Origin: Patescibacteria group bacterium
Lineage (GTDB): Bacteria; Patescibacteriota; Patescibacteriia; 2-12-FULL-60-25
Direction of reading: 5' to 3'
NCBI GenBank assembly: GCA_028688515.1
Contig: JAQTXZ010000001.1
Location: 124,001 to 188,000, forward strand
Length of the DNA: 64,000 nt
This document shows, in pieces, positions 1 through 64,000 of this stretch. Each line of letters starts with the position of its first letter. Position 1 is the first letter of the stretch. The position numbers and the translations under genes are program-made. The notes under the pieces were generated by a model. The model was given only the letters and a program-made list of their open reading frames with translations, was not told the DNA's origin and did no database searches.

Positions 1-39
1 AGTATTTATAGCAGGGGCTCGGTCAGGATGTGTTTCAAA

Positions 40-72
40 TAAAAAATCCGCCTTCAGTTGGTGCTGGGCGGC
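40..72 (-). terminator. Rho-independent terminator of the leftward gene
   Basis: Read on the minus strand, CCGCC pairs with GGCGG across a 14-base loop and is followed by ATTTTTTATTT. The stop codon (54-56) lies inside the loop, so the hairpin overlaps the end of the gene. Confidence 0.65.
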
Positions 73-554
73 GTAGATGAGCGCTGGTTGTTGAAGATCT
101 TGGCCATCACCGAGATGATGACGAACGCTTGAGCGTCATCGGCCTCGTGGCCGTAGACGAAATGCTCAAGCTGTTCCAGCTTTGACAGCTCCGCGAACCT
201 CTTGGGGTCCATGGTGGAGTGTTCGATTTGCCAAGGCTTCTCCCTTTCCAGGGGAAAGTAGGTTATGTCCAAGAGCGTCTGCTCTTTGTCTTCCACCTTT
301 TCCATGAGCGTTACGTATGTCATGACGCAGGGCTCGTCTTCATCCGGGAGGTGCCCTTCCGGCGGCGCGAAGCCGATGCCCCATTTCAATCTGAAGTTTT
401 GACTCTCGGCTGAATGGTCGATGCTGTATCCTAGGCCGTCTTCTTCTTGAAACAGATCACTGTCGTCTTCTGACACTCCGAGCGAAGACAGGTAAGCTTC
501 GACTTCGGACAGCTTGGCGATGCATTTCGGTGCGAGTTGCAGTGCAATGTGCAT
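54..554 (-). CDS. Hypothetical acidic protein, GC-rich orphan
   Basis: A 166-residue protein rich in Asp/Glu, with no signal peptide or membrane segment; I do not recognise a family. The start is well supported: GGAGGT lies 5 bases before the ATG, a proper Shine-Dalgarno site of the kind most genes in this window lack. It is transcribed divergently from the gene at 678 and ends in its own hairpin terminator. Base composition is visibly GC-richer than the metK-like and lipoprotein genes that follow, suggesting it belongs with the other GC-rich SD-led orphans of the window (14349, 29396, 30101-35231). A cytosolic role is likely from composition, but no function can be proposed. Confidence 0.75.
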   Translation of the reverse strand: MHIALQLAPKCIAKLSEVEAYLSSLGVSEDDSDLFQEEDGLGYSIDHSAESQNFRLKWGIGFAPPEGHLPDEDEPCVMTYVTLMEKVEDKEQTLLDITYFPLEREKPWQIEHSTMDPKRFAELSKLEQLEHFVYGHEADDAQAFVIISVMAKIFNNQRSSTPPSTN

Positions 555-572
555 GTCGTTACCTCCGACGAT

Positions 573-640
573 GATTTAGCACCGGTAGTTGTTTTTGTCA
601 AGGCGATTAGCTTGACAAAAGCCTTTTTTTTGTACCATGG
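573..640. promoter_or_regulatory. Divergent promoter region with inverted TTGACA boxes
   Basis: An inverted repeat, TTTTGTCAAG (593-602) and CTTGACAAAA (611-620), places two TTGACA hexamers facing outwards. For the leftward gene, TTGACA (601-596) is followed after 17 bases by TAAATC, preceded by TG as in an extended -10. For the rightward gene, TTGACA (612-617) has only a poor -10 (TACCAT, 15-base spacing). The palindrome could also be an operator. Confidence 0.35.
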
Positions 641-677
641 CCGTGGGTGATCCTGCCCATTCCATAAGGAGTCTGTC

Positions 678-980
678 ATGGTTGAGAACAAAAAGATTGA
701 TGCGAGTGAGTTCTGCAGATCCGACACGCCCGAACACCTGATTCGCACCTTGGGCATCGTGGCCAGACTGGCCGACGACGTCCCCGACGAGGAAGCGCTC
801 AAGACGCGCTTCACCGGCAGGGGAGAGTGTTTCGAGGACGCTCTCAACGTTGCCCAGCAAGCCTGCCCAAAAGTCGATTGGATCCGCAAGGCGCGTGTGC
901 GGTGGATCGAGCTTGGCATCAAGGCCTGGGAAAAGGCGATAGAGGATGATCGAATTGATCAGGCGGCGAACGTGTTGTGA
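678..980 (+). CDS. Hypothetical 100-residue protein, GC-rich orphan
   Basis: A small soluble protein with a predicted helical character and conserved-looking Trp/Arg residues near the C terminus (WIRKARVRWIELGIKAW). No family recognised. AAGGAG stands 7 bases upstream of the ATG. It is divergent from the gene at 54-554, from which it is separated by 123 bases holding mirrored -35 boxes, and it is followed by a hairpin with a T-run. Composition matches the other GC-rich genes rather than the metK-like gene downstream. The divergent pair may have arrived together. Confidence 0.65.
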   Translation: MVENKKIDASEFCRSDTPEHLIRTLGIVARLADDVPDEEALKTRFTGRGECFEDALNVAQQACPKVDWIRKARVRWIELGIKAWEKAIEDDRIDQAANVL

Positions 981-1089
981 TCGCGCCGACGATCCACATG
1001 CCGACCCGATTCTCTGCGGCATGTTGTACGAAAAGTACGAACTCGAACACGGGCGGTTCGGACAAGCGACCAGCGAATCGCATAAGTCC

Positions 1090-1113
1090 GCGTAGCACTC
1101 TGCGCATTTTTTT
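1090..1113 (+). terminator. Rho-independent terminator
   Basis: GCGTAG pairs with CTGCGC (one G-U) across a 4-base loop and is followed by seven T. It lies 110 bases after the stop of the small gene at 678-980, before the metK-like gene. Confidence 0.55.
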
Positions 1114-1157
1114 ATTGTCTTGCCCCGCACGTGACCGGCGTGTAACTTATTTGCACT

Positions 1158-2153
1158 ATGAGATTGGCACGAGCACCGCTTTCCGGTCATCCGGACAATA
1201 TTTGCGACTTGATTGCCGCCGGGATTGCGGATGAATATTTGCATCGCGATCCGGAGACGAGAATAAGATGCAATGTTTCCGGAGGGCGAGGAGCGATTTT
1301 TGTGACAGGCGAACTGTTGACGCAGGCGGATTTTGACGTGTCTCATCTTATCCAGCGATTGCTGGGTCAGTACGGCGTGTACGAATCTATGGAGCCGTTC
1401 ATCGCGCTTGAGCCTGTTGGGAGTGAAAGAGTCGGAATATTCAAACAGTCTTGCATCGATCCGATAATCATCAACGGTTATGCAACTCGCGAGACAGACT
1501 CATTGCTGCCGGCGCCTATTCATTGGGCGAAAAAGTTAGCGCAGGTTTTAGACGAAAAACGCAAGCGCGATCCGGATTGGTTTTGGCTTGGAGCATCCGG
1601 TTCCGTCAGTGTCATCGGCGTCGGCAAAGAAGTGACCGAAGTTGCGGTTGAAGTTGAACATGGCACGCAGCCTATCGATCAAGTGAGGCTGGCAATCGCT
1701 GATGAGTTTTTTGAGTCCGGTTGGCGTCAGGACGCAAAAGTGACGGTCAACTCCTTCGGCGCGATGGAAAAAAATAATATAGAAGTAAGCGTTGGACGTT
1801 CGTCGTCGCACGTAGTGGCTTATGGTCATGGCTTGCCGATTTCAGTCAATCCCGCAGGGCGCGATTGGCACGCGGCGGAAGTTTACGGCGCGTGGCTGGC
1901 CCGTTACATTGCAAAAAATGTTTTGCAAAAAAGCGACGCAAAGGCAGTTATGTCAGAATTGTTTTTCACGCCGGGCGACGTCATTCCACCTAAGATCAGC
2001 ATTCGCGACGAGCGCGGCAATGATCTTTCAAGATTTTTGGAGATTAACCGCGAACAGGTTGTGAATTTGTTGGAAGCGTGGAAAAAACAGGGGATAATGA
2101 CGGAAGTTATCAAGTCCGGTTTGATCGGCGGACCACATCTTCCTTGGGAATAG
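1158..2153 (+). CDS. metK: Divergent methionine adenosyltransferase (MetK-like)
   Basis: S-adenosylmethionine synthetase catalyses SAM formation from ATP and methionine in the cytosol. Family signatures are visible: GHPDN at residues 10-14 (canonical GHPDK), NGYATRETDSLLPAPI at about 106-121 (canonical FGYATNETPELMPLPI), and AGRDWHAAEVYGAWLARYIA near residue 240, matching the C-terminal GKD...AAYAARYIAKN segment. At 331 residues it is shorter than the usual roughly 380-400, and the conserved Lys of GHPDK is Asn, so it is a divergent member. The start ATG has no SD; a TAACTT box nine bases upstream suggests a leaderless or near-leaderless mRNA. Several methyltransferases encoded in this window would use its product. 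Confidence 0.75.
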   Translation: MRLARAPLSGHPDNICDLIAAGIADEYLHRDPETRIRCNVSGGRGAIFVTGELLTQADFDVSHLIQRLLGQYGVYESMEPFIALEPVGSERVGIFKQSCIDPIIINGYATRETDSLLPAPIHWAKKLAQVLDEKRKRDPDWFWLGASGSVSVIGVGKEVTEVAVEVEHGTQPIDQVRLAIADEFFESGWRQDAKVTVNSFGAMEKNNIEVSVGRSSSHVVAYGHGLPISVNPAGRDWHAAEVYGAWLARYIAKNVLQKSDAKAVMSELFFTPGDVIPPKISIRDERGNDLSRFLEINREQVVNLLEAWKKQGIMTEVIKSGLIGGPHLPWE

Positions 2154-2202
2154 CGATTTATCCACTTTACTGGCAACGGTATTGGTATAAGATGTGACGA
2201 TT

Positions 2203-2973
2203 ATGATAAAGAAAAATGTATTTTACGGTTCAGTGATGATTGCAGGATTGGCCGCATTCGGTCTTGGTTGCAACCCCAATCAGTCACCGGTAAGTTTGGA
2301 TAAATATCAGGTTAATCAGCAGCCTCAACAAGAGGCGATGCAGCAGGACCAAGCACGGGCTTCGTCTACCGAAATGATTGATGACGAAGTTTTGGACGAA
2401 GCATTACCGTCGTCCACTGACGCTGCGATGCAAGAACAAACAGAAATTAATTCAACTTCAACTATAGAAGAACCAACATCTATGGATACAGAACAACAAA
2501 CGGCTTTGGCTTTCCCCGGTGTTTTGCCGGGCAGCGAAGTGGCTAACAAGCAAATTCGCATTAAGACTGACAAGGGAGATATTGTGTTCGAGCTTTTGCC
2601 AAAAGAAGGCCCAAACGCAGCATCCAATTTTTTCTATCTGGTCAACAGAAAATTTTACGACGGTTTAAATTTTCATCGCGTTGAACCGGGATTTGTTATT
2701 CAGGGCGGCGATCCGCTCGGCAACGGTACGGGAGGACCGGGTTACAAATTTGCTGACGACAAAGTCAACTTGTCTTACAACGAGGGGATCGTTGCCATGG
2801 CCAACTCCGGACCAAATACCAACGGTTCGCAATTCTTTATCATGCTAGCCAACACTCCATTGCCTCCAAGTTACAGCATCTTCGGACGCGTGACATCCGG
2901 CATGGATGTCGTCAAAAAGATTGCGGTCGGCGATAAGATGACGAGTGTGACGGTAGAGACGCTTAAAAAATAA
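2203..2973 (+). CDS. Cyclophilin-type peptidyl-prolyl isomerase, lipoprotein
   Basis: Predicted exported lipoprotein with a peptidyl-prolyl cis-trans isomerase domain that would assist folding of secreted proteins. The signal sequence ends in FGLGC about residue 23; residues 25-90 form a Gln/Ser/Thr/Glu-rich linker; residues about 95-256 carry cyclophilin motifs (NFFYLVNRKFYDGLNFHRV, FVIQGGDP, GIVAMANSGPNTNGSQFFI, FGRVTSGMDVV). I prefer the ATG at 2203 over the in-frame GTG at 2194, because TATAAG (2186-2191) would put the transcription start at about the ATG, giving a leaderless message. It heads a group of exported-protein genes reading rightward. Confidence 0.92.
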   Translation: MIKKNVFYGSVMIAGLAAFGLGCNPNQSPVSLDKYQVNQQPQQEAMQQDQARASSTEMIDDEVLDEALPSSTDAAMQEQTEINSTSTIEEPTSMDTEQQTALAFPGVLPGSEVANKQIRIKTDKGDIVFELLPKEGPNAASNFFYLVNRKFYDGLNFHRVEPGFVIQGGDPLGNGTGGPGYKFADDKVNLSYNEGIVAMANSGPNTNGSQFFIMLANTPLPPSYSIFGRVTSGMDVVKKIAVGDKMTSVTVETLKK

Positions 2974-2976
2974 AGA

Positions 2977-3045
2977 TTGACAAGTGACAACTGACAACTA
3001 ACAAGAGCAATCAAGAACTCTTGTAAGTTGTCAGTTTTTAGTTGT
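2977..3045. repeat. Palindromic intergenic repeat, 'tgacaactgacaa' family
   Basis: Tandem degenerate units of GACAAGTGACAACTGACAAC fold back on CTCTTGTAAGTTGTCAG. A second copy with the same hairpin logic lies at 21737-21803, after a glycosyltransferase gene. Confidence 0.7.
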
Positions 3046-3050
3046 ACTGG

Positions 3051-3079
3051 TTGATTGAAAGCCTCCTTTTTGCTATGCT
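3051..3079 (+). promoter_or_regulatory. Promoter of the C39-like peptidase gene
   Basis: TTGATT (3051-3056), a 17-base spacer and TATGCT (3074-3079) preceded by TG one base away. The predicted transcription start coincides with the ATG at 3087, a clear leaderless arrangement. Confidence 0.6.
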
Positions 3080-3086
3080 TTCGTAC

Positions 3087-3947
3087 ATGAAGCGTAAAAT
3101 TTTAATCGTCTGTGCAATTATCGTCATCTTGGCTGGCGGAGCGTATTTTGGCCGCAATTGGATGCGTGACGCCTGGTATGAGTACAATAAACCGCAGTTG
3201 CCGCCGGCTATTGAATTTGAACAGGCCGAAGCCGTGGCGCAAGATGTTTTGCCTGCGCCGGCCGCCCCTGTAGAGGGCGGGCTGTCCGCATCGGAGCATT
3301 ATGTGCTTGATTCAAGTCCGCAAGTTGCCGCAAAGCAGGTTGATCCGCTGGCATCGAAAGTGAAAATCCCGAGCAAGATAAATCTTGCCGTACCGTGGAT
3401 GAGTCAGGCGCCAAAATCGAATTGGGACATGCCATATCAAGAGGCTTGCGAAGAGGCTTCGATGATTATGGTAGATTCTTTCTATCAGTACAGGACGGGT
3501 CCAACTATTGAGCCGGATTACGCTGACGCCGCGATTCTGAAATTAGTTGATTACGAAAATAAAATCCGCGGAGATTATCAAGATACGGATGCGCAAGAGA
3601 CTGCAAAAATAATCACCGATTATTTTGGATACAAAGACGTGCGCGTTTTGCCGTTCAAAACATCGGATGACATTAAAAATATTGTCGGCCGCGGTTATCC
3701 TGTTATCGTTCCGTTCTCCGGTAAAGATTTGCAAAATCCGAATTATCGCAACGGCGGTCCGCTATATCACATGCTCGTGATCAAAGGCTATACGGAAGAC
3801 GGCATGTTCATCACGGATGATCCGGGAACGCGCAAGGGCGCAGATTATGTTTACACTTATGATCGCATTATCACCGCTGCGCACGATTGGAATGGCGGAG
3901 ATGTTGCGAACGGGGAAAAGTTGATGATTGTCGTTTTGCCCCAGTAA
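3087..3947 (+). CDS. Membrane-anchored C39-like cysteine peptidase
   Basis: N-terminal anchor (residues about 4-22, ILIVCAIIVILAGGAYFG), a Pro/Ala-rich linker, then a papain-fold domain of the peptidase C39-like type. The candidate nucleophile is the Cys in PYQEACEEASMIM, the His lies in GGPLYHMLVIKGY, and a following DDPG supplies the usual acidic neighbour. In CPR genomes this kind of protein is usually described as a cell-wall or bacteriocin-type peptidase; substrate is unknown. I chose ATG 3087 because a -10 box TATGCT ends 7 bases before it; an upstream TTG would add 15 residues across the promoter. The domain faces outward if the N-terminal helix is an anchor. Confidence 0.82.
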   Translation: MKRKILIVCAIIVILAGGAYFGRNWMRDAWYEYNKPQLPPAIEFEQAEAVAQDVLPAPAAPVEGGLSASEHYVLDSSPQVAAKQVDPLASKVKIPSKINLAVPWMSQAPKSNWDMPYQEACEEASMIMVDSFYQYRTGPTIEPDYADAAILKLVDYENKIRGDYQDTDAQETAKIITDYFGYKDVRVLPFKTSDDIKNIVGRGYPVIVPFSGKDLQNPNYRNGGPLYHMLVIKGYTEDGMFITDDPGTRKGADYVYTYDRIITAAHDWNGGDVANGEKLMIVVLPQ

Positions 3948-3996
3948 TCAGCAAAAAATTGTCATTTTTGTCGGTTTGAGGCATTATTCCAGTATT

Positions 3997-4980
3997 ATGA
4001 AGAATAATTTTTTTGTCGTCATAGTGTCTGTTTTAGCGGTTTTTGCCGTTTTTGGTGCGGGGTGCTCAACTGGACGTACAACGTACGACGTACCGCGTAC
4101 CACGTCGACGATTGATAAGCAGATCTTGCAAGAGGTGACCTCGACGCCTGCAGTCAAGGTGGTTAAAGACGAGTGGACGTCAAAAGACGGAATTACCAAA
4201 TTGCGTTTTACCGATGTTTCGGAAGATGGAAAACCGATCGTTTATAATCCGTTTTTTGTCTACGGCACTACAACCGTTTTTGAAAATCAGTTTTCTTGGC
4301 GCTTGAAAGATTCAAAAGGAGTTTTGGTCAGCAGCGGTCGCGCGTATGCCAACAGTCCCGATTCCGGTTTGCCCGGTCCGTTTACAATTAAAGTTTTCTT
4401 TGACCAATCGCCAACAGCTACTGACGGTTTCTTTGAAGTCTACGATAACTCGCCTAAGGACGGAGCGGAAATCAGTTTGCTCAAAGTGTCTGTCAATTTC
4501 GGCAATCTCTTGACGGCTGTTTTAAACGAAGCTGATCCCGCAACCAGCGACTTGTATGTCTACTTCCCAAATAAACAAAAAGATCCCAATTTCTTGGATT
4601 GTTCAAACGCTTATCTTGTAAAATATACCGTCTTGGATGACGGAACTGTCTCAAGAAATCAAAATGAATTTGTTGCCGCAGTATTGCATGCATTGCTTAA
4701 AGGGCCAACTCCTTGGGCGGTTAATCATGGATTTTTTACCAGTTTGCCCACGGGAGTTAATGAGCCGGAAGTGGTAACAAGCGAAGCTGGAGACGAAATA
4801 GTTTTGAATTTCGACGAAACTTTGGAGCAAGGCGTCGGTGGTTCGTGCAGAGTGCTTTCGATTCGTTCGCAGATTATTAAGTCGGTCCAAGAAAGTTTAT
4901 TGAAAAATAATTTTTGGATTACTACTCCGAAAGTTACCATCTCAATCAACGGTCGTACTGAAGATATTTTGCAGCCGTAA
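3997..4980 (+). CDS. Lipoprotein with Gmad2-like and GerMN domains
   Basis: Exported lipoprotein: signal segment ending VFGAGC about residue 22. Residues about 75-165 look like an immunoglobulin-like Gmad2 domain (FVYGTTTVFENQFSWRL, FFEVYDNSPKDGAEI) and residues about 175-320 like a GerMN domain (LYVYFPNK, LHALLKGPTPWAVNHGFFTS, IVLNFDETLEQGVGGS). GerMN domains are known from spore germination proteins, but here no sporulation role is implied; a cell-envelope role is likely. Directly after the lipobox, residues about 26-40 (RTTYDVPRTTST) are encoded by a repeat of the form acgtacgacgtaccgcgtac, also found in the methyltransferase at 13241-14215. ATG 3997 is chosen because it begins the signal peptide. 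Confidence 0.82.
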   Translation: MKNNFFVVIVSVLAVFAVFGAGCSTGRTTYDVPRTTSTIDKQILQEVTSTPAVKVVKDEWTSKDGITKLRFTDVSEDGKPIVYNPFFVYGTTTVFENQFSWRLKDSKGVLVSSGRAYANSPDSGLPGPFTIKVFFDQSPTATDGFFEVYDNSPKDGAEISLLKVSVNFGNLLTAVLNEADPATSDLYVYFPNKQKDPNFLDCSNAYLVKYTVLDDGTVSRNQNEFVAAVLHALLKGPTPWAVNHGFFTSLPTGVNEPEVVTSEAGDEIVLNFDETLEQGVGGSCRVLSIRSQIIKSVQESLLKNNFWITTPKVTISINGRTEDILQP

Positions 4981-4986
4981 CCTATT

Positions 4987-5078
4987 TGTCATCCTCGGGC
5001 GAGTCCGACGAGACCCGGGGATCCAGAAAAATAAATAAAAACAAAATCGGACGGATTCTCGCATTCGCAAGAATGACA
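4987..5078. repeat. Family A palindromic element (tgtcatcctcggg type), full copy
   Basis: Begins TGTCATCCTCGGG, carries CCCGGGGATCC in the middle and ends with GCAAGAATGACA, so its ends are inverted. Related copies: 16268-16357, 28398-28496 and 37862-37957, with half copies at 6891, 20145 and 56664. Confidence 0.85.
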
Positions 5079-5086
5079 ATAGACGC

Positions 5087-6874
5087 ATGAAACCTCGTTT
5101 GATAGTCCTAACAGCAATCATAACCGGCATCATAATCGGTTTATGCGCCGGCGTCTTGTGGTACCTTGAACTTAATAACTATCAAACTCATAACTGTAAC
5201 GACGTAAAATCTTGCGTCTTGCTTAACAACTACGTTGCAAGCGCCGAAGAAACTTCACCATCAACAATCAAACTGCCCGCAGGAACCGTGTCTCAAGAAA
5301 TGCTTGATGGCGCATTCTTAAACAAAGAGGATTGGTCGGTTAAAAAAGGCATGCGAGTAATTTTAATCCCGCACCACCTCGTCGCCGCTCGCCAAATCGC
5401 ATCATTGGTCTCCGCGACACCAAAACCTTCCAAAGTTTATCTCGTTACGCCGGATCACTTTGGCGCTTGCAAATCCGCTGCATATTGTTCCGGTCCGATG
5501 GAAGGCGAGCACGCGATCACGGGTCTCGTCCCTTTTTTGCAACGCGCTTGGGGTGATGATATTGAAATTATTCCGACCATGGTGCGGCCCGATGCAACCG
5601 CGGAACAAGCCGACGGTTTGACGCAGATTTTGATTGACGATTTGCACAAAGATAAAAAAGCGCTCTTGGTCGCAACGATTGACGCATCGCATTATCTGCC
5701 GGCGGAAGCTGCAGACTTTCACGATATTTTGACGCAGGACGTCATCGGCTCGCTTGCCGATCAAGAAGTCGAAAAAACGGAAATTGATGCTCCGTCGGTT
5801 CTTCGTGTAACGCTCAAAATCGCTCGCGAGTTTGGTTTGGGCGACGTCACGATTCACGCGCATACAAATTCTTTACGCATTTTGCAGGCGCAGATAGCAC
5901 AAGAGTCCACCAGTCACTTTTTGGCGTCTTTCGCACCGGGAGAAATAAAAGCGCAACAAGATGTCACGCTTTTGTTTTTCGGCGACATGATGTTTGACCG
6001 CAATGTTGTAACACGCAGCAAAACTGCAGGCAGTCTGGCGTATCCGTTTCAAAAAATACTCGGGCAAGAAAACCGCTTTTTCCGCGGACAAGATTTTATC
6101 GTCGGCAATCTCGAAGGTCCGATAACCGATAAACGTCTCGCTCCGGACAAGGGCAATGTTGACTTTATGTTTAACGAGGCTATTCTCCCCGTCTTAAAGT
6201 CAGTCGGCATCAGTGCTGTTTCACAGGCCAACAATCATACATACGATCAAGGCAGTGCGGGTGCGCAAGAGTCGAAACAGAAGATTGTCGCTTCCGGTGT
6301 AGGAGTCTTCGGTGACGAATACAAGGATGATGAAAGTCGTTCATTAACCGTCGTCGCAAGCCGCGGGCATAAAGTCGCGCTGCTTGGTTTTAATATCACC
6401 GAAGGTCCGTTGGAAAAAGACGTTGCACAAAAGTCCATTGAGTCTGCCAAGAAGCAATCTGACTTTACAGTCGTCTTTATGCATTGGGGCGAAGAATATC
6501 AGGCAAAGCCGAACCGAACTCAAATTGAACTTGCACATTGGTTTATCGACCAAGGAGTCGATGCTGTAATTGGCAGTCATCCACATTGGATGCAATCCGT
6601 TGAAGTGTACAAGGGCAAGCCTGTGGCGTATTCTTTAGGCAACTTCATCTTTGATCAAGATTGGTCGGACGAAACAAGACTCGGTCTCGTCGTCGGTTTG
6701 GACTTGAGTCAGCAGGGGAGCAAGCTTCATCTTTATCCGATCAAGATCAACAAAAGCCAGCCGATACTTTTAACGGGAGATGATCGTCAAAAGCGACTGG
6801 ACTATCTTGCGGGTATTTCCGACTCGAATCTGGCTGAGCAGATCAAACAAGGAACCCTTACAATTAACAATTAA
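5087..6874 (+). CDS. MEMO-like / CapA-like fusion protein, membrane anchored
   Basis: A 595-residue two-domain protein. After an N-terminal anchor (about 5-27), residues about 60-275 resemble the AmmeMemoRadiSam protein B (MEMO) fold: LIPHHLVAARQI near 93, VTPDHFG, DASHYLP near 200 are the His-rich positions typical of the family. Residues about 285-580 match the CapA metallophosphatase-like family of polyglutamate capsule proteins: FFGDMMFDRNV, GNLEGPI, SQANNHTYDQG, FMHWGEEY, IGSHPHWMQSVE, YSLGNFIFDQ. The fusion suggests both domains act on one envelope substrate; what it is cannot be read from sequence. ATG 5087 follows a family A repeat by 8 bases; no SD. Confidence 0.85.
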   Translation: MKPRLIVLTAIITGIIIGLCAGVLWYLELNNYQTHNCNDVKSCVLLNNYVASAEETSPSTIKLPAGTVSQEMLDGAFLNKEDWSVKKGMRVILIPHHLVAARQIASLVSATPKPSKVYLVTPDHFGACKSAAYCSGPMEGEHAITGLVPFLQRAWGDDIEIIPTMVRPDATAEQADGLTQILIDDLHKDKKALLVATIDASHYLPAEAADFHDILTQDVIGSLADQEVEKTEIDAPSVLRVTLKIAREFGLGDVTIHAHTNSLRILQAQIAQESTSHFLASFAPGEIKAQQDVTLLFFGDMMFDRNVVTRSKTAGSLAYPFQKILGQENRFFRGQDFIVGNLEGPITDKRLAPDKGNVDFMFNEAILPVLKSVGISAVSQANNHTYDQGSAGAQESKQKIVASGVGVFGDEYKDDESRSLTVVASRGHKVALLGFNITEGPLEKDVAQKSIESAKKQSDFTVVFMHWGEEYQAKPNRTQIELAHWFIDQGVDAVIGSHPHWMQSVEVYKGKPVAYSLGNFIFDQDWSDETRLGLVVGLDLSQQGSKLHLYPIKINKSQPILLTGDDRQKRLDYLAGISDSNLAEQIKQGTLTINN

Positions 6875-6932
6875 AAATTTACAATTTTTTTGTCATCCTC
6901 GGGCGAAGTCCGACGGAGACCCGGGGATTCAA
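6858..6932. repeat. AT-rich 'aattaacaatt' repeat followed by half family A element
   Basis: TTAACAATTAAAAATTTACAATT overlaps the stop codon of the MEMO-CapA gene and runs into a left half of family A (TGTCATCCTCGGGC ... ACCCGGGGATTC, 6891-6932) with no matching right half. Confidence 0.7.
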
Positions 6933-6953
6933 TAGAAATAGTTTTTTCCATAT

Positions 6954-8945
6954 ATGCCCTCACCATCTCTCAAAGACCAAAAGTCCACACCGGACAATCA
7001 AGTTCAAACTCCCAAAGTAAATCCGCTGATGCAAGAAGTGAAAATTCCAAAAACATTTCCCGCCTGGGCGATTGTCCTTATTTTTGTTGCAGGCATTGCG
7101 ATTGGGTTTGGAGTATTTTGGGCTGTAATGAAATATACGCAGCTAAAGACGGTGAGTCTTCTGGCGCCTGAAAAGACAACAGAAAATCAGCCGCCGGAGG
7201 ATGTTGTAATTCCAACCAGTACGCAGCCAATAGCTGATGATGGGAGTCAACCGACAAAAAATGAATATGCTGATTATATATTATCTCCAATTAAGGATAG
7301 CGAGGTGTTGAATATGAGCTGGAGGCCTCCCGTTCGCCGTGATCCTTCTGTAGTATTTGGTGGTGTATTAGAGGCAAATCGCATGATTAGTTTGTACAGT
7401 GGAGATATTATAGATCGATTAAATAAGGCCCTCGATCAACTAAAGAATGACTATAATCAATCTGTGAGTGAAACCTCGTTGGGTACTTGGGAGCTTGGTG
7501 TTGTCGCGGACGGAAAATATAAAGGGTACAAATTATTTGAGCACCGTGAAGATGTTTGCGAAATGGGAGGTTGCGCTGATTTCAGGTTTTTAATTTCAGT
7601 GGATGGCAAACGTGCGTTAATTATGGATCCATTGAATTTGGAACTGATGAAATCGTACAGAGGGAATGATGTAGATTATAGAGGTCGTACATACATGGAA
7701 TGGGAAAGGGTTGTGACGCCCGCGTTTGGATTGAACATTGTTGGAGAAGCAACTTTACCCAAAGAATTATTGTTCAATGGCAAAAAGCTTCTAGTGGCTG
7801 AATATTTGGGATGGGATAATGTATATCCTGATTGGCTAAAAACTGAAGGCAAGATGACGGGCTATGAGGTTTTTGGTAAGACGGATGACGGATTGACTGT
7901 TTATGGCACAAAACAAGTCGGTTGCGTGTATGTTCAGATGCCAAACAGATATTTTGTTAGAGTCGCGTCCAAAATTCCGGAGGGTGACGCACCGGTGAGC
8001 GATGAGTTTGGAGTGAGGCCATTGAAAATAAATTGGGATCGACAAGCGCTAGGCGATAAAAAAGTTTCTGAAATATACATAGCAACAGGAGGAGGTTGTG
8101 AAACGTTTTGTCCGGTTCTAGTTGAGGAGGGCGAGAATGTTGGCGAAACGGCTTTGCTAAAAGTGGGTACAACGTCTGATGGCGGGCCAATTTATATTCC
8201 CAAGGATCCTTCTAACAGTAAGACGATAAAAGCAGCTTATGATACTTGGTTCTTGACTGATGGTAAAACAAAACCAAGTTTCGATGAGTTTTTAAAGCAG
8301 ATGCCGGTGCCGATGTTTTTCTGGAAAGATGCTTTTGGACGTTGGCAGCGTTATAGTGATGTAAATCTTTCTCCACCTGCCGAATGCGGCAAACCCGTCA
8401 TCTATCTATATCCCAAACAAAACACAATCGTCTCTGTTGCATTGCCCAAGTTTATCAATGTGACTGTGAGTGAGCCGAAATATCCTGCCGGAGGTTGGAA
8501 AGTTTTTGCCAGACCGGACGGGACGATGAATATTATGCCTTCGTCGACACATGCGACGACTACGTACAGCTCGTTGTATTGGGAGGGCACGGGAGTCGGT
8601 TATGCAACTCCAAAAGACGGGTTTGTGGTCAAGGACGGGCAGCGAAAGTCATTTTTGCTTGCAACGCTTCCAAAATACGGATTGAACGCAACAGAGACTC
8701 GGGAATTTGTGGAATTCTGGTTGCCGAAGTTAACGGGCTCGCCTTACTATCGTATTTCGTTTTTGACAGACACTTGGTCCAAGGCCGCGCCGCTTTATGT
8801 TAAGCCCGCTCCGCAGACGAGCATCCGCATCTTTATGGATTGGCAAAAGTTGTCGTCGCCGATAAAAATTGCTGCGCCGAGAATCGTCACGCCTGTGCGC
8901 AATGGCTTTACGCTGGTGGAGTGGGGAGGACTGATTTACAATTAA
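6954..8945 (+). CDS. Large membrane-anchored extracytoplasmic protein, unknown
   Basis: A 663-residue protein with about 27 cytoplasmic residues, one membrane segment (PAWAIVLIFVAGIAIGFGVF, about 28-50) and a long exterior part. Paired Cys (DVCEMGGCADF, GGGCETFCPV) may form disulphides. From about residue 485 the sequence ECGKPVIYLYPKQNTIVSVA begins a module I recall from hypothetical CPR and archaeal surface proteins; no enzyme motif is visible. The middle (about 7250-8340) looks AT-richer than the two ends, possibly a replaced segment. ATG 6954 sits directly in TATATG; no SD. A hairpin terminator follows at 8973. Confidence 0.7.
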   Translation: MPSPSLKDQKSTPDNQVQTPKVNPLMQEVKIPKTFPAWAIVLIFVAGIAIGFGVFWAVMKYTQLKTVSLLAPEKTTENQPPEDVVIPTSTQPIADDGSQPTKNEYADYILSPIKDSEVLNMSWRPPVRRDPSVVFGGVLEANRMISLYSGDIIDRLNKALDQLKNDYNQSVSETSLGTWELGVVADGKYKGYKLFEHREDVCEMGGCADFRFLISVDGKRALIMDPLNLELMKSYRGNDVDYRGRTYMEWERVVTPAFGLNIVGEATLPKELLFNGKKLLVAEYLGWDNVYPDWLKTEGKMTGYEVFGKTDDGLTVYGTKQVGCVYVQMPNRYFVRVASKIPEGDAPVSDEFGVRPLKINWDRQALGDKKVSEIYIATGGGCETFCPVLVEEGENVGETALLKVGTTSDGGPIYIPKDPSNSKTIKAAYDTWFLTDGKTKPSFDEFLKQMPVPMFFWKDAFGRWQRYSDVNLSPPAECGKPVIYLYPKQNTIVSVALPKFINVTVSEPKYPAGGWKVFARPDGTMNIMPSSTHATTTYSSLYWEGTGVGYATPKDGFVVKDGQRKSFLLATLPKYGLNATETREFVEFWLPKLTGSPYYRISFLTDTWSKAAPLYVKPAPQTSIRIFMDWQKLSSPIKIAAPRIVTPVRNGFTLVEWGGLIYN

Positions 8946-8972
8946 CAATGAACAATTAATAATTAACAATTG

Positions 8973-8995
8973 GGGATCCGGGAGGGTCCCTTTTT
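8973..8995 (+). terminator. Rho-independent terminator after the large anchored protein
   Basis: GGGATCC pairs with GGGTCCC (one G-U) across GGGA, followed by TTTTT. It separates the exported-protein group from the xseA-xseB group. Confidence 0.6.
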
Positions 8996-9004
8996 GTTGG
9001 GTCA

Positions 9005-9056
9005 CCCCTTTCTCCTGCTTTTGTGGGAGAAAGGGGCAGGGGGGATAGAGGGCTCC
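9005..9056. repeat. Hairpin repeat upstream of xseA
   Basis: CCCCTTTCTCC (9005-9015) pairs perfectly with GGAGAAAGGGG (9026-9036), then GCAGGGGGGATAGAGGG. It sits in the gap before xseA and belongs to the G/C-arm repeats also seen near 11610 and 49530. Confidence 0.6.
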
Positions 9057-9101
9057 CCTTGGCGTGTTGCCCGTTGCATGTTTGCGTGGCAATCTATTGG
9101 C

Positions 9102-10307
9102 ATGACAGTTTTTTCCGTTACCGACTTTTTGGCTCACATCAACGACGTGCTCGGTAAGTCTTGGAACGCCGAGGAGCTTTGCGTTGAGGGCGAAGTCTCC
9201 GGTTTTCGCGTGTCGCAGGGGCAGTGGGTCAACTTTGATTTAAAAGACGATCAAGGTCTGGTTAATATTTTCATGACAGTTTGGCAGCTGCGCGTGCCGA
9301 TCGAAGATGGCATAAAAGTCCGCGTTTACGGCATGCCGCGAATTTATCCGAAGTTTGGAAAGTTTTCTTTGACTGCGAGTAAGGTTGAGTTGGTCGGCGA
9401 AGGTGCGCTTAAAAAAGCTCTCGCGGCATTGAAGGCGAAATTGGAGGCGGAAGGTTTATTCGATCCTTCAAGAAAACGCGAACTGCCGGTTTTTCCGAAT
9501 TGCATTGCTTTGATCGCATCGCGCGAAAGTGCAGCTTATGGCGATTTCATTCGTATCGTCGGCGAGCGATGGGGCGGATTGGAGATTGATGTCTATCATG
9601 TAAAAGTTCAGGGCGCCGGTGCGCCGGAAGATATCGTTAAGGCGATTCAGCGTGCAAATACGCGTCCGGATTCTTACGACGCATTAATCCTTACTCGTGG
9701 CGGCGGATCGCTCGAAGAGTTGATGGCCTTTAACGACGAACAGGTTGTGCGTGCGATTCACGCGTCAAAAATACCGACGCTGGTCGGCATCGGCCACGAG
9801 CGAGATTTGTCACTAGCGGAACTCGCAGCCGACGTTCGCGGTTCAACTCCGACTGATTGTGCTCGCCGTCTCGTGCCGGACAGAAAAGATGTGCTGCGCG
9901 ATTTGGCTTTTAAGACCGACAACATCGAGTCGCGTCTGCAGGAGATCATCCGCGTCAAAAAAGAGCTTTTAGTCAGGGCTTTGCGTGCGCCATCTTCGTG
10001 GTTGACTGTCAGACGTCAGTCGCTTGATCAACTGACTTTATTGTGCAGTCAAAATGTGCGAGAATGGTTAGGTACTCTCACCGACAGATTGAACACGGAC
10101 ATTCGCTTGCTGGCCTCGTTGGATCCCAAAGGAGTGCTAAACAGAGGTTATTCAATACTAAGAGATGCGCGGGGTACGGCTGTTTCTTCTGTCGCAAAGT
10201 TGACCGTCGGTCAGCCCGTGACAGTCGTGTTAAGCGATGGAGAAGGCGACATGAAAGTCATGGACGTCAGGCGCGCAGTTCAAGCTAAGCAACAAAAGTT
10301 ACTTTGA
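9102..10307 (+). CDS. xseA: Exodeoxyribonuclease VII large subunit
   Basis: Catalytic subunit of exonuclease VII, which degrades single-stranded DNA into oligonucleotides together with XseB. Residues 1-100 form the OB-fold DNA-binding domain (VTDFLAHINDVL, LCVEGEVSGFR, VNFDLKDDQG). The catalytic domain carries IALIASRESAAYGDF, the RGGGSLEELMAFND signature (about 202-215), GIGHERDLSLAELAAD and RGSTPTDCARRLVP. The C-terminal part includes the GYSILRDARG motif typical of the family. I start at ATG 9102 (401 residues, near the family length) rather than upstream starts that would translate a repeat. The stop is 1 base before the xseB ATG, so they are co-translated. Confidence 0.95.
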   Translation: MTVFSVTDFLAHINDVLGKSWNAEELCVEGEVSGFRVSQGQWVNFDLKDDQGLVNIFMTVWQLRVPIEDGIKVRVYGMPRIYPKFGKFSLTASKVELVGEGALKKALAALKAKLEAEGLFDPSRKRELPVFPNCIALIASRESAAYGDFIRIVGERWGGLEIDVYHVKVQGAGAPEDIVKAIQRANTRPDSYDALILTRGGGSLEELMAFNDEQVVRAIHASKIPTLVGIGHERDLSLAELAADVRGSTPTDCARRLVPDRKDVLRDLAFKTDNIESRLQEIIRVKKELLVRALRAPSSWLTVRRQSLDQLTLLCSQNVREWLGTLTDRLNTDIRLLASLDPKGVLNRGYSILRDARGTAVSSVAKLTVGQPVTVVLSDGEGDMKVMDVRRAVQAKQQKLL

Positions 10308-10308
10308 T

Positions 10309-10524
10309 ATGCCCGAAAAGAAATCCAAAAAATTAGACGTGGACGTTGCCAAGTCTTTCGCCGAACTTGAATCAATCGCCGAGTGGTTTGAGAAAGGCGA
10401 AGCGGATTTGGATGTCGGTCTCAAAAAATACGAGCGCGCTATGGAACTCGCGGAAGTTTTGCGCGAACGTCTCGAGCAAGCGGAAAACAAAATTACTGAC
10501 ATACAAAAAAGACATAATACCTGA
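10309..10524 (+). CDS. xseB: Exodeoxyribonuclease VII small subunit
   Basis: A 71-residue helical protein with the XseB signature: FAELESIAEWFEKGEADLDV, then LKKYERAMELAEVLRERLEQ. Small subunits bundle on the XseA C-terminal helices to build the active enzyme. It begins one base after xseA ends, without an SD, consistent with translational coupling. The last codons run into an AT-rich palindromic repeat. Confidence 0.95.
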   Translation: MPEKKSKKLDVDVAKSFAELESIAEWFEKGEADLDVGLKKYERAMELAEVLRERLEQAENKITDIQKRHNT

Positions 10525-10560
10525 ATTCATAATTCTTAATTATTAATTCATAATTTTTTT
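10522..10560. repeat. AT-rich palindromic repeat 'aattcataattcttaattatt'
   Basis: AATTCATAATTCTTAATTATTAATTCATAATT, a self-complementary AT-rich array. The same family recurs at 8938-8970, 15670-15741, 36957-37048 and inside a glycosyltransferase gene at 57140-57172. Confidence 0.75.
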
Positions 10561-10564
10561 AAAT

Positions 10565-10909
10565 ATGTTCATCCTCCGCTGGGTCGTAAATGCGCTGGCT
10601 GTTATGCTGGCCGCATATTTAATCCCGGGTGTAAGCGTCACCAATTTTTGGGCCGCGCTTATTACCGCATTGGTGATGGGTTTAATCAACGCCATCATCC
10701 GTCCGCTGGTTGTTATTTTGACTCTGCCGGTCAACATAATCACTTTGGGACTTTTTACTTTGGTCATCAATGCATTGATGTTTTGGTTGGCGGCATATTT
10801 CGTCCCCGGATTTGACGTCAACGGTTTTTGGGCTGCCTTTGGCGGCGCACTCATCTTCTGGGCAGTCTCGTGGCTGACGAACGCTTCACTCAAAACGCGT
10901 AACGCGTAG
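10565..10909 (+). CDS. Phage holin family 4-like membrane protein
   Basis: A 114-residue, four-helix membrane protein of the Phage_holin_4_2 family widespread in bacterial chromosomes. Two similar halves each contain an AAY-IPG/VPG motif (MLAAYLIPGVSVTNFWAAL and WLAAYFVPGFDVNGFWAAF), an internal duplication, and the central NAIIRPLVVILTLPVNIITLG segment is highly typical. Despite the family name, chromosomal members are not known to be lytic and their role is unsettled. It lies between xseB and the UMP kinase-like gene with short gaps and no terminators, so it is probably co-transcribed with them. Confidence 0.9.
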   Translation: MFILRWVVNALAVMLAAYLIPGVSVTNFWAALITALVMGLINAIIRPLVVILTLPVNIITLGLFTLVINALMFWLAAYFVPGFDVNGFWAAFGGALIFWAVSWLTNASLKTRNA

Positions 10910-10919
10910 CGTTAAACAG

Positions 10920-11609
10920 ATGCATAAAGAAAAAAATACTGTAATCTCACTCGGCGGTTCCATCTTGGTGCCGAACAGTGGGATTGATGTTGAGTTTCTC
11001 AAATCTTTTCAAAAGCTGATCAGAGCGCGCATCAAGCTCGGCGAAAGATTCATCATCGTCGTCGGCGGCGGAAGCACTGCCAGGCATTACCAACAAGCGG
11101 CGCGATCTGTCATTGACTTAGCCGACGAAGATGTTGATTGGCTGGGCATTCATTCCACGCGCTTGAACGCACATTTGTTGCGCTCCGTTTTTCGCGAAGA
11201 AGCATTGCATCGGGTGATTAAAGACCCGACTCGCCACGTCAATTGGAACAAGCCTATTTTAATCGGCGCAGGCTGGAAGCCGGGTTGGAGCACGGATTAT
11301 GTTGCAATTCGTCTTGCCCACAAATACGGCGCAAAAAAGGTCATCAACCTAAGCAATATCGCGGTCGCTTACGACAAAGATCCCAACAAACACGCAGACG
11401 CCAAACCGCTTTACAGATCAGACTGGAAATTTTTCCGCAAACTCGTCGGCTCCAAATGGATCCCCGGCATGAACGTCCCATTTGATCCGATCGCCGCCAA
11501 AGCCGCGGAAAAGTGGGGGATGGAAGTCATCATCGCCAAAGGCAGTGACCTGCAGAATTTCAAAAAGATTCTTGAGGGGAAGAAGTTTGTGGGGAGTGTT
11601 ATAAGTTGA
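10920..11609 (+). CDS. pyrH: Amino-acid-kinase fold protein, probable UMP kinase
   Basis: A 229-residue member of the amino acid kinase family, most like the archaeal-type uridylate kinase that converts UMP to UDP. Motifs: ISLGGSILVP (10-19, phosphate loop), FIIVVGGGSTARHY (44-57), a central PILIGAGWKPGWSTDYVAIRLA (quoted here only in part as GAGWKPGWSTDYVA) and INLSNIAVAYDKDPNKH (about 142-158). The last motif has IAVAYDKDP where canonical UMP kinases have DGVYDKDP, a small departure at the substrate site. Starts 10 bases after the holin-like gene; no SD. If it is not UMP kinase, another nucleotide or small-molecule kinase of the same fold is the alternative. Confidence 0.75.
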   Translation: MHKEKNTVISLGGSILVPNSGIDVEFLKSFQKLIRARIKLGERFIIVVGGGSTARHYQQAARSVIDLADEDVDWLGIHSTRLNAHLLRSVFREEALHRVIKDPTRHVNWNKPILIGAGWKPGWSTDYVAIRLAHKYGAKKVINLSNIAVAYDKDPNKHADAKPLYRSDWKFFRKLVGSKWIPGMNVPFDPIAAKAAEKWGMEVIIAKGSDLQNFKKILEGKKFVGSVIS

Positions 11610-11735
11610 TCCCCCTTGTCCTCCTTGATAAGGGGGAGTTGTCCTGTTATTGAGAGGGAAGTCGGAGCGACCCACCGCGACAATCTGCAGTCTGTCATCT
11701 TGAGCGTAGTTCTACGGAGTCGAAAGATCTGGCTC
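11610..11735. repeat. Composite hairpin repeats between convergent genes
   Basis: CCCCCTTGTCCTCCTTGATAAGGGGG makes one hairpin, and TGTCATCTTGAGCG ... GTCGAAAGATCTGG (from 11693) is a left half of family B elements. No gene is visible in this gap. Confidence 0.6.
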
Positions 11736-11742
11736 GTGCTGA

Positions 11743-12219
11743 TTACTTTTTTCTCACCAACCCGTTCTTCAATAATTTTTTTGTCGGTTCGCCTTTTATA
11801 AAAACTTTGTAACATTCGTCCGCTAATACTCCCGAAGTAAACTCAACGGTGAATTTGTCTTGCTTAAACAAGAGCGGGAGGTTCTCTCGAAAATGCATCG
11901 CACCACTGTTATCCAGATCGATTCCGCACACAACTCGTTTTATGCGGCTTAAGATTATTGCGCCAAAACACATCGGACAAGGTTCGTAAGTCGTATACAG
12001 CGTCGCCTCACCGGGAGAATCTCGCAAAATGTCTTGAGCCTCCTTTAGTGCGAGCATCTCGGCATGAGCTAGTTTATCTTTCGTGGAATAAACTTGGTTG
12101 TGAGTCTTTGCGATGATTTTGTCGTCTAAAACAATAACACACCCGATCGGCCAATCGCCATTTTGCAGCGATGCGCTTGCTTCCGTCAGCGCCTCTTTCA
12201 TGAAGGACTCGTCGGTCAT
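11743..12219 (-). CDS. Nucleoside/tRNA adenosine deaminase family protein
   Basis: A 158-residue zinc-dependent deaminase. The zinc motifs are clear: KLAHAEMLAL (His and catalytic Glu, about 50-59) and YEPCPMCFGAII (two Cys, about 79-90). The N-terminal EALTEASASLQNGDWPIGCV segment fits the TadA / guanine-deaminase branch. It might edit tRNA Arg A34 to inosine (TadA), or deaminate a free base; the sequence does not settle which, although no other tadA copy is in the window. Third gene of a leftward group, 15 bases after the unknown Cys-rich gene. Confidence 0.85.
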   Translation of the reverse strand: MTDESFMKEALTEASASLQNGDWPIGCVIVLDDKIIAKTHNQVYSTKDKLAHAEMLALKEAQDILRDSPGEATLYTTYEPCPMCFGAIILSRIKRVVCGIDLDNSGAMHFRENLPLLFKQDKFTVEFTSGVLADECYKVFIKGEPTKKLLKNGLVRKK

Positions 12220-12234
12220 AAGAGATGATAGACT

Positions 12235-13239
12235 TTAGTAATAATTCGTTTCAACAATCGGTTGCCAGTATTTTCTGTATGATTCGTTCTTTGCGCCTCG
12301 GCAGATATCTGCGAAGATACAGTGATTGTGCTCATCCAGTTCCATGAAAGTAAAAAACGTGCAAGGATTTTTTGCGCATGTACCAAACTCGCACAAAGGC
12401 TTTTCATGACAACAGCTTCTTGCCAAAGACCAGAGCATCTCATCCATTTCAAAAAAATCCTTTTGTGCCAACTTGCCCATCAATCTCACGGCCTCCACAG
12501 CTGCACAGCGTACATCTACGTCTGTTGTCAGAGTCTCTCGATTAATGAGAGCGCTTTTTAAATTTTCGTCCAAGGCTTGAATGCAACCCATGCGAAGCAG
12601 AATCCTTTGCATATGATAATCCATTACGGGCTCAAGTGATTCGAGATCTTTTATTTTTAATAACCCCGCATTGGCGGCAAGTTGTAGAAACACCGTACTC
12701 TTTTTCTTGAGCGGATCTTTAAAAGCTTGAAATTCTTCCAGTAATTCATAAATGCCCGTGCCTTTGTTCAAAAGCAAGCCGTCTGATTTTATTATTAAGT
12801 TTGTGACTTTCCCGTCGTATTTGTTTTTCAAAATTTTGGATATATCGATGATAAACTCCGATCTCTCGTCCAACCTGTCTAAGGTACAATTTTCCGGCTT
12901 TCCGTCTTCTGAAAATAAAGGTTTGAGTTCATCTTTTAATTCCTCCACCGTTCGTCCGGTTATATATTCAGGGTCGAGTAGAGGAGAATTTGTTTCACCC
13001 AGTTGAGTGTAAACATCCTCCAAACATCCCCAACCTTTAAGATTTTTTTTGCGATTGATCAGAGTATGAGTTTGGTGGCAAATGGCGGAAGAAAATAAAT
13101 ATGCTCGAAGTTTAGTTTCGTCGTCAGACTTAAAAGCGAGAAAGGGTCTGTTGTAATGTTCTGCCCTGAAGCGCAATGGACGTAAACTTTCGGCGATGAG
13201 CTCGCATTGTTGAATAATTACTCCGACTTTGTTAGACAT
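12235..13239 (-). CDS. Unknown protein with C-terminal Cys cluster
   Basis: A 334-residue, mostly helical, soluble protein that I do not recognise. Its C terminus (about 275-315) holds a Cys cluster, CCHEKPLCEFGTCAKNPC followed by HNHCIFADIC, which could ligate an Fe-S cluster or zinc. The preceding MDYHMQRILLRMGC and DVRCAAVEAVRLMGKL segments are reminiscent of the end of HhH-GPD or queuosine-salvage type folds, an idea only. AGGAAG precedes the ATG, and the ATG lies right after the methyltransferase stop (stop 13241-13243), so the two are coupled. Neighbours (SAM methyltransferase, base deaminase) would be compatible with nucleic-acid modification. Confidence 0.75.
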   Translation of the reverse strand: MSNKVGVIIQQCELIAESLRPLRFRAEHYNRPFLAFKSDDETKLRAYLFSSAICHQTHTLINRKKNLKGWGCLEDVYTQLGETNSPLLDPEYITGRTVEELKDELKPLFSEDGKPENCTLDRLDERSEFIIDISKILKNKYDGKVTNLIIKSDGLLLNKGTGIYELLEEFQAFKDPLKKKSTVFLQLAANAGLLKIKDLESLEPVMDYHMQRILLRMGCIQALDENLKSALINRETLTTDVDVRCAAVEAVRLMGKLAQKDFFEMDEMLWSLARSCCHEKPLCEFGTCAKNPCTFFTFMELDEHNHCIFADICRGAKNESYRKYWQPIVETNYY

Positions 13240-13240
13240 A

Positions 13241-14215
13241 TCATTTCTTCCTAAACACCAAATCCAACACCGGCATAATCGCCGTCAGAGGGACATCGAA
13301 AATTCGTAGTACACTTTCCATTATTCGTAGCGTTGTACGTAGTACGTGGTACGTTGTACGCAGACTTGTTTTCCATTTCGCATCTCCATCCGTCAGATTT
13401 AGACATTGCGCGTTAGGCAGAGCTTTTTTTATTTTCCAATAAGTCGCGCCGACGATGCCTTCGTTAATGTATTGCTCTTTGGTGAGACCGCGCGGGGAGT
13501 TGAGAGAGATTTTTTTTGCAATGGCAACGGCCCAGGTAAGCGGGAGCCAGGGGATTAGCGGGAGTAGAGTCGTGTGTCCGTCGTAAGGGAAAAATTTATT
13601 TGGCGTTTCCGCGACGACCAAAAGTCCGCCGGATTTTAGACAGCGAAATGCTTCGCGCAAAATCGGTGCGCGCAGTTTGGGGTCTACGTGTTCGAGCACG
13701 GCGCTGAATGTCACAATATCAAAACGTCCATCATCGAACGGTAGCTTTGTTGTATCAGTTAAATGCAAAAAAGAAACCTTGTCAGCCAAACCCTCGTCTT
13801 GCGCGCGACGATCCGCTAGATCGACAAAATACGCATTGGGTTCCACGCCCTGAACGAAGGACACGCCGCCGTTCACAAGTGCCAGCGCGGAAGATCCGCT
13901 GCCCGAACCAATGTCCAAGACTCGCTTGCCTTCTAGAGTCTCGAAGCGTCCGATCAGACCGGTGAGGCGTTTTTGCACGTAACTTTGGTCCGAGCGTCGT
14001 TCCAGCTCGTCCAGCCACCAGTCGCCTTTGAGTTTAACGAGAAACTCGATGGTTTCAACAGTCAGAGGAGTCTCGACCGTATTCAGTACTTTTTGCCTGC
14101 GCCCGTTGTGAATGGCCAAACCGTTAACAAAAATCCGCCTGGTTGAGCCTAAATCCAGTATTCTTAGCTCTGCCGACGGAGTGGGTAAAAAGACAGGTTG
14201 TGCATCGGAGTCCAT
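13241..14215 (-). CDS. Class I SAM-dependent methyltransferase
   Basis: A 324-residue methyltransferase. Motif I is RVLDIGSGSGSSALAL, the acidic end of beta 2 is VEPNAY, and motif IV/post-I residues FDIVTFSAVLEHVDP and LKSGGLLVVAETPN are typical of the Methyltransf_11 type. The acceptor is unknown; the N-terminal 70 residues are an extra module. I take ATG 14215, since TATAAG (14227-14222) stands 6 bases before it; the longer GTG start would overlap that box. Near the C terminus residues about 283-297 (LRTTYHVLRTTLR) are encoded by the same tacgtagtacgtggtacg repeat that occurs in the GerMN lipoprotein gene. First gene of the leftward trio. Confidence 0.85.
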   Translation of the reverse strand: MDSDAQPVFLPTPSAELRILDLGSTRRIFVNGLAIHNGRRQKVLNTVETPLTVETIEFLVKLKGDWWLDELERRSDQSYVQKRLTGLIGRFETLEGKRVLDIGSGSGSSALALVNGGVSFVQGVEPNAYFVDLADRRAQDEGLADKVSFLHLTDTTKLPFDDGRFDIVTFSAVLEHVDPKLRAPILREAFRCLKSGGLLVVAETPNKFFPYDGHTTLLPLIPWLPLTWAVAIAKKISLNSPRGLTKEQYINEGIVGATYWKIKKALPNAQCLNLTDGDAKWKTSLRTTYHVLRTTLRIMESVLRIFDVPLTAIMPVLDLVFRKK

Positions 14216-14260
14216 ATTTACCTTATAGTATTTCACGAATACGGGTTATCTCGCAATGGC

Positions 14261-14289
14261 TTGACTAAAACGTGTTTTACGCCCTTAAT
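14261..14289 (+). promoter_or_regulatory. Promoter of the GC-rich gene at 14349
   Basis: TTGACT (14261-14266), 17-base spacer, CTTAAT (14284-14289). A leader of roughly 50 bases with the hairpin TTGGGcaaCCCAA precedes the SD. Confidence 0.45.
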
Positions 14290-14348
14290 ATTCGGGGAAG
14301 TCAAACTCAAAACGCACCTTGGGCAACCCAAGAGAAAGGGTGGCTGTC

Positions 14349-15398
14349 ATGGATAGCGAAAAGAAGAAAGTCGACTTGGTCAAGCTGGCGAGTCGCTGTG
14401 GCAAAAAGCAGGACCTGCGGCGTTTGCTCGAAACGACCTTGAGGAACGATCAGGAGATCGCCAAGCTTAAGAAGAATCCGTGCTTGACGGTGGAGAAGTG
14501 CGAAATAGATCACGTGTCCGATGCTATCGGATTGGGCGGTATAGGCGCAATACTGTTCTTTCTATGGCTCTCTGCCGCAGGGTTAGGCGTCCGGTGGCAC
14601 ATTGTCTTGTTAATCGGTAGCATTGCATCATTTGTGTCCGCGTTCAGAGCCAAGCGACGTGATCAACTAAAGATTCACAGGGAAGCCTACGACGCCAAGA
14701 TGGAACAGCTGTTCGCAACATGTCTCCAGAGACATGTTGCCGCGAAGGTCAAGCTGCAACGGGAACGGTTGCTGGGCGAGCGGGGAGTGTTCAAGCAGCT
14801 TGGTGAACTCTTCGAAGTTCAACTCAAGACGTACGGTGAGCCAGAGGAGCAGCCGAAGCAGGAAGTTGTGAGTGCCAGGCCGTATCAAGTGCCGTATGAG
14901 GATCAGAACGCGCCAGCGGAACCTGTTCGTCTGCCGCCGGAATTGGCGAGTTTGCGTTACCGCTACGCCGAGTACTTCGACGCCAAGGGGCGTGAGCTGA
15001 CGACTTTGTGCGACGAGTACTTGCCACGCATCGTCGAGATGCAGGACAAGGCGCATTCCACCGACTCTTCGGAGGCTGTGCGAAAGGCGGCTGCAACAGG
15101 TGCGCAGCGTCTTGAGCAGGAGTTCTTCGACAAGGTGAGCGACATCTTGCTGTATTTGGACTCTACTACCTGGAGAGGTGTGAAGCAGCTAAGGGATCTT
15201 TTCACAGGCTCTGACGAGGATGCGTTTGTCAAGGATTTGAGCTACAGCCGCAGCCGAGCGAAGGAGCTCATGACTGGCTTGATGATCCCTTCCGCACCTC
15301 TCTTGCAGGTTCGCGTTGCCACCGTCAGCGCAACTCCTGACGAGCCTTTCTCCGATGCTACCGCCGAGTCTGCTCAGGGCACGGCGAGCAGCGCCTGA
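14349..15398 (+). CDS. GC-rich orphan: two-helix membrane protein, unknown
   Basis: A 349-residue protein with a charged N-terminal region (1-60), two adjacent membrane segments (about 64-85 and 88-105, IGAILFFLWLSAAGLG then VLLIGSIASFVSAF), and a long charged, probably coiled-coil cytoplasmic part with a Pro/Glu-rich break near 165-200. No family recognised. The start ATG 14349 has AAAGGGTGG upstream; the longer TTG start is not needed. A clean hairpin terminator follows. Composition, SD and own promoter/terminator set it apart from the neighbouring leftward trio and rplJ, and it interrupts otherwise ordinary CPR gene order. Confidence 0.75.
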   Translation: MDSEKKKVDLVKLASRCGKKQDLRRLLETTLRNDQEIAKLKKNPCLTVEKCEIDHVSDAIGLGGIGAILFFLWLSAAGLGVRWHIVLLIGSIASFVSAFRAKRRDQLKIHREAYDAKMEQLFATCLQRHVAAKVKLQRERLLGERGVFKQLGELFEVQLKTYGEPEEQPKQEVVSARPYQVPYEDQNAPAEPVRLPPELASLRYRYAEYFDAKGRELTTLCDEYLPRIVEMQDKAHSTDSSEAVRKAAATGAQRLEQEFFDKVSDILLYLDSTTWRGVKQLRDLFTGSDEDAFVKDLSYSRSRAKELMTGLMIPSAPLLQVRVATVSATPDEPFSDATAESAQGTASSA

Positions 15399-15403
15399 CT
15401 CCG

Positions 15404-15433
15404 GTCCCTCCATCTCATGTGAGGGGCTTTTTT
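15404..15433 (+). terminator. Rho-independent terminator
   Basis: GTCCCTC pairs with GAGGGGC across a 10-base loop, followed by TTTTTT. It starts 5 bases after the stop codon. Confidence 0.7.
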
Positions 15434-15452
15434 GTTTTATTTAAGCCAAGTA

Positions 15453-15481
15453 TTGACATATTTTGCGTTCTAAATTATACT
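15453..15481 (+). promoter_or_regulatory. rplJ-rplL promoter
   Basis: TTGACA (15453-15458), exactly 17 bases, TATACT (15476-15481). The best sigma-70-type promoter among the ordinary genes; predicted start about 15488. Confidence 0.85.
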
Positions 15482-15487
15482 TTTGCC

Positions 15488-15657
15488 AACACTCGCATCC
15501 AAAGAAAGCAGGGTCCTGACATAAAAACGGGATCAAAATCAAGTCGAATATCCGCTTCGCTGAATATCGAATGTCGAATATCGCTTAACACCCTGCCGAG
15601 GACGCAAAATCGACTTTTGTTGATTTGCCCCACAGGATGCTGTGGGTGTTTATTTTT
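15488..15657 (+). promoter_or_regulatory. Ribosomal protein L10 leader with attenuator
   Basis: The leader pairs GCAGGGT (15508-15514) with ACCCTGC (15590-15596), directly followed by CGAGGACGCAAAAT, the type of junction seen in L10-binding leaders of other bacteria. A terminator-like hairpin CCCACAG/CTGTGGG (15629-15646) with TGTTTATTTTT follows. Together they suggest autoregulation of rplJ-rplL: excess L10 binds the leader and favours the terminator. The stem is distended by a 46-base repeat (15541-15586). Confidence 0.7.
15541..15586. repeat. Family D repeat inside the L10 leader
   Basis: GTCGAATATCCGCTTCGCTG followed by AATATCGAATGTCGAATATCG. The same family is found in frame in glycosyltransferase genes at 39884-39945 and 50170-50235. 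Confidence 0.75.
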
Positions 15658-15669
15658 AAAGGTCGAAAT

Positions 15670-15741
15670 CAATTAATAATTAAGAATTAAGAATTTCGGT
15701 TCCAATATTCATAATTATTAATTCATAATTCATAATTGAGT
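15670..15741. repeat. AT-rich palindromic repeat before rplJ
   Basis: Units AATTAATAATTAAGAATTAAG and AATTATTAATTCATAATTCAT flank a short centre and are mutually complementary. They fill the gap between the attenuator and rplJ. Confidence 0.7.
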
Positions 15742-15745
15742 AGTT

Positions 15746-16240
15746 ATGGCTAAATCAAAAGCACAGAAATCGTTGTCAAAAGATAAGTTGGTGGAGCTCT
15801 TTAAAAAGAGTTCGTCCGCAGTCTTTGCCGACTATCAGGGTTTGACCGTGGCCAAAGCCGACAAGCTGCGCAAAACCACGCGCGAGCAAGGCGTAACCTA
15901 TATGGTCGCCAAAAAGTCGATCATCAATCTGGCTGCAAAAGAAGCGGGATTGGAAATTGACGTAAAGAGTTTGCCGGGTATGATCGGCATTGCCTTTGGT
16001 GCGGAGGATGAGATCGCGCCGGCCAAGATTCTTGGCGACATGACCAAAGAAACTCCGATCAAATTGGTTGGCGGAATCTTTGACAAGAAGTCCATCCCTC
16101 AAGCTCAGGTCGTTGCACTATCCAACCTTCCGGGCAAGCAGCAACTATTGGGCATGTTGGTCAGCGTCATCGCCGGTCCGATGTCCGGCTTTGTCAGGGC
16201 GTTGGACGCGATCAGTAAAAAGGAAACTGTTAATGCTTAA
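15746..16240 (+). CDS. rplJ: Ribosomal protein L10
   Basis: A 164-residue L10, the base of the ribosomal stalk that binds 23S rRNA and L7/L12 dimers. Recognised by the N-terminal KDKLVELFKKSSSAVFADYQ segment, LTVAKADKLRKTTREQG, YMVAKKSIINLA and the C-terminal helices for L12 (LLGMLVSVIAGPMSGFVRAL). Expressed from the TTGACA/TATACT promoter behind an L10-type leader, with rplL following as usual. No SD before the ATG (GAGTAGTT only). Confidence 0.97.
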   Translation: MAKSKAQKSLSKDKLVELFKKSSSAVFADYQGLTVAKADKLRKTTREQGVTYMVAKKSIINLAAKEAGLEIDVKSLPGMIGIAFGAEDEIAPAKILGDMTKETPIKLVGGIFDKKSIPQAQVVALSNLPGKQQLLGMLVSVIAGPMSGFVRALDAISKKETVNA

Positions 16241-16267
16241 TACATTTGTCATCACGTCTCCTGTTTT

Positions 16268-16357
16268 TGTCATCCTCGGGCGTAGTTCTACGGAGACCCG
16301 GGGATCCAATGGAATTAATTTCATCATATCGGATTCCCGCCTTCGCGAGAATGACAT
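16268..16357. repeat. Family A palindromic element, full copy, between rplJ and rplL
   Basis: TGTCATCCTCGGGCG ... ACCCGGGGATCC then GGATTCCCGCCTTCGCGAG AATGACA. It separates two genes that are normally adjacent, so it is transcribed and could form a hairpin in the mRNA. Confidence 0.85.
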
Positions 16358-16389
16358 AGGGGATACGGAATGACATAAATAATAATTGT

Positions 16390-16785
16390 ATGTCTGAAGA
16401 GAATAAAGTCATCGAGGTTCCCGAGAAGTTCAAAGCTATCGTGGAACAGATCGAGAAATTGTCAGTGTTGGATCTTTCGGAACTGGTTAAGGTTCTCGAA
16501 GAGAAATTCGGCGTTTCAGCCTCTGCTCCGGTTATGGCCATGGCCGCTCCGGGCGCAGCTGCAGCCGAAGAAAAGTCAGAGTTTGATGTCGAACTCACAG
16601 AAGCCGGCGGCAACAAGATCGGCGTCATCAAGGTTGTGCGCGAGGTTACCGGTCTTGGTTTGAAAGAAGCCAAGGACATGGTTGACGGCGCACCGAAAGT
16701 TATCAAAGAAAAAGCCCCTAAAGCCGAAGCCGAAGAGATCAAAAAGAAGATCGAAGAGGCTGGAGGCAAAGCGGTGCTCAAATAA
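16390..16785 (+). CDS. rplL: Ribosomal protein L7/L12
   Basis: A 131-residue stalk protein that recruits translation GTPases. The N-terminal dimerisation/L10-binding region ([20 protein letters not shown]) is followed by an Ala-rich hinge (about 45-62) and the globular C-terminal domain with [40 protein letters not shown] and [17 protein letters not shown]. Length and order match the family. Downstream comes a family C repeat and a strong hairpin. Confidence 0.97.
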
Positions 16786-16792
16786 TTTTATC

Positions 16793-16865
16793 TGTCATTG
16801 CGAGGAGTGTAATCGCGACGTGGTAATCTGCCGGTCGGTAGATTGCTTCGCACCTCGCAATGACA
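16793..16865. repeat. Family C palindromic element (tgtcattgcgagg type)
   Basis: Begins TGTCATTGCGAGGAGTGTAA and ends TTCGCACCTCGCAATGACA, with AATCTGCC/GGTAGATT inside. A well-known style of bacterial interspersed repeat; another compound copy lies at 53870-54015. Confidence 0.85.
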
Positions 16866-16879
16866 AAAAAGACAAAAAT

Positions 16880-16908
16880 AGAGACGCCCTCCGAGGGCGT
16901 CTCTTTCG
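16880..16908. terminator. Terminator between convergent rplL and PP2C-like gene
   Basis: AGAGACGCCCT pairs perfectly with AGGGCGTCTCT around a 3-base loop. T-rich on the plus side (CTTTCGTT) and A-rich on the other, so it may work in both directions. Confidence 0.75.
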
Positions 16909-16929
16909 TTATGTTTGAAATATTTTTGT

Positions 16930-19026
16930 TTACGGCAACGGTACCAGCAGTAATCTATTTCCGCTCACGATTAATGCTTGCTTTTGTCCCAGCTTGCTCG
17001 AGACGTCGCGCATGGATGTGAACTCCGGCGAAGTGATTTGCGCAGTCAGAAGTCCGTTCTTGTCAAAGATGAGCAGGCGTTTGTCAGCCGGGTCTGTCGC
17101 GATGATGCGTGGGTCGTCGATGTCCGTCCAAACGGATGAGAGAGATTTGAGAACAGGGTCAATCGCGGCAAGAGAGAATGGTTCTTGTTTGCCGGAAAGG
17201 AGTTTGAGCATCATGCCGTCGGCTTTGGCTACAAAGACATTGCTGTCGATGGTGAGAGCGACGGAACCTGCCAAGGGCACATCCGTTTGAGTGTAAGCGG
17301 CGGGGGCGCCGAAGCCGTTGGCTGTTTTTGATAATCTGTAAATTTGTCCTTTTGTGCCATCCAAAACATAAGCGCGATTATTGTATATGACCATGTCGGT
17401 TATGTTCTCGATCGATGTTGCTGCGACTTTATTCAGCGTTTGAAGTTTGTCATCGTCCAAACCAAGTGCGTAAAATTGTCCCTTGTCATCCAAAAGTACC
17501 AAAGACTTTTGACCGATGGAACTGCTGACAATGCGTTCGGCGCCTTCGGGTAAAGCGATTGTTTTGGACGTGTGGTCGCTTAAACTCGTTTTTACGATTT
17601 GATGATTGGAGTTGTCCGCGACATAAGAATCGGAATCGGTGATAGTCGGTGCCGTGAGCGATCCGTCCGGTGCGGTTACGGGCAGCGAGTAAAGTTCGAT
17701 GATATTTGAAGCGACGGAGGCCTTGCGCAGTTTTTCCTTGATTTGATTCAAGTCTGACTTGAGTTTTTCCACGCGTTGTTTGCGATCGTCCGTTGATGCA
17801 TCCAAGCTGGAGACCAAGGCCTCGCTCTGTTGAACTTCGGCGGCGGTTTGCGCATCTTTGGCGTACATCAAAGAGCTTTCGGCGCGATTAAAGAAATCGG
17901 CAGCTTGGCTGAATTTTTGTTCCCAAGCGGATCTTTCCGCTGTAACTTTTTTATTGTGCGCGTAAGTTGAGTAGCCAATGACAAGTATAAGGACCAGCGA
18001 AACTCCGCCGATCAAAATAGTTTTGCGTTTAGTTGTAAAAATACTTCCGTGGCCGGCATCCAAACTTTGCATGGCTGTGCGCGTTGCGGGCGTTGGATTG
18101 GGCCGGCGCTTTGGCATCATCTGTTTTATGCGTTGCCATATGTCTGCGGCGCCTGCGGCCAGCTTAGGCGGTAAAGGCGAGGTGCCCGTGGCCATTGGCT
18201 GTTTGGTTTTAATCGGATTTAACAAAGGCGCCAAAGTTTGATTGGTTTGCATCTCGTTTTCGCGCAATTGTTGCATGGAGATTTGCGCGCCTTTGGGAAT
18301 CGGTATGGCAACCGGGTTGTTCGGTTTATTGGCGGGGTGGCAAGAAATTAGTATGGCGGCGAAATCATCCGGAGTTCTGGATTGTTCCAGAGATTGCTTC
18401 ATCTCCATAACGGCGGAGACCGGAGGCAGAGTCGTCAATTTGTTTTTGATCTTGAGATTGTCGCGCAGGCGTTCAAAATTGGCGGAACCTATAAACAGCA
18501 TGTCGCCGCTTTTCATGTCGCCGCAGATGACTGAAGAGAATATTTTTTTCGGATCAGGCGCGCTGGGTTGGTCGAGCGAGCCGCAAAGATCAAAAACTTG
18601 ATACGTGTCGTCGGGTTTCTTTTGCAGAAACATGTTCATTAAATTGCCGTGCCCGCTTATGCATAACTGGTCGTTGGAACACTCGATCAAAAAAATGTTG
18701 ACGCGGTTCCAGTTTAGCGGCGTCGGTTCTTTTTCTTGAAAACTTAAGACGGCTTCGTTTAACCTTTGCACCAGCTTTTCGAATCTGGCGAAAGGATCCA
18801 TTGTCATGCCGGCCGTTAAGGCGCGCGATTGTTCAACCGTTGTGCTGATCAAATCAAGCAGCCTTTCGTATGCGTATAAAGTGGAGAATACTTCTGCCAC
18901 AATCACTTGCTGCGGACCGGGTTTGCCCGTGGGAGCGTTCTCGAATCTAAATACGCCAACAATTTTTTCATCGGTCGGGCTGTTGCCGTATTCTATCTCT
19001 GTAAAACGAAATGTTGAGTCTGACAT
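16930..19026 (-). CDS. PP2C-like domain / membrane / beta-propeller-like protein
   Basis: A 698-residue protein. Residues about 1-235 resemble a protein phosphatase 2C fold, with FLIECSNDQLCISGHGN and SGDMLFIGSANF at expected positions, but the metal-binding Asp pattern is weak, so it may be a degenerate phosphatase or sensor. A Pro-rich linker precedes one membrane segment (about 330-352, ILIGGVSLVLILVIGYST), a coiled coil (about 365-435), and an exterior C-terminal half with repeated blade-like units that may be a beta-propeller. Thus an inside-out signalling topology is plausible. TATACT and GGAGAG precede the ATG. It is divergent from the wHTH regulator at 19089. Confidence 0.72.
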   Translation of the reverse strand: MSDSTFRFTEIEYGNSPTDEKIVGVFRFENAPTGKPGPQQVIVAEVFSTLYAYERLLDLISTTVEQSRALTAGMTMDPFARFEKLVQRLNEAVLSFQEKEPTPLNWNRVNIFLIECSNDQLCISGHGNLMNMFLQKKPDDTYQVFDLCGSLDQPSAPDPKKIFSSVICGDMKSGDMLFIGSANFERLRDNLKIKNKLTTLPPVSAVMEMKQSLEQSRTPDDFAAILISCHPANKPNNPVAIPIPKGAQISMQQLRENEMQTNQTLAPLLNPIKTKQPMATGTSPLPPKLAAGAADIWQRIKQMMPKRRPNPTPATRTAMQSLDAGHGSIFTTKRKTILIGGVSLVLILVIGYSTYAHNKKVTAERSAWEQKFSQAADFFNRAESSLMYAKDAQTAAEVQQSEALVSSLDASTDDRKQRVEKLKSDLNQIKEKLRKASVASNIIELYSLPVTAPDGSLTAPTITDSDSYVADNSNHQIVKTSLSDHTSKTIALPEGAERIVSSSIGQKSLVLLDDKGQFYALGLDDDKLQTLNKVAATSIENITDMVIYNNRAYVLDGTKGQIYRLSKTANGFGAPAAYTQTDVPLAGSVALTIDSNVFVAKADGMMLKLLSGKQEPFSLAAIDPVLKSLSSVWTDIDDPRIIATDPADKRLLIFDKNGLLTAQITSPEFTSMRDVSSKLGQKQALIVSGNRLLLVPLP

Positions 19027-19088
19027 GTATTTGTCTCTCCAAGTATACGCAAAAAGGTCGGTATACGTCTACTTTTATACGCTTCCGT
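19027..19088. promoter_or_regulatory. Divergent promoters for PP2C-like and wHTH genes
   Basis: Minus strand: TATACT (19047-19042) with a short leader holding GGAGAG before ATG 19026. Plus strand: TATACG (19077-19082) ends 6 bases before ATG 19089, a leaderless layout. GTATAC occurs twice in the 62-base gap and could also be an operator. Confidence 0.55.
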
Positions 19089-19751
19089 ATGGGCAAAAGG
19101 TACACCCTTGTCAAGGCTGGACGAAAAGGGCAGGATATAGGAGCTGATATGCTTGAACACCTTTTTGGGTCAAAGACGCGCGTTAAACTCATGACTTTGT
19201 TCTTAAACAAGCCGGATGAGGCCTATTTTATACGCGAATTAACACGCAAGATCGATACGCAGATAAATGCCGTGAGGCGGGAGATAGAGAATCTGTCGCG
19301 GCTTGGCATGTTGATAGAGATAGAGGAAAGCGCCGGCGGCAACTCCAAACGCCCCGGATTAAAACGCAAGTATTACAAAATCAATCCACAGTTTGTGCTG
19401 CTTGGAGAGATTCAGGCTTTGATGACAAAGTCTCATCTCCTGTTGGAAAAATCTTTGGATCGCGAAATAGCGTCCATCGGCGACGTTTCGTATCTTGCGT
19501 TCATGGGCGTGTTTTTGGGCAAGCAGGCGCCGGTTGATTTGATCATCGTCGGAACAGTTGATGCGGAAAAGTTAAAACAGATTATACACAAGGCGGAAAA
19601 GGATTTGGATTTGGAAATTAATTTTACCTGCCTTACGGCGCAGGAATATTCATATCGCCAAGAGATTGCAGACAAATTTTTGCTGTCGGTTTTAGCCTCG
19701 CCAAAATGCGTTGCCATAGACCGCGCCAATGCGCCGGTTGAAAAAGTTTAA
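19089..19751 (+). CDS. Winged-helix transcriptional regulator with nucleotidyltransferase-like tail
   Basis: A 220-residue protein with an N-terminal winged helix (about 20-105: LEHLFGSKTRVKLMTLFL, FIRELTRKIDTQINAVRREI, NLSRLGMLIEIEES, then KYYKINPQ of the wing) and a C-terminal domain resembling the minimal-nucleotidyltransferase-like domain in related archaeal/CPR regulators (VDLIIVGTVDAEKLKQII). It is unlikely to be catalytic, as the GSxxxxDxD core is not evident. ATG 19089 is chosen from the -10 box six bases upstream; the longer start lies inside the divergent promoter. It begins a rightward run with tsaB and glycosyltransferases. Confidence 0.8.
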   Translation: MGKRYTLVKAGRKGQDIGADMLEHLFGSKTRVKLMTLFLNKPDEAYFIRELTRKIDTQINAVRREIENLSRLGMLIEIEESAGGNSKRPGLKRKYYKINPQFVLLGEIQALMTKSHLLLEKSLDREIASIGDVSYLAFMGVFLGKQAPVDLIIVGTVDAEKLKQIIHKAEKDLDLEINFTCLTAQEYSYRQEIADKFLLSVLASPKCVAIDRANAPVEKV

Positions 19752-19754
19752 AAT

Positions 19755-20192
19755 ATGCCACGGTTTTTGTTCATCGATACGCGCGCTAGGGATAAATCCG
19801 TTTTTGGTTGGATAAAAGAAAATGGCGCGAAAAAAGTTTGGAAGATCGCGCCGGGTTCGTCAGGCTTGATATCAAGCGTCTCCGCAAGGATGACTCCAAA
19901 AGAGCTGGCGGCTTCGGAGGGCATTTGCGTTGTAAGCGGTCCCGGGTCGTTTTCCAGCATCCGCACCGGCACGCTTGTCGCCAATTTGCTTTCCAGGATC
20001 TTCGATCTGCCGCTCTACGAGTTTAGCGCGGAAGAGTCTGATGCCGGAAAAATAGAAGTCAAAAACATCAAGACGCGCAAAGCGAAGGAATACGTCGCTC
20101 CGATCTACGATCGTCCGCCAAACGTAACTGCGCCCGCTCCTTTAGGATCCCCGGGTCTACGTCGAACTTCGCCCAAGGATGACAAAGATTGA
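19755..20192 (+). CDS. tsaB: TsaB-like protein with repeat-encoded C-terminus
   Basis: TsaB helps TsaD and TsaE make the threonylcarbamoyl-adenosine at position 37 of ANN-decoding tRNAs. The match rests on FLFIDTRA at the N terminus and on CVVSGPGSFSSIRTGTLVAN (about 57-76), equivalent to the GPGSFTGLR motif. At 145 residues it is much shorter than the usual 200-plus, covering mainly the first lobe; short TsaB forms are common in reduced genomes. Its last 16 residues (about 130-145) are encoded by a half family A repeat, so the native C terminus may have been replaced. Begins 3 bases after the regulator stop. Confidence 0.72.
   Translation: MPRFLFIDTRARDKSVFGWIKENGAKKVWKIAPGSSGLISSVSARMTPKELAASEGICVVSGPGSFSSIRTGTLVANLLSRIFDLPLYEFSAEESDAGKIEVKNIKTRKAKEYVAPIYDRPPNVTAPAPLGSPGLRRTSPKDDKD
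20145..20185. repeat. Half family A element forming the end of tsaB
   Basis: GGATCCCCGGGTCTACGTCG ... CAAGGATGACA, the reverse orientation of the half copy at 6891. It supplies the last codons of the TsaB-like gene. Confidence 0.8.
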
Positions 20193-20232
20193 ATCAACTA
20201 CACCCGAGGATAAAAAGAAGAAATAGTTAAAT

Positions 20233-21753
20233 ATGGAAACAAATAAAATTGAAACGCGTTTTTACGAAATAATTCCGGGCGCTCTGGTTTGGCTGACCAT
20301 TGTTTTGAGTTTGGTTTTGTCTTACACGCATCCTCTTTGGATGGTGTATTTTATAATGATCTACGATTTGTATTGGCTGTTTCGCGTAATGTATTACCTG
20401 CCCTTTGTATTCATTTCGTGGTGGACATATAAACGAGACTTAAAAAGAGATTGGCTGGGCATGGCGAAAGCATTGCCGCGTTTTAACGAAGTTTATCACG
20501 TCATTTTTTTGCCAACCGTTAAAGAGGACCTGCTGGTCATCGAGGATTGTCTCAAGTCGCTCATTGCTTCCACTTATCCAAAAGATAAGATGATCGTCGT
20601 GCTTGGCGGCGAGGAAAGAGCTAAAGACAGTTTTGAAGTTAAGTCAAAAGTTATTGTTCAAAAATATTGCGATAAGTTTTTTTGCCTCATGACAACTTTG
20701 CATCCCAAGGATTTGCCGCAGGAGATTCCGGGCAAAGGATCAAACGTAAATTGGATGGGGCATCGGGCTTTGGAAAAAATTCAAGAGCTCGGTATAAACG
20801 TCGACAATGTCGTCGTTTCGTCTTTTGACGTGGACACAGTCACTCATTCGCAATATTTCGCTTGCGTTACATACAAGTTTTTGACCGTGGAAGATCCGCA
20901 TCGCAGTTCTTACCAACCTGTCGTGCTTTATAATAATAATTTGTGGGAATCGCCGGCGGCGGTGCGTGTGTCGTCTTTCGGCACGACTTTTTGGCTGATG
21001 ACGGAGTTGGCGCGTCCCGAAGGGATGATGACGTTTTCGTCGCACTCAATGAGTTTACGCATGTTGGTGGATGTTGATTTTTGGCAAAAAGATATTGTCA
21101 GCGAGGACTCGAGGATTTTTTTACAGGGCCTTGTGCATTATCACGGCGATTATCGCGTTACGCCGATTTATCTGCCGGTTTCGATGGATACCGTAATGTC
21201 TGGCAATTATTTAAACGCGTTGACCGCCTTATACAAACAGCAGCGCAGATGGGCATGGGGAGTTGAGAATTTCCCTTTTATGGTAAAAGCGTTTTTGCGC
21301 GATAGAAAAATGCCATGGACGGTCAAATTCGGTTTTCTTTTAAAACAAACGGAGGGCATGTATACTTGGGCGACCGTGCCGCTTTTGATCTTTGTTCTGG
21401 GCAGGCTGCCGTTTGTGTTGGCGCCGGACGCTTTCAGAAGCTACGCCATATTTCAAAACACTCCGTTTACGCTTGAGTGGTTGATGCGTTTTGCCATGGT
21501 CGGCGTTTTTGTTACGGCTATTCTTGCTGTGACACTGCTGCCGCCGAGGCCGACGCATGTTTCGCGCTGGCAAACAATCGTCGTTACGGTTTTGCAATGG
21601 CTATTGCTGCCGATTACATTCGTCGTTTTTGGCGCTATACCTGCCATCGACGCGCAGACCAGGCTGATGCTTGGCCGCGGCCGGTTGGGATTTAACGTTT
21701 CACCGAAACGCGTCTCAATACCTGGTATAGAAAAACTGACAACTGACAAGTGA
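20233..21753 (+). CDS. Membrane family 2 glycosyltransferase
   Basis: A 506-residue processive-type glycosyltransferase with two N-terminal helices (about 15-70), a cytosolic GT-A domain and four or more C-terminal helices. SSFDVDT (about 196-202) supplies the DxD metal site, EDSRIF the acceptor-side acidic residues, and KQQRRWAWGVENF the Q-x-x-R-W motif of cellulose/hyaluronan-synthase-like enzymes. It probably builds or exports a surface glycan. The final residues (PGIEKLTTDK) run into the tgacaactgacaag repeat, implying the reading frame was extended by it. First of three consecutive GT2 genes. Confidence 0.9.
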   Translation: METNKIETRFYEIIPGALVWLTIVLSLVLSYTHPLWMVYFIMIYDLYWLFRVMYYLPFVFISWWTYKRDLKRDWLGMAKALPRFNEVYHVIFLPTVKEDLLVIEDCLKSLIASTYPKDKMIVVLGGEERAKDSFEVKSKVIVQKYCDKFFCLMTTLHPKDLPQEIPGKGSNVNWMGHRALEKIQELGINVDNVVVSSFDVDTVTHSQYFACVTYKFLTVEDPHRSSYQPVVLYNNNLWESPAAVRVSSFGTTFWLMTELARPEGMMTFSSHSMSLRMLVDVDFWQKDIVSEDSRIFLQGLVHYHGDYRVTPIYLPVSMDTVMSGNYLNALTALYKQQRRWAWGVENFPFMVKAFLRDRKMPWTVKFGFLLKQTEGMYTWATVPLLIFVLGRLPFVLAPDAFRSYAIFQNTPFTLEWLMRFAMVGVFVTAILAVTLLPPRPTHVSRWQTIVVTVLQWLLLPITFVVFGAIPAIDAQTRLMLGRGRLGFNVSPKRVSIPGIEKLTTDK

Positions 21754-21803
21754 CAAGAGTACAAAGTTGCTCTTGTGAGTTGTTAGTTGTCAGTTGTAAG
21801 TAA
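21737..21803. repeat. Palindromic repeat, 'tgacaactgacaag' family, second copy
   Basis: CTGACAACTGACAAGTGACA and AGAG pair with CTCTTGTGAGTTGTTAGTTGTCAG across a short loop. It overlaps the last codons of the glycosyltransferase. Confidence 0.75.
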
Positions 21804-21809
21804 CGAATT

Positions 21810-22853
21810 ATGCCTGAATCTCAAATCGCAGTAAACATTGTCGCATGGCATTCGCTGGCCTATTTACCTGCGTTTTTTGAAAGTTTGAACGCGCAAACAG
21901 TCCCGTTGCGCGTCACTGTTGTTGACAACGCATCAACCGACGGATCCGGCGCATGGATAGCGGGAAACCATCCGCATATCGGTATGTTGCGCAATATGCG
22001 TAACTACGGATTTGCCCGTGCGCACAATCAGGCGATTTTGCTGGCTTTAAACTCTTGGCGCGACGCGGATCTGTCGCATCGTTATATTGTCGTCTGCAAC
22101 CCGGATATTGAACTTGACGCGGCGTGTTTGGAACGCATGTTTACATTCATGGAAAGCCATCCGGAGGCGGATGCATGCGCGCCAAAACTTTTGCGCGCGC
22201 ATTTGGAATTTATAGACGTCGACAATAAAGAAACCGTGCGCACAAATGTCATCGATGCCACGGGTATCTCTTTTTCCCGTGCTTTGCGTACTTATGATCG
22301 CGGCGCAGGAGAAGAAGATAAAAAACAGTATGACGAGTTGCAGGATGTTTTTGGCGCAAGCGGCGCGTTGGGAATGTATCGCGCATCAAGCGTGCAAAAA
22401 GCCAGCGTTGACCAACAGTTTTACGACGAAGATTTTTTTGCCTATCAAGAAGATGTGGATGCCGCTTGGCGCATGCGCCATCTCGGTATGCGGACGGTTT
22501 ACTTGCCGCAAGCAGTTGCTTGGCATCATAGACGGGCTCAATCAAAAAATAAAATCGGTTGGATGGAAGCATGGAAACTGCGGCGCGCCAAACCGACATT
22601 TATCAACTATCTTTCTTCTCGCAATCACGTTTGGGTGCTTGTAAAAAATTTAACCTTAAAAGAATTTTGGCATTGCGCGTTATGGCTTTTGCTTTATGAG
22701 TTTGCAAAATTCTGCGCGTCGCTGATTTCGTTCTCAAGTCTAAAAGGTTATTTTGCCGCACTTACAGGTCTCCCGTTGATGCTTAGAAAGCGAAAACGAT
22801 ACTTGAAAGATATTGTGGAGCCGTTTAGAAATCAATCTGCGTGGTTTAATTAG
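21810..22853 (+). CDS. Family 2 glycosyltransferase, rhamnosyltransferase-like
   Basis: A 347-residue soluble or peripherally bound GT2 enzyme. N-terminal VNIVAWHSLAYLPAFFESL, the nucleotide-binding VTVVDNASTDGSGAW, NYGFARAHNQAI, and VCNPDIEL (DxD-equivalent) are standard; FFAYQEDVDAAWRMR carries the catalytic-base region of rhamnosyl- and related transferases. A likely membrane-associated tail (LKGYFAALTGLPLML) follows. It belongs to the cluster with the preceding and next GT2 genes. Donor and acceptor sugar unknown. Confidence 0.9.
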   Translation: MPESQIAVNIVAWHSLAYLPAFFESLNAQTVPLRVTVVDNASTDGSGAWIAGNHPHIGMLRNMRNYGFARAHNQAILLALNSWRDADLSHRYIVVCNPDIELDAACLERMFTFMESHPEADACAPKLLRAHLEFIDVDNKETVRTNVIDATGISFSRALRTYDRGAGEEDKKQYDELQDVFGASGALGMYRASSVQKASVDQQFYDEDFFAYQEDVDAAWRMRHLGMRTVYLPQAVAWHHRRAQSKNKIGWMEAWKLRRAKPTFINYLSSRNHVWVLVKNLTLKEFWHCALWLLLYEFAKFCASLISFSSLKGYFAALTGLPLMLRKRKRYLKDIVEPFRNQSAWFN

Positions 22854-22859
22854 TTTCTT

Positions 22860-22969
22860 TATCATCCTGAGCGGAGTCCTACGCAGCCGAAGGATCCGGA
22901 TCGGCAGTTGGTGGGCATGAGCCAGATCTTTCGACTGCGCTCGTCGGACTCACTCCGCTCAGGATGACA
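22860..22969. repeat. Family B palindromic element, full copy
   Basis: ATCATCCTGAGCGGAGTCC ... AAGGATCCGG, then CCAGATCTTTCGACTGCGC ... CTCCGCTCAGGATGACA. Inverted ends of about 20 bases. An in-frame relative lies at 57793-57890. Confidence 0.85.
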
Positions 22970-22979
22970 GGGGCAAAGT

Positions 22980-23843
22980 ATGTCAAACAATCAATTAAAA
23001 GTCCGCGGAGCGGATCCGAAAGTCAGTTTTATCACGGTGTGTTATAGCACGCCGGGTTTGGTGCGCATGTTGCTTAAGGGCATTGAGGCTGCGGATCTTA
23101 AGTTTGATTACGAGTATATCTTGGTTAACAATGCGCCCGGCGACGGTACGACGGAAATGGTTAAGGAAAAATTTCCTTGGGTGCAGGTAATCGACTCGCC
23201 GCGCAATGTTGGATTTGGCGCAGGCAATAATATTGCGTTAAAAATTGCGCGTGGCACTTATGCGATGCTCACCAATCCGGACTTGACCGTTTTTTCCGGA
23301 GAGTTGGAAAAGTTGGTTAAGTTTATGGACGATCATGCTGATGTTGCGCTTTGCGGTCCTGCGCTTTTAAATCCGGACGGAGAGAGGCAGGATTCTTGTT
23401 ATCGTTTTCCAACGCCGATGTATGCGTTTTACCGCAGATCTTTTTTAGGCAAATTGCCTTCCGGCCGCAGATATGTCGATCACTTTTTGATGCGAGATAC
23501 GCGATTAACCGAGCGTCCGACGGAAGTAGATGTGCTGATGGCTTCGGCGATTATGCTGCGCCGCAGTGCGCTTAACGAGATCGGTTTGTTTGATGAAAAG
23601 TTTTTTATGTACTTGGAAGAGATGGATATCTGCCGCCGCGCATGGGAAAAAAAGTGGCGGGTGGTGTACGTACCGCATGCCAAACTGGTGCACTATCATC
23701 AGCGCGAAAGTAATATCGATTGGCCGTGGCGCATAATTACCAACAGGCCGGCGCGCGCACACATCGCAAGTGCGCTATACTATTTTCGCAAGTACTGGGG
23801 CAAACAGCACCCACACTTGCATCCGAAACCAGTGGAAATGTGA
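22980..23843 (+). CDS. Family 2 glycosyltransferase
   Basis: A 287-residue GT2 protein: VSFITVCYSTPGLVRMLL, YILVNNAPGDGTTEMV, NVGFGAGNNIALKIARG, LTNPDLTV (DxD-equivalent), and FFMYLEEMDICRRAWEKKW as in rhamnosyltransferase-like members. Shorter than the previous GT2 and without membrane helices. It lies directly after a full family B repeat. Confidence 0.9.
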   Translation: MSNNQLKVRGADPKVSFITVCYSTPGLVRMLLKGIEAADLKFDYEYILVNNAPGDGTTEMVKEKFPWVQVIDSPRNVGFGAGNNIALKIARGTYAMLTNPDLTVFSGELEKLVKFMDDHADVALCGPALLNPDGERQDSCYRFPTPMYAFYRRSFLGKLPSGRRYVDHFLMRDTRLTERPTEVDVLMASAIMLRRSALNEIGLFDEKFFMYLEEMDICRRAWEKKWRVVYVPHAKLVHYHQRESNIDWPWRIITNRPARAHIASALYYFRKYWGKQHPHLHPKPVEM

Positions 23844-23886
23844 TGCGTGGCACGTGGCGCGCGACACGTAAAAAATAGAGTTCAAT

Positions 23887-26046
23887 GTGAAACAAACTCC
23901 CAATTTTTTAACCTGTCCCTCGGTTCCTTCGTTACCTCCGGCTGATGGAGAGAATTTTGATATAAAGCAAGATTCAAAAAGCAAAATTCAAAATTCAAAG
24001 AATGGAAATCGGGATTCGGAATTCGGTGATCGGGATTCGGTTGCTCAACCCCGACTCCAGACTCCTGAACCCCGAACTCCGAACCCCGAACCCCGATCGA
24101 AAAAACGAAGCTGGATCAAGTGGATTGTGATTTTGGTTTTGCTGGCAACCGCATTTTTTTTATTGATGCCCGCAATAGCTTTGGGGCGCGCGGCCATGTC
24201 GGCTTATGAGGCAAAACAGGCTTTGATGGTTTTGCAGGCAGATCTTAAGGCCGGCAATTATGCAGCCGCTGCAAGTCAAGCTAAAGTCGCTCAAACTGCT
24301 GTGGAATCTATCAGCAGTGCATTGCAAGGCGTGGGATTTTTTAGAGACACGCCTTTTATAGGTACGCAAGTCAGGTCTTTGCAGGATGTTGCCGCCGTCG
24401 GTTCTAGCACTTTGGATAGCGTACACGATTTGCTTAATGTCGCTGCTGCGTTGTCTGACGCGGTCGAAAGCGGCACGCAGGCCATAGAAGATGTCGGCGT
24501 TCAAGTTGCTTCAAATCGTGGCTGGAATGATTTGACTAAAAATGAGAAAAGAAATCTGCTGGGTACTTTGCAGGATTCTTTGCCGAAAATCCGTTTGGCG
24601 CGGGATAAAATAGATATGGCTTTGGCCATGTGGACCGCGATTCCGCAAGACAGAATGCTGCCGTTTATGGCAACGGCCCTGCGTCCTCTTTCTGAAAATC
24701 TCCCAATCATTCGTCGGGCCATGGATCAAAGCGTTCCGCTTTTGGAAACATTGATTCCTTTGGCCGGATATCCCACTTCCAAGCAATATTTGGTGGTTTT
24801 GCAAAACTCAGACGAGATGCGGCCGGCTGGGGGATTTATAGGCAGTATTGCCAGCGTTACGATTGATGCCGGGCAGCTGGATGACTTTCGTTTTTATGAT
24901 GTTTACAACATCGATAACCCGGTTTCCGGAGTTTGGAAAGAAGTCCCGCCGGAACCTCTGGCAAAAAATCTTGGGGTAAGCGCATGGTTTATGCGCGATG
25001 CAAACTGGTCGCCGGATTTTGTTGAGTCCGCATCCAAAGTTTTGGATTTTTATGTCAGGGAAAATGCTTTGCAAAACAAAGATGAAAATCCGGACGGCGT
25101 GATTGCGCTGGAGCCGGGATTTTTTAAAGAACTCTTGCATCTTATCGGTCCGATTCAAATCCGGGGCAAGACGTATGACGAACATACGTTTATGGATTTT
25201 TTGGAATACGATGTTGAGATTGGATTTTTGCAGCAGGGCATCAGCCTGGAAGATCGCAAGGCGATCATGGGCGAGCTGGGAGCCGAACTGCTCAAAAAAG
25301 TTCAGTCCATGCCGCGGTCCGATTGGCCAAAGTTGTTGAATCTGTTGACGGCCGCATTGCGTGAAAAACAAGTTATGGTTTATTCGAAAGATGCGGATTT
25401 GCAGGCCGCGCTCGACAATCGCGGATGGAGCGGGCGCGCCAAAGCGACGACTTGCGATTTTATGTGGGTTGCGGATGCAAATCTGGCTGCTCTTAAGACG
25501 GACGGTAAAATGGTCAAATCGGTAAATTACGAACTTGATGCGCGCGATGTGCAAAATCCAACGGCAAAAGTCACTTTGAATTATCAAAACACGGTTACAA
25601 AAGTCGATTGGAGATATACGCGTTATCGCAGTTACACGCGCGTTTATGTTCCAGACGGAAGTCAATTGATTTCGTCGCAAGGCGCGATGCAGGGCGATCT
25701 GCTGCAGACCGGCGGCAAGTTCGTGCCGGGTAAAGTTGATGTGATGAAAGAGCTCGGAAAAACTGTCTACGGTGCTTTTTGGGCCATTGAACCAGGCAAG
25801 GTCGGATCGCTGACATTCACTTACGCGCTGCCTCCAAGCGTCAGTGATTGTCTTGCGCAAAATAACTATCAACTCGACTGGCCAAAACAGCCGGGCGCTG
25901 ACTCGACCGAAATTAACGTCAAAGTTTTGATGCCGAGCATCGTCAAATCCGCCAACCCCTCAGAACCGGAATCAAAATGGGGAGATGCCGTCTATGAATC
26001 GCAGGCTGATTTGAGGGAGGATCGAGCGTTTAGTGCGAAGTACTGA
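23887..26046 (+). CDS. DUF4012 surface protein
   Basis: A 719-residue DUF4012 protein, a family often found next to surface-polysaccharide genes. One membrane helix (about 78-98, WIVILVLLATAFFLLMPAIA) divides a cytoplasmic N terminus from a large exterior part. The family signature LQNSDEMRPAGGFIGSIASV is at about 304-323. The first 70 residues are low complexity and are encoded by two repeat types (ttcaaaattcaaag and ccccgaactccgaaccccga), so the native start may have been further in. GTG start; TAGAGT lies seven bases before it. It sits between the GT2 cluster and mreB. Confidence 0.88.
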   Translation: MKQTPNFLTCPSVPSLPPADGENFDIKQDSKSKIQNSKNGNRDSEFGDRDSVAQPRLQTPEPRTPNPEPRSKKRSWIKWIVILVLLATAFFLLMPAIALGRAAMSAYEAKQALMVLQADLKAGNYAAAASQAKVAQTAVESISSALQGVGFFRDTPFIGTQVRSLQDVAAVGSSTLDSVHDLLNVAAALSDAVESGTQAIEDVGVQVASNRGWNDLTKNEKRNLLGTLQDSLPKIRLARDKIDMALAMWTAIPQDRMLPFMATALRPLSENLPIIRRAMDQSVPLLETLIPLAGYPTSKQYLVVLQNSDEMRPAGGFIGSIASVTIDAGQLDDFRFYDVYNIDNPVSGVWKEVPPEPLAKNLGVSAWFMRDANWSPDFVESASKVLDFYVRENALQNKDENPDGVIALEPGFFKELLHLIGPIQIRGKTYDEHTFMDFLEYDVEIGFLQQGISLEDRKAIMGELGAELLKKVQSMPRSDWPKLLNLLTAALREKQVMVYSKDADLQAALDNRGWSGRAKATTCDFMWVADANLAALKTDGKMVKSVNYELDARDVQNPTAKVTLNYQNTVTKVDWRYTRYRSYTRVYVPDGSQLISSQGAMQGDLLQTGGKFVPGKVDVMKELGKTVYGAFWAIEPGKVGSLTFTYALPPSVSDCLAQNNYQLDWPKQPGADSTEINVKVLMPSIVKSANPSEPESKWGDAVYESQADLREDRAFSAKY

Positions 26047-26096
26047 CAACGCCCTTGTCATCTCGTTGCTCGAATGGTGAGATAGGCACGAATTTT

Positions 26097-27104
26097 ATGT
26101 TTGCTAAGAAGGTTGCAATTGATTTGGGGACGACTACCGTCCTGGTTTATATTCCTAAAAAGGGGATTGTGATTAACGAGCCTTCGGTCGTGGCTGTTTC
26201 TGTTGCGGATAAGCGTGTTTTGGCAGTGGGTAAAGAGGCAAAGGACATGATCGGCAGAACGCCGGATACGATTGTGGCGCGCCGTCCTCTCAAAGATGGA
26301 GTGATCGCCGATTATCATACGACAGAAGCAATGCTGCGGTATTTTTTGAACAAAGCTTTGGGTAGTCTTAGATTTTTTCGTCCTGAAGTGATGGTCGCCG
26401 TTCCCGGTGGAATAACGTCGACCGAACGCCGCGCTGTCATTGACGCAACAATTGCCGCAGGAGCGCGTGCCGCTTACATTATCAAGGAACCGATTGTCGC
26501 GGCCATCGGCGCAGACATACCGATTGGTTCGCCATCCGGACACATGATAACCGACATTGGCGGAGGCACGTCGGAAATTGCGGTAATCTCGTTGGGAGGT
26601 ATCGTCTCTTCGGCATCCGTGCGCATCGGCGGCAATAAGCTCGATATGGCGATTCAAGAACATGTGCGCCGCAAATATGGTTTGGCCATCGGCGAGCGCA
26701 CTGCGGAAGAAGCGAAAATCCGCATAGGGTCAGCTTTGTATCTTGAGAATAAAATGGAGATGGAGATCAAGGGCCGTGACATGATCAACGGTTTGCCGCG
26801 CGTTGCCACAATCACTTCCGACGACATCACGGACGCTATTCAGCACGAACTGCACGGCATTATCGACACGATCAAAGAAGTTTTGCGCAACACTCCGCCC
26901 GAGCTTTCTGCGGACGTGATGGAAAAGGGCGTCGTGCTTTCAGGCGGAACGGCGCAATTGCGCAATTTGGATCGCATCATTTCTGAAGCGACCGGCATCC
27001 CCGCCTTTACCGCCGAAGAACCGCAATATTGCGTTGCAAAAGGCACAGGCGTCGCTCTCGAGAATTTGGATTCATACAAGAGGAGTATTTTGGGGAATTC
27101 TTAG
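26097..27104 (+). CDS. mreB: Rod shape-determining protein MreB
   Basis: Actin-like cytoskeletal ATPase that directs wall synthesis along the cell side. Actin-fold motifs: phosphate 1 KVAIDLGTTTVLVYIP, connect 1 and PGGITSTERRAVIDATIAAGA, phosphate 2 MITDIGGGTSEIAVISLGG, adenosine loop VVLSGGTAQLRNLDRIIS. Length (335 residues) is normal. ATG 26097 gives the standard N terminus; the GTG/ATG upstream lies in a repeat-like gap. Its position between the DUF4012 gene and glycosyltransferases links cell shape to envelope synthesis, but no mreC/mreD follows. Confidence 0.96.
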   Translation: MFAKKVAIDLGTTTVLVYIPKKGIVINEPSVVAVSVADKRVLAVGKEAKDMIGRTPDTIVARRPLKDGVIADYHTTEAMLRYFLNKALGSLRFFRPEVMVAVPGGITSTERRAVIDATIAAGARAAYIIKEPIVAAIGADIPIGSPSGHMITDIGGGTSEIAVISLGGIVSSASVRIGGNKLDMAIQEHVRRKYGLAIGERTAEEAKIRIGSALYLENKMEMEIKGRDMINGLPRVATITSDDITDAIQHELHGIIDTIKEVLRNTPPELSADVMEKGVVLSGGTAQLRNLDRIISEATGIPAFTAEEPQYCVAKGTGVALENLDSYKRSILGNS

Positions 27105-27106
27105 TA

Positions 27107-27239
27107 GTCACCACCTCGGCTCGCTCCGCGCTCGCCACTCCTCCTTCACTAGGCGGAGACTAGTTGTTAGGTTTTTAGTTGCCGAGGTCGACTATCCTCC
27201 TGGCGTAGGAGGAGTACCCGAAGGGGGAGGTGGTAGCGT
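27107..27239. repeat. Nested hairpin repeat after mreB
   Basis: Outer arms ACCACCTC (27110) and GAGGTGGT (about 27228), with inner hairpins CTCCTCC/GGCGGAG and TCCTCCTGGCGTAGGAGGA. No ORF of note; the region separates mreB from the leaderless glycosyltransferase gene. Confidence 0.6.
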
Positions 27240-27244
27240 TTTTA

Positions 27245-27253
27245 TGTTATAAT
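27245..27253 (+). promoter_or_regulatory. Extended -10 promoter of leaderless glycosyltransferase gene
   Basis: TGTTATAAT is a perfect extended -10; it ends six bases before ATG 27260, so transcription should start at the ATG. Confidence 0.7.
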
Positions 27254-27259
27254 GCCCTT

Positions 27260-28387
27260 ATGATAATCGGTATCGACGCTTCGCGGGCCAACAAAACGGC
27301 AAAGACCGGAGTTGAATGGTACGCGTGGCATGTGATTCAGGGATTGAAAAAATTGACCAAGGGCGACAAGAACTCTTGGATTTTATATACCAACGCTTTT
27401 TTGCAGAGCGGTTTGGAACAGTTGCCCGAGAATTGGTACGAAACGCGGGCGCATTGGCCAATAAAAAAAGGTTGGACTCAACTTCGTCTTTCGTGGGAGA
27501 TGTGGCGTAGGCCGTCGGAAGTTTTGTTTGTTCCGGCGCATGTTTTGCCGCGGGTAACTCCAAAGAAAAGCGTTGTCACAATTCACGACGTGGGTTTTCA
27601 TCGCATGCCGCAAATTTACAAGCCGCGCGATCGCGCTTTTCAGGAATGGAGCACTAAAGATATTGCAAAACGCGCTGCAAGGATAGTTACCGTCACGGAA
27701 TTTTCCGGCCGTGAGATTTCCGAACTCTACGGCGTTTCTTCAGACAGAATCGCCATCACGCCAAACGGAGTTGATCACGATATTTTTCGTCCCATATCGG
27801 ACGGCCTTGCCATCGACGAAGTTTTGAAAAGGCATCGTCTGCACAAGCCGTTTTTTATAAGCATCGGACGTCTTGAGGCAAAAAAGAACACGGTCAATTT
27901 GATTAAAGCTTTTTCGCTTTTCAAAGCGCGCCGCGGAATTGGCGATCCGGTCTACCTCGTTCTGGTCGGCAATCCCGGGTTCGGTTACGAAGATGTGAAG
28001 AAAGCCATCAGCGAATCGTCGTTCAAAGAATACATCATCCAGCTCGGCTATGTGCCAGAGGCTGATTTACCGTATATCATCAATGCAGCAGAAGCTTTGA
28101 TCCATCCTTCTTGGTACGAAGGTTTTGGAATTCCTCCGGTCGAAGCAATGGCCTGCGGCTGTCCTGTGTTATCTTCAAATATCGGCGCATTAACCGAAGT
28201 GATTGGTCCTGACGCGGCGATCTATTTCCCGCCGGGAGAAATCGAGGCAATGGTCGCGGCCATGAATCGCATCATCGACGAACCAGGCATAAAACAAAAA
28301 TTGCGCATGGCCGGCATTGTCCGTGCATCAAAATACAACTGGCGCAGCACCGCGGAAAAGACTTTGCCTGTTTTGGTTGACTGGTAA
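27260..28387 (+). CDS. Family 4-type glycosyltransferase (GT-B)
   Basis: A 375-residue retaining GT-B enzyme. N-terminal IGIDASRANKTAKTGVEWYA; VVTIHDVGFHRMP; IVTVTEFSGREISELYG; NGVDHDIFRP; the donor-binding FFISIGRLEAKKNTVNLI; HPSWYEGFGIPPVEAMACG with the conserved Glu of the E-x7-E motif. Similar to mannosyltransferases, but donor is not readable. The start is set by the perfect TATAAT six bases upstream. Confidence 0.92.
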   Translation: MIIGIDASRANKTAKTGVEWYAWHVIQGLKKLTKGDKNSWILYTNAFLQSGLEQLPENWYETRAHWPIKKGWTQLRLSWEMWRRPSEVLFVPAHVLPRVTPKKSVVTIHDVGFHRMPQIYKPRDRAFQEWSTKDIAKRAARIVTVTEFSGREISELYGVSSDRIAITPNGVDHDIFRPISDGLAIDEVLKRHRLHKPFFISIGRLEAKKNTVNLIKAFSLFKARRGIGDPVYLVLVGNPGFGYEDVKKAISESSFKEYIIQLGYVPEADLPYIINAAEALIHPSWYEGFGIPPVEAMACGCPVLSSNIGALTEVIGPDAAIYFPPGEIEAMVAAMNRIIDEPGIKQKLRMAGIVRASKYNWRSTAEKTLPVLVDW

Positions 28388-28397
28388 TTTACAGTTT

Positions 28398-28496
28398 TGT
28401 CATCCTCGGGCGAAGTCCTACGTAGACCCGGGGATCCAGTAGAATCAATTTGTTCGGATTTATCTCATTGGATCCCCGCATCCGCGAGGATGACAA
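28398..28496. repeat. Family A palindromic element, full copy
   Basis: TGTCATCCTCGGGCGAAGTC ... GGGGATCC, AT-rich centre, then TTGGATCCCCGCATCCGCG AGGATGACA. Nearly identical in its outer parts to the in-frame copy at 37862-37957. Confidence 0.9.
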
Positions 28497-28542
28497 AAAA
28501 GAAAATCGGAGTGACAAAATAGGGAATTTGAATACAACATGT

Positions 28543-29298
28543 ATGAAAGAACTCATCAATCGTTTATCTGAATACGGTTTGTCAGAAAAAGAATCGAGCA
28601 TCTACTTGGCGATGCTGGAGCTTGGTCCGGCGAGTGTGCAGGACATTGCGAATAAATCCGGCGTCAATCGCGCCACGACTTATGTGACTATGGAAGCGCT
28701 CAAACGCCACGGTTTGATGTCGACTTTTGAGAAAGGCAGAAAAACAATGTTCGTCGCCGAATCGCCCGAACATCTCAAAAGACTTTCGAGCGCAGAACTG
28801 CGAGCCGCCCAAGAAAAAGCTGATCGCCTGCAACAATCTCTTCCGCAGTTCATGGCGCTCTTCAACTCCGCATCCGAAACAAAACCAGTGGTGCGGTTTT
28901 TTGAAGGCGAGGAAGGTTTGATCACATGTCGCGAAATGTTGGGTCAATGCAAAGAAGAGGTTTTGAATTTTGTCGCATTGGATGAGAATAATCTGGCAAT
29001 GTCTAAAATAGATGAACGCGGCAGGTTATTTCTTACGTCGCGATCTCACGGACGCATCATCGTTGCACTCAAACCGGGGATTGAGATGACTAAACTCGAC
29101 AAACGAATGTGGCGAGTCAGAGAAGTGCTGTATGAAAGTTTTCCTTTTACCGGCGATATGTTGCTTAGCGAAGGAAAAATTTTCGTTTTTGTTATGAAAG
29201 AAAAACCGAGGGTGTTCCTTTTGGAGAGCAAGGAGGTATATGGAATGTTGAAGACAATGTTTGAATTGATCTGGCAGGAAGCCGAACCAATGGAATAA
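28543..29298 (+). CDS. TrmB-like transcriptional regulator
   Basis: A 251-residue regulator with an N-terminal winged HTH of the TrmB family (INRLSEYGLSEKESSIYLAM, GPASVQDIANKSGVNRATTY, EALKRHGLMS) followed by a coiled coil and a C-terminal effector-like domain (FFEGEEGLITCREML). TrmB regulators are mainly known for sugar-responsive control, which would fit the glycan genes nearby, but the ligand is unknown. ATG 28543 is preferred; the longer frame would translate the upstream family A repeat. Next, on the other strand, comes a terminator. Confidence 0.85.
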   Translation: MKELINRLSEYGLSEKESSIYLAMLELGPASVQDIANKSGVNRATTYVTMEALKRHGLMSTFEKGRKTMFVAESPEHLKRLSSAELRAAQEKADRLQQSLPQFMALFNSASETKPVVRFFEGEEGLITCREMLGQCKEEVLNFVALDENNLAMSKIDERGRLFLTSRSHGRIIVALKPGIEMTKLDKRMWRVREVLYESFPFTGDMLLSEGKIFVFVMKEKPRVFLLESKEVYGMLKTMFELIWQEAEPME

Positions 29299-29333
29299 AA
29301 AAAAGCGCCACGACACCTTTCGGTTCATGGCGA
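29296..29333 (-). terminator. Terminator of the small membrane gene/RNA transcript
   Basis: On the minus strand CGCCATGAACC pairs with GGTGTCGTGGCG around CGAAA, followed by CTTTTTTTT. It abuts the stop of the convergent TrmB-like gene. Confidence 0.75.
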
Positions 29334-29395
29334 GAGCGTCTGGGGTCCCTAGTGCGAGAACGCAGTTAGGCCATAACGCGAGGCGGCAGTCGGAG

Positions 29396-29620
29396 CTAAG
29401 CTCCGCAGCCGCAATTTGCAACCGGACGGATGCCCCATCGTTGGGACAGGGGATTTGCCGAGATTTCAGCTGCAAAGACGACGATGATGCGCACGAGGCC
29501 GGTGACGGCTTCGATGACAAATGTCGGCAAAGCCGGCACGAACTTGTCGCATACGCAACGTACTTCCGTCGTCAGAGCGGCGATGATTCCCAGCAAAAGC
29601 ATGAGAATCGCGGTCAACAT
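29396..29620 (-). CDS. Small GC-rich membrane protein
   Basis: A 74-residue protein with two hydrophobic stretches (MLTAILMLLLGIIAAL, about 1-16; FVIEAVTGLVRIIVVFAAEI, about 33-53) and four Cys (RCVC near 22-24, CGC at the end). AAGGAG stands six bases before the ATG. It is the only gene on a predicted minus-strand transcript that starts at about 29782, includes a structured leader, and ends at the 29296-29333 terminator. The family is not recognised. The Cys content and GC-rich style fit the adjacent Cys-rich gene cluster. Confidence 0.6.
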   Translation of the reverse strand: MLTAILMLLLGIIAALTTEVRCVCDKFVPALPTFVIEAVTGLVRIIVVFAAEISANPLSQRWGIRPVANCGCGA

Positions 29621-29649
29621 GGGGTCTCCTTGATTTGATGGAAAGGGCG

Positions 29650-29782
29650 GTGGAAGGGTTGATTAGCCACTACCTTGTGAGCCGACCCACTTGGTTATCG
29701 GCTGTCCGGCAATTTCACGCGGGTTTCGCTGTTTAGGCTTCAGGATAACCGCATTGTCGGAGGACTCTGGCTCACGCTGGTC
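29650..29782 (-). ncRNA. Candidate pseudoknotted structured RNA or leader
   Basis: An extended -10, TGATATATT (29797-29789), predicts a transcript starting near G29782. Complementary segments: P1 29775-29769 GTGAGCC with 29683-29677 GGCTCAC; P2 29760-29753 CCGACAAT with 29713-29706 ATTGCCGG (one G-U); P3 29750-29744 GGTTATC with 29699-29693 GATAACC. P2 and P3 interleave, making a pseudoknot enclosed by P1, with a small GCG/CGC hairpin inside and an unpaired 3' tail AAGGTAGTGGCTAATCAACC. This is too orderly for chance. It may be a riboswitch-like leader of the 74-residue gene or a free RNA. I cannot name it; the raiA-motif RNA class is one I would test first. Confidence 0.55.
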
Positions 29783-29838
29783 TTTTTTAATATATCACTA
29801 ATATCGATTTTTTGGCTGTGGATAAGCTAAAAAACGTA

Positions 29839-29906
29839 CATCACGTACATAGCGTACATCGCGTACATTGCGTGTCGGGAACGCTATGCACGTTATGTAC
29901 GTGATG
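29839..29906. repeat. Large imperfect palindrome, 'acgtacat' family
   Basis: Two 25-base arms (29839-29863 and 29882-29906) match at 22 positions across an 18-base loop, built of CGTACAT units. It lies between the RNA transcript and the promoter at 29933; related units occur at 4074, 13325, 23843 and 57176. Confidence 0.8.
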
Positions 29907-29932
29907 AACGCCAGGTACGTTTGGCCCGGGGA

Positions 29933-29961
29933 TTGACAAAACCCCATTTTTGTGCTACACT
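29933..29961 (+). promoter_or_regulatory. Consensus promoter of the Cys-rich gene operon
   Basis: TTGACA (29933-29938), exactly 17 bases, TACACT (29956-29961). Predicted start about 29968. Confidence 0.8.
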
Positions 29962-29967
29962 CACACA

Positions 29968-30100
29968 TTCTCTGGGTAAAGTCCGCCTAGACAAAAGGCG
30001 GTTCCCGGGGGTGCACATTGTGCACTTTCGACAAGTTGAGAGTTCAAAAAGCAAACCAACCGAGTTCGTCTCGGTTCAACGTCTAGTAGGGAGGTTAGTT
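29968..30100 (+). promoter_or_regulatory. Structured 5' leader of the Cys-rich operon
   Basis: Three hairpins are visible: CCGCC/GGCGG inside CTGGG/CCCGG (about 29972-30018), GTGCAC/GTGCAC (about 30012-30026), and AACCGAG/CTCGGTT (about 30058-30076), then SD GGGAGGT. Leader length about 133 bases, unusual here. Confidence 0.5.
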
Positions 30101-30868
30101 ATGAAGAAGAATTGGTTGGAGATGTCTCTGGCTGCAGTGCTCGTGTTTGTGGTCGGCGCAGTGATCTACGTGTTCCGCGGCGATTGGTCGTCGCGCGATC
30201 ATGAAATCAACCTCGCGGCGTCGGCAAGGGTTCGCGCAGTTAGCAGTGGTCTGCGCAAGACCGGGAACTACTGTGATGACCCATCGCAGCGCGTGTGCCG
30301 AATGGGAGAAGAAAACAGTTGCGCCTGCATGGGACTTGGTCTTGTGGGTATTCAGAATTGCGCCAAAGGCTGCGCCAGCTGGACAGTATGCGAGTGTCCC
30401 ACGGAGCAGCAGATCGTCGACGGCATCAAACGGGACGCGGCTTCAAGCTGCGCTTCGAATAGCCTGGACGGCAAGTTCGCAGTGGTTCTCCAGATCGTCG
30501 AGTCGCCACCGAAAGGTGTCTTACTCAGCGCTTTCGGAAAAAAGGACATGCAGCCGTATGGTCTTCTTGGCCAATCCAAGGCAGGCGAAAGCTCTCTCGT
30601 CCTACCACTAGCGTCTATCGGGGAGATTGTGATGTTTAGCATCAACCCGGGTTTGGCACCTTTGGATGACAAGGACTTCGACGCTTGGACACCGCTCTGT
30701 TTTCCCATGGATTGCCGTGTCTCTGTCTATGCCTGCAAAGGTAAGTCTTGGGTCAGTGCAATCGATAGCAACCGCGTCGTGCAGAACGATTCGGAAGAAG
30801 CCTCGAAGTGCCGCACCCAAAGCGGTCCTTGGAATATTACCGAGGTCTGGTGTCTGTTCGACAAGTGA
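30101..30868 (+). CDS. Exported Cys-rich protein, compact member
   Basis: A 255-residue protein with an N-terminal membrane/signal helix (about 7-27, EMSLAAVLVFVVGAVIYVF), one Cys-rich module (about 57-99, with NSCACMGLG, GIQNCAKGCASWTVCECP) and a C-terminal domain (about 120-255). The module recurs three times in the next gene and four times in 33387-35231. The C-terminal domain also matches the end of the 33387 protein: SINPGLAP...FDAWTPLCFPMDCRVSVY and TQSGPWNITEVWC align with its FNPGWAL...CPSEGCSTGLTVHAC and TQSGPYGNTEIV. GGGAGGT lies five bases before ATG 30101; the longer upstream frame ignores this. First gene of a two-gene operon. Extracellular role likely, function unknown. Confidence 0.75.
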   Translation: MKKNWLEMSLAAVLVFVVGAVIYVFRGDWSSRDHEINLAASARVRAVSSGLRKTGNYCDDPSQRVCRMGEENSCACMGLGLVGIQNCAKGCASWTVCECPTEQQIVDGIKRDAASSCASNSLDGKFAVVLQIVESPPKGVLLSAFGKKDMQPYGLLGQSKAGESSLVLPLASIGEIVMFSINPGLAPLDDKDFDAWTPLCFPMDCRVSVYACKGKSWVSAIDSNRVVQNDSEEASKCRTQSGPWNITEVWCLFDK

Positions 30869-30917
30869 ACCAAGCTCGCGCCAAGCGCGGCACAATGATT
30901 TCGGAAGGAAGAAGATC

Positions 30918-32954
30918 ATGAAGACGAACAAGAGTTTCTGGATGTTTGCGATTGCGTTGGGCGTCACGCTGGTCGGCTGCACGGGTGCCAAGAAGTTTGG
31001 CACGCGTGGACTCTGTACTCCGGGTGATACTGGCGACGAGATCGCGTGCAAGGACGGCAGTCAGGGGTTCCTGCTCTGCAACAAGGACGGCGACGCTTTC
31101 AACGGCGGCGACACGTGCAAGGAGGGTCAGCAGCCCGCGACGGGTTGCGGATCCAAGGACGCGGAGTGCGCCCCGGGCGAGCAGGTCTCGTGCGGCTGCA
31201 ACGACGGACGCGAAGGCGCCCAGAAGTGCAACACAGCGTGCGACGGCTTCGACGTCTGTATCTGCAGCGGACCCCTTCCAGGGACTGGCGGACAAGGCGG
31301 ATCGGGCGGACCAAGCGGACAGGGCGGAGCAATCGGCGGCTCGGGCGGCAGCACCAACACGGGTGGAACGACGCAGACCGGCGGTAACGCTGGCAGCGGC
31401 GGTTCAACGGGCGGCAGCGGTGGGACGACGTCCACCGGCGGCTCGGGCGGTTCGTCTGGTGGAACGGGCGGAACGTCCGGCACTGGCGGAGGCTCGCAGG
31501 TCTGTACGCCGCAGCAGGAGTACTACGACTGTGGCGGCGAGTGCGGGAGCCTTGGCGGTTCCCGGTGGTGTCGCGCTGACGGACTGTCCTACGGTCCGTG
31601 CGTCTGCAATACCGCAACCGGCGGCGCAGGCGGAACGTCCGGCACTGGTGGTTCGGGCGGTTCTACGGGCGGCGCAGGTGGCAACACCGGCGGCACCGGA
31701 GGATCGACCGGCGGCAGTGGTGGCTCTACGAGCTACTGCGGCACGGCGAGCGACGCCTGTCTCAATGTGGTTCAGCAGCCCTGCTATTGCCAGGTCGATG
31801 GCTCGTCCATCTCCGGCACGCAGAACTGCAAGCCGGATTGCTCAGGCTGGGAAGCTTGCTACTGCAACAGTGGTGCAGGCGGTTCCGGCGGTAGCGGTGG
31901 AACGGGCGGCAGCGGTGGCTCTGGCGGGACGGGTGGAACGGGTGGAAGCGGCGGAGTGAGCGGGACGGCTGTGGATGTCACGTGCGAAATCACGCACGCA
32001 GACTATACGGCGTTCAAGTTCGACTTCGCCAACTTCGTCATGTCGTCCGTGCAGCATGTCTACAGCGTCTTCGTCTCGGACGAGGGCGTGGACGACGGGC
32101 ATGGTGGTGCGACCTACGCAACCGCAACCCATCTCAAGTGGGGCGACGCTCTCAACTTGCAGCAGCTCGGGCGATCCGTGAAGTTTGCCTTCCGGACGAC
32201 CCTGGGCAGTCGCATTACGTTGAACGCCGTGCGGGACCCTATCGGCAACGATCTCTCGAGCGGCGACTACTGGCGCGAGCCAGCCGTTGACAAGGGTGTG
32301 GTCAAGATGAAGGTCGATTGTTTGCTCAAGTTCGACGGCAGCGACACCATGAACAACATCATGTGGCCTCACGCCGAACAGAACGAGCAGCATACCGGCT
32401 GGAACCTCGCCCTCACCGTGCAGACGGCCTGGACTACGACGAGCGACCAGGATGGTGACGGTTCGTCGCCTCCGCAGGACTGCGACGACCACAGTTTCTA
32501 CAAGGCGCCGGGCCTCGTGGAAATCATCCAGGACGGCGTCGACAACAACTGCTACGGCGGAGACGAGAAGTACCGCCGCGTGGTCATGGATGCGCCTTCC
32601 GGCATCATGAACTACGGCGGCCTGATGAAGTACTGGGATTTCAACCAGACTTCTCCGCACGGCGTCAAGATGATCTACGACGGTCACTGGGCATCGGCCT
32701 ACGTGCCGGTCAGCCTGCTGCCGGTCGACACGATGTCCGGGTACAGCACTAGCCAGCCCGGCGGACTCGTCGAGTACAACGGTTCCGGTGACAACTGCTA
32801 CAATGGGTTGTGCTGGAACATGTCGGATTGGGGCGGCTCGTGCCACCCGGTTTATCCGGTGTGGTCCGAGTCGTACGACTCCACGCATATCAGCTCGACG
32901 ACGGCGCGGAACGTGAACAACCAGTGCAGGTCGTTCTTCCCCGCGACGCTCTGA
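30918..32954 (+). CDS. Cys-rich, Gly/Thr/Ser-repeat lipoprotein with MopE-like motif
   Basis: A 679-residue lipoprotein (VTLVGC, Cys21). It has three Cys-rich modules (about 77-116, 195-232, 273-315) separated by long GGTGGS/GGSGG linkers (for example 117-190, 235-270, 315-345), then a globular C-terminal part (345-679). At about 510-550, DQDGDGSSPPQDCDD followed by DGVDNNCYGGDE is the Asp-rich putative metal-binding motif typical of MopE-like and myxobacterial surface proteins. Even numbers of Cys suggest disulphides outside the cell. GGAAGGA precedes ATG 30918, 49 bases after the previous gene. GC-rich third positions differ strongly from the flanking CPR genes, suggesting transfer from a GC-rich donor, perhaps of deltaproteobacterial/myxobacterial type. 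Confidence 0.82.
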   Translation: MKTNKSFWMFAIALGVTLVGCTGAKKFGTRGLCTPGDTGDEIACKDGSQGFLLCNKDGDAFNGGDTCKEGQQPATGCGSKDAECAPGEQVSCGCNDGREGAQKCNTACDGFDVCICSGPLPGTGGQGGSGGPSGQGGAIGGSGGSTNTGGTTQTGGNAGSGGSTGGSGGTTSTGGSGGSSGGTGGTSGTGGGSQVCTPQQEYYDCGGECGSLGGSRWCRADGLSYGPCVCNTATGGAGGTSGTGGSGGSTGGAGGNTGGTGGSTGGSGGSTSYCGTASDACLNVVQQPCYCQVDGSSISGTQNCKPDCSGWEACYCNSGAGGSGGSGGTGGSGGSGGTGGTGGSGGVSGTAVDVTCEITHADYTAFKFDFANFVMSSVQHVYSVFVSDEGVDDGHGGATYATATHLKWGDALNLQQLGRSVKFAFRTTLGSRITLNAVRDPIGNDLSSGDYWREPAVDKGVVKMKVDCLLKFDGSDTMNNIMWPHAEQNEQHTGWNLALTVQTAWTTTSDQDGDGSSPPQDCDDHSFYKAPGLVEIIQDGVDNNCYGGDEKYRRVVMDAPSGIMNYGGLMKYWDFNQTSPHGVKMIYDGHWASAYVPVSLLPVDTMSGYSTSQPGGLVEYNGSGDNCYNGLCWNMSDWGGSCHPVYPVWSESYDSTHISSTTARNVNNQCRSFFPATL

Positions 32955-33041
32955 CGTCGCACATCAAAGCCGAATGCGCCGCACAGAGTGTTAACGGCGC
33001 GCCAGGCTTGAACTCTTAACTACAAACCAGGAGGTTATCTC

Positions 33042-33085
33042 GAGGCGGCTACGCAAACACGCGTGCCGCCTCTTAAATTTGTTTT
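33042..33085 (+). terminator. Strong terminator of the Cys-rich operon
   Basis: GAGGCGGC and ACGC pair with GCGT and GCCGCCTC (12 base pairs, one bulge) around AAACAC, followed by TTAAATTTGTTTT. Confidence 0.75.
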
Positions 33086-33148
33086 AGCATTTCTAAAAAA
33101 TTTAAAGACCTTGCAAAACATGAAATGAGCAATCTTGTATCTCGTAGG

Positions 33149-33229
33149 GGTTCGGGGACAAAAATTTTGAGCGGCTCACATGAAATGAGTTGCCACATAG
33201 AAAGAAGCGAGTTTTTTGTCCCCGAAACC
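33149..33229. repeat. Long inverted repeat in the convergent gap
   Basis: GGTTCGGGGACAAAAA (33149-33164) pairs with TTTTTTGTCCCCGAAACC (33212-33229) around a 47-base loop. Direct repeats CATGAAATGAG stand at 33119 and 33179, one outside and one inside the loop. The 32955-33386 gap otherwise holds only the two terminators and GGCCGCC/GGCGGCC at 33346-33366. Confidence 0.75.
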
Positions 33230-33295
33230 TTTTGGTTACTTGTTCAGTGATGAAAAGTAACGTAAATAGATTTTCAAATTGAAAGGTTTTTAAAT

Positions 33296-33336
33296 AAAAA
33301 AAGAGGCCCGCTGCGCGAGGATGCGCAAGCGAGCCT
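33296..33336 (-). terminator. Terminator of the leftward Cys-rich gene
   Basis: On the minus strand GGCTCGCTTGCGC pairs with GCGCAGCGGGCC (small mismatches) and is followed by TCTTTTTTT. Confidence 0.75.
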
Positions 33337-33386
33337 AGTAGCTCGTGGCCGCCGTGATTGGCGGCCTTGAGGTGAGCGAGCGTCGT

Positions 33387-35231
33387 CTATGGGTAGTTGA
33401 CGACGATCTCGGTGTTTCCGTACGGACCGCTCTGCGTGGTCACGCTGAGCGTGTTCGGGTCGTTGTCCGGGTTGGAGTCGACCTTCGTGATCCCGTTGAG
33501 CGAACCCAGCCACGTCGTGCCGTTGCAGGCGTGGACGGTGAGGCCGGTTGAGCACCCTTCAGAGGGACACTCGGTGTTCCACGTGGCGGTGTCCGTATTG
33601 TTGGACAGCGCCCACCCGGGGTTGAACGCGAGCTGCAGGCTGGAGGCCGGCTCGGGCCGCGTAATGACCAAGTGCTGGGGAGTGGACGGAGAGGCCTGAT
33701 CCCAGATGCTGTAGTCGCCGTTGTTCACCTTGCCGTACACGCTCAGCGCCTTGCCCGGGTTGGGGGCGGCGTCCGTCGTGTCGATGATGAGCGTCGCAGT
33801 GTTGGCGGGCGCAGTGAGCGCGCTGCAGACCGTGACGCCCAGCGCTTGCAACTCAGTGACCGCAGCGTCGCCGGCGTCACCGAAGTTGCAAGTCGGATCC
33901 CACGGTACGCTGGCAATGACCATAACGCCCTCACGCGTGTCGGTTTTCTTCTCGCATGCGAAGTCCATGTTGAGGCTGGGCTCGTGGCACACCTGGCAGT
34001 TCGCATATCCTTCGAGGCAAGCGCCGCCCGGGTTGCAGATGAGAGGCGCCGCAGCGTCGACCGGGACACACGGCGTCCAGCCGGTGCAGTCCGCGTTGCA
34101 GGACTGCGTGCCAGACACTCCGCCGGATGCGGTGCAAGCCACGTTGACCTGGTCTGTCGTGCAGGCACGCTTGCTGGGATCTTGGCAGATGGGGACCGCG
34201 GCATCGGCGCCGGCGTCTCCGCCACCCGTGCCCGCCGTTCCTCCGGTGCCTGCATCGGCACACTCGCAAGACGTCCAGCCAGAGCAGTCCTCGTTGCAGG
34301 ATTGTGCGCCGGAGTTGCTGTTCGTGTCGCCCGGGCAGTAGCACGTCTGCGTCTGGTTGGTGGTGCAGGCTCGCGCGTTGGCGTCGAGACAGTAGCTGAC
34401 CGGGCCGGCGTCTCCGCCGCCCGTTCCACCCGTCGCACCGCCAGTGCCGCCCGTGCCGCCGACACCCGCATCCGGGCAGTCGGGGTTCGTCCAGCCGCTG
34501 CAGTCTTCGAGGCAGGTCTGAACGACGGTCTGGCCGCCGCCGCACTGCTTGAGCTGCGTCTGGTTGGTGGTGCAGGCCCGTGCACTCGCATCGAGACAGT
34601 AGCTGACCGGTCCGGCGTCTCCGCCGCCCGTGCCTGCCGCACCAGCGGTGCCGCCCGTGCCAGCCGGGATGCATCCGGCGCAGGTAGTCCAGCCGTCACA
34701 CAGCTCGTTGCACGTCTGCGCTCCGCTCACCATCTCGGTGGAGCAATCGCAGGACTGCGTCTGGTTGGTGGTGCACGCGCGCTGTGCAGCGTTCAGGCAG
34801 AGATTCTGCCCGGCACCGCCCGTTCCGCCCGTCGCGCCGCCCGTGCCTCCGGAGCCCGCGGTTCCACCGCTTCCCGCCGTTCCGCCCGTTCCGCCGACAC
34901 CCGCATCGACTCGAGGGTCCTGGCAGAGCGTGTATGGAAAGGTCGGATCGCTGTAAAGCAGGTTGAACATGTCGTTGGTCACGATTCGACCATCGAGGCA
35001 GCGTCCTTGTCCTTGGTCGGTTTGCACGAACGCGCCGTCGGGCTGCCCCGGGTCGGGGCATGTGCACTCCGTGCCGATGGTGACCGCACTCTCCTTCTTG
35101 CTCGTCTGCTCGACACCGTTGAGGTTGCCGCAGCTGGTCGTCGCCGTGGTCATGCTGACCGCCGCGACCAATGCGCCAACTCCGGTGAGGACGCCTGACA
35201 TCATCACGAAATTCTTCTTGATCGTTCTCAT
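33387..35231 (-). CDS. Cys-rich, Gly/Thr-repeat exported protein, four modules
   Basis: A 614-residue exported protein. The signal segment (about 9-30) ends TATTSC (Cys34), a weak lipobox. GGTGGTAGSGG linkers alternate with four Cys-rich modules at about 145-187, 212-252, 281-324 and 349-388; three carry RACTTNQTQ and one RACTTDQVN, followed by GxQxC-x3-C-x-GW-x2-C. The C-terminal domain (about 400-614) is homologous by eye to the end of the 30101 protein. AGGAGG stands 8 bases before the ATG. It converges on the 30101-32954 operon and has its own terminator. Similar designs occur in myxobacteria; here a surface or extracellular role is inferred. Confidence 0.8.
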   Translation of the reverse strand: MRTIKKNFVMMSGVLTGVGALVAAVSMTTATTSCGNLNGVEQTSKKESAVTIGTECTCPDPGQPDGAFVQTDQGQGRCLDGRIVTNDMFNLLYSDPTFPYTLCQDPRVDAGVGGTGGTAGSGGTAGSGGTGGATGGTGGAGQNLCLNAAQRACTTNQTQSCDCSTEMVSGAQTCNELCDGWTTCAGCIPAGTGGTAGAAGTGGGDAGPVSYCLDASARACTTNQTQLKQCGGGQTVVQTCLEDCSGWTNPDCPDAGVGGTGGTGGATGGTGGGDAGPVSYCLDANARACTTNQTQTCYCPGDTNSNSGAQSCNEDCSGWTSCECADAGTGGTAGTGGGDAGADAAVPICQDPSKRACTTDQVNVACTASGGVSGTQSCNADCTGWTPCVPVDAAAPLICNPGGACLEGYANCQVCHEPSLNMDFACEKKTDTREGVMVIASVPWDPTCNFGDAGDAAVTELQALGVTVCSALTAPANTATLIIDTTDAAPNPGKALSVYGKVNNGDYSIWDQASPSTPQHLVITRPEPASSLQLAFNPGWALSNNTDTATWNTECPSEGCSTGLTVHACNGTTWLGSLNGITKVDSNPDNDPNTLSVTTQSGPYGNTEIVVNYP

Positions 35232-35370
35232 CGCTCTCGCCTCCTGTGGTCTTGGGCATGTCGCCCATCAGAACCTAGTTTTCAAACCTGATTGTCAAGT
35301 CGCCCTCTTTAGGGCAATACGTGCCTAGTACTTAAGCAAAAATACAGGATTTGTCAAGACCCCCAGCCTC

Positions 35371-35478
35371 AGTCTATAAAGTCTATAAAGTCCATAAAGT
35401 CTTAGAATCGGTATCGATAAATGGAACACCTTAACTAGGGACTTTAAAGACTTTACAGACTTTATGGACTTTAAGGAC
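35371..35478. repeat. 'agtctataa' palindromic array
   Basis: AGTCTATAAAGTCTATAAAG TCCATAAAGTC on the left is complementary to GACTTTAAAGACTTTACAGA CTTTATGGAC on the right. It fills much of the 284-base gap between divergent genes; a minus-strand TTGACA (35357-35352) lies near its left edge, but no convincing -10 follows. Confidence 0.75.
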
Positions 35479-35500
35479 TCCTATCACATGTCCTTTATGT

Positions 35501-35513
35501 GATATAATATAAT
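35501..35513 (+). promoter_or_regulatory. Leaderless -10 region of the first ligase-like gene
   Basis: GATATAATATAAT contains two overlapping TATAAT boxes (35503-35508, 35508-35513); the first places transcription start at the ATG (35516). Confidence 0.6.
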
Positions 35514-35515
35514 CG

Positions 35516-36958
35516 ATGCAGGAGGAAAAAGGCCAAAATAAGCTAAAAAAGATGCCTGACCACAATCGATTGGCATTGATTTGGGCTTTATTATTGCTCT
35601 TTTTTGTAGGCGGTATTTGGCTTGCCTTGGGCTTTAATTTGACTCCTTTTGCTATTATTGCAGTTTTGGTTGGTTTGGCGTTGGCCTACAGATATATATA
35701 CTTCTTTTTTTACACAGCTATCTTTTTGTTGCCTTTTTTGGGTGCCACCATATCCATCCCAACCGGAAGTCTACGCCTGGGTGAGAGGGCATTTGGTGGC
35801 TCCATTGACTTATTTTTAGGCGAATTAGTATTGCTGTTCGTGTTAGGTGCTTGGGCTTTAAAGTTCTTTTTTCTTTGGTATAAGCGTCGAGATGCCGGAT
35901 GGAAACCACAATTTCCGTTGATCAAACCTTATTTTGGTCTTTTGTTGGCACATGCGGTATCGATTTTAAGCTCATACCAGCCCGATCCCATCCTCGTCTT
36001 AAAGTTCCTTTTGCGTCCGGTCGCCTTTTGCTACATGGGATTTGTGGCCCTTCCGGCCAACTTGATTCGTTCAAAAAGACGCCTAAAGGCAGCTTTGGGA
36101 ATCATGGCAGCCGTCGGAACTATCGCTGCAGCCAATGGTTTGATTTCACTCGCGACAATCAGCACTCCGGGATCGAGCGTGAGACGTGCGCAGCCGATAG
36201 CTGTTTTTGGAACAAATCCGATTGGCGATAACCACAATGTTCTGGCTGAGCTTTTGTTGGCAACAGGTCCGTTGACTTTGGCGCTAGCCGCATTGGCCAG
36301 AAAAAAATCCACGCGCCGCGTGCTGTATGCTCTCGCTGCAATTCAGACCTTGGTCGGTTTGCTCACTTTTGCGCGCACGGCTTGGATCGTGGCTTTTGTG
36401 CAGATGACGTTTTTGTTGGCGACGGTTTGGCGCAGCACCGTAAAAAAACATTTGGCCGCGTTGATCGCTCTGATTCTTTTGCTTTCGCCACTCGCACTTT
36501 TACAGATTCAATTCAGTTTTTCTCCGACGGCGCAAAGCTCCAATTCAACTCGCTGGATGTTAACTGACATTGCTTATCAAGCTTTTCTCGAGCATCCGAT
36601 AATCGGCAGCGGTGCAGGAACTTTTTTGTGGCGCGTCGGTTCTGCGAGAATTTTTTATCAGGAATTTGGAGATCCGCTTGATGCGCATGGTTTCATTCAA
36701 AAATTAATGGTCGAGACCGGTTCGCTGGGACTTTTGGCTTACGTAATCTTGCTGATCGCGGGAGTTTTATTCGTACGTCGTTATCTTGACGGTTTGGACG
36801 GCAATTCGCGTCTCGCTGGCTATGCGTTGGCAGCGTCGGGCGGAGGCGTAATCTCTTATCAATTTTTAAACACCGCGTATTGGTCCGCTCACATGTGGCT
36901 GCCGATCGGTTTGGTGCTGGCGGGACTGATTGTATTGAAGACGGAAAATACGAATTAA
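35516..36958 (+). CDS. O-antigen ligase / polymerase family membrane protein
   Basis: A 480-residue polytopic protein with about ten to twelve membrane helices and the Wzy/WaaL-type outer loop. Recognised by LTFARTAWIVAFVQ, EHPIIGSGAGTFLW and DAHGFIQKLMVETGSLGLLA, the C-terminal signature of the O-antigen ligase family. It would polymerise or transfer a lipid-linked glycan outside the membrane. In CPR cells, which lack LPS, the acceptor may be the S-layer or other surface protein. Leaderless start at ATG 35516. A second family member with a TPR tail is at 47047. Confidence 0.88.
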   Translation: MQEEKGQNKLKKMPDHNRLALIWALLLLFFVGGIWLALGFNLTPFAIIAVLVGLALAYRYIYFFFYTAIFLLPFLGATISIPTGSLRLGERAFGGSIDLFLGELVLLFVLGAWALKFFFLWYKRRDAGWKPQFPLIKPYFGLLLAHAVSILSSYQPDPILVLKFLLRPVAFCYMGFVALPANLIRSKRRLKAALGIMAAVGTIAAANGLISLATISTPGSSVRRAQPIAVFGTNPIGDNHNVLAELLLATGPLTLALAALARKKSTRRVLYALAAIQTLVGLLTFARTAWIVAFVQMTFLLATVWRSTVKKHLAALIALILLLSPLALLQIQFSFSPTAQSSNSTRWMLTDIAYQAFLEHPIIGSGAGTFLWRVGSARIFYQEFGDPLDAHGFIQKLMVETGSLGLLAYVILLIAGVLFVRRYLDGLDGNSRLAGYALAASGGGVISYQFLNTAYWSAHMWLPIGLVLAGLIVLKTENTN

Positions 36959-37048
36959 GAATATGGAAATTAAGAATTATGAATTATGAATTTTGGAATA
37001 AAATCATCTTCATCCATTCTTAATTATTAATTCATAATTCATAATTAT
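36957..37048. repeat. AT-rich palindromic repeat between ligase and fusion gene
   Basis: AATTAAGAATTATGAATTATG on the left and CATTCTTAATTATTAATTCA TAATTC on the right form a long stem around TTTTGGAATAAAATCATC. Confidence 0.75.
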
Positions 37049-37054
37049 TATCTC

Positions 37055-39100
37055 GTGTCGGTTATGCGCCCAAGTCAGCCTCATCATGCAGTAACATCGT
37101 ATCATCGCGAACCGGGCGGATTGCGCAGGCTGGATTTTTTTGTTGATAAAATTACGCAACATTTGGGCGATCGAAATCCGTCGGATTATAAAATTCTGGA
37201 TGTCGGTTGCGGCAACGGCAATATATCCATCCCGCTTGCGGTGATGGGATTTGACATTATGGGCATCGATTTATCAGATGCGGCGATCAAGGCGTCTGTG
37301 CAAACTGCGGAAGAAACAGGAGTGCGTTCAACTTTTTTGGTCGGCGGTATTGACGCGATTGCGGACGGTAAATTTGATGCGATTATTTGTTCCGAAGTTT
37401 TGGAACATCAAGCAGAACCGCAAAAGTTTTTGATGACTCTCAGAGGCAAATTGACGTCAAATGGAGTTTTGTTACTCTCCGTTCCCAACGGACAGAGTTT
37501 GGAAGAAAGGTTGCGCAGAGTTTTGAATTCGTCATCGGAAGGGCAGAAAGTCAAATCATGGGTTAAGAGATTGTTGGGAGCACAAACTATACAAAGCATG
37601 TCTCAGAATCCGCACGTATGTTTTTTTTCTTACAAACAATTGACGTCACTTCTGCGCAAGGCGGGTTTTTGGATCGCGTATTCCGACAATGCGGCCGTGT
37701 GGTTTAAAGAATTTTTTTATCTCATAGGACGCGCTTGGATGAAACGCGGCAGCAATGTTTTTCATTGGCTGGATAAAACCGACAATCGTTTGGCGGATTA
37801 TTGGCCGCGTTTCAGTGCGGATGGATGGCTGATAACAGCGAAACGCGAAACGCATTTTATTTTGTCATCCTCGGGCGAATCCGATGAGACCCGGGGATCC
37901 AGTAAAAATAATCAGAACAAATTTATTTTATTGGATCCCCGCATCCGCGAGGATGACAAAGGGGGTTTAAGAAGCGTTAGAGTTGTCCAGTTGATTCCCA
38001 CGCTTGGAGTCGGCGGTGCGGAAAGAATTGTCATGCAGTTGGTGGAAGGATTGCCGGCGCGTGGGATCGATGTCGTCACGATAGCTCACATGCAAGGCGG
38101 AGCAATGGAAAAAATATTTTCAGAAAATAATCTGCCGCTTGTTATTTTATCAAGAACGGGATTTTTAAAAAGGTGGAGAAATTTTTGGACGCTGCGTCGC
38201 GAGTTGATCGATCTTAAGCCCGACATCGTCCATACTCACTTATTTGGCAGTGATTTCTGGGGGCGTCTGGCGGCGCGTTTCGCAGGTGTGCGTCAGATCG
38301 TAACTACGGAGCACAATACCAATGTCGAATTTGGTTTGCTGCGGACCACAGCTCTGCGTTTAACAAAAAACTTGGCGACAAAGCACGTTGCGATCTCAAT
38401 GCAGGTAAAAGATTATTTGCGCAAAACAATCGGCGTTGCGGAAAAAGAGATTGAGGTCATCTATAACGGAACGGACTTGCGGCGCGTCAAACGTCGTTCG
38501 GGCAGTTTACTGCAAGATGTGCCTAAGTTTATCTTCGTTGGACGTCTTGAGGAGCAGAAAAATCCGGTGATGCTATTAAAAGTTTTGGCTGCGGTTAAAC
38601 GTCCTTGGCGCTTAAGTGTTGTCGGCGCCGGTTCTCTTGAGGCACGGTTAAAATCTTTGGCCGAAGAACTTAAGATAACGCCGCGCGTGGACTTTTTGGG
38701 TTTGCGCGACGACGTTCCGGAGCTTCTTGCCCGTCATGATTTTTTTCTTTTTCCATCGCGTTGGGAAGGTTTTGGCCTGGCGGTTTTGGAAGCTGCGGTC
38801 GCCGGCTTGCCGGTCATCGCATCAGACCTGCCCGTCCTGCATGAAATCTTAAAAGACGATCAGGCTACTTTTTTGCCGGCGGACGACGCAAAAGCGTGGT
38901 CATCGGCCATTGAATCCGCGCTGACGGATTCTGTTCCGTTTTTTGCAAAAGCCGCACGAGCCGCTTCTTCCGATTGGTCAAAGTTTTCGCAAGCGACGAT
39001 GGTTGGGAAATATGCGGATGTGTATTGCGCTATTATGTATGTTGATTCCAATGCGTCTCATTCTGTCATTCCGAGCGCAATGCCCAAACTAAAGGCATGA
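37055..39100 (+). CDS. Methyltransferase-glycosyltransferase fusion joined by a repeat
   Basis: A 681-residue fusion. Residues about 1-265 form a class I methyltransferase (KILDVGCGNGNISIPLA, IMGIDLSDAAI, DAIICSEVLEHQAEPQ). Residues about 269-301 (including LDPRIREDD) are encoded by a full family A element at 37862-37957. From about 305 a GT-B family 4 glycosyltransferase begins (VVQLIPTLGVGGAERIVMQL, HTHLFGSDFWGRLA, FIFVGRLEEQKNPVMLL, FPSRWEGFGLAVLEAAVAG). Each half has the length of a complete stand-alone protein. The last 17 residues also come from a repeat (39064 onward). GTG 37055 or ATG 37064 could start it. Either the repeat fused two genes or it created a readable linker. Confidence 0.85.
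   Translation: MSVMRPSQPHHAVTSYHREPGGLRRLDFFVDKITQHLGDRNPSDYKILDVGCGNGNISIPLAVMGFDIMGIDLSDAAIKASVQTAEETGVRSTFLVGGIDAIADGKFDAIICSEVLEHQAEPQKFLMTLRGKLTSNGVLLLSVPNGQSLEERLRRVLNSSSEGQKVKSWVKRLLGAQTIQSMSQNPHVCFFSYKQLTSLLRKAGFWIAYSDNAAVWFKEFFYLIGRAWMKRGSNVFHWLDKTDNRLADYWPRFSADGWLITAKRETHFILSSSGESDETRGSSKNNQNKFILLDPRIREDDKGGLRSVRVVQLIPTLGVGGAERIVMQLVEGLPARGIDVVTIAHMQGGAMEKIFSENNLPLVILSRTGFLKRWRNFWTLRRELIDLKPDIVHTHLFGSDFWGRLAARFAGVRQIVTTEHNTNVEFGLLRTTALRLTKNLATKHVAISMQVKDYLRKTIGVAEKEIEVIYNGTDLRRVKRRSGSLLQDVPKFIFVGRLEEQKNPVMLLKVLAAVKRPWRLSVVGAGSLEARLKSLAEELKITPRVDFLGLRDDVPELLARHDFFLFPSRWEGFGLAVLEAAVAGLPVIASDLPVLHEILKDDQATFLPADDAKAWSSAIESALTDSVPFFAKAARAASSDWSKFSQATMVGKYADVYCAIMYVDSNASHSVIPSAMPKLKA
37862..37957. 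repeat. Family A element in frame between MT and GT domains
   Basis: TGTCATCCTCGGGCGAATCC ... CCCGGGGATCC, AT-rich middle, TTGGATCCCCGCATCCGCGA GGATGACA. Length is divisible by three in context and contains no stop in the reading frame used. Confidence 0.9.
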
Positions 39101-39180
39101 AGTCGAGGAACCCCTTTTTTAACAGTTTGATTGTTATAAAAGGGATCCCTCCACTCCGCTATCGCTACGGTCGGGATGAC
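39064..39180. repeat. Repeat at the end of the fusion gene
   Basis: TGTCATTCCGAGCGCAATG ... GAGGAACCCCTTTTTT pairs with AAAAGGGATCCCTCC ... GCTACGGTCGGGATGAC. It supplies the C-terminal codons and stop of the fusion gene; a fragment GCATCCGCAAGGATGAC follows at 39201. Confidence 0.8.
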
Positions 39181-39226
39181 GGTAAGGAGATGAGTTTTTG
39201 CATCCGCAAGGATGACGAAAGAGCCT

Positions 39227-40489
39227 ATGAAAATACTTCATGTCAACAAATTTTTCGACTTGCGCGGCGGGGCGGAGTTTTATTTGCATGCGCTGATGGC
39301 AAAACAAGCTGCGGCCGGCCACGAGGTGCATGCATTCGCCACGCGTTCAGATAAAGATCTTCCGTCGCCGGACAGCGGTTATTTTGTTCGACGTTATTCT
39401 TACGATAAACGTGAAGGCTCGCTGCTTGATACGAAAAAAGCAGTAAATTACATTTGGAACGCCGAAGCGGAAAAGTCGTTTTCCAGAATGTTGCAAAATG
39501 TAAAGCCGGACGTCATCCATCTTCACAATATTTATCATCACTTGTCGACGAGTATTTTAAGAGCTGTCAGAAGGTCGGGGATTAGGTGCGTGCAGACTTT
39601 GCATGATTACAAATTAGCGTGTCCAAATTACAAAATGTTTACCGAAGGCAATCCTTGCGAACGCTGCAAAGGCGGACATTACTCGCAGGCGATACGTCAT
39701 AATTGTCAAAATGGTTTTCTTCCGAGCTTGCTTGCAGCAACGGAAATGAGTTTGACCAAATTTGGGCAATCTTACGAAAGAACGGTCTCGACTTTTATCT
39801 GTCCATCTCAATTTCTTTTGGATAAAATGATCGCCTGGGGCGAACCGCCGAGCAAGTTCTTTCACCTCGCAAACCCTGTCGAACTTCGATATTCAGCGAA
39901 GCGGACATTCAGCGAAGCGGACATTCAGCGAAGCGGACATTCGACGTCTCGACCCTACGTTTACATCGGGCGTCTCTCGAAGGAAAAAGGCGTGGAGACT
40001 CTGGTTAGAGCTTTTGCGCGAATGACATCGATTGAACTGGAAATCATCGGACAGGGTCCGCAGGGTTTGATGCTCGAAAGATTGGCAAAAGAACTTGGCG
40101 CCGCAAACATAAGATTCTTAGGATTTATGAGCGGCGATGAGCTGGCGAAACATCGAATGGAATCGCGCGCTCTGCTGATGCCGACATTGATGTATGAAAA
40201 TTCATCTCTCGCGATTTTGGAAGCGCTTGCAGACGGCGTACCGGTAATTGCGTCAGATGTTGGCGGCATACCGGAGCTGGTGCAAGACGGCATCAATGGA
40301 TTTTTGGTTAAACCCGGCAGCGTGGATGATTGGTTTGAGGCGATAAATCAAATGGAAGATTTTACTCAAGAACAAATAAAAGAAATGGGCGAAGCGGGGA
40401 ATGCGATTGCAAAAAACAATCACGACTGGGGGAATCATTTGAAAAAGTTGGAAGGGATTTATGCCGGTGGTCGAGGTGAAAATTTTTGA
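39227..40489 (+). CDS. Family 4 glycosyltransferase with repeat insert
   Basis: A 420-residue GT-B enzyme: ILHVNKFFDLRGGAEFYLHA at the start, VIHLHNIYHH, TLHDYKLACPNYKMF with a Cys-rich acceptor loop (NPCERCKGGHYSQAIRHNC), YVYIGRLSKEKGVETLV and MYENSSLAILEALADGVPVI (E-x7-E). Residues about 219-240 (including RTFSEADIQRSGH) are encoded by a family D repeat just before the second Rossmann domain, where a surface loop is expected. ATG 39227 is chosen; it follows a repeat fragment. The 3' end overlaps the convergent HTH gene by 31 bases. Confidence 0.9.
   Translation: MKILHVNKFFDLRGGAEFYLHALMAKQAAAGHEVHAFATRSDKDLPSPDSGYFVRRYSYDKREGSLLDTKKAVNYIWNAEAEKSFSRMLQNVKPDVIHLHNIYHHLSTSILRAVRRSGIRCVQTLHDYKLACPNYKMFTEGNPCERCKGGHYSQAIRHNCQNGFLPSLLAATEMSLTKFGQSYERTVSTFICPSQFLLDKMIAWGEPPSKFFHLANPVELRYSAKRTFSEADIQRSGHSTSRPYVYIGRLSKEKGVETLVRAFARMTSIELEIIGQGPQGLMLERLAKELGAANIRFLGFMSGDELAKHRMESRALLMPTLMYENSSLAILEALADGVPVIASDVGGIPELVQDGINGFLVKPGSVDDWFEAINQMEDFTQEQIKEMGEAGNAIAKNNHDWGNHLKKLEGIYAGGRGENF
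39884..39945. repeat. Family D repeat array in frame in a glycosyltransferase
   Basis: Three tandem units of ATTCAGCGAAGCGGAC bounded by TTCGAT and TTCGAC. Encodes RYSAKRTFSEADIQRSGHS. Confidence 0.9.
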
Positions 40490-40737
40490 TTGTTGATTTT
40501 CCATTTATCAACCCATTGTCCAATGCCTTGCTGATCGCGTTTTTTTGATAGACCTTTACTTTGCTGCGACCACGAGAGAAGCGACTCAAAATTAAGTTGA
40601 TAACGGTTGCGGACGATGATATAGCGGATTTGGTTTAAGGCCAAAGCTCGGCGGATCGTTCTGTCAGAAACCCCGAATAGCTTAGCTGCTTGGGACACGC
40701 CTAGCCGCAGATTTACGGTCGCATTGTTTTGAGCCAT
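40459..40737 (-). CDS. Excisionase/MerR-like HTH DNA-binding protein
   Basis: A 92-residue protein with a single helix-turn-helix of the excisionase/MerR type: LGVSQAAKLFGVSDRTIRRA (about 12-31), followed by a short wing (YIIVRNRYQLNFESLLSW). The rest is basic and low complexity. Such small proteins can be regulators or phage-type excisionases; no integrase is nearby. Its 3' end overlaps the glycosyltransferase at 39227 and its promoter region faces the sigma factor gene, so it could regulate that gene. No SD; TAGACT is just before the ATG. Confidence 0.75.
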   Translation of the reverse strand: MAQNNATVNLRLGVSQAAKLFGVSDRTIRRALALNQIRYIIVRNRYQLNFESLLSWSQQSKGLSKKRDQQGIGQWVDKWKINNQKFSPRPPA

Positions 40738-40848
40738 ATGAGTCTAGGTTAGCCAAATTTTAAATGAATGTCAAATCTATTCTAGACAAAAATGTCTTTA
40801 ATAACCAACAAGTCAAGACTCCAATAGCCAATCAGACAACTTAAACTC

Positions 40849-40877
40849 TTGCAAAATAAGGGTTTTTCTGCCATACT
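40849..40877 (+). promoter_or_regulatory. Promoter of the ECF sigma factor gene
   Basis: TTGCAA (40849-40854), 17 bases, CATACT (40872-40877) with TG before it. The leader (about 40884-40920) includes GTGGGGG and an out-of-frame ATG at 40911 that opens a 9-codon ORF overlapping the real start. Confidence 0.55.
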
Positions 40878-40920
40878 GCACTCCAATGTCCTTGTGGGGG
40901 TTTATTATAAATGAGCCATC

Positions 40921-41487
40921 ATGACGCAACTCGTCGATAGATATTTACTGTATAGAATAAGGGCTAAACGGGATGCAGAGGCTTTTGCCAAGATTTACGA
41001 CCGGCATGTCGATATAATCTATCGTTTTGTTGTATTTAAATTGCCCAGAAAAGAAGATGCTCAGGATGTGACTGCAGAAGTTTTTACCCGCTTGTGGCAG
41101 TACGTTCAACAGCCAAAGGCTATCAAGAACATAAGGGCTCTCTTGTATCAAATCGCCCGCAACTTGGTGGCGGATTTTTATCGCAACAAAGATAAAGAGC
41201 CAGAGATTCAAGAGGCGGATGTAACGTTTGAGGACGAAACAGCGTCTAATGTATCATACACGGATTCGGGCCGCAGCAGCGAAATCATCGAGGCGCGCGG
41301 CGAAATGTCTATCGTGCTGGCGCAGATGGAAAAGCTTAAAGAGGATTATAGAGACGTGCTTGCACTGCGTTTGATAGACGAACTGAGCTTTGACGAGATA
41401 GCAGCTATATTAGGCAAACATGTCGGGCACGTGAGAGTGATTTATCACCGCGCGCTCAAAGCGATAAAGCAGGTTAACGAATCATGA
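40921..41487 (+). CDS. ECF-type RNA polymerase sigma factor
   Basis: A 188-residue sigma-70 family factor of ECF size. Region 2: AFAKIYDRHVDIIYRFVVFK, RKEDAQDVTAEVFTRLWQYV, RALLYQIARNLVADFYR. Region 4: EDYRDVLALRLIDELSFDEI and AAILGKHVGHVRVIYHRALK. It overlaps the next gene, a DUF5667 membrane protein, by 4 bases (ATGA), the usual pairing of an ECF sigma with its membrane regulator. The S-layer-type gene follows the pair, so envelope-stress control of surface protein synthesis is a reasonable inference. Confidence 0.93.
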   Translation: MTQLVDRYLLYRIRAKRDAEAFAKIYDRHVDIIYRFVVFKLPRKEDAQDVTAEVFTRLWQYVQQPKAIKNIRALLYQIARNLVADFYRNKDKEPEIQEADVTFEDETASNVSYTDSGRSSEIIEARGEMSIVLAQMEKLKEDYRDVLALRLIDELSFDEIAAILGKHVGHVRVIYHRALKAIKQVNES

Positions 41488-42695
41488 GCAACTACCCACT
41501 ACTAAAAAAGATCAGGGAGATCAGGATTGTGGCACGCCGCACCAAACCGGATGCGGCTTGGGTTGCGTCTACGCGTTCTACTTTGCTCATGCAGGTTAAA
41601 AATTCAATGCCTGTTTCGGCGGCCCAAAAATCTTCCATCATCAAAGAATGGTTTAATTTTTTCGGGCCGGTTTTTTCGTTTGGCAAATGGTTGCGCGCAC
41701 CGGCGTTTTCAATTGCGGCGATCATCGTCGCTTTGTTCGGCGGATCTTTATTTTCTGTTTCAGCAGCGGAAAGATCTTTGCCGGGCGATCTTTTGTATAG
41801 CGTTAAGATTGCCACTGAGCAGGCGCAATTGGCCATGGCGTCTTCGCCCGAGAGAAAGTTAAAGTTAAAAACCGAATTTACAGACAGGCGCGTAGATGAA
41901 ATGAAACAGGTTGTGGCTGCGCCGGCCGCGAATCGCGGCGACAAAATTATTCAGACGGCGGAAACGTTAAAGCGAGACATGCGTACCATAAAGCAGCAGT
42001 TGGGCGATATGCAGGCGCAATCAAGTCCGCAGACGGTTAAAGAATCGGCAAAGATTGTTGATGAAAAAACAAATGCGGTTGTACAGGCCTTGCAAGAGAC
42101 GAAAGACTCGATGACTTTGGAAGAAAGAGTAAAAGTTACGGAAGCTCAAGTTGCGGCTTCCGATACTTCTGTCAGCGCGATCGAAGTTTTGGCTGATACG
42201 CATAAAACCGATAGCGATGTTGTAACTGCGCAGGATGTTGTTGATGTTGTTAAATCGCACAACGAGGCGGTTGCAAAAACAATGGCGCAGGCGGTCGGTT
42301 TAAATCCAAATTCCGTCACGTCTACCGTCTCAATGCCGATTCCTGTGACGAATACTGCGATGACGTCATCAACGGCGGCCGTGATTGTTAAAGTCGGCGA
42401 GGCGCAAAAAACTTTAATCGAAGCGGATCAGTTGGTTACGGAAAATAAAATCGACGAAGCGGTTGTTAAAATCAAGTTGGGCACTCAACAGGCTTTTGAT
42501 GCGCAAAGAACAGTTGAACAGAGTGATATCGCGCTAGCTAACGCCGTAAGTGGTGCAGATGCGGCATTGATCAACGCAACTTCCACGGCTGTAACGGCTA
42601 CCTCCACTTCAAGCACGCCGCAGACAACGTGTCCGGGTTGTTCGGTTACATCAACTCAGCAGATTAAATCAACCAGCACGCCACCTTTAGAATAG
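41484..42695 (+). CDS. DUF5667 membrane protein, probable anti-sigma partner
   Basis: A 403-residue protein. N-terminal 60 residues are cytoplasmic (a short sigma-binding region may lie here), then a membrane helix (about 72-92, FSIAAIIVALFGGSLFSVSA), the DUF5667 segment ERSLPGDLLYSVKIATEQAQ, and a long exterior helical region rich in Lys/Glu/Gln, ending in a Thr/Ser/Pro tail with CPGC. Coupled by ATGA overlap to the ECF sigma gene. The last codons and stop lie inside a 54-base perfect palindrome. The sensing ligand is unknown. Confidence 0.85.
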   Translation: MSNYPLLKKIREIRIVARRTKPDAAWVASTRSTLLMQVKNSMPVSAAQKSSIIKEWFNFFGPVFSFGKWLRAPAFSIAAIIVALFGGSLFSVSAAERSLPGDLLYSVKIATEQAQLAMASSPERKLKLKTEFTDRRVDEMKQVVAAPAANRGDKIIQTAETLKRDMRTIKQQLGDMQAQSSPQTVKESAKIVDEKTNAVVQALQETKDSMTLEERVKVTEAQVAASDTSVSAIEVLADTHKTDSDVVTAQDVVDVVKSHNEAVAKTMAQAVGLNPNSVTSTVSMPIPVTNTAMTSSTAAVIVKVGEAQKTLIEADQLVTENKIDEAVVKIKLGTQQAFDAQRTVEQSDIALANAVSGADAALINATSTAVTATSTSSTPQTTCPGCSVTSTQQIKSTSTPPLE

Positions 42696-42737
42696 GTCAA
42701 ATAGGTCGCATGCGACCTATTTGACCTATTCTAAAGG
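42684..42737. repeat. 54-base perfect palindrome at the DUF5667 stop codon
   Basis: CCTTTAGAATAGGTCAAATA GGTCGCA is followed at once by its exact reverse complement, centre 42710/42711, no loop. It contains the stop codon of the DUF5667 gene and may act as a terminator or processing site. Confidence 0.95.
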
Positions 42738-43028
42738 ACGCCACACAGAGCACCTGTCTACGACGGATGCTCTGACGGGCGAGTCCCTTTGTTCAAAGAC
42801 AAAAGGACACGGGATCTCGAACTCCAACGCCCGGAAACGTAAAATCCTCGCCAAAAGGCGTTCCGAAAGGTCGACCTCAGGTGTAGAGACACAAAATCTT
42901 GTGTCTCTACACCTGAGGGGACACGCCACTCATTCACAATATTGCGAGACTGCATTCGTTGAATCGAATGTACCTCGCACCAGCCTATCGGTCTGAATAA
43001 GACTGATGGCAAAACAATAGTTTATTCT
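42738..43028. repeat. Hairpin-rich gap before the S-layer gene
   Basis: No gene seen. Contains AGAGCA/TGCTCT (about 42746-42773), AACGCC/GGCGTT (about 42828-42861), a 20-base perfect stem CCTCAGGTGTAGAGACACAA with its complement around AATC (42875-42918), and CCTATCGGTCT/AGACTGATGG (about 42983-43008). No convincing -35/-10 pair was found for the S-layer gene. Confidence 0.75.
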
Positions 43029-46000
43029 ATGTATAAATCATTCAAGAAAGTCTTTTCCATCTTCGTCTCGATGGTGACCATCCTCTGGTCCGTCGGCGCA
43101 GGTGCGTTGGCTTTCCCGATCTCCGCTCAAGCCGCCACGCTTAACGCAGGCGATTTGATCAAGGCTTCGGGTCCTTCGGTTTATTTCTACGCCAACGACG
43201 GAAAACGCTATGTTTTCCCGAATGAGAAGACCTACTTCTCATGGTTCAACGATTTCTCATCTGTTAAGACCATTACAGACGGAGAACTCGCCGCCATCCC
43301 CCTTGGAAAGAACGTGACGCTCCGCCCGGGCACAAAGCTCGTAAAGATCACCACGGATCCCAAGACCTATGCCGTCACCAAATGCGGAACTTTGCACTGG
43401 GTCGAATCAGAATCAGTTGCAAAAGCTCTCTTTGGCGATGCATGGGCGACTCGCGTAGTTGATGTACCGGATTCATTCTTTGAGAACTACACAGTCGGTT
43501 CATCCATCTCAACAAACGTTCATCCGGATGGCCAACTCGTGACCTACACCGGCGATACCAATCGCTATGTTGTCATGAACGGTCAGAAGAGAAAGATTGC
43601 TGATGATGCAGCTTTCAACGCCAATCACTGGAACATGGTTAACTCGGTGGTCACAACCATCTCGTATACCAACGGTTCCGATGTAACCGGCGCAGAAGCT
43701 GACAATTTCTGGAGCGTTGCTTGTACAACCGGCGGCGTTGCTCAATCGGGCAGCGTATCGGTTACATTGGCTTCAGATACACCGGCAGGTACGACCGTTC
43801 CTAAGAACGCAATGAGCGTTCCTATGGTCAAGGTCACCTTGTCCGCCGGTTCCGCTGACGCTTTGGTTTCGGGTCTCCGCTTCCATCGCGTGGGCGTCGG
43901 TGCAACAACCGATTTTGCCAACGTGTATTTGTATGACCAAAACGGAACTCGTTTAACAACGGGCCGCTCGGTCAATGCTTCCAGCAATATGGTTGAGTTC
44001 GACTCGTTGAACGTCACCATCCCTGCCAACAGCATGAAGTCGTATTATGTTTATGCCGACTTCAGCACCCCGACAGCAACAGGCGGCAATCATGCCTTTG
44101 AATTGGCTGATGCAGCTTCAGTTGTTCTCTCGGGCACGGGCACTGTTTCCGGTTCCTTCCCGGTTCGTGGCAACGTGTTCGTTGTTGGTACAGCATCCGC
44201 CGGCACAATCTCGATTGCCAAGGGTCCGACCCCGGCCAATCCGAACATTGGTGCCAAGGATGTTGAAATCTCCAGCTTTAAGTTGACTGCCGCCACGAAT
44301 GACATCAGTGTCAAACGTGTGACCCTTTATCAGGGTGGTACAGCTGACAATGCCGATTTGACCAACTTCGCGCTCTATCAGGGCACGACCAAGGTTGCTT
44401 CAGCTGCCGCTGTAGACTCCAAAGGTCATATCACGCTCAGCTTTGATGCTCCGTATCTTATCGCCAACGGTGTTACTCGCGTCTTCTCGTTGCGCGCCGA
44501 TGTGGCTGGCCGCGCTGCTCGCACGATCAAGACCTATGTGGAATATGCAACGGATATCTATGCTGTTGACTCGGTCTACAATTCCGGTGCTGCCGTTACC
44601 ATCACAGATTATGATGGCGATACAGCCACCACGGATTACACTGAAGTTACGACCCAGGGCGGTCAATTGACCTTTGCCTTCAACGGTCCGGCTTCATCCA
44701 ACATTGCCAAGGGTCGCTTATCGACTCAACTGTACAAATTCGCCTTGACTTCACCGGATAACGATTTGGAAATTCGCAACTTGCGCATGAACTTGACTGC
44801 CGTCACCGGTCAGTTGTGCTCTGCCGCCGCTTGCGCCACTCCGTTCTTCCGCAACATCAAGATTGTGGATTTGGCTACGGGCAACACGTTGGTTGGTCCG
44901 AAAGAGCTCTCGACCACCGGTTCCATCACAACACAGGATTTCGTTTTCAACGAAACCTTTGTGATCAAGGCCGGCGAGACCAAGGATTTGGCCCTCGTGG
45001 CTGACTTGGCAAACTCAACGGATGCCAACTTCATCGACATGACTTACCGCGGTATCTTCCAGGCTTTCACAGCCGGCGACGTCAAAGTTGTCAGCACAGG
45101 TGAGAACTTGGATATCGCAAAGATCGTGCCGAATGCTGACACCAACGGTAACGTCATGACAGTCAAGGCTTCCAGCCTTACAGTCGCATTGGCTTCAACG
45201 CCGATCTCCGACACTGTTGTGAAGAAGGCTGCCAACAAACCGGTTGTCGGTTTGACTTTGACTGCCGGTTCACAGTCCGATGTTACTGTTACCAACATGA
45301 TCCTCAAGTGCGCGGCCAATATTACGGGCACGACTTGGGCTTATGCTGACTGCGATCAACGCATCACCTCGCTCGCCATCTTTGATGGTGATACACAGGT
45401 TGGTTTGGCTCGCTCACCGGACACAACTGCCGGTACAGCCGCCATCAGCAACATGAACTTGAAAGTTGCCAAGGGGACGACCAAGGTCCTTACGGTCAAG
45501 GCCACCTTTGGTTCGACCGCTTCCACAACCCACAGTGATAAGATTGCTGTTGGTCTCGCGGATGACGGTACAACTTCGGTTACGGCTCAAGACGAGGATG
45601 CCAACACCCTCACCATGACTGGCAGCGCTATCGCCCAGGCAACGTATGATACGGATGCCAGCGAACAGTTCTCCGGCGTTGGTGGTAACGGCAATCCTCC
45701 GGTTTACCAAACCATCGTCAGCTCGGGTTCCATCACCATTGCGGCTGATGCTCACCCGGCTTCGACGGTTGTTGTCGGTAACTCGTCCAGCGATACTTGG
45801 GTCCCGTTTGCTCGTTATAAAGCATCGGCTACTTATGAAGACATGATCATCGACAAAGTCCGCGTCCAGAACGTGGGCGGCGGTGATAATGCCAACTTCC
45901 AACAGGTTGCCATTGCCACGGGCGGTGCCGTTAAAGGCGCAGCCACTTTGGCCGCAGGTGCCACAGGCGCCACTGATGTTGATCTTACGGGCAACGAAAT

Positions 46001-46964
46001 TACCGTTCCCAAGGGTAGCAATGTGAACTTCGAAATCTGGGGTAAACTCTCCAGCGTCGTAAGCTCATCCACTGCTCACGGTGCCACAACGGGCGTCACC
46101 CGCACGGGTCATGCTCCTTACCTGGGCATCATCAACAACATCCAGACAGGTCAATGGGATAGCAACTACAACGGTATGCTCAATGTTCGCACCACGGGTG
46201 TCTCATCCGGCGAACGCGTATACCAGACTGTCAGCGGTGCATTGAATGCCAATGCCATGGTTATCCGCAAAGCAATCCCGGTTGTTACGCGCTTGGCGCT
46301 TAGCAACACGGTGTTCAGCGCAGGACAGACACAAGATCTGTACCGCGTACAGGTCGGTGCCAAGTCCAACGGTGGCAACGTAGCCTTGAAGCAGATGGTC
46401 TTTACCCTCTCCAAGGATGCCGATGTAAGCTTGTCCAACTTCCGCCTGCAAAAGGGCTCGGTTGACATGCCGACGGCTGACTACGCCATCACGGATGCCG
46501 AAACAGGATTTAACCTGAAAGCGGTCACGGTGCCTGCCGCTACCACGACCCTCAAGGTTGTTGTGGCCTTCACCAACGAAGAGTCGGTCACCGGCTCGGG
46601 TAACATCTACTCGTTGCGCGCAACGACGGCCTCTGCCGCTGCTACGGGCAACAACGTGAGCGTATCAATGTACCAGGATCCTGCAGCCGCAACCGTGGCT
46701 CGCGCTTACCTGGATACCAATGATGCCTTCACGGATGCCAACGGCATTGTGTTTAAGGCTAACGCCAACACATGGTCGTTGGATACGGGCGCCGCAGGTG
46801 GCGGTCCGGATAATACCAATGACAATGTTGGTTCGTTCATCTGGTCCGATAGCTCTGAAGACGGTTCGGTGGCCGGTCATTCTTCCGCCACACAGACCTC
46901 CTTCGACTGGTTCAGTGATTACCTCATTGAAAACCTGACGGAGAGCGCTTCGATCAGCAACTAA
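43029..46964 (+). CDS. S-layer-type surface protein
   Basis: A 1311-residue secreted protein. A signal peptide (about 1-36, ending ISAQAA) is followed by a module typical of CPR surface proteins: VYFYANDGKRYVFPNEKTYF near 50, TKLVKITTDPKTYAV and CGTLHWVESE, then a second related unit (DTNRYVVMNGQKRKIADDAA). The rest (about 240-1311) is Thr/Ser/Ala/Gly-rich beta-type repeats without enzyme motifs, as expected for an array-forming or stalk-like S-layer subunit. Codon usage is more uniform and GC-richer than neighbours, as for a highly expressed gene. Strong terminator follows. The surrounding glycosyltransferases may glycosylate it. Confidence 0.88.
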   Translation: MYKSFKKVFSIFVSMVTILWSVGAGALAFPISAQAATLNAGDLIKASGPSVYFYANDGKRYVFPNEKTYFSWFNDFSSVKTITDGELAAIPLGKNVTLRPGTKLVKITTDPKTYAVTKCGTLHWVESESVAKALFGDAWATRVVDVPDSFFENYTVGSSISTNVHPDGQLVTYTGDTNRYVVMNGQKRKIADDAAFNANHWNMVNSVVTTISYTNGSDVTGAEADNFWSVACTTGGVAQSGSVSVTLASDTPAGTTVPKNAMSVPMVKVTLSAGSADALVSGLRFHRVGVGATTDFANVYLYDQNGTRLTTGRSVNASSNMVEFDSLNVTIPANSMKSYYVYADFSTPTATGGNHAFELADAASVVLSGTGTVSGSFPVRGNVFVVGTASAGTISIAKGPTPANPNIGAKDVEISSFKLTAATNDISVKRVTLYQGGTADNADLTNFALYQGTTKVASAAAVDSKGHITLSFDAPYLIANGVTRVFSLRADVAGRAARTIKTYVEYATDIYAVDSVYNSGAAVTITDYDGDTATTDYTEVTTQGGQLTFAFNGPASSNIAKGRLSTQLYKFALTSPDNDLEIRNLRMNLTAVTGQLCSAAACATPFFRNIKIVDLATGNTLVGPKELSTTGSITTQDFVFNETFVIKAGETKDLALVADLANSTDANFIDMTYRGIFQAFTAGDVKVVSTGENLDIAKIVPNADTNGNVMTVKASSLTVALASTPISDTVVKKAANKPVVGLTLTAGSQSDVTVTNMILKCAANITGTTWAYADCDQRITSLAIFDGDTQVGLARSPDTTAGTAAISNMNLKVAKGTTKVLTVKATFGSTASTTHSDKIAVGLADDGTTSVTAQDEDANTLTMTGSAIAQATYDTDASEQFSGVGGNGNPPVYQTIVSSGSITIAADAHPASTVVVGNSSSDTWVPFARYKASATYEDMIIDKVRVQNVGGGDNANFQQVAIATGGAVKGAATLAAGATGATDVDLTGNEITVPKGSNVNFEIWGKLSSVVSSSTAHGATTGVTRTGHAPYLGIINNIQTGQWDSNYNGMLNVRTTGVSSGERVYQTVSGALNANAMVIRKAIPVVTRLALSNTVFSAGQTQDLYRVQVGAKSNGGNVALKQMVFTLSKDADVSLSNFRLQKGSVDMPTADYAITDAETGFNLKAVTVPAATTTLKVVVAFTNEESVTGSGNIYSLRATTASAAATGNNVSVSMYQDPAAATVARAYLDTNDAFTDANGIVFKANANTWSLDTGAAGGGPDNTNDNVGSFIWSDSSEDGSVAGHSSATQTSFDWFSDYLIENLTESASISN

Positions 46965-46987
46965 TACCGCTTTGGCAATTAGTTAAT

Positions 46988-47019
46988 ACAAAACCCCGCG
47001 TTGCGGGGTTTTGTATTTT
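46988..47019 (+). terminator. Strong terminator of the S-layer gene
   Basis: ACAAAACCCCGC pairs perfectly with GCGGGGTTTTGT around a 3-base loop, followed by ATTTTATT. Confidence 0.92.
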
Positions 47020-47046
47020 ATTCAATCCTGCTATCCTATCCTGCAT

Positions 47047-49509
47047 ATGAATCGACAAACAGCCGTCAAAACGCTAAAAGCCATCGTTTATGCGGGGATT
47101 TACGGGGGATTATTGATGCCTCTCGTGTTCCTTCCCGTCGTTATATTCCCGTTCGTTTTTTCCAAGCTCATCACTTTTCAGATTCTGATCGGATTGACCT
47201 TTCCCGCGTATTTAATTCTTGCATGGATCGAGCCGCAGTACCGTCCTCGCAAATCATTGTTGTACGGGGCGATTGGAGCGTATTTTGTTGCGCTGTTGCT
47301 TTCCGTTATTTTTGCCGTCGATCCCGTCCGTGCATGGTGGGGCAACCAGGAACGCATGAACGGATTATTTACTTTATTGCATTTCTTGATTTGGCTGACG
47401 ATGGCCGTCTCTTTGATCAAAACTTGGGCGCAGTGGAGCAAGTTGCTGAATTATCAAGTAATTTTGGGAGTTTTTATGGCTTGCGTCGCGCTTTTACAGC
47501 ATCCTTTTCCAACACTGTTGATTTTTCCTGCCGGCGGCCGCGTTGGCGGATTGCTGGACAATCCGATTTACATGGGAGCTTATCAGCTGTTTGTTTTGAA
47601 CTTTATCGCTTTGCTTTGGTTTAAAACAAAAAACAGCGGCTGGCGCGTCTGGTATGTTATCGCTTTCATTTTTTCAATGTCTTCAATGTTCGCGGCCGGT
47701 TCGCGCGGTCCGTTTATGGGTTTGATTTTCGGAATCGCGCTGTCGGCAATCGCTTTGGGCATAATGCATAAAAGCAAAAAAGTTCGACTGGGCGTAGCTT
47801 TGTCTGTCATCGCCGCCGCCGTTATCTACGTCGGCATCGTAACAGTTGGCGTTAAAACATCAGCCTTCAATGCGTTTGAGCGCAGCTTTCCGACCGCTAG
47901 CCGTATCTTTTCGCTTCAGACTGGAACGGCAGGACGTTTCATCGCTTGGAATATCGCGTGGCAGGGATTTTTGGAGCGTCCGATAACAGGTTGGGGATTG
48001 GACGATTTTCACATTCTGTTTAATCGCGATTATAACCCGCAATCACTGCGTGCCGGTTATGCGGAAACTTGGTTTGACCGAGCGCATAACACCGTATTCG
48101 ACGTCGTTTCCATGACAGGAATTATCGGCTTTGTGACTTTCATGGCGGTTTGGATTGCGCTCTATTTGACGGTTATACGTGCTCGCCGTAAAGGTTACAT
48201 TGATATGTCGACGACTGCGATTTTGATCGGCCTGCCGGCAGGATATTTTTTACAAAATATATTCGTCTTCGACCATCCGGCAGCTTTCAGTATGAGTTAT
48301 CTGCTTTATGCTTTTGTTATCTGTATCAATTACAATGAATTTACCAATAACCAAGTACCAATAACCAAACTGGAAAATTACAATAACCAAGGACTAATAA
48401 CCAATAAACCAGGACCAAGTACCCAGGACCAAGCACCGAAGTCGGTTAAGACTAGGCCGATGCCGTGGGTGACTTTTGGGGTTGTTCAGATAGGATTTTT
48501 TCTGGTTGTCTATCTGACGTCAATCATGCCGTTTTACGCTTCTTATCTGACGATTAAGTCTAATAACGCTTACGCATCAGGTAACTTGGAAGGCATGTTG
48601 AGTTATGCCAAAGCCGCGGCAGCGATTCAAACGCCGTATCTTGATGAGCAGACTTTTTTGCATTCACGAAACTTGATAGCTATGGCAGACGGCGGAGATT
48701 TGGTTAAATGGCCGAAGTGGAAAGAGATGTTGCAGCTCACTCGGGATGTTACCGAAAGACACTTGGTTACTCATGGAGTGAATGCGCATCCAAGATTTGT
48801 TTATGCAAGCTTACTGCAATCTGTCGGACAAGCGGCTAAAGACGTAAGTATTCTGCAGGATGCGGCTGCGCAATTTCAGGCGGCTATAAAAGAAAGTCCA
48901 AAGCGTCAGCAATTGTATTTTGGCTATGGTCGTCTTCTTGCGCAACTCGGCAAGCCAAAAGAAGCTTTGGATCAGTATCTCGAAGCTGCGAATTTTGATC
49001 CTGAGGTCGGAGATGGTTGGTGGTATGTTGGCATCAGTTATTGGTTTGACACGAACGATAAACAAAGCGGTGCAGAATATATTATTAAAGCGATGACGGT
49101 TTCGCGTCCTCACGTTGTCGGAAGCGCGCAAGAGGCTTTGGTTATTGCGCAGGCTTATGATTTGAAAGGCGACAAGGACGGATTAAAATCTTTGATTCCG
49201 ATCCTGCCGACGGTTCCTTCGGCGCCCGCTACAGTTTATATTCAGGTCGCGCAAACTATGGAGCATCAGGGATTGATGGATGAAAGAAATATGATTTTAG
49301 GCGCAGTCATCAGGCTTGATCCGCAGTCGCAAAATCAACTTCAAGCCTTGATAGACGGTCGTGCGCAAACAATAGAAGACTCGATAAAAATGGCGACTTC
49401 GAGCGCCGCGCCGGTCACAATACAACCGGGTCAGACGATCGTGTCCGGCCCGACGAATGTCGCAACAAATACGCAAACGGTCACCGCAGGACAAGGGCCG
49501 AGGAAATAA
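47047..49509 (+). CDS. O-antigen ligase-like protein with TPR tail
   Basis: An 820-residue protein: about a dozen membrane helices in the first 430 residues with the Wzy/ligase signature (MFAAGSRGPFMGLIFGIAL, LERPITGWGLDDFHILF, WFDRAHNTVFDVVSMTGIIG), one more helix near 485, then an exterior tetratricopeptide-like domain (FQAAIKESPKRQQLYFGYGR, QYLEAANFDPEVGDGWWYVG). Such ligase-TPR proteins are implicated in protein O-glycosylation. Residues about 431-465 are encoded by a ccaataaccaagtacc repeat inserted at a domain boundary. TATCCT (47032-47037) lies nine bases before ATG 47047; the longer frame crosses the S-layer terminator. Confidence 0.88.
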   Translation: MNRQTAVKTLKAIVYAGIYGGLLMPLVFLPVVIFPFVFSKLITFQILIGLTFPAYLILAWIEPQYRPRKSLLYGAIGAYFVALLLSVIFAVDPVRAWWGNQERMNGLFTLLHFLIWLTMAVSLIKTWAQWSKLLNYQVILGVFMACVALLQHPFPTLLIFPAGGRVGGLLDNPIYMGAYQLFVLNFIALLWFKTKNSGWRVWYVIAFIFSMSSMFAAGSRGPFMGLIFGIALSAIALGIMHKSKKVRLGVALSVIAAAVIYVGIVTVGVKTSAFNAFERSFPTASRIFSLQTGTAGRFIAWNIAWQGFLERPITGWGLDDFHILFNRDYNPQSLRAGYAETWFDRAHNTVFDVVSMTGIIGFVTFMAVWIALYLTVIRARRKGYIDMSTTAILIGLPAGYFLQNIFVFDHPAAFSMSYLLYAFVICINYNEFTNNQVPITKLENYNNQGLITNKPGPSTQDQAPKSVKTRPMPWVTFGVVQIGFFLVVYLTSIMPFYASYLTIKSNNAYASGNLEGMLSYAKAAAAIQTPYLDEQTFLHSRNLIAMADGGDLVKWPKWKEMLQLTRDVTERHLVTHGVNAHPRFVYASLLQSVGQAAKDVSILQDAAAQFQAAIKESPKRQQLYFGYGRLLAQLGKPKEALDQYLEAANFDPEVGDGWWYVGISYWFDTNDKQSGAEYIIKAMTVSRPHVVGSAQEALVIAQAYDLKGDKDGLKSLIPILPTVPSAPATVYIQVAQTMEHQGLMDERNMILGAVIRLDPQSQNQLQALIDGRAQTIEDSIKMATSSAAPVTIQPGQTIVSGPTNVATNTQTVTAGQGPRK
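48340..48440. repeat. 'ccaataaccaagtacc' repeat in frame
   Basis: Tandem degenerate units such as CCAATAACCAAGTACCAATA and ACCAGGACCAAGTACCCAGG encode an Asn/Gln/Pro/Thr linker. Related stretches at 40797-40840 (intergenic) and 56380-56412 (in another gene). Confidence 0.8.
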
Positions 49510-49515
49510 GTTTGT

Positions 49516-49660
49516 GCAGCCTAACTCACACTGCAAGTACAGCCTAACTCACCCTGCCCTCTCTTACCCAAGAGAGGGTTCTGAAACCGAAAAACTCAAT
49601 AACACGAGGATGATGAGGTTCTCTCCCTTGAGTAAGGGAGAGTTAGAGTGAGTTAGGCTT
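49516..49660. repeat. 'gcctaactcacc' inverted repeat
   Basis: GCCTAACTCAC (twice on the left, 49519 and 49543) pairs with GTGAGTTAGGC (49648-49658); inner arms CCCTCTCTTACCC and CTCCCTTGAGTAAGGGAG. It reaches the stop codon of the leftward glycosyltransferase gene. Confidence 0.8.
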
Positions 49661-50827
49661 AATAACTTCTAAAACTTTCATTACAACTCCCTCCCAACCA
49701 AAACGTTGTCTGACTTGCTCGTAAGCTTTTGTTGCGAGCGAAGTGCGCAGATTGCCGTCATCGGAAAGTTTTGAGATAGCTTTTGCTAATGCGTTGCAAT
49801 CTTCCGGCGGGACGATGATGCCCGCTTCTTCCAGCATCCATTTGTTAGCCCCGACGTCCGTTGTGATGCAGGGGACATGCGCGGCCATTGCCTCCAAGAC
49901 GGTGATAGACATGCCTTCTTTGGTTGAAGGTAAAACAAAAATGTCGAATGCGCGATAAAGTTTTGGAGCGTCCATTCGTCTTCCGGCAAGGAAGACATAC
50001 GACTCTTGTTTGAGCACGGCATGCTTATCTTGCAACTCTTTCATCTGCGGACCGTCGCCGATGATTATAAATTTGATGGCCGGACTTTTTGCATGGACCG
50101 CGGCGCAGACGTCCAAATATGAAATTAAATTTTTTGCGGGATAGGCGTTAGCGACTGTTCCGACCAAGGTCGAATGTCCGCTGCGCTGAATGTCCGCTGC
50201 GCTGAATGTCCGCTGCGCTGAATGTCGAATATCCAAAGATGAACGAGCGGTGTTACGGTCAAGGAGTTGATCTTCGAATGCGTTGACGTCGATTCCGTTG
50301 GGGATGGTTATGAATTTGTCGCGAGGTTTGAAGTTCAATGATTTTGCCTGAAGTTCTTCTTGCGGATTAATGCAGATGATCACATTCTTCCAGCGTGATG
50401 AAAGTTTTTCGATTGCGATATAGAAACTTTTTTTCCATGAGAAAAGTTTTTCGTTAAATACCCAACCGTGCGCGACGTAGATTGTTTGAGGCACGGACGT
50501 CAATCGCGCGGCCAAAGATCCGATGACGCCCATCATCGTGCTGTTAAGGTGGACGGCTTGAGGTTTCAATCGTCGAAAGAGTTGAATGAGTTCAAAAAGT
50601 GAAAGAAAGTTATTGAGAGGATTGATGTTGCGCGCCATCCATTTGAGGTTGATGAATTCGAGATCAGATTCGCGGCATTTTTCGCCAAGCTCACCTTTCC
50701 CTCCGGCACAGACGACTACCGGCAAACCGTTGTCTTTAAGGCTTTTGGCCAAATTAAAAACATAGGCTTGGGCACCGCCCCAATCCTGGCTTGTAACCAT
50801 CAGTAATATCGGTTTTTGTCCTGACAT
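49643..50827 (-). CDS. Family 4 glycosyltransferase with repeat insert
   Basis: A 394-residue GT-B enzyme: LLMVTSQDWGGAQAYVFNLA, AVHLNSTMMGVIGSLAARL, TIPNGIDVNAF, LVGTVANAYPAKNLISYLDV, FVLPSTKEGMSITVLEAMAA (E-x7-E). Residues about 197-219 (with RTFSAADIQRSGH) come from a family D repeat, at the same inter-domain position as in the 39227 enzyme. I take ATG 50827, since TATCAT (50840-50835) ends 7 bases before it. Divergent from the UDP-glucuronate decarboxylase gene. The 3' end runs into the gcctaactcac repeat. Confidence 0.9.
   Translation of the reverse strand: MSGQKPILLMVTSQDWGGAQAYVFNLAKSLKDNGLPVVVCAGGKGELGEKCRESDLEFINLKWMARNINPLNNFLSLFELIQLFRRLKPQAVHLNSTMMGVIGSLAARLTSVPQTIYVAHGWVFNEKLFSWKKSFYIAIEKLSSRWKNVIICINPQEELQAKSLNFKPRDKFITIPNGIDVNAFEDQLLDRNTARSSLDIRHSAQRTFSAADIQRSGHSTLVGTVANAYPAKNLISYLDVCAAVHAKSPAIKFIIIGDGPQMKELQDKHAVLKQESYVFLAGRRMDAPKLYRAFDIFVLPSTKEGMSITVLEAMAAHVPCITTDVGANKWMLEEAGIIVPPEDCNALAKAISKLSDDGNLRTSLATKAYEQVRQRFGWEGVVMKVLEVIKPNSL
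50170..50235. repeat. Family D repeat array in frame, opposite orientation
   Basis: Three units of GAATGTCCGCTGCGCT, bounded by TCGAAT and GTCGAATATCC. Encodes HSAQRTFSAADIQRSGHS on the minus strand. Confidence 0.9.
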
Positions 50828-50887
50828 GGCTAAGATGATACACAAAAGCTTGCTTTTTCGCTAGATTTGCGATAAATTGGCCTATAT
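50828..50887. promoter_or_regulatory. Divergent leaderless promoters
   Basis: Minus: TATCAT seven bases before ATG 50827. Plus: TAAATT (50873-50878) nine bases before ATG 50888. Only 60 bases separate the two start codons. Confidence 0.5.
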
Positions 50888-51823
50888 ATGGACGCAAAAA
50901 AGGTTTTAGTTACCGGCGGAGCGGGTTTTGTCGGCTCGCATCTTTGCGAGCGCTTAATTGCCGAAGGCCATGAGGTTATCTGTTTGGATAATTTTATGAC
51001 CGGATCCAGAGGCAATGTTGAGCATCTTTTAAGTAATCCAAAATTTTCTTTGATAGAAAAAGACGTGCAGCAACCCTTTTTTGCAAAGGTCGATTGGATT
51101 TTTAATTTGGCATGTCCGGCGTCGCCCAAGCATTATCAGCTGGATCCCGTTGCTACCGTCAGAACAAATGTACTCGGCATTTTGAATATGCTCGACTTGG
51201 CCAAGGCTACCGGCGCGCGTATTTTGCAAGCTTCCACTTCCGAGGTTTATGGAGATCCTTTGGAACACCCGCAAAAAGAAACCTATTGGGGAAATGTAAA
51301 TCCAATTTCTAAGCGCGGATGTTACGACGAGGGCAAACGTTGCGCAGAGACTTTGTGTTTTGATTATCATCGAGAATACGGCGTCGATATAAAAGTCATC
51401 AGAATTTTTAACACTTATGGTCCGCGCATGGCAAAGGATGATGGGCGCGTGGTTTCCAATTTTATTTTACAGGCACTGCGGGGAGAGGATCTTACGATTT
51501 ACGGCGACGGTTCTTACACGCGCTCGTTTCAATACGTTGACGATCTCATTGACGGCATGTTGAGCATGATGCTTACGGAAGATTTTACCGGACCGGTTAA
51601 CATCGGAAATCCCGATGAGTTCACTTTAAACCAACTTTCAGATCTGGTGTTAAAGCTTTCCGGTTCCATCTCCGGTGTGTCGTATCTTCCTGCGGTTTTG
51701 CATGATCCTAAACAGCGTAAACCGGATATTTCTTTGGCAAAAGAAAAATTGGATTGGGAACCAAAAATACCGTTGCACGAAGGACTGGCAAAAACGGTGG
51801 CTTATTTCAAACGCATATTATGA
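50888..51823 (+). CDS. UDP-glucuronate decarboxylase (UDP-xylose synthase)
   Basis: A 311-residue short-chain dehydrogenase/epimerase that converts UDP-glucuronate to UDP-xylose using bound [17 protein letters not shown] (nucleotide-binding), [35 protein letters not shown], and [14 protein letters not shown] with the YxxxK catalytic pair; the CPASP, SEVYGDP and YDEGKR strings separate this branch from generic epimerases. No UDP-glucose dehydrogenase is in the window, so the substrate must come from elsewhere. Overlaps the next glycosyltransferase by 4 bases (ATGA), suggesting xylose or a relative is added by it. Confidence 0.93.
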
Positions 51824-52977
51824 GAATTGCAGTTTTTGCGACTGATGATTTTATCCCGCCGGTTGGCGGGGCGGAAATTGCTTTGGGTGAAATATTAAAA
51901 AGGAATTCTGATATTTGTTTTGATCTGTTCGTTCCAAAACTTTTTAAGGGCAGACAAAATAAGCAAAAGATCGGCAATACGACGATTTATCGCTTTGGTT
52001 TTGGGGTTCCGGCTTTCGACAAAAAGTTTTACGTTTTAGCTGCTCCTTTTTTTGCCTGGGTTAAAAACACGCGTCAACCTTATGATTTGGCATGGTCGAT
52101 GATGGCAAGCTATGGAGGCATTGCCTGTTTATTTTTTACCGGGCTTGTTCCAAAAACAAAAATGTTGCTGACTCTGCAAGAGGGCGATCCGCCAGAGCAT
52201 ATTCTTAAGCGTGCCGGTATCTTTAAATTTTTGCTGTACAGAATTTTTAAACGCGCCGATGCGATGCATGTGATCAGCAGATTTTTGGAGGATTGGGGAG
52301 TGAAGATGGGTTTTAGCGGCGTAACGGAAGTGATTCCAAACGGCGTGGACGTTAATCGCTTTGCGCGAAAAATTTTTGACAATGAACGTACAAATGTTCG
52401 TCAACAATTCGGTTTTAACGATAGCGATGTCGTTTTGGTTACGGTTTCTCGTCTTGTGCTGAAAAACGGCACGGATGATTTAATCCGTGCATTGACCAAG
52501 TTGCCTTTAAATTTTAAAGCATTTGTCATAGGTTTTGGCGAAGATCTGGAAAAGCTGAAAACGTTAACGCAAGAAAAAGGATTAAAAGACAGAGTTGTGT
52601 TTGCCGGCAGACGCGATCATGATGAGCTTCCAAAACTGTTGCAAAGCTCTGATGTTTTTGTTCGGCCTTCGCTTTCGGAGGGTTTGGGCAATGCTTTTTT
52701 GGAGGCGATGGCAGCGGGTTTGCCGATTGTCGGCACTCCTGTCGGCGGCATTCCGGATTTTCTGTTCGACGGAGAGACTGGTATTTTTTGTCAGCCTTCA
52801 AATCCGGAGTCCGTCGCGCAGGCGGTGCTGCGCATTCAAAACGAACCCGGTCTGCGCCAAAAATTAATAGAACAAGGCAACAAACTTGCAGTCGAAAAGT
52901 TTGGTTGGGATGGAATAGGGATTGCAATGAGACAGCTTTTTGAAAAAACGTCATCAACGCGTCCTGAAACGTCTTAA
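51820..52977 (+). CDS. Family 4 glycosyltransferase
   Basis: A 385-residue GT-B enzyme: [53 protein letters not shown]-like [54 protein letters not shown] (E-x7-E). Starts in the stop codon of the decarboxylase gene. No repeat insert in this one, which makes it a useful comparator for the interrupted relatives. Confidence 0.92.
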
Positions 52978-52992
52978 TCGTCCTAAAGCGCA

Positions 52993-53994
52993 ATGCCCGC
53001 CCAAATTCCAAATTCCAAATTCCAAATTCAAGATCCGAGTTTCGGCTGCGGTATTTTTATGTTCACGCTTGATACGGAAATTGCATGGGGTATGAAAGGC
53101 GATAAGAATTGGCAGAAGGAATTCGAAAATACGCGTCAAGTTGTTGATGGGCTTTTGAAGTTGCTGGATAAATATCAAATCAGTGCGACCTGGGCTTTTG
53201 TCGGCGAGTTGATGCGAGAAGGTGAGGATCGTCTTTATCATGCGCCTGACTTGCTAAAAGCCGTCATGGATTGTTCGACTCCGCAAGAAATCGGCTGTCA
53301 CTCTTTTTCGCATCCGGTGATGGATGATGCCGCCTTTAAGGCCGACGATATGGACAAAGAATTGTCATCTTGCGTCGACATTACAAAGAGCGCTGGAGTT
53401 GAATTAAAGTCATTTGTTTTTCCGCAAAACAAAATCGCGCATATCGATCGTTTGTCGCGTTTCGGATTCGTTTGCTATCGCGGCAAAGACAAGAGCTGGT
53501 ACGCAAAGTTTCCAAAATTTTTGAACAAGCTCGCTCACGTTGTCGATGAATATCTTTTAATTGCTCCGCCAACGGGAATGCCTGTCCGGCGCGGTGAAGT
53601 TCTAGAAATTCCGGGAGGATATTTTTATCCGCACAAACGCGGCTGGGCAAAACCGCTGCCTGTTTCGTTTAGAGCCCGCAAGGCTGTCAAAGGATTACGA
53701 AAAGCTTCCGACAAGCGTCAAATTTTTCATCTTTGGACGCATCCATTCAATTTAGCTTCGGATCCGAAGGAACTTTTGCATGGTTTGGAAGCTATCTTCA
53801 AAGAAGTTGCGCAAATGCGTGAAAAGGGGCACATTGAAGTTAAGACGATGAGGGAGATTGCCGCGCTTCGTCGGACTTCGCTCGCAATGACAGAATACGG
53901 CGGTTCGAAGTCTCTCTTGCCAAAGGGAGATTTAGAGGGATTAACGTTCGCTCGCAATGACAAAGGGGAGGAGATGGAGATTGCCTCGTCGTGA
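52993..53994 (+). CDS. Polysaccharide deacetylase with repeat-derived ends
   Basis: A 333-residue NodB-like carbohydrate esterase. FMFTLDTEIAWGM carries the catalytic/metal Asp, IGCHSFSHPVMD the metal His pair (H-x3-H), and LWTHPFNLASD the late His. It would remove N-acetyl groups from a surface sugar. The first 15 residues (SKFQIQ region) are encoded by a ttccaaattccaaattcc repeat and the last 40 by a family C repeat, so both ends look extended by insertions; the true start may lie near residue 20. Sits between glycosyltransferase and ATP-grasp genes. Confidence 0.87.
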   Translation: MPAQIPNSKFQIQDPSFGCGIFMFTLDTEIAWGMKGDKNWQKEFENTRQVVDGLLKLLDKYQISATWAFVGELMREGEDRLYHAPDLLKAVMDCSTPQEIGCHSFSHPVMDDAAFKADDMDKELSSCVDITKSAGVELKSFVFPQNKIAHIDRLSRFGFVCYRGKDKSWYAKFPKFLNKLAHVVDEYLLIAPPTGMPVRRGEVLEIPGGYFYPHKRGWAKPLPVSFRARKAVKGLRKASDKRQIFHLWTHPFNLASDPKELLHGLEAIFKEVAQMREKGHIEVKTMREIAALRRTSLAMTEYGGSKSLLPKGDLEGLTFARNDKGEEMEIASS

Positions 53995-54015
53995 CTACAC
54001 TCCTCGCAATGACAA
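53870..54015. repeat. Compound family C repeat over the deacetylase 3' end
   Basis: Three copies of CTCGCAATGACA (53880, 53950, 54003) with GTCGGACTTCG and AAGTCTCTCTTGCC in between. It encodes the deacetylase C terminus and the gap before the ATP-grasp gene. Confidence 0.8.
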
Positions 54016-54020
54016 AAAAC

Positions 54021-55205
54021 ATGAATCAACCGCAAGCTTTGATCCTGGACGGACATTTGCCGAGCGCACTCGCATGCGTGCGGTCTTTGCGTAGCCATGA
54101 CATCAAAGTCACCTGCGGTGGAGAGCGAAAGACGGCAATGGCTTTGCATTCGCGTTATGCCGACGATTCTTGGGTTTATCCTTCGCCGCTCGTTGACGTC
54201 GACGCCTATGTAAAAGCGGTCGTCGAAAAGCTGATGCAGATGGGCGATCGTCCCGTTATATTTTGCATGAGCGATAACACGCTTTTGCCTTTGTTGAAAA
54301 ATAGACTTCAAGTCGAAGCCGCGGGGCGTTTGCTTGCGACGGCAGAAATATTATGGTCCGTAGCATTCGATAAGGCACAGACTTTGAAGCTTGCAGAAAG
54401 ATTAAGCGTCCCAATCCCAAAAACTTTTTTTATAGAGAGCCATCAAGATTTGGAAAATGTATTAAAAGACATTTCGACTCCGATTATCGTCAAGCCTCGT
54501 CACAGCTGCACGTGGGTTGACGGGAAAGGAGTAAGAGGGAAAACGGAGTATGCGTCGAATAAAATGGAAGCGCATAAAATCGTAAAAAACATTCAGGTCA
54601 AAACAGGCGAGTGGTCGCTTTTGCAAGAAAGGCTTACCGGAGAAGAATTTGGAATTTTTGGATTGTGGCTAGATGGAGAGTGGAAAGTAAAATTCGCGCA
54701 TCGCAGATTAAGATCGCTGGATCCAAACGGCGGTGCGAGCTGTTTGCGTCAAAGCATCGACCTGCCGCAAGAAATGTCGGAATACGCCTCAAAACTCATG
54801 TCAGAACTTAAATGGACAGGCCCTGCAATGGTGGAATTCAAGCTGGACAAACCCGGCGGTCAGCCTCGGTTGATGGAGATCAACGGTCGTTTTTGGGGTT
54901 CGCTCGCACTTGGCATCGCGTCAGGAGTCGACTTTCCATATTTGACATTTAAGATGGCGATCGGCGAAAAAGTCGATTCAAGTGAAAATTACAGAGTTCC
55001 CGTATCTGCCAGAAGTTTGTTGGCGGACGGCGCGAATCTTGCGCATGTGATTTGGAATTCCAAAGAATCCGGCACTGCGGAAGCGGCGCTGAAAAATTTC
55101 TTTTTTCCAAAAGAACAGAATTTGATTTACGATGTTGAATCTTGGGATGACATTAAGCCGAGTTTATGGCAAGTTATAGATGCGGTTGCGCGTAAACTGT
55201 CTTGA
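54021..55205 (+). CDS. ATP-grasp ligase family protein
   Basis: A 394-residue ATP-grasp enzyme of the carboxylate-amine ligase type. N-terminal domain ALILDGHLPSALACVRSLRS; PIIVKPRHSCTWVDGKGVRG (ATP lysine and glycine-rich loop), LLQERLTGEEFGIFGLW, and the metal-binding MVEFKLDKPGG...LMEINGRFWGSL. Products may be an amide link between a sugar acid or lipid and an amine. ATG 54021 is chosen because it follows the repeat; earlier starts translate it. Precedes the PHP-domain gene by 13 bases. Confidence 0.87.
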   Translation: MNQPQALILDGHLPSALACVRSLRSHDIKVTCGGERKTAMALHSRYADDSWVYPSPLVDVDAYVKAVVEKLMQMGDRPVIFCMSDNTLLPLLKNRLQVEAAGRLLATAEILWSVAFDKAQTLKLAERLSVPIPKTFFIESHQDLENVLKDISTPIIVKPRHSCTWVDGKGVRGKTEYASNKMEAHKIVKNIQVKTGEWSLLQERLTGEEFGIFGLWLDGEWKVKFAHRRLRSLDPNGGASCLRQSIDLPQEMSEYASKLMSELKWTGPAMVEFKLDKPGGQPRLMEINGRFWGSLALGIASGVDFPYLTFKMAIGEKVDSSENYRVPVSARSLLADGANLAHVIWNSKESGTAEAALKNFFFPKEQNLIYDVESWDDIKPSLWQVIDAVARKLS

Positions 55206-55218
55206 TGGCGAATCAACT

Positions 55219-56016
55219 ATGAGTCTTATCCGCGGCTACATTCATCTTCATTCCCGTCATTCGTATGACGGTAAGTTTACGCTGGCAGAAATAAAGCAGA
55301 AATGTCTTGAGTTAGATTTAAATTTTGCAGTAATGACGGAACACACGGATAAGATGAACGAGGAAGATGTCAATCGAGCGTCGAAAGATTGCACAGTATC
55401 CAGTGATGCGGAGTTTGTTTTTATTCCCGGTTTTGAACTTCCGTATAAAAACTGCCACATTTTGTTGATTGGAATCTTAAATGTCGATTTAAACTTAACG
55501 CCGATCGAGACGATCCGCGCGGCAAAAAATCGCGGCGCTTGGATTGTGTTGGCACACCCGCATCGCAATAAATTCAAAGTCGACGCAGAGTTGATGGAAT
55601 TGTTGGACGGTATCGAAGTTTGGAATCAGCAGTATGACGGCAAATATTATCCGCGCTTCAAATCAATCAAGTTGTTCGAAAAAAATATCAAAAAACGTCA
55701 ATCGTTGCTTGCGGTTGCGGGTTTGGACATGCACCGTGCATCGCATTTTGGTGGACCAACAGTCGAAATGAATGCAGAGTTGACGCTTGAGTCTATTTTG
55801 GAGAATTTAAAACAGGGTAAATACGAAATTCGCAGCAGCGGAATAAGTTTAACTTCACGTCCAAAGTTGACTGGCATTAAACGTCTGATGGTGATTTTTG
55901 TTGGCGGATTTTCTTGCGCTGCAATTTTTTTCGCAAAAAAAATTAACAAGTGGATGCATGAACATAACATCACGGTGCATTGGAAGCTAAAAGAAATAAT
56001 CAGGCGCTGGCTATGA
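55219..56016 (+). CDS. PHP-domain phosphoesterase
   Basis: A 265-residue protein with PHP metal-binding motifs in order: YIHLHSRHSYDGKF, AVMTEHTDKMN, IVLAHPHRNKF and AGLDMHRASHFGG. The C terminus has one hydrophobic stretch (about 225-242, LMVIFVGGFSCAAIFFA), so it is probably attached to the membrane. Possible roles include phosphatase action on sugar or tyrosine phosphates in polysaccharide export. Overlaps the next glycosyltransferase by ATGA. Confidence 0.87.
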   Translation: MSLIRGYIHLHSRHSYDGKFTLAEIKQKCLELDLNFAVMTEHTDKMNEEDVNRASKDCTVSSDAEFVFIPGFELPYKNCHILLIGILNVDLNLTPIETIRAAKNRGAWIVLAHPHRNKFKVDAELMELLDGIEVWNQQYDGKYYPRFKSIKLFEKNIKKRQSLLAVAGLDMHRASHFGGPTVEMNAELTLESILENLKQGKYEIRSSGISLTSRPKLTGIKRLMVIFVGGFSCAAIFFAKKINKWMHEHNITVHWKLKEIIRRWL

Positions 56017-57278
56017 AGCTATTGATTGCAACAGGCATTTATCCTCCGGAAATCGGCGGGCCGGCTGGCTACGTAAAAGGTTTGGCGACGGAACTTGTCG
56101 CCCGTGGTCATAGCATTCAAGTTGTGACGTATGGGTCTAGCGAGACTCATAACGGCAGTGGTTTTGACGTTGCAGTGATCTCTAGCGACTCCTCCCTTGT
56201 CGTGCGTTATTTGCGTTATGCACTTGCGGTGCGACGTTTATCCCGTAAAGTCGATTTGGTTTTTTTGCAGGGTCCTGTTTCAGAAGGGTTGCCCGGAGCT
56301 ATTGGTGCAATTCTTGCAGGCAAGGAATTTGTTTTGAAAGTCGTGGGCGATTACGCTTGGGAACAATATCAACAGACTTCAATAATCAATAATCAAGCTC
56401 CAATAACCAATCCAAATTCCAAATTCCAAATTCCAAATTCCAACCTAGAGCCGTTGGATGAATTTCTGAAGCATCGTCACTCTGGTAAAGTTTGGTTGAT
56501 GGAAGCGATTGAAAGATGGGTTGCGAAGCGGGCTAAGACGATAATCGTTCCAAGTCAATATCTAAAAACGGTTGTTGAAAGATGGGGGATTGATGCGCGA
56601 AAAATTCATGTCGTGTATAACAGCATCGCGCCGCTGCCCTTCGAAATGACAGCTGGAAGGGATGGATCCCCGGGTCTCCGTTCAACTTCGCCCGAGGATG
56701 ACAAAAATGAAACAGTAGTAAATTTGGGCGGCAGCAAAAAAATCATCCTAACCGCAGTACGTGCTGTGCCGTGGAAGGGCGGAGATTTTTTGTGCGACTG
56801 CATTAAAGAATTGCCGTCTGATTTTGTTTTGGCAGTTGCGGGCGACGGGCCGAACCTTGAAAATTGGAAGCGCCACGCACAAGAAATCGGCGTCGCTGAC
56901 CGCGTTATGTGGTTGGGGCGTTTGTCGCGCGAAGAACTCGCCGCTTGGTACCGTCGAGCCGATCTGTTTGTGCTCGCAACCGGCTACGAAGGTTTTCCTC
57001 ATGTTGTCGTCGAAGCCTGTTCGGTTGGCCTCCCGTGCATTGTCAGCGACCGTGGCGGTAATCCCGAGACAAAAAACTTTTTTCCAGACTTGGTGACGGT
57101 TGCACCTTATCTGGACAAAGAGGCGTGGGTGGATGCAATGAAATTAATAATTATGAATGAAGAATTAAGAAATTCCGACGTGGTACGTGGTACGAGGGAC
57201 GCGGTACGAGGGACAGACGTTTTGAGTTTTTCCCGCATGGTCGACGAAACTTTGGAAGCATTAAAGTCAAACTTATGA
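56013..57278 (+). CDS. Family 4 glycosyltransferase with three repeat inserts
   Basis: A 421-residue GT-B enzyme: LLIATGIYPPEIGGPAGYVK, KEFVLKVVGDYAWEQYQQTS, IIVPSQYLKTVVERWG, ILTAVRAVPWKGGDFLCDCI, FVLATGYEGFPHVVVEACSV (E-x7-E). It carries three unrelated repeat-derived stretches: about 124-144 (QAPITNPNSKFQIPNS), about 217-230 (GSPGLRSTSPEDD, half family A) and about 376-403 (NEELRNSDVVRGTRDAVRGT). The inserts fall between conserved blocks, so the enzyme may remain active. Begins in the stop of the PHP gene and ends overlapping the next gene. Confidence 0.9.
   Translation: MKLLIATGIYPPEIGGPAGYVKGLATELVARGHSIQVVTYGSSETHNGSGFDVAVISSDSSLVVRYLRYALAVRRLSRKVDLVFLQGPVSEGLPGAIGAILAGKEFVLKVVGDYAWEQYQQTSIINNQAPITNPNSKFQIPNSNLEPLDEFLKHRHSGKVWLMEAIERWVAKRAKTIIVPSQYLKTVVERWGIDARKIHVVYNSIAPLPFEMTAGRDGSPGLRSTSPEDDKNETVVNLGGSKKIILTAVRAVPWKGGDFLCDCIKELPSDFVLAVAGDGPNLENWKRHAQEIGVADRVMWLGRLSREELAAWYRRADLFVLATGYEGFPHVVVEACSVGLPCIVSDRGGNPETKNFFPDLVTVAPYLDKEAWVDAMKLIIMNEELRNSDVVRGTRDAVRGTDVLSFSRMVDETLEALKSNL
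56385..56445. repeat. 'ataaccaatcc/ttccaaattcc' repeat in frame
   Basis: CAATAATCAATAATCAAGCTCC then ATTCCAAATTCCAAATTCC, in frame in the glycosyltransferase. The second unit is also found at 53006-53034. Confidence 0.8.
56664..56703. repeat. Half family A element in frame
   Basis: GGATCCCCGGGTCTCCGTTC followed by AACTTCGCCCGAGGATGACA. Nearly the same as 20145-20185 at the tsaB end, and read in the same frame (GSPGLRxTSPxDD). Confidence 0.9.
57140..57222. repeat. AT-rich and 'acgtggtacg' repeats in frame
   Basis: AATTAATAATTATGAATGAAG then GACGTGGTACGTGGTACG and GACGCGGTACGAGGGACAG. Both families also occur in intergenic gaps. Confidence 0.75.
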
Positions 57279-58456
57279 GAGTCCTGATGATCAGCTCGGA
57301 AAGGCGGTTGTTTGAAGATGGGCAAGTCCGTCGTAGAATTGTTGAACAAAACCAAGGTTTGGAGCATTTGACGATCCTGGTTTTTGGCAAACAACTTTTC
57401 GATCAAATGATCGAGCCGAACATCAGAGTCGTTTCGACGGCGAGCTGGTATAAATTTTTTTATGTTTTGGATGCGATCCATCGCCTTTGGTATTGGCGCA
57501 AGGAAGAGTTCGACGTCGTTACGTCACAGGATCCCGTTGAGATGGCGTTGGTAGCCGTCGTCGCAGCGAGAATGTTTAACGCAGCGCTGGCAGTTCAGGA
57601 TCATGGTTATTATTTTCATGGTAACTATTATCGCAAAGAAAGTTTTTTGAATTTTTTCCGTTATTGGTTTGCGCGTTGGGTCGTCAAAAGAGCGGATGCG
57701 GTCAGGGTTGTGAGCCAAAGGACGGAGGCTGCGCTCATCGGCCTTGGAGTCGGTCAGAATAAGATTGTCAGGTTTCCGCTTGCCATCAACTCTGTCATCT
57801 TGAACCTCTCTTTCATTCTGAGCGAAGCCGAAGAATCTGGTTCGGCCGGTCCGGATCCTTCAACTTCGTCGGACTACGTTCAGGATGACATGAAAGAGAT
57901 AAATACAAGTTTGTATTTTTTCATGGCTGCGCGTCTTGTGCAGATAAAACGCATTGACATTGCAATTCATGCTTTTAGTTTGTTCGCAAAAAAACATCCA
58001 AACGTCAAACTGCTGATTCAGGGTCGCGGACCGCTCGAAAGTCGAATTAAGCAAAAAATACAGGAGTTTGGTTTGGAAAAACAAGTTGAACTTCTGCCTT
58101 GGGGCGTGGATTTGGCGTCGCATTACGCAAGTGCCATCGCGACAATAATCACCTCCGATCGCGAAGGTTTTAACATGACGGCGGTTGAGTCGCTAACTTG
58201 TGGCACGCCTGTTATCATGACGGACGTCGGTTGTGCCGGGGAGGTCGTGATTGATGGAGAAAATGGTTATGTCGTGCCGGTCGGCGACGTTTATGCTTTG
58301 GCGGATAGAATGGAAAGAGTTTTGCAAGATCCGCACAGTCTTAGAGGAAAGGTCAAAGGATTTAAATGGGATAAATCGAATGTTGGCATGATGGAGTTTT
58401 ATAAAAGAGCGTTGGTCAGCAAACCTAAAAGTTATGCAGAAGCGGATTATCGATAA
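57275..58456 (+). CDS. Family 4 glycosyltransferase with family B insert
   Basis: A 393-residue GT-B enzyme: VLMISSERRLFEDGQVRRRI, VVTSQDPVEMALVAVVAARM, VRVVSQRTEAALIGLGV, FFMAARLVQIKRIDIAIHAF, SDREGFNMTAVESLTCGTPV (E-x7-E). Residues about 173-205 (with SEAEESGSAGPDPSTSS) come from a full family B palindromic element, placed between the two Rossmann domains. Overlaps the previous gene by ATGA. Confidence 0.9.
   Translation: MRVLMISSERRLFEDGQVRRRIVEQNQGLEHLTILVFGKQLFDQMIEPNIRVVSTASWYKFFYVLDAIHRLWYWRKEEFDVVTSQDPVEMALVAVVAARMFNAALAVQDHGYYFHGNYYRKESFLNFFRYWFARWVVKRADAVRVVSQRTEAALIGLGVGQNKIVRFPLAINSVILNLSFILSEAEESGSAGPDPSTSSDYVQDDMKEINTSLYFFMAARLVQIKRIDIAIHAFSLFAKKHPNVKLLIQGRGPLESRIKQKIQEFGLEKQVELLPWGVDLASHYASAIATIITSDREGFNMTAVESLTCGTPVIMTDVGCAGEVVIDGENGYVVPVGDVYALADRMERVLQDPHSLRGKVKGFKWDKSNVGMMEFYKRALVSKPKSYAEADYR
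57793..57890. repeat. Family B element in frame
   Basis: GTCATCTTGAACC and TTCATTCTGAGCGAAGCCGA lead to GGATCCTTCAACTTCGTCGG ACTACGTTCAGGATGACA. No stop in the frame used. Confidence 0.85.
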
Positions 58457-58466
58457 CAAAGAAACG

Positions 58467-59471
58467 ATGCCTCTGCGTCTTTTATTCGTTACGCAAACCG
58501 TCGATCGCAATGATCCTGTTTTGGGTTTTGTTGCCAGGTGGATTGAGGAGTTTGCTGCGCAGGACGTACGCGTGACGGTTTTTGCGCGAATATTGAAAAA
58601 GGATGATCTGCCTTCAAGTGTCTTAAGTGAAGAAATCGGAAAGCCAAAGTTACGTCGCATTCTTAAACTCTGGTTTTATTCCATAAAACATCGCAAAGAA
58701 TACGACGCTGTGTTGATTCACATGACGCCGGAAATTCTCGTCATGGGCTGGCCTGTTTGGTTTTTGTTGCGCAAGAAGGTCTCTCTCTGGTACATCCACC
58801 CGCATGTTTCTTTGTGGTTGCGCATATCCGTCAATTTATGCAAAATAATTTTTACGGCAACGGAGCGCAGCGTGAACGTTAAAACTGAAAAGAAGAAAGT
58901 TGTCGGTCATGGAATCGACACTGATTTGTTCAAGCCGACGGTCGAGTTAAAATCAGAACCTGATATTTATTATGTCGGAAGAATATCTCCGGTCAAAAGA
59001 GTGGAAAATATAATCGATTTTTTGGGCAGCTTCCATAAAAAATATCCTGACTGCCCTTGGACTTTTACAATGCAAGGATCGTCAAAAGAATATGAATTGT
59101 ATTACGACGGATTGATGTCTCAAGCCGCAAAGCTGAACATCGCGGATAGGTTCGTGTACAAAGGGGTGGTTACGCAAAATGAGCTGCCGTCGATTTATTC
59201 AAACGCGAGCGTCACGATGAGCGCGACCCCGACGGGTAGCTTGGATAAAGTAGTATTGGAGTCTTTGGCCTGTGGCACGCCGGTATTTGCGGTCGGTAAA
59301 GATTATGTGGAGCTGCCTGGTGTTACGGATATGAACAGCGAAGAAGCGCACGAACGTTTGTATGGCTTGTTGTCAAGTCCTCGGGTTAATTTTGAAGCAC
59401 GCAAGGGGATTGCGGAAAGGCATGATTTGAAGCGGCTTATCGCGTCGTTGATCAAGTTGATGAGCTCCTAA
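58467..59471 (+). CDS. Family 4-type glycosyltransferase
   Basis: A 334-residue GT-B enzyme: LRLLFVTQTVDRNDPVLGFV, YDAVLIHMTPEILVMGWPVW, a membrane-associating stretch (LWYIHPHVSLWLRISVNL), KVVGHGIDTDLFKP, DIYYVGRISPVKRVENIIDF, SATPTGSLDKVVLESLACGT (D instead of E at one position of the E-x7-E motif). I prefer ATG 58467; ATG 58434 is also possible and would overlap the upstream gene by 23 bases. No repeat insert. Confidence 0.87.
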   Translation: MPLRLLFVTQTVDRNDPVLGFVARWIEEFAAQDVRVTVFARILKKDDLPSSVLSEEIGKPKLRRILKLWFYSIKHRKEYDAVLIHMTPEILVMGWPVWFLLRKKVSLWYIHPHVSLWLRISVNLCKIIFTATERSVNVKTEKKKVVGHGIDTDLFKPTVELKSEPDIYYVGRISPVKRVENIIDFLGSFHKKYPDCPWTFTMQGSSKEYELYYDGLMSQAAKLNIADRFVYKGVVTQNELPSIYSNASVTMSATPTGSLDKVVLESLACGTPVFAVGKDYVELPGVTDMNSEEAHERLYGLLSSPRVNFEARKGIAERHDLKRLIASLIKLMSS

Positions 59472-59516
59472 AATCGCTTGATTAAGCACTGTAAACGTGG
59501 TAAAAAAGATGCCTCT

Positions 59517-60569
59517 ATGACGAGTGTAAAATTTGTTTGTCCGGATTGCTCCGGAGACGTCGAATTGGTGTCAACAGAGCAACGGATTCAATGCCCGGGA
59601 TGCTCCAAGATTTGGCAAAAAAGAGAAGGTCTGTGGCATTTTTCGGACGAAAAGTATTGGGGTGAGATACCGGAGGAGCGTCTTAAGGATTTGATGGCCG
59701 ATATCGAATCAATGGGTTTGGACGCGGCTAAGAAATCTTTTAAAGAAAAAGATGAATTTAGATATAACTTTATGTTCAGTCCGGCGCGGGCTGATTGGAG
59801 ATTTGGCATAGACATCAAACTGACTGACCATGTGCTTGATGCGGGCTGCGGAATCGGCGCGCATACATTTGCGCTTTGCGATCTGGTTGAGCATGTAACG
59901 GCATTCGACCTTTCGACTACAAGAGCAAAATTTGTAAAGATGCGCGCGGAACTTGAAGGTAAAAATAACATTGACGTTTTTCAGGCGGATTTTATTCACG
60001 CGCCTTTGCCTAAAAATAGTTTTGACGTAATCGTCTTTAACGGCTTGCTTGAGTGGATCGGTCAGGATGAGATGTTTGAGGATCCGTACAAAGTCCAGCA
60101 ATGGGTCGCTAAGCGTTGTTATGAATTATTAAAACCGGGAGGACGCTGGTACGTGGGAATAGAAAATCGTTGGGCATTAAGCTATTTTGCCGGCGGCCGC
60201 GATCACAGCGGTTTGCCTTACACGAGCTTAATGCCTCGTTGGCTGTCACGACCGTATTGCAAATGGAGAAAAAACAAAGATTACAGGATGTATACGCATG
60301 GCAAGCCCGGTTATGTGAAGCTGATGAAAGATGCGGGATTTGAAAAGATCGAAGTGATGATGACTTACCCGGGTTATAACTATCCGCGCATATTGATTCC
60401 GTTCGACTCCATCCCGGCGTTACACTATGCGATAGAAAAGTTGATGGGCAACGCGGGATGGAAGCGTAAATTCATAAAACTGCTGTCGAAAGCGCCGGGT
60501 GTTTTGAGAATCTATCGTTATTTTTTTCACAGCTTTGCGATTTTTGGAATTAAAGAATCAAAAGTATGA
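59517..60569 (+). CDS. Zinc-finger SAM methyltransferase
   Basis: A 350-residue protein. An N-terminal zinc ribbon (FVCPDCSGDVELVS...QCPGCSKIWQ, about 6-32) precedes a class I methyltransferase (HVLDAGCGIGAHTFALCDL, VTAFDLSTTRAK, FDVIVFNGLLEWIGQ, LKPGGRWYVGIENRWALSYF). The C terminus has an additional domain. It may methylate a sugar or a lipid-linked intermediate. ATG 59517 starts the zinc ribbon; its end overlaps the kinase-like gene by ATGA. Confidence 0.88.
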   Translation: MTSVKFVCPDCSGDVELVSTEQRIQCPGCSKIWQKREGLWHFSDEKYWGEIPEERLKDLMADIESMGLDAAKKSFKEKDEFRYNFMFSPARADWRFGIDIKLTDHVLDAGCGIGAHTFALCDLVEHVTAFDLSTTRAKFVKMRAELEGKNNIDVFQADFIHAPLPKNSFDVIVFNGLLEWIGQDEMFEDPYKVQQWVAKRCYELLKPGGRWYVGIENRWALSYFAGGRDHSGLPYTSLMPRWLSRPYCKWRKNKDYRMYTHGKPGYVKLMKDAGFEKIEVMMTYPGYNYPRILIPFDSIPALHYAIEKLMGNAGWKRKFIKLLSKAPGVLRIYRYFFHSFAIFGIKESKV

Positions 60570-61210
60570 TACCGGCGATCAAAAGATTTTTGGTGCGGCA
60601 GGATTCGTCCTTGCACGAAAAAGCATTAAGCATCATCAAGCTTCATAACGGCTCAGGTTTTAGAAATCATAAGGTTTCTTTTGTGGGTTTAGATGGAGGC
60701 CGTCCGATAGTCTTTTTAAGGTCAGTGCGTTTTCGGTCGGATGAAGCGTTGGTGCAGAATGCGCATCAAGCTTTGCGGAACGTCGATGCATTAAGCGTTT
60801 CCGGCATTCCAAAGCCGTTGTGGATCGAGCGCATACAGGGCGTTTTAGTTTGCGCGGAGACTTTGTTTGAAGGGACATCGCTTGATCCCGCAAATCAAAA
60901 AGACATGAAAGATGCAGTCGAGTGGCTAACGATATTTGCCAAAAAGACAAATTTGTCGCACGGCGACTTTACTCCGGGTAATATCTTGCGCGGTTCGGAC
61001 GGAAAATTGCGCATCATCGATTGGGACGGCTACGGCAAAATAAAGTCGCCTCTTTTTGATCTGTTAACGCTTTTGACGCGCTCGAAAGTCGATCCGGACA
61101 TACAAGAACGGTTGATTGAAAAATATATGGCTGATCTGGGGATTGAAAAAACATTGTTGCCTTCGCTTAAGGCCGAGTACGAGAGTTTGGATAAGAAGAG
61201 AAAATTATGA
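60566..61210 (+). CDS. Aminoglycoside-phosphotransferase-like kinase
   Basis: A 214-residue small protein-kinase-fold enzyme. Brenner's motif is NLSHGDFTPGNILRG (about 130-144, catalytic Asp and Asn) and the metal Asp is in RIIDWDGYGKIKSPLFDLLT (about 152-171). The N-lobe is short, without a clear glycine loop. Family members phosphorylate sugars, choline or lipid headgroups; in this cluster a sugar or lipid carrier is likely. Overlaps both neighbours by ATGA. Confidence 0.87.
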   Translation: MIPAIKRFLVRQDSSLHEKALSIIKLHNGSGFRNHKVSFVGLDGGRPIVFLRSVRFRSDEALVQNAHQALRNVDALSVSGIPKPLWIERIQGVLVCAETLFEGTSLDPANQKDMKDAVEWLTIFAKKTNLSHGDFTPGNILRGSDGKLRIIDWDGYGKIKSPLFDLLTLLTRSKVDPDIQERLIEKYMADLGIEKTLLPSLKAEYESLDKKRKL

Positions 61211-63153
61211 GCCTGCGCGTTGCCTACGTAAGTATTATAAATCCGAAAAGTTTGCGGGCTCATGTTCATAACAGCTTAAAAACTTCGGAAGCATTGCAAT
61301 CATCCGGAGCCGAAGTGACTTTTCTGCACCCCGGCACATGTCCTTCTGATTTGGAAGATGTTTTGACATCGCACCGCGTCAACACTCGGTTTGCTTTTAA
61401 GTTCTGCAATGCGGTTGAGGCGGAAGAGCTGATGACGCCCGGACGTTTTAAACGGGCGATCGCATATTTGCGTATGTACGTTGCCATGTGGGGCCATCTC
61501 TCGCGTCATGCTGACGAATATGATTGCTTGTATTACCGTCATCATGTGCTTGTACCGTTGGCATTGATGTGGCGTTTGTTAAAACACAAACCGGCGATTT
61601 TTGAATGTCATTACGTTTATCTGTATAAATATTTTTCACAAGCGCTGACCAGGTTATCCGTTCATTCGGCACGCGGCGTTGTATTTATCACCGACGCGCT
61701 GCGCAGACATTACGGCGTATCAAAAGTAAAAAGCATAGTCGCGCCTTGCCACGCCGCGGAAAATGCATTGTTGCCCGATCAAGACGTCTCGTCGCTGCGC
61801 CGCGAACTCAATCTGCCGACAGACGCCAAACTTCTTTGTTATACAGGGACATTGGGTGCAACGATCCAAGGAATAAGTTATGAAGTTGAGACGATGGTTA
61901 AGGTTCTTGCGGATTTGCCGGAAGAGTATCAGTCATTGATAATCGGCGACAAAAATAATTCGGAATATTTGATTAAACTTGCGCGCGAATCGGGCGTCGA
62001 GAGCCGCGTCATCATCAGACCATGGAGTGACCGTGCTGCGGTTTACAAATATTTATGTGCATCTGACATCTTGCTTATGCCGCGTGTGGGTGTGGCTCCC
62101 GGTTCGTCGCCGTCAAAAATGTTTGACTATCTCGCTGTCGGTAAACCGATTGTTGCGGCCATGACACCGCCTGTTTCGGAAGTGCTTTTTGACGGACAAA
62201 ATGCGCTCCTGGTGGATGCGGATAAGCCGAAAGAATGGGCGAGTGCCATTAAGAAGTTGGAAAGGGACGGTGCATTGATGTCACGTATCACGGAAAATGC
62301 AAAGCGTGACAGCCTAAAATACACTTGGGCCAATCGCGGAAAACGCATAAAATGGTTGGTCTTGGGTTTATTGGAAGATCGACGATCGGGGAGTGTACTG
62401 CGGCGTCTGGCGCGATATGCGCTCGACAGTTGCCTGGGGCTGCTTGGTTCAATTAAGATTCGATTATTCGGCACGCGCTCCGCTGTTGTCTTGGCTTATC
62501 ATTCCGTCGGTGAAAGTCCATGGATTCATGCCGTCAGCCCGGAAGTTTTCAGGGAGCAGATGCTATGGCTCAAAAATAACGCAGAGGTTGTCACTCTTGA
62601 TAAATTGCAAAATAACAATCAACGACGCCGCAAGCCGCTCGTAGCAATAACTTTTGACGACGGTTATAAAGATTGGGTTGATAATACACTTCCGATTTTG
62701 AACGATTTTGGTTTTAAGGCGACGTTTTTTATTTCCACCGATTTTCGATCCGTGACGAGCTTGCCGCAAGAGGATTTGACTGTCATTGCTCCCGTCGAAG
62801 TCGTCGCGTTGAATACTAGCGGGCAGGAAATTGGCAGTCATGGTCATACCCATGTCGACCTTTCGACGTGCGACGACGGGACATTTGAGTCTGAAATAAG
62901 AGAGTCAAAAAAAATTCTGGAAATGCTCACCGGGCATCAGGTTAAGCGCATGAGTTACCCAAAAGGTCGCTATGCGTCTAAACGTTTTGAGAAATTATCC
63001 GAAGCCGGTTATGTCGCGGCTTTTGCCGGACACGGTTCCGTTAAATCGGGCGATGCGATATTCGCGCTTTCACGCGTGCCTGTTTATAAAAATTATGATG
63101 CTAATTTGTTTGCCAAGCGATTTTATCGTACGCTTATAAACACACTTCGTTAA
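61207..63153 (+). CDS. Glycosyltransferase-polysaccharide deacetylase fusion
   Basis: A 648-residue bifunctional protein. Residues about 1-395 form a GT-B glycosyltransferase (VAYVSIINPKSLRAHVHNSL, VVFITDALRRHYGV, LLCYTGTLGATIQGISYEVE, VGVAPGSSPSKMFDYLAVGK). After a linker near 400-425, residues about 430-645 are a NodB deacetylase: AVVLAYHSVGE, PLVAITFDDGYKDWVDNTLP (catalytic Asp), EIGSHGHTHVDLST (H-x3-H) and RMSYPKGRYASKRF. It would add a sugar and deacetylate it or a neighbouring one. No repeat is found at the junction, unlike the 37055 fusion. Confidence 0.92.
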   Translation: MSLRVAYVSIINPKSLRAHVHNSLKTSEALQSSGAEVTFLHPGTCPSDLEDVLTSHRVNTRFAFKFCNAVEAEELMTPGRFKRAIAYLRMYVAMWGHLSRHADEYDCLYYRHHVLVPLALMWRLLKHKPAIFECHYVYLYKYFSQALTRLSVHSARGVVFITDALRRHYGVSKVKSIVAPCHAAENALLPDQDVSSLRRELNLPTDAKLLCYTGTLGATIQGISYEVETMVKVLADLPEEYQSLIIGDKNNSEYLIKLARESGVESRVIIRPWSDRAAVYKYLCASDILLMPRVGVAPGSSPSKMFDYLAVGKPIVAAMTPPVSEVLFDGQNALLVDADKPKEWASAIKKLERDGALMSRITENAKRDSLKYTWANRGKRIKWLVLGLLEDRRSGSVLRRLARYALDSCLGLLGSIKIRLFGTRSAVVLAYHSVGESPWIHAVSPEVFREQMLWLKNNAEVVTLDKLQNNNQRRRKPLVAITFDDGYKDWVDNTLPILNDFGFKATFFISTDFRSVTSLPQEDLTVIAPVEVVALNTSGQEIGSHGHTHVDLSTCDDGTFESEIRESKKILEMLTGHQVKRMSYPKGRYASKRFEKLSEAGYVAAFAGHGSVKSGDAIFALSRVPVYKNYDANLFAKRFYRTLINTLR

Positions 63154-63156
63154 TCT

Positions 63157-63924
63157 ATGCGCCTGATTAAACGTAAGGGTCCGTTTAAGATGATTGAAAT
63201 GCTTCTCGAAGAGTTGACTGTTCAAGAAGTTGCGGAACTTAAGCGGCAATATCAACGCATCTCTGTTTTAACTCATCGTTCCATGGACTTGCCGGGTTTT
63301 CGTTTAAGACAAAAGAAAACTCCAAACATTTATGTCGATTTGCCTCTGGATGAAGTGTTCGGCAGATTCAGGGATACCGTGCGCAACGAAATAAGACGAA
63401 CGGAGAGGATGGAAGGGTTTGCGGTCAAGCTGCCGGACTATGATTACGAACGCGCTTATTCTTTATATTGCGACTTTGAATTCAGCCAGAGTCGCGCACC
63501 GATTTCCATCGATGACTTCAAGGAATATCAATTGGCTTGCGCTTACCTCAATGGCAGGCTCTTGTCGGTCGTGTCGTTTTATCAGTCCGGCGATAAAATT
63601 CGCGTACGTTCCATATTTTCTTCGCGTTTGGCCGTAAAGGACGATCCGGAGTTGTATAAGGCAATCGGTTTTGCAACCAAGCGTTTGATTTATGAGATAT
63701 GCAAATATGCTCAAAGTAGCGGGGCTAAACTTGTCGATTTGGCTTCTATAAATCTGACAGATCCAGCAAAAGAACCGATTGCGCGTTTTAAGAGCGGTTT
63801 TGGCGCAAAAATCGAGGATGAGTATCAATATATTTACGTTTCCAATATAATGAGATGGGCGGAATATTTTGCGGGTTTGCGTGCCAAGCTCAAAGTGACG
63901 CTGCACGGAAAGAACAAAAAATGA
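63157..63924 (+). CDS. FemAB/GNAT-like acyltransferase, probable
   Basis: A 255-residue protein resembling one GNAT-like domain of FemAB aminoacyl/acyltransferases: FRDTVRNEIRRTERMEGFAV fits the conserved Arg-rich helix, and YLNGRLLSVVSFYQSGDKIR followed by ATKRLIYEICKYAQ fits the acyl-CoA/tRNA-binding fold. It may add an amino acid or acyl group to a glycan. Three bases follow the fusion gene stop. ATG 63190 (MIEMLLEEL) is an alternative start. Assignment is tentative. Confidence 0.65.
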   Translation: MRLIKRKGPFKMIEMLLEELTVQEVAELKRQYQRISVLTHRSMDLPGFRLRQKKTPNIYVDLPLDEVFGRFRDTVRNEIRRTERMEGFAVKLPDYDYERAYSLYCDFEFSQSRAPISIDDFKEYQLACAYLNGRLLSVVSFYQSGDKIRVRSIFSSRLAVKDDPELYKAIGFATKRLIYEICKYAQSSGAKLVDLASINLTDPAKEPIARFKSGFGAKIEDEYQYIYVSNIMRWAEYFAGLRAKLKVTLHGKNKK

Positions 63925-63928
63925 TTTT

Positions 63929-64000
63929 ATGTCAGAAGATGCGGGTAAATCAAACGGAATACTACAAAAGATGCGACATCGCGTATTTACGTTATTAAGA
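63929..64000 (+). CDS. Start of another gene of the cluster, cut by the window
   Basis: ATG at 63929, 4 bases after the previous stop, opens a frame of 24 codons that runs off the end (MSEDAGKSNGILQKMRHR at its start). Basic and helical; no family can be named from so little. Confidence 0.5.
   Translation, partial: MSEDAGKSNGILQKMRHRVFTLLR

Follow-up and report, generated by a model that had tools for sequence, protein, structure and literature searches.

A conserved 13-residue peptide ending and its neighbouring hairpin in CPR bacteria and marine phages: a candidate translational regulatory element

Introduction

Which part of a small transcription unit in a Patescibacteria group bacterium is conserved, its RNA or its peptide? 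The unit lies on the minus strand of a 64,000-nt stretch of contig JAQTXZ010000001.1 (assembly GCA_028688515.1, positions 124,001 to 188,000), hereafter called the window. The initial annotation described positions 29650-29782 as a pseudoknotted RNA, directly after an extended -10 and before a small membrane-protein gene, that might be a riboswitch, a large structured non-coding RNA such as the raiA motif, or something undescribed.

Results

A compact unit on the minus strand

The window sequence reads, in a single order on the minus strand, as an extended -10, a leader, a small ORF led by a Shine-Dalgarno (SD) sequence, and a terminator hairpin followed by T8, so the compact unit of the initial annotation is present with all its parts. 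Read directly from the sequence, the extended -10 (TGaTATATT, 29797-29789) lies directly before the RNA and has no -35. The leader, 29621..29782, includes the proposed helices P1-P3 and is species-specific, its structure being unproven by folding, shuffles, covariance model and genus alignment. The ORF (29396..29620), identified by ORF calling and by protein and profile searches, has the SD AAGGAG and encodes 74 aa with a hydrophobic N-terminus and a conserved C-terminal end. This end, WGIRPVANCGCGA (29399..29437), is recognized by profile searches and occupies the 13 codons immediately 5' of the TAG. A hairpin, GCGGCTGCGGAGC-TTA-GCTCCGACTGCCGC (29383..29412; -20.7 kcal/mol, z -4.53), lies across the stop codon, a place where hairpins are enriched in the family. 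The intrinsic terminator (29297..29332) folds as a 10-bp stem with one bulge (-16.2 kcal/mol, z -2.98), then T8. A simple promoter/terminator scan, which needs a -35 and passes over the bulged stem, lists neither signal, and both therefore rest on direct reading and folding. It is credible that the whole is a stand-alone transcription unit, in which the leader probably only sets expression of the small ORF. Convergent with it, on the plus strand, is the conserved partner of the unit, a gene for a TrmB-family regulator (28543..29298; Pfam TrmB 1.7e-14).

The surroundings hold other features. A long imperfect inverted repeat of ACGTACAT/ATGTACGT units (29830-29922; -41.3 kcal/mol, z -5.87) separates divergent genes. 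Just before the TrmB gene, at about 28389-28530, two frames read HWIPASARMTKK and LDPRIREDDKK in what looks like a dispersed palindromic repeat. At 30666-35231, the neighbouring genes on both strands encode long Gly-Gly-Thr/Ser-rich, Cys-containing surface-type proteins.

The leader as a structured RNA

The three helices, two of them interleaved, do exist in the minus-strand sequence. P1 is GTGAGCC/GGCTCAC (29775-29769 and 29683-29677), P2 is TCCGACAAT/ATTGCCGGA (29761-29753 and 29713-29705), with 8 pairs and one A.C mismatch, and P3, interleaved with P2, is GGTTATC/GATAACC (29750-29744 and 29699-29693). Support for the pseudoknot that they would form does not go beyond chance. The nested minimum free energy fold of the leader has a z of -0.92, and 30 of 200 dinucleotide shuffles fold equally well. 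The best three-stem pseudoknot scores -42.5 against a shuffle mean of -36.7, with 17 of 300 shuffles matching it, and the optimal stem triple from this search has P1 alone in common with P1-P3.

Rfam 15 gave no match in the window at the gathering cut-off and nothing relevant at a permissive threshold, where the weak miRNA-type matches are spurious because they fall on the unrelated inverted repeat at 29830-29922. Among the 41 genomes of the window's taxonomic family, BLAST with the leader found the window itself and nothing in the other 40, and a covariance model built from P1 and P2 plus sequence recovered the window alone. The covariation search proposed for P1-P3 thus found zero homologues and nothing to compare. 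The leaders of four genus-mates, 243-361 nt long, have many predicted pairs and fold well; they cannot be aligned with the window leader, and so they allow no covariation test of P1-P3. Nor does the alignment bear out the 3' flank AAGGTAGTGGCTAATCAACC as a conserved single-stranded motif, a short AATCAACC-like stretch being present in two of these leaders. The leaders of genomes G034 and G031 differ by a large indel and one compensatory hairpin change (ACGAC/GTCGT to ACGGC/GCCGT). Going by such comparisons, structure may be present in the leaders of this genus but evolve rapidly.

The RNA as described therefore belongs to no known family: with no homologue and no Rfam 15 match, a new RNA class, the raiA motif and a known riboswitch are all unsupported. 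The raiA motif RNA (ModT) is likewise an intergenic pseudoknot-type RNA with its own promoter, but the window leader has no Rfam match to it, and the motif is known mainly from Bacillota and Actinomycetota (PMC11706538). For a riboswitch, Rfam returned no match, and the searches of the 40 other genomes gave no homologue of the RNA in which an aptamer could be conserved. No tmRNA lies in the window, that of the genome being at C4:616189. The helices themselves, the long and well-folding leaders of the genus-mates and the compensatory pair between G034 and G031 speak for P1-P3 as a new non-coding RNA class or riboswitch, with the ORF either incidental or its regulated gene. Such a reading is nevertheless very unlikely, given the lack of any match or homologue, a stability near chance, and a leader that cannot be aligned among species of one genus whereas conservation of the ORF end extends over a whole class.

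The conserved element is the end of the small ORF

Protein searches found small-ORF relatives with a common C-terminal end in the window's taxonomic family, and profile searches with this end found about 27 units in 25 genomes, mostly from a few families of one class, with a single unit outside that class (G442). The pattern is [WYF]-x-[LIK]-R-P-[VIA]-A-[HNR]-C-x-x-G-x, usually with an immediate stop, and in a narrower form it is [WYF]-x-[LI]-R-P-[VI]-A-[HN]-C-x-x-G-[AGS]-stop. The Cys is invariant and the His/Asn near-invariant. Conservation is limited to the last 13 codons, and the preceding residues differ in length and sequence. The hydrophobic N-terminus that suggested a small membrane-protein gene is indeed found in the window ORF, but it belongs to this variable part and is missing from most members. 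The unit does hold something undescribed, yet what is both new and conserved is not the RNA but the terminal peptide of the small gene, together with the hairpin at its stop codon. No HMM in Pfam, NCBIfam or PHROGs matches the peptide, and the open-access literature gave no relevant paper with the motif, only one unrelated match. Named records that carry it come from Candidatus Uhrbacteria and other Patescibacteria.

Some genomes carry more than one copy. G034 and G031 (L203, L204) have the peptide ORF twice in tandem, upstream of the convergent TrmB gene; each copy has a promoter-like sequence to itself, and the second copies read YGKRPVANC. In G007 and G008 (L223-L226), two unlinked copies are present per genome, neither adjoining a TrmB gene; one of them lies right behind a tyrosine-recombinase-like ORF and a tRNA-3'-end-like stretch, which suggests a mobile element.

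The same ending in phages

A search of IMG/VR with an exact degenerate pattern for WFLRPVA[NH]C returned three contigs, and a relaxed pattern returned 105; in all of these the motif lies close to the end of a short ORF. They represent at least 78 distinct phage elements and 54 distinct peptides. Traits outside the search pattern agree with the CPR peptides: counting from the Trp, the stop mostly comes right after codon 13, the residue before the motif is usually basic, and the last residue is small. With an HMM built from CPR sequences only, all 54 distinct phage peptides score 21.6-40.2 bits, against 12.9 for the best of 20,000 shuffled decoys. Across the 78 elements, synonymous codons are used freely at motif positions, including all six Arg codons and all four codons each for Pro, Val, Ala and Gly.

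The usual phage site is between a DUF1360-like membrane gene and a prohead protease gene. A gene with the Cys-x-x-Cys motif of DUF1360-like proteins adjoins 84 of the 104 copies with enough flank, and a gp21-like prohead protease gene lies downstream of 91 of 98. The phage micro-ORF, of which MRPLTKIRWMIRPVANCCKGS with its hairpin is an example, has the same 13-residue end and the same stop distance as the CPR family, but it is mostly 17-35 aa long, lies within a late structural operon and has its hairpin 8 nt after codon 13. It is likewise undescribed. A tblastn search of 50,697 named-phage records gave no match, at a sensitivity that is low for 21 aa; five capsid regions of T4-like phages or cyanophages, located through their protease, lack the micropeptide, and a literature search on DUF1360 phage small proteins gave nothing relevant. 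That the 13-residue ending defines a new micro-peptide family common to CPR bacteria and marine phages is well supported.

A hairpin accompanies the ORF end

In 73 of the 78 distinct phage elements, a G+C hairpin (core GCGGG...CCCGC) follows the motif, its GCGG core 8 nt past codon 13 in nearly all of them. This distance is identical whether a stop codon is present or the ORF reads through, in which case the hairpin is translated as RVAPA. The stem varies together with its partner strand (GCGGT/ACCGC, GCGAC/GTCGC). By general ribosome geometry, we infer that the hairpin would be near the mRNA entry of a ribosome with codon 13 in its P site. In the window's taxonomic family, the hairpin instead spans the stop: 50% of units score at least 14, compared with 9% of other ORF ends (p about 9e-5), and in G028 the stop is lost while an 8-bp hairpin is kept. 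In other lineages it is weak or missing: several members of family f9 and others have no stop hairpin, and the mean z over all units is only -0.63. The position of the hairpin thus differs, after codon 13 in phages and around the stop in CPR bacteria.

Programmed bypassing in T4 gene 60 uses a nascent peptide, a Gly codon, a stop and a hairpin. The peptide, invariant Gly codon, stop and hairpin found here resemble these parts, and recoding by frameshift, readthrough or bypass could in principle fuse the peptide to a downstream frame. A gene 60-type bypass has a fixed landing site and one fused product, whereas here the frame of the downstream start relative to the micro-ORF differs from phage to phage. 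The downstream phage gene also has its own SD and ATG, and CPR units have no conserved downstream frame. We regard recoding as most improbable.

Neighbours of the CPR units

The arrangement of the window, with a convergent TrmB-family regulator gene, recurs with a homologous regulator in 18 of 26 other loci with flanks, and 38 of the 41 genomes of the window's family have TrmB homologues. After the peptide ORF of CPR units come the terminator and then a convergent gene, and no same-strand gene follows. Several genomes that lack a clear motif have similar ORF ends opposite the best-scoring TrmB gene (G032 RWELQPVRHCLAGML, G035 LQPHMHCPACG, G039 WMWPPQANCGAGA). Their position is only suggestive of membership, as taken alone they score within decoy range with the CPR-only HMM. 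A literature search on TrmB in Patescibacteria gave nothing relevant.

These neighbours raise the possibility, which we hold at clearly less than even, that the peptide, once released, acts by binding a protein, as a whole or through its C-terminal 13 residues; the partner might be the TrmB-like regulator or a membrane protein in CPR bacteria and the DUF1360-like neighbour in phages. The recurrent TrmB and DUF1360-like genes, the diverged candidates opposite TrmB and the invariant Cys and near-invariant His/Asn all agree with a trans-acting peptide. However, phages and CPR bacteria share no evident partner, as TrmB genes were absent beside the phage copies examined and casual inspection of the CPR loci revealed no DUF1360 gene. 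The decoy-range scores weaken the diverged candidates, and the fixed hairpin spacing, kept even in read-through ORFs, is hard to explain by a trans-acting product.

Upstream of the window's -10, by 31 nt, is a perfect 9-mer resembling a DnaA box, TTATCCACA (29817..29825, minus strand). Similar TTATC[AC]ACA sequences lie 30-40 nt before the -10 in two genus-mates and several f9 genomes, giving 6 matches against 0.3 expected from local background; those of G034 and G031 come on top of the 6, since longer leaders place them outside the counted stretch. The G000 genome has 26 scattered TTATCCACA sites, strongly enriched over 1 for a reversed control pattern. Because these sites are mostly not promoter-like, the box is not a general promoter element, and its link to the peptide unit looks specific. 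Separately, f9 units L028, L031, L033, L032 and L035 have a boxA-like TGTTCTTT near the predicted transcription start, comparable to antiterminated rRNA leaders.

Discussion

Peptide-level conservation, the hairpin, its fixed spacing in phages and the conserved neighbours are the observations on which we base our preferred, though tentative, reading of the unit as an arrest-type nascent-chain regulatory micro-ORF coupled to a hairpin. Its functional core would be the short ORF with the conserved peptide end and the hairpin at or just after that end. With the last 13 residues in the exit tunnel, the nascent chain may slow or arrest translation at the ORF end, where the ribosome would melt or hold back the adjacent hairpin. 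The altered state of the hairpin could then change the fate of the downstream RNA, which in phages is the next gene and in CPR bacteria the 3' region opposite the TrmB gene. A signal acting in cis through the nascent chain would explain why conservation is limited to a tunnel length, why synonymous change is free and why the spacing of the hairpin is independent of the stop. The family also shows the general mark of arrest peptides, a conserved C-terminal motif behind a variable N-terminus.

The weak point of the arrest reading is the downstream gene. Phages have a co-directional one, the prohead protease gene, but CPR units lack the same-strand gene that is the usual target of an arrest peptide. 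The differing hairpin positions and the several units without a stop hairpin also count against it. A trans-acting peptide partnered with TrmB explains the synteny better and the hairpin worse than arrest in cis, and is nearly as likely.

Known arrest peptides offer partial parallels. Like the new family, the tryptophanase leader peptide TnaC is encoded by a short ORF with a conserved C-terminal end and a regulatory RNA element right after the stop, and its essential Trp lies 13 residues (inclusive) before the stop, the Trp-to-stop distance of the new family. Unlike the new family, TnaC has a tna-like operon downstream and a known rut site where the hairpin would be. No HMM match or sequence similarity relates the two, and the parallel is one of analogy, not membership. 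Monitoring arrest peptides of the SecM/MifM/RAPP type also combine a variable N-terminus with a conserved C-terminal motif. The hydrophobic N-terminus in the window's genus and the hairpin at the ORF end are further likenesses, and GIR..P of the new family recalls GIRAGP of SecM. However, the motif contains no RAPP/RAGP and many members have no membrane segment. Substrates that monitor Sec/YidC are located upstream of secA, secDF or yidC (PMC10987492), whereas the new family is not, and at the window locus the ORF is followed by the terminator and the convergent TrmB gene.

More broadly, the 13-residue nascent-chain signal and the mRNA hairpin may, though we put this below an even chance, constitute a new translational element, used in the capsid operons of T4-like marine phages and in stand-alone, TrmB-paired CPR units, some lineages with a DnaA box. 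This would point to one shared sensor based on the ribosome or to a regulatory module of phage origin. Short ORFs escape annotation, and this peptide, conserved across a CPR class and many phages, has apparently gone unnamed so far. Action in trans would make it one half of a peptide-regulator pair, a rare thing in bacteria about whose regulation hardly anything is known. Stalling of ribosomes by its ending would instead make it a new arrest sequence, at work in both phage late operons and CPR bacteria.
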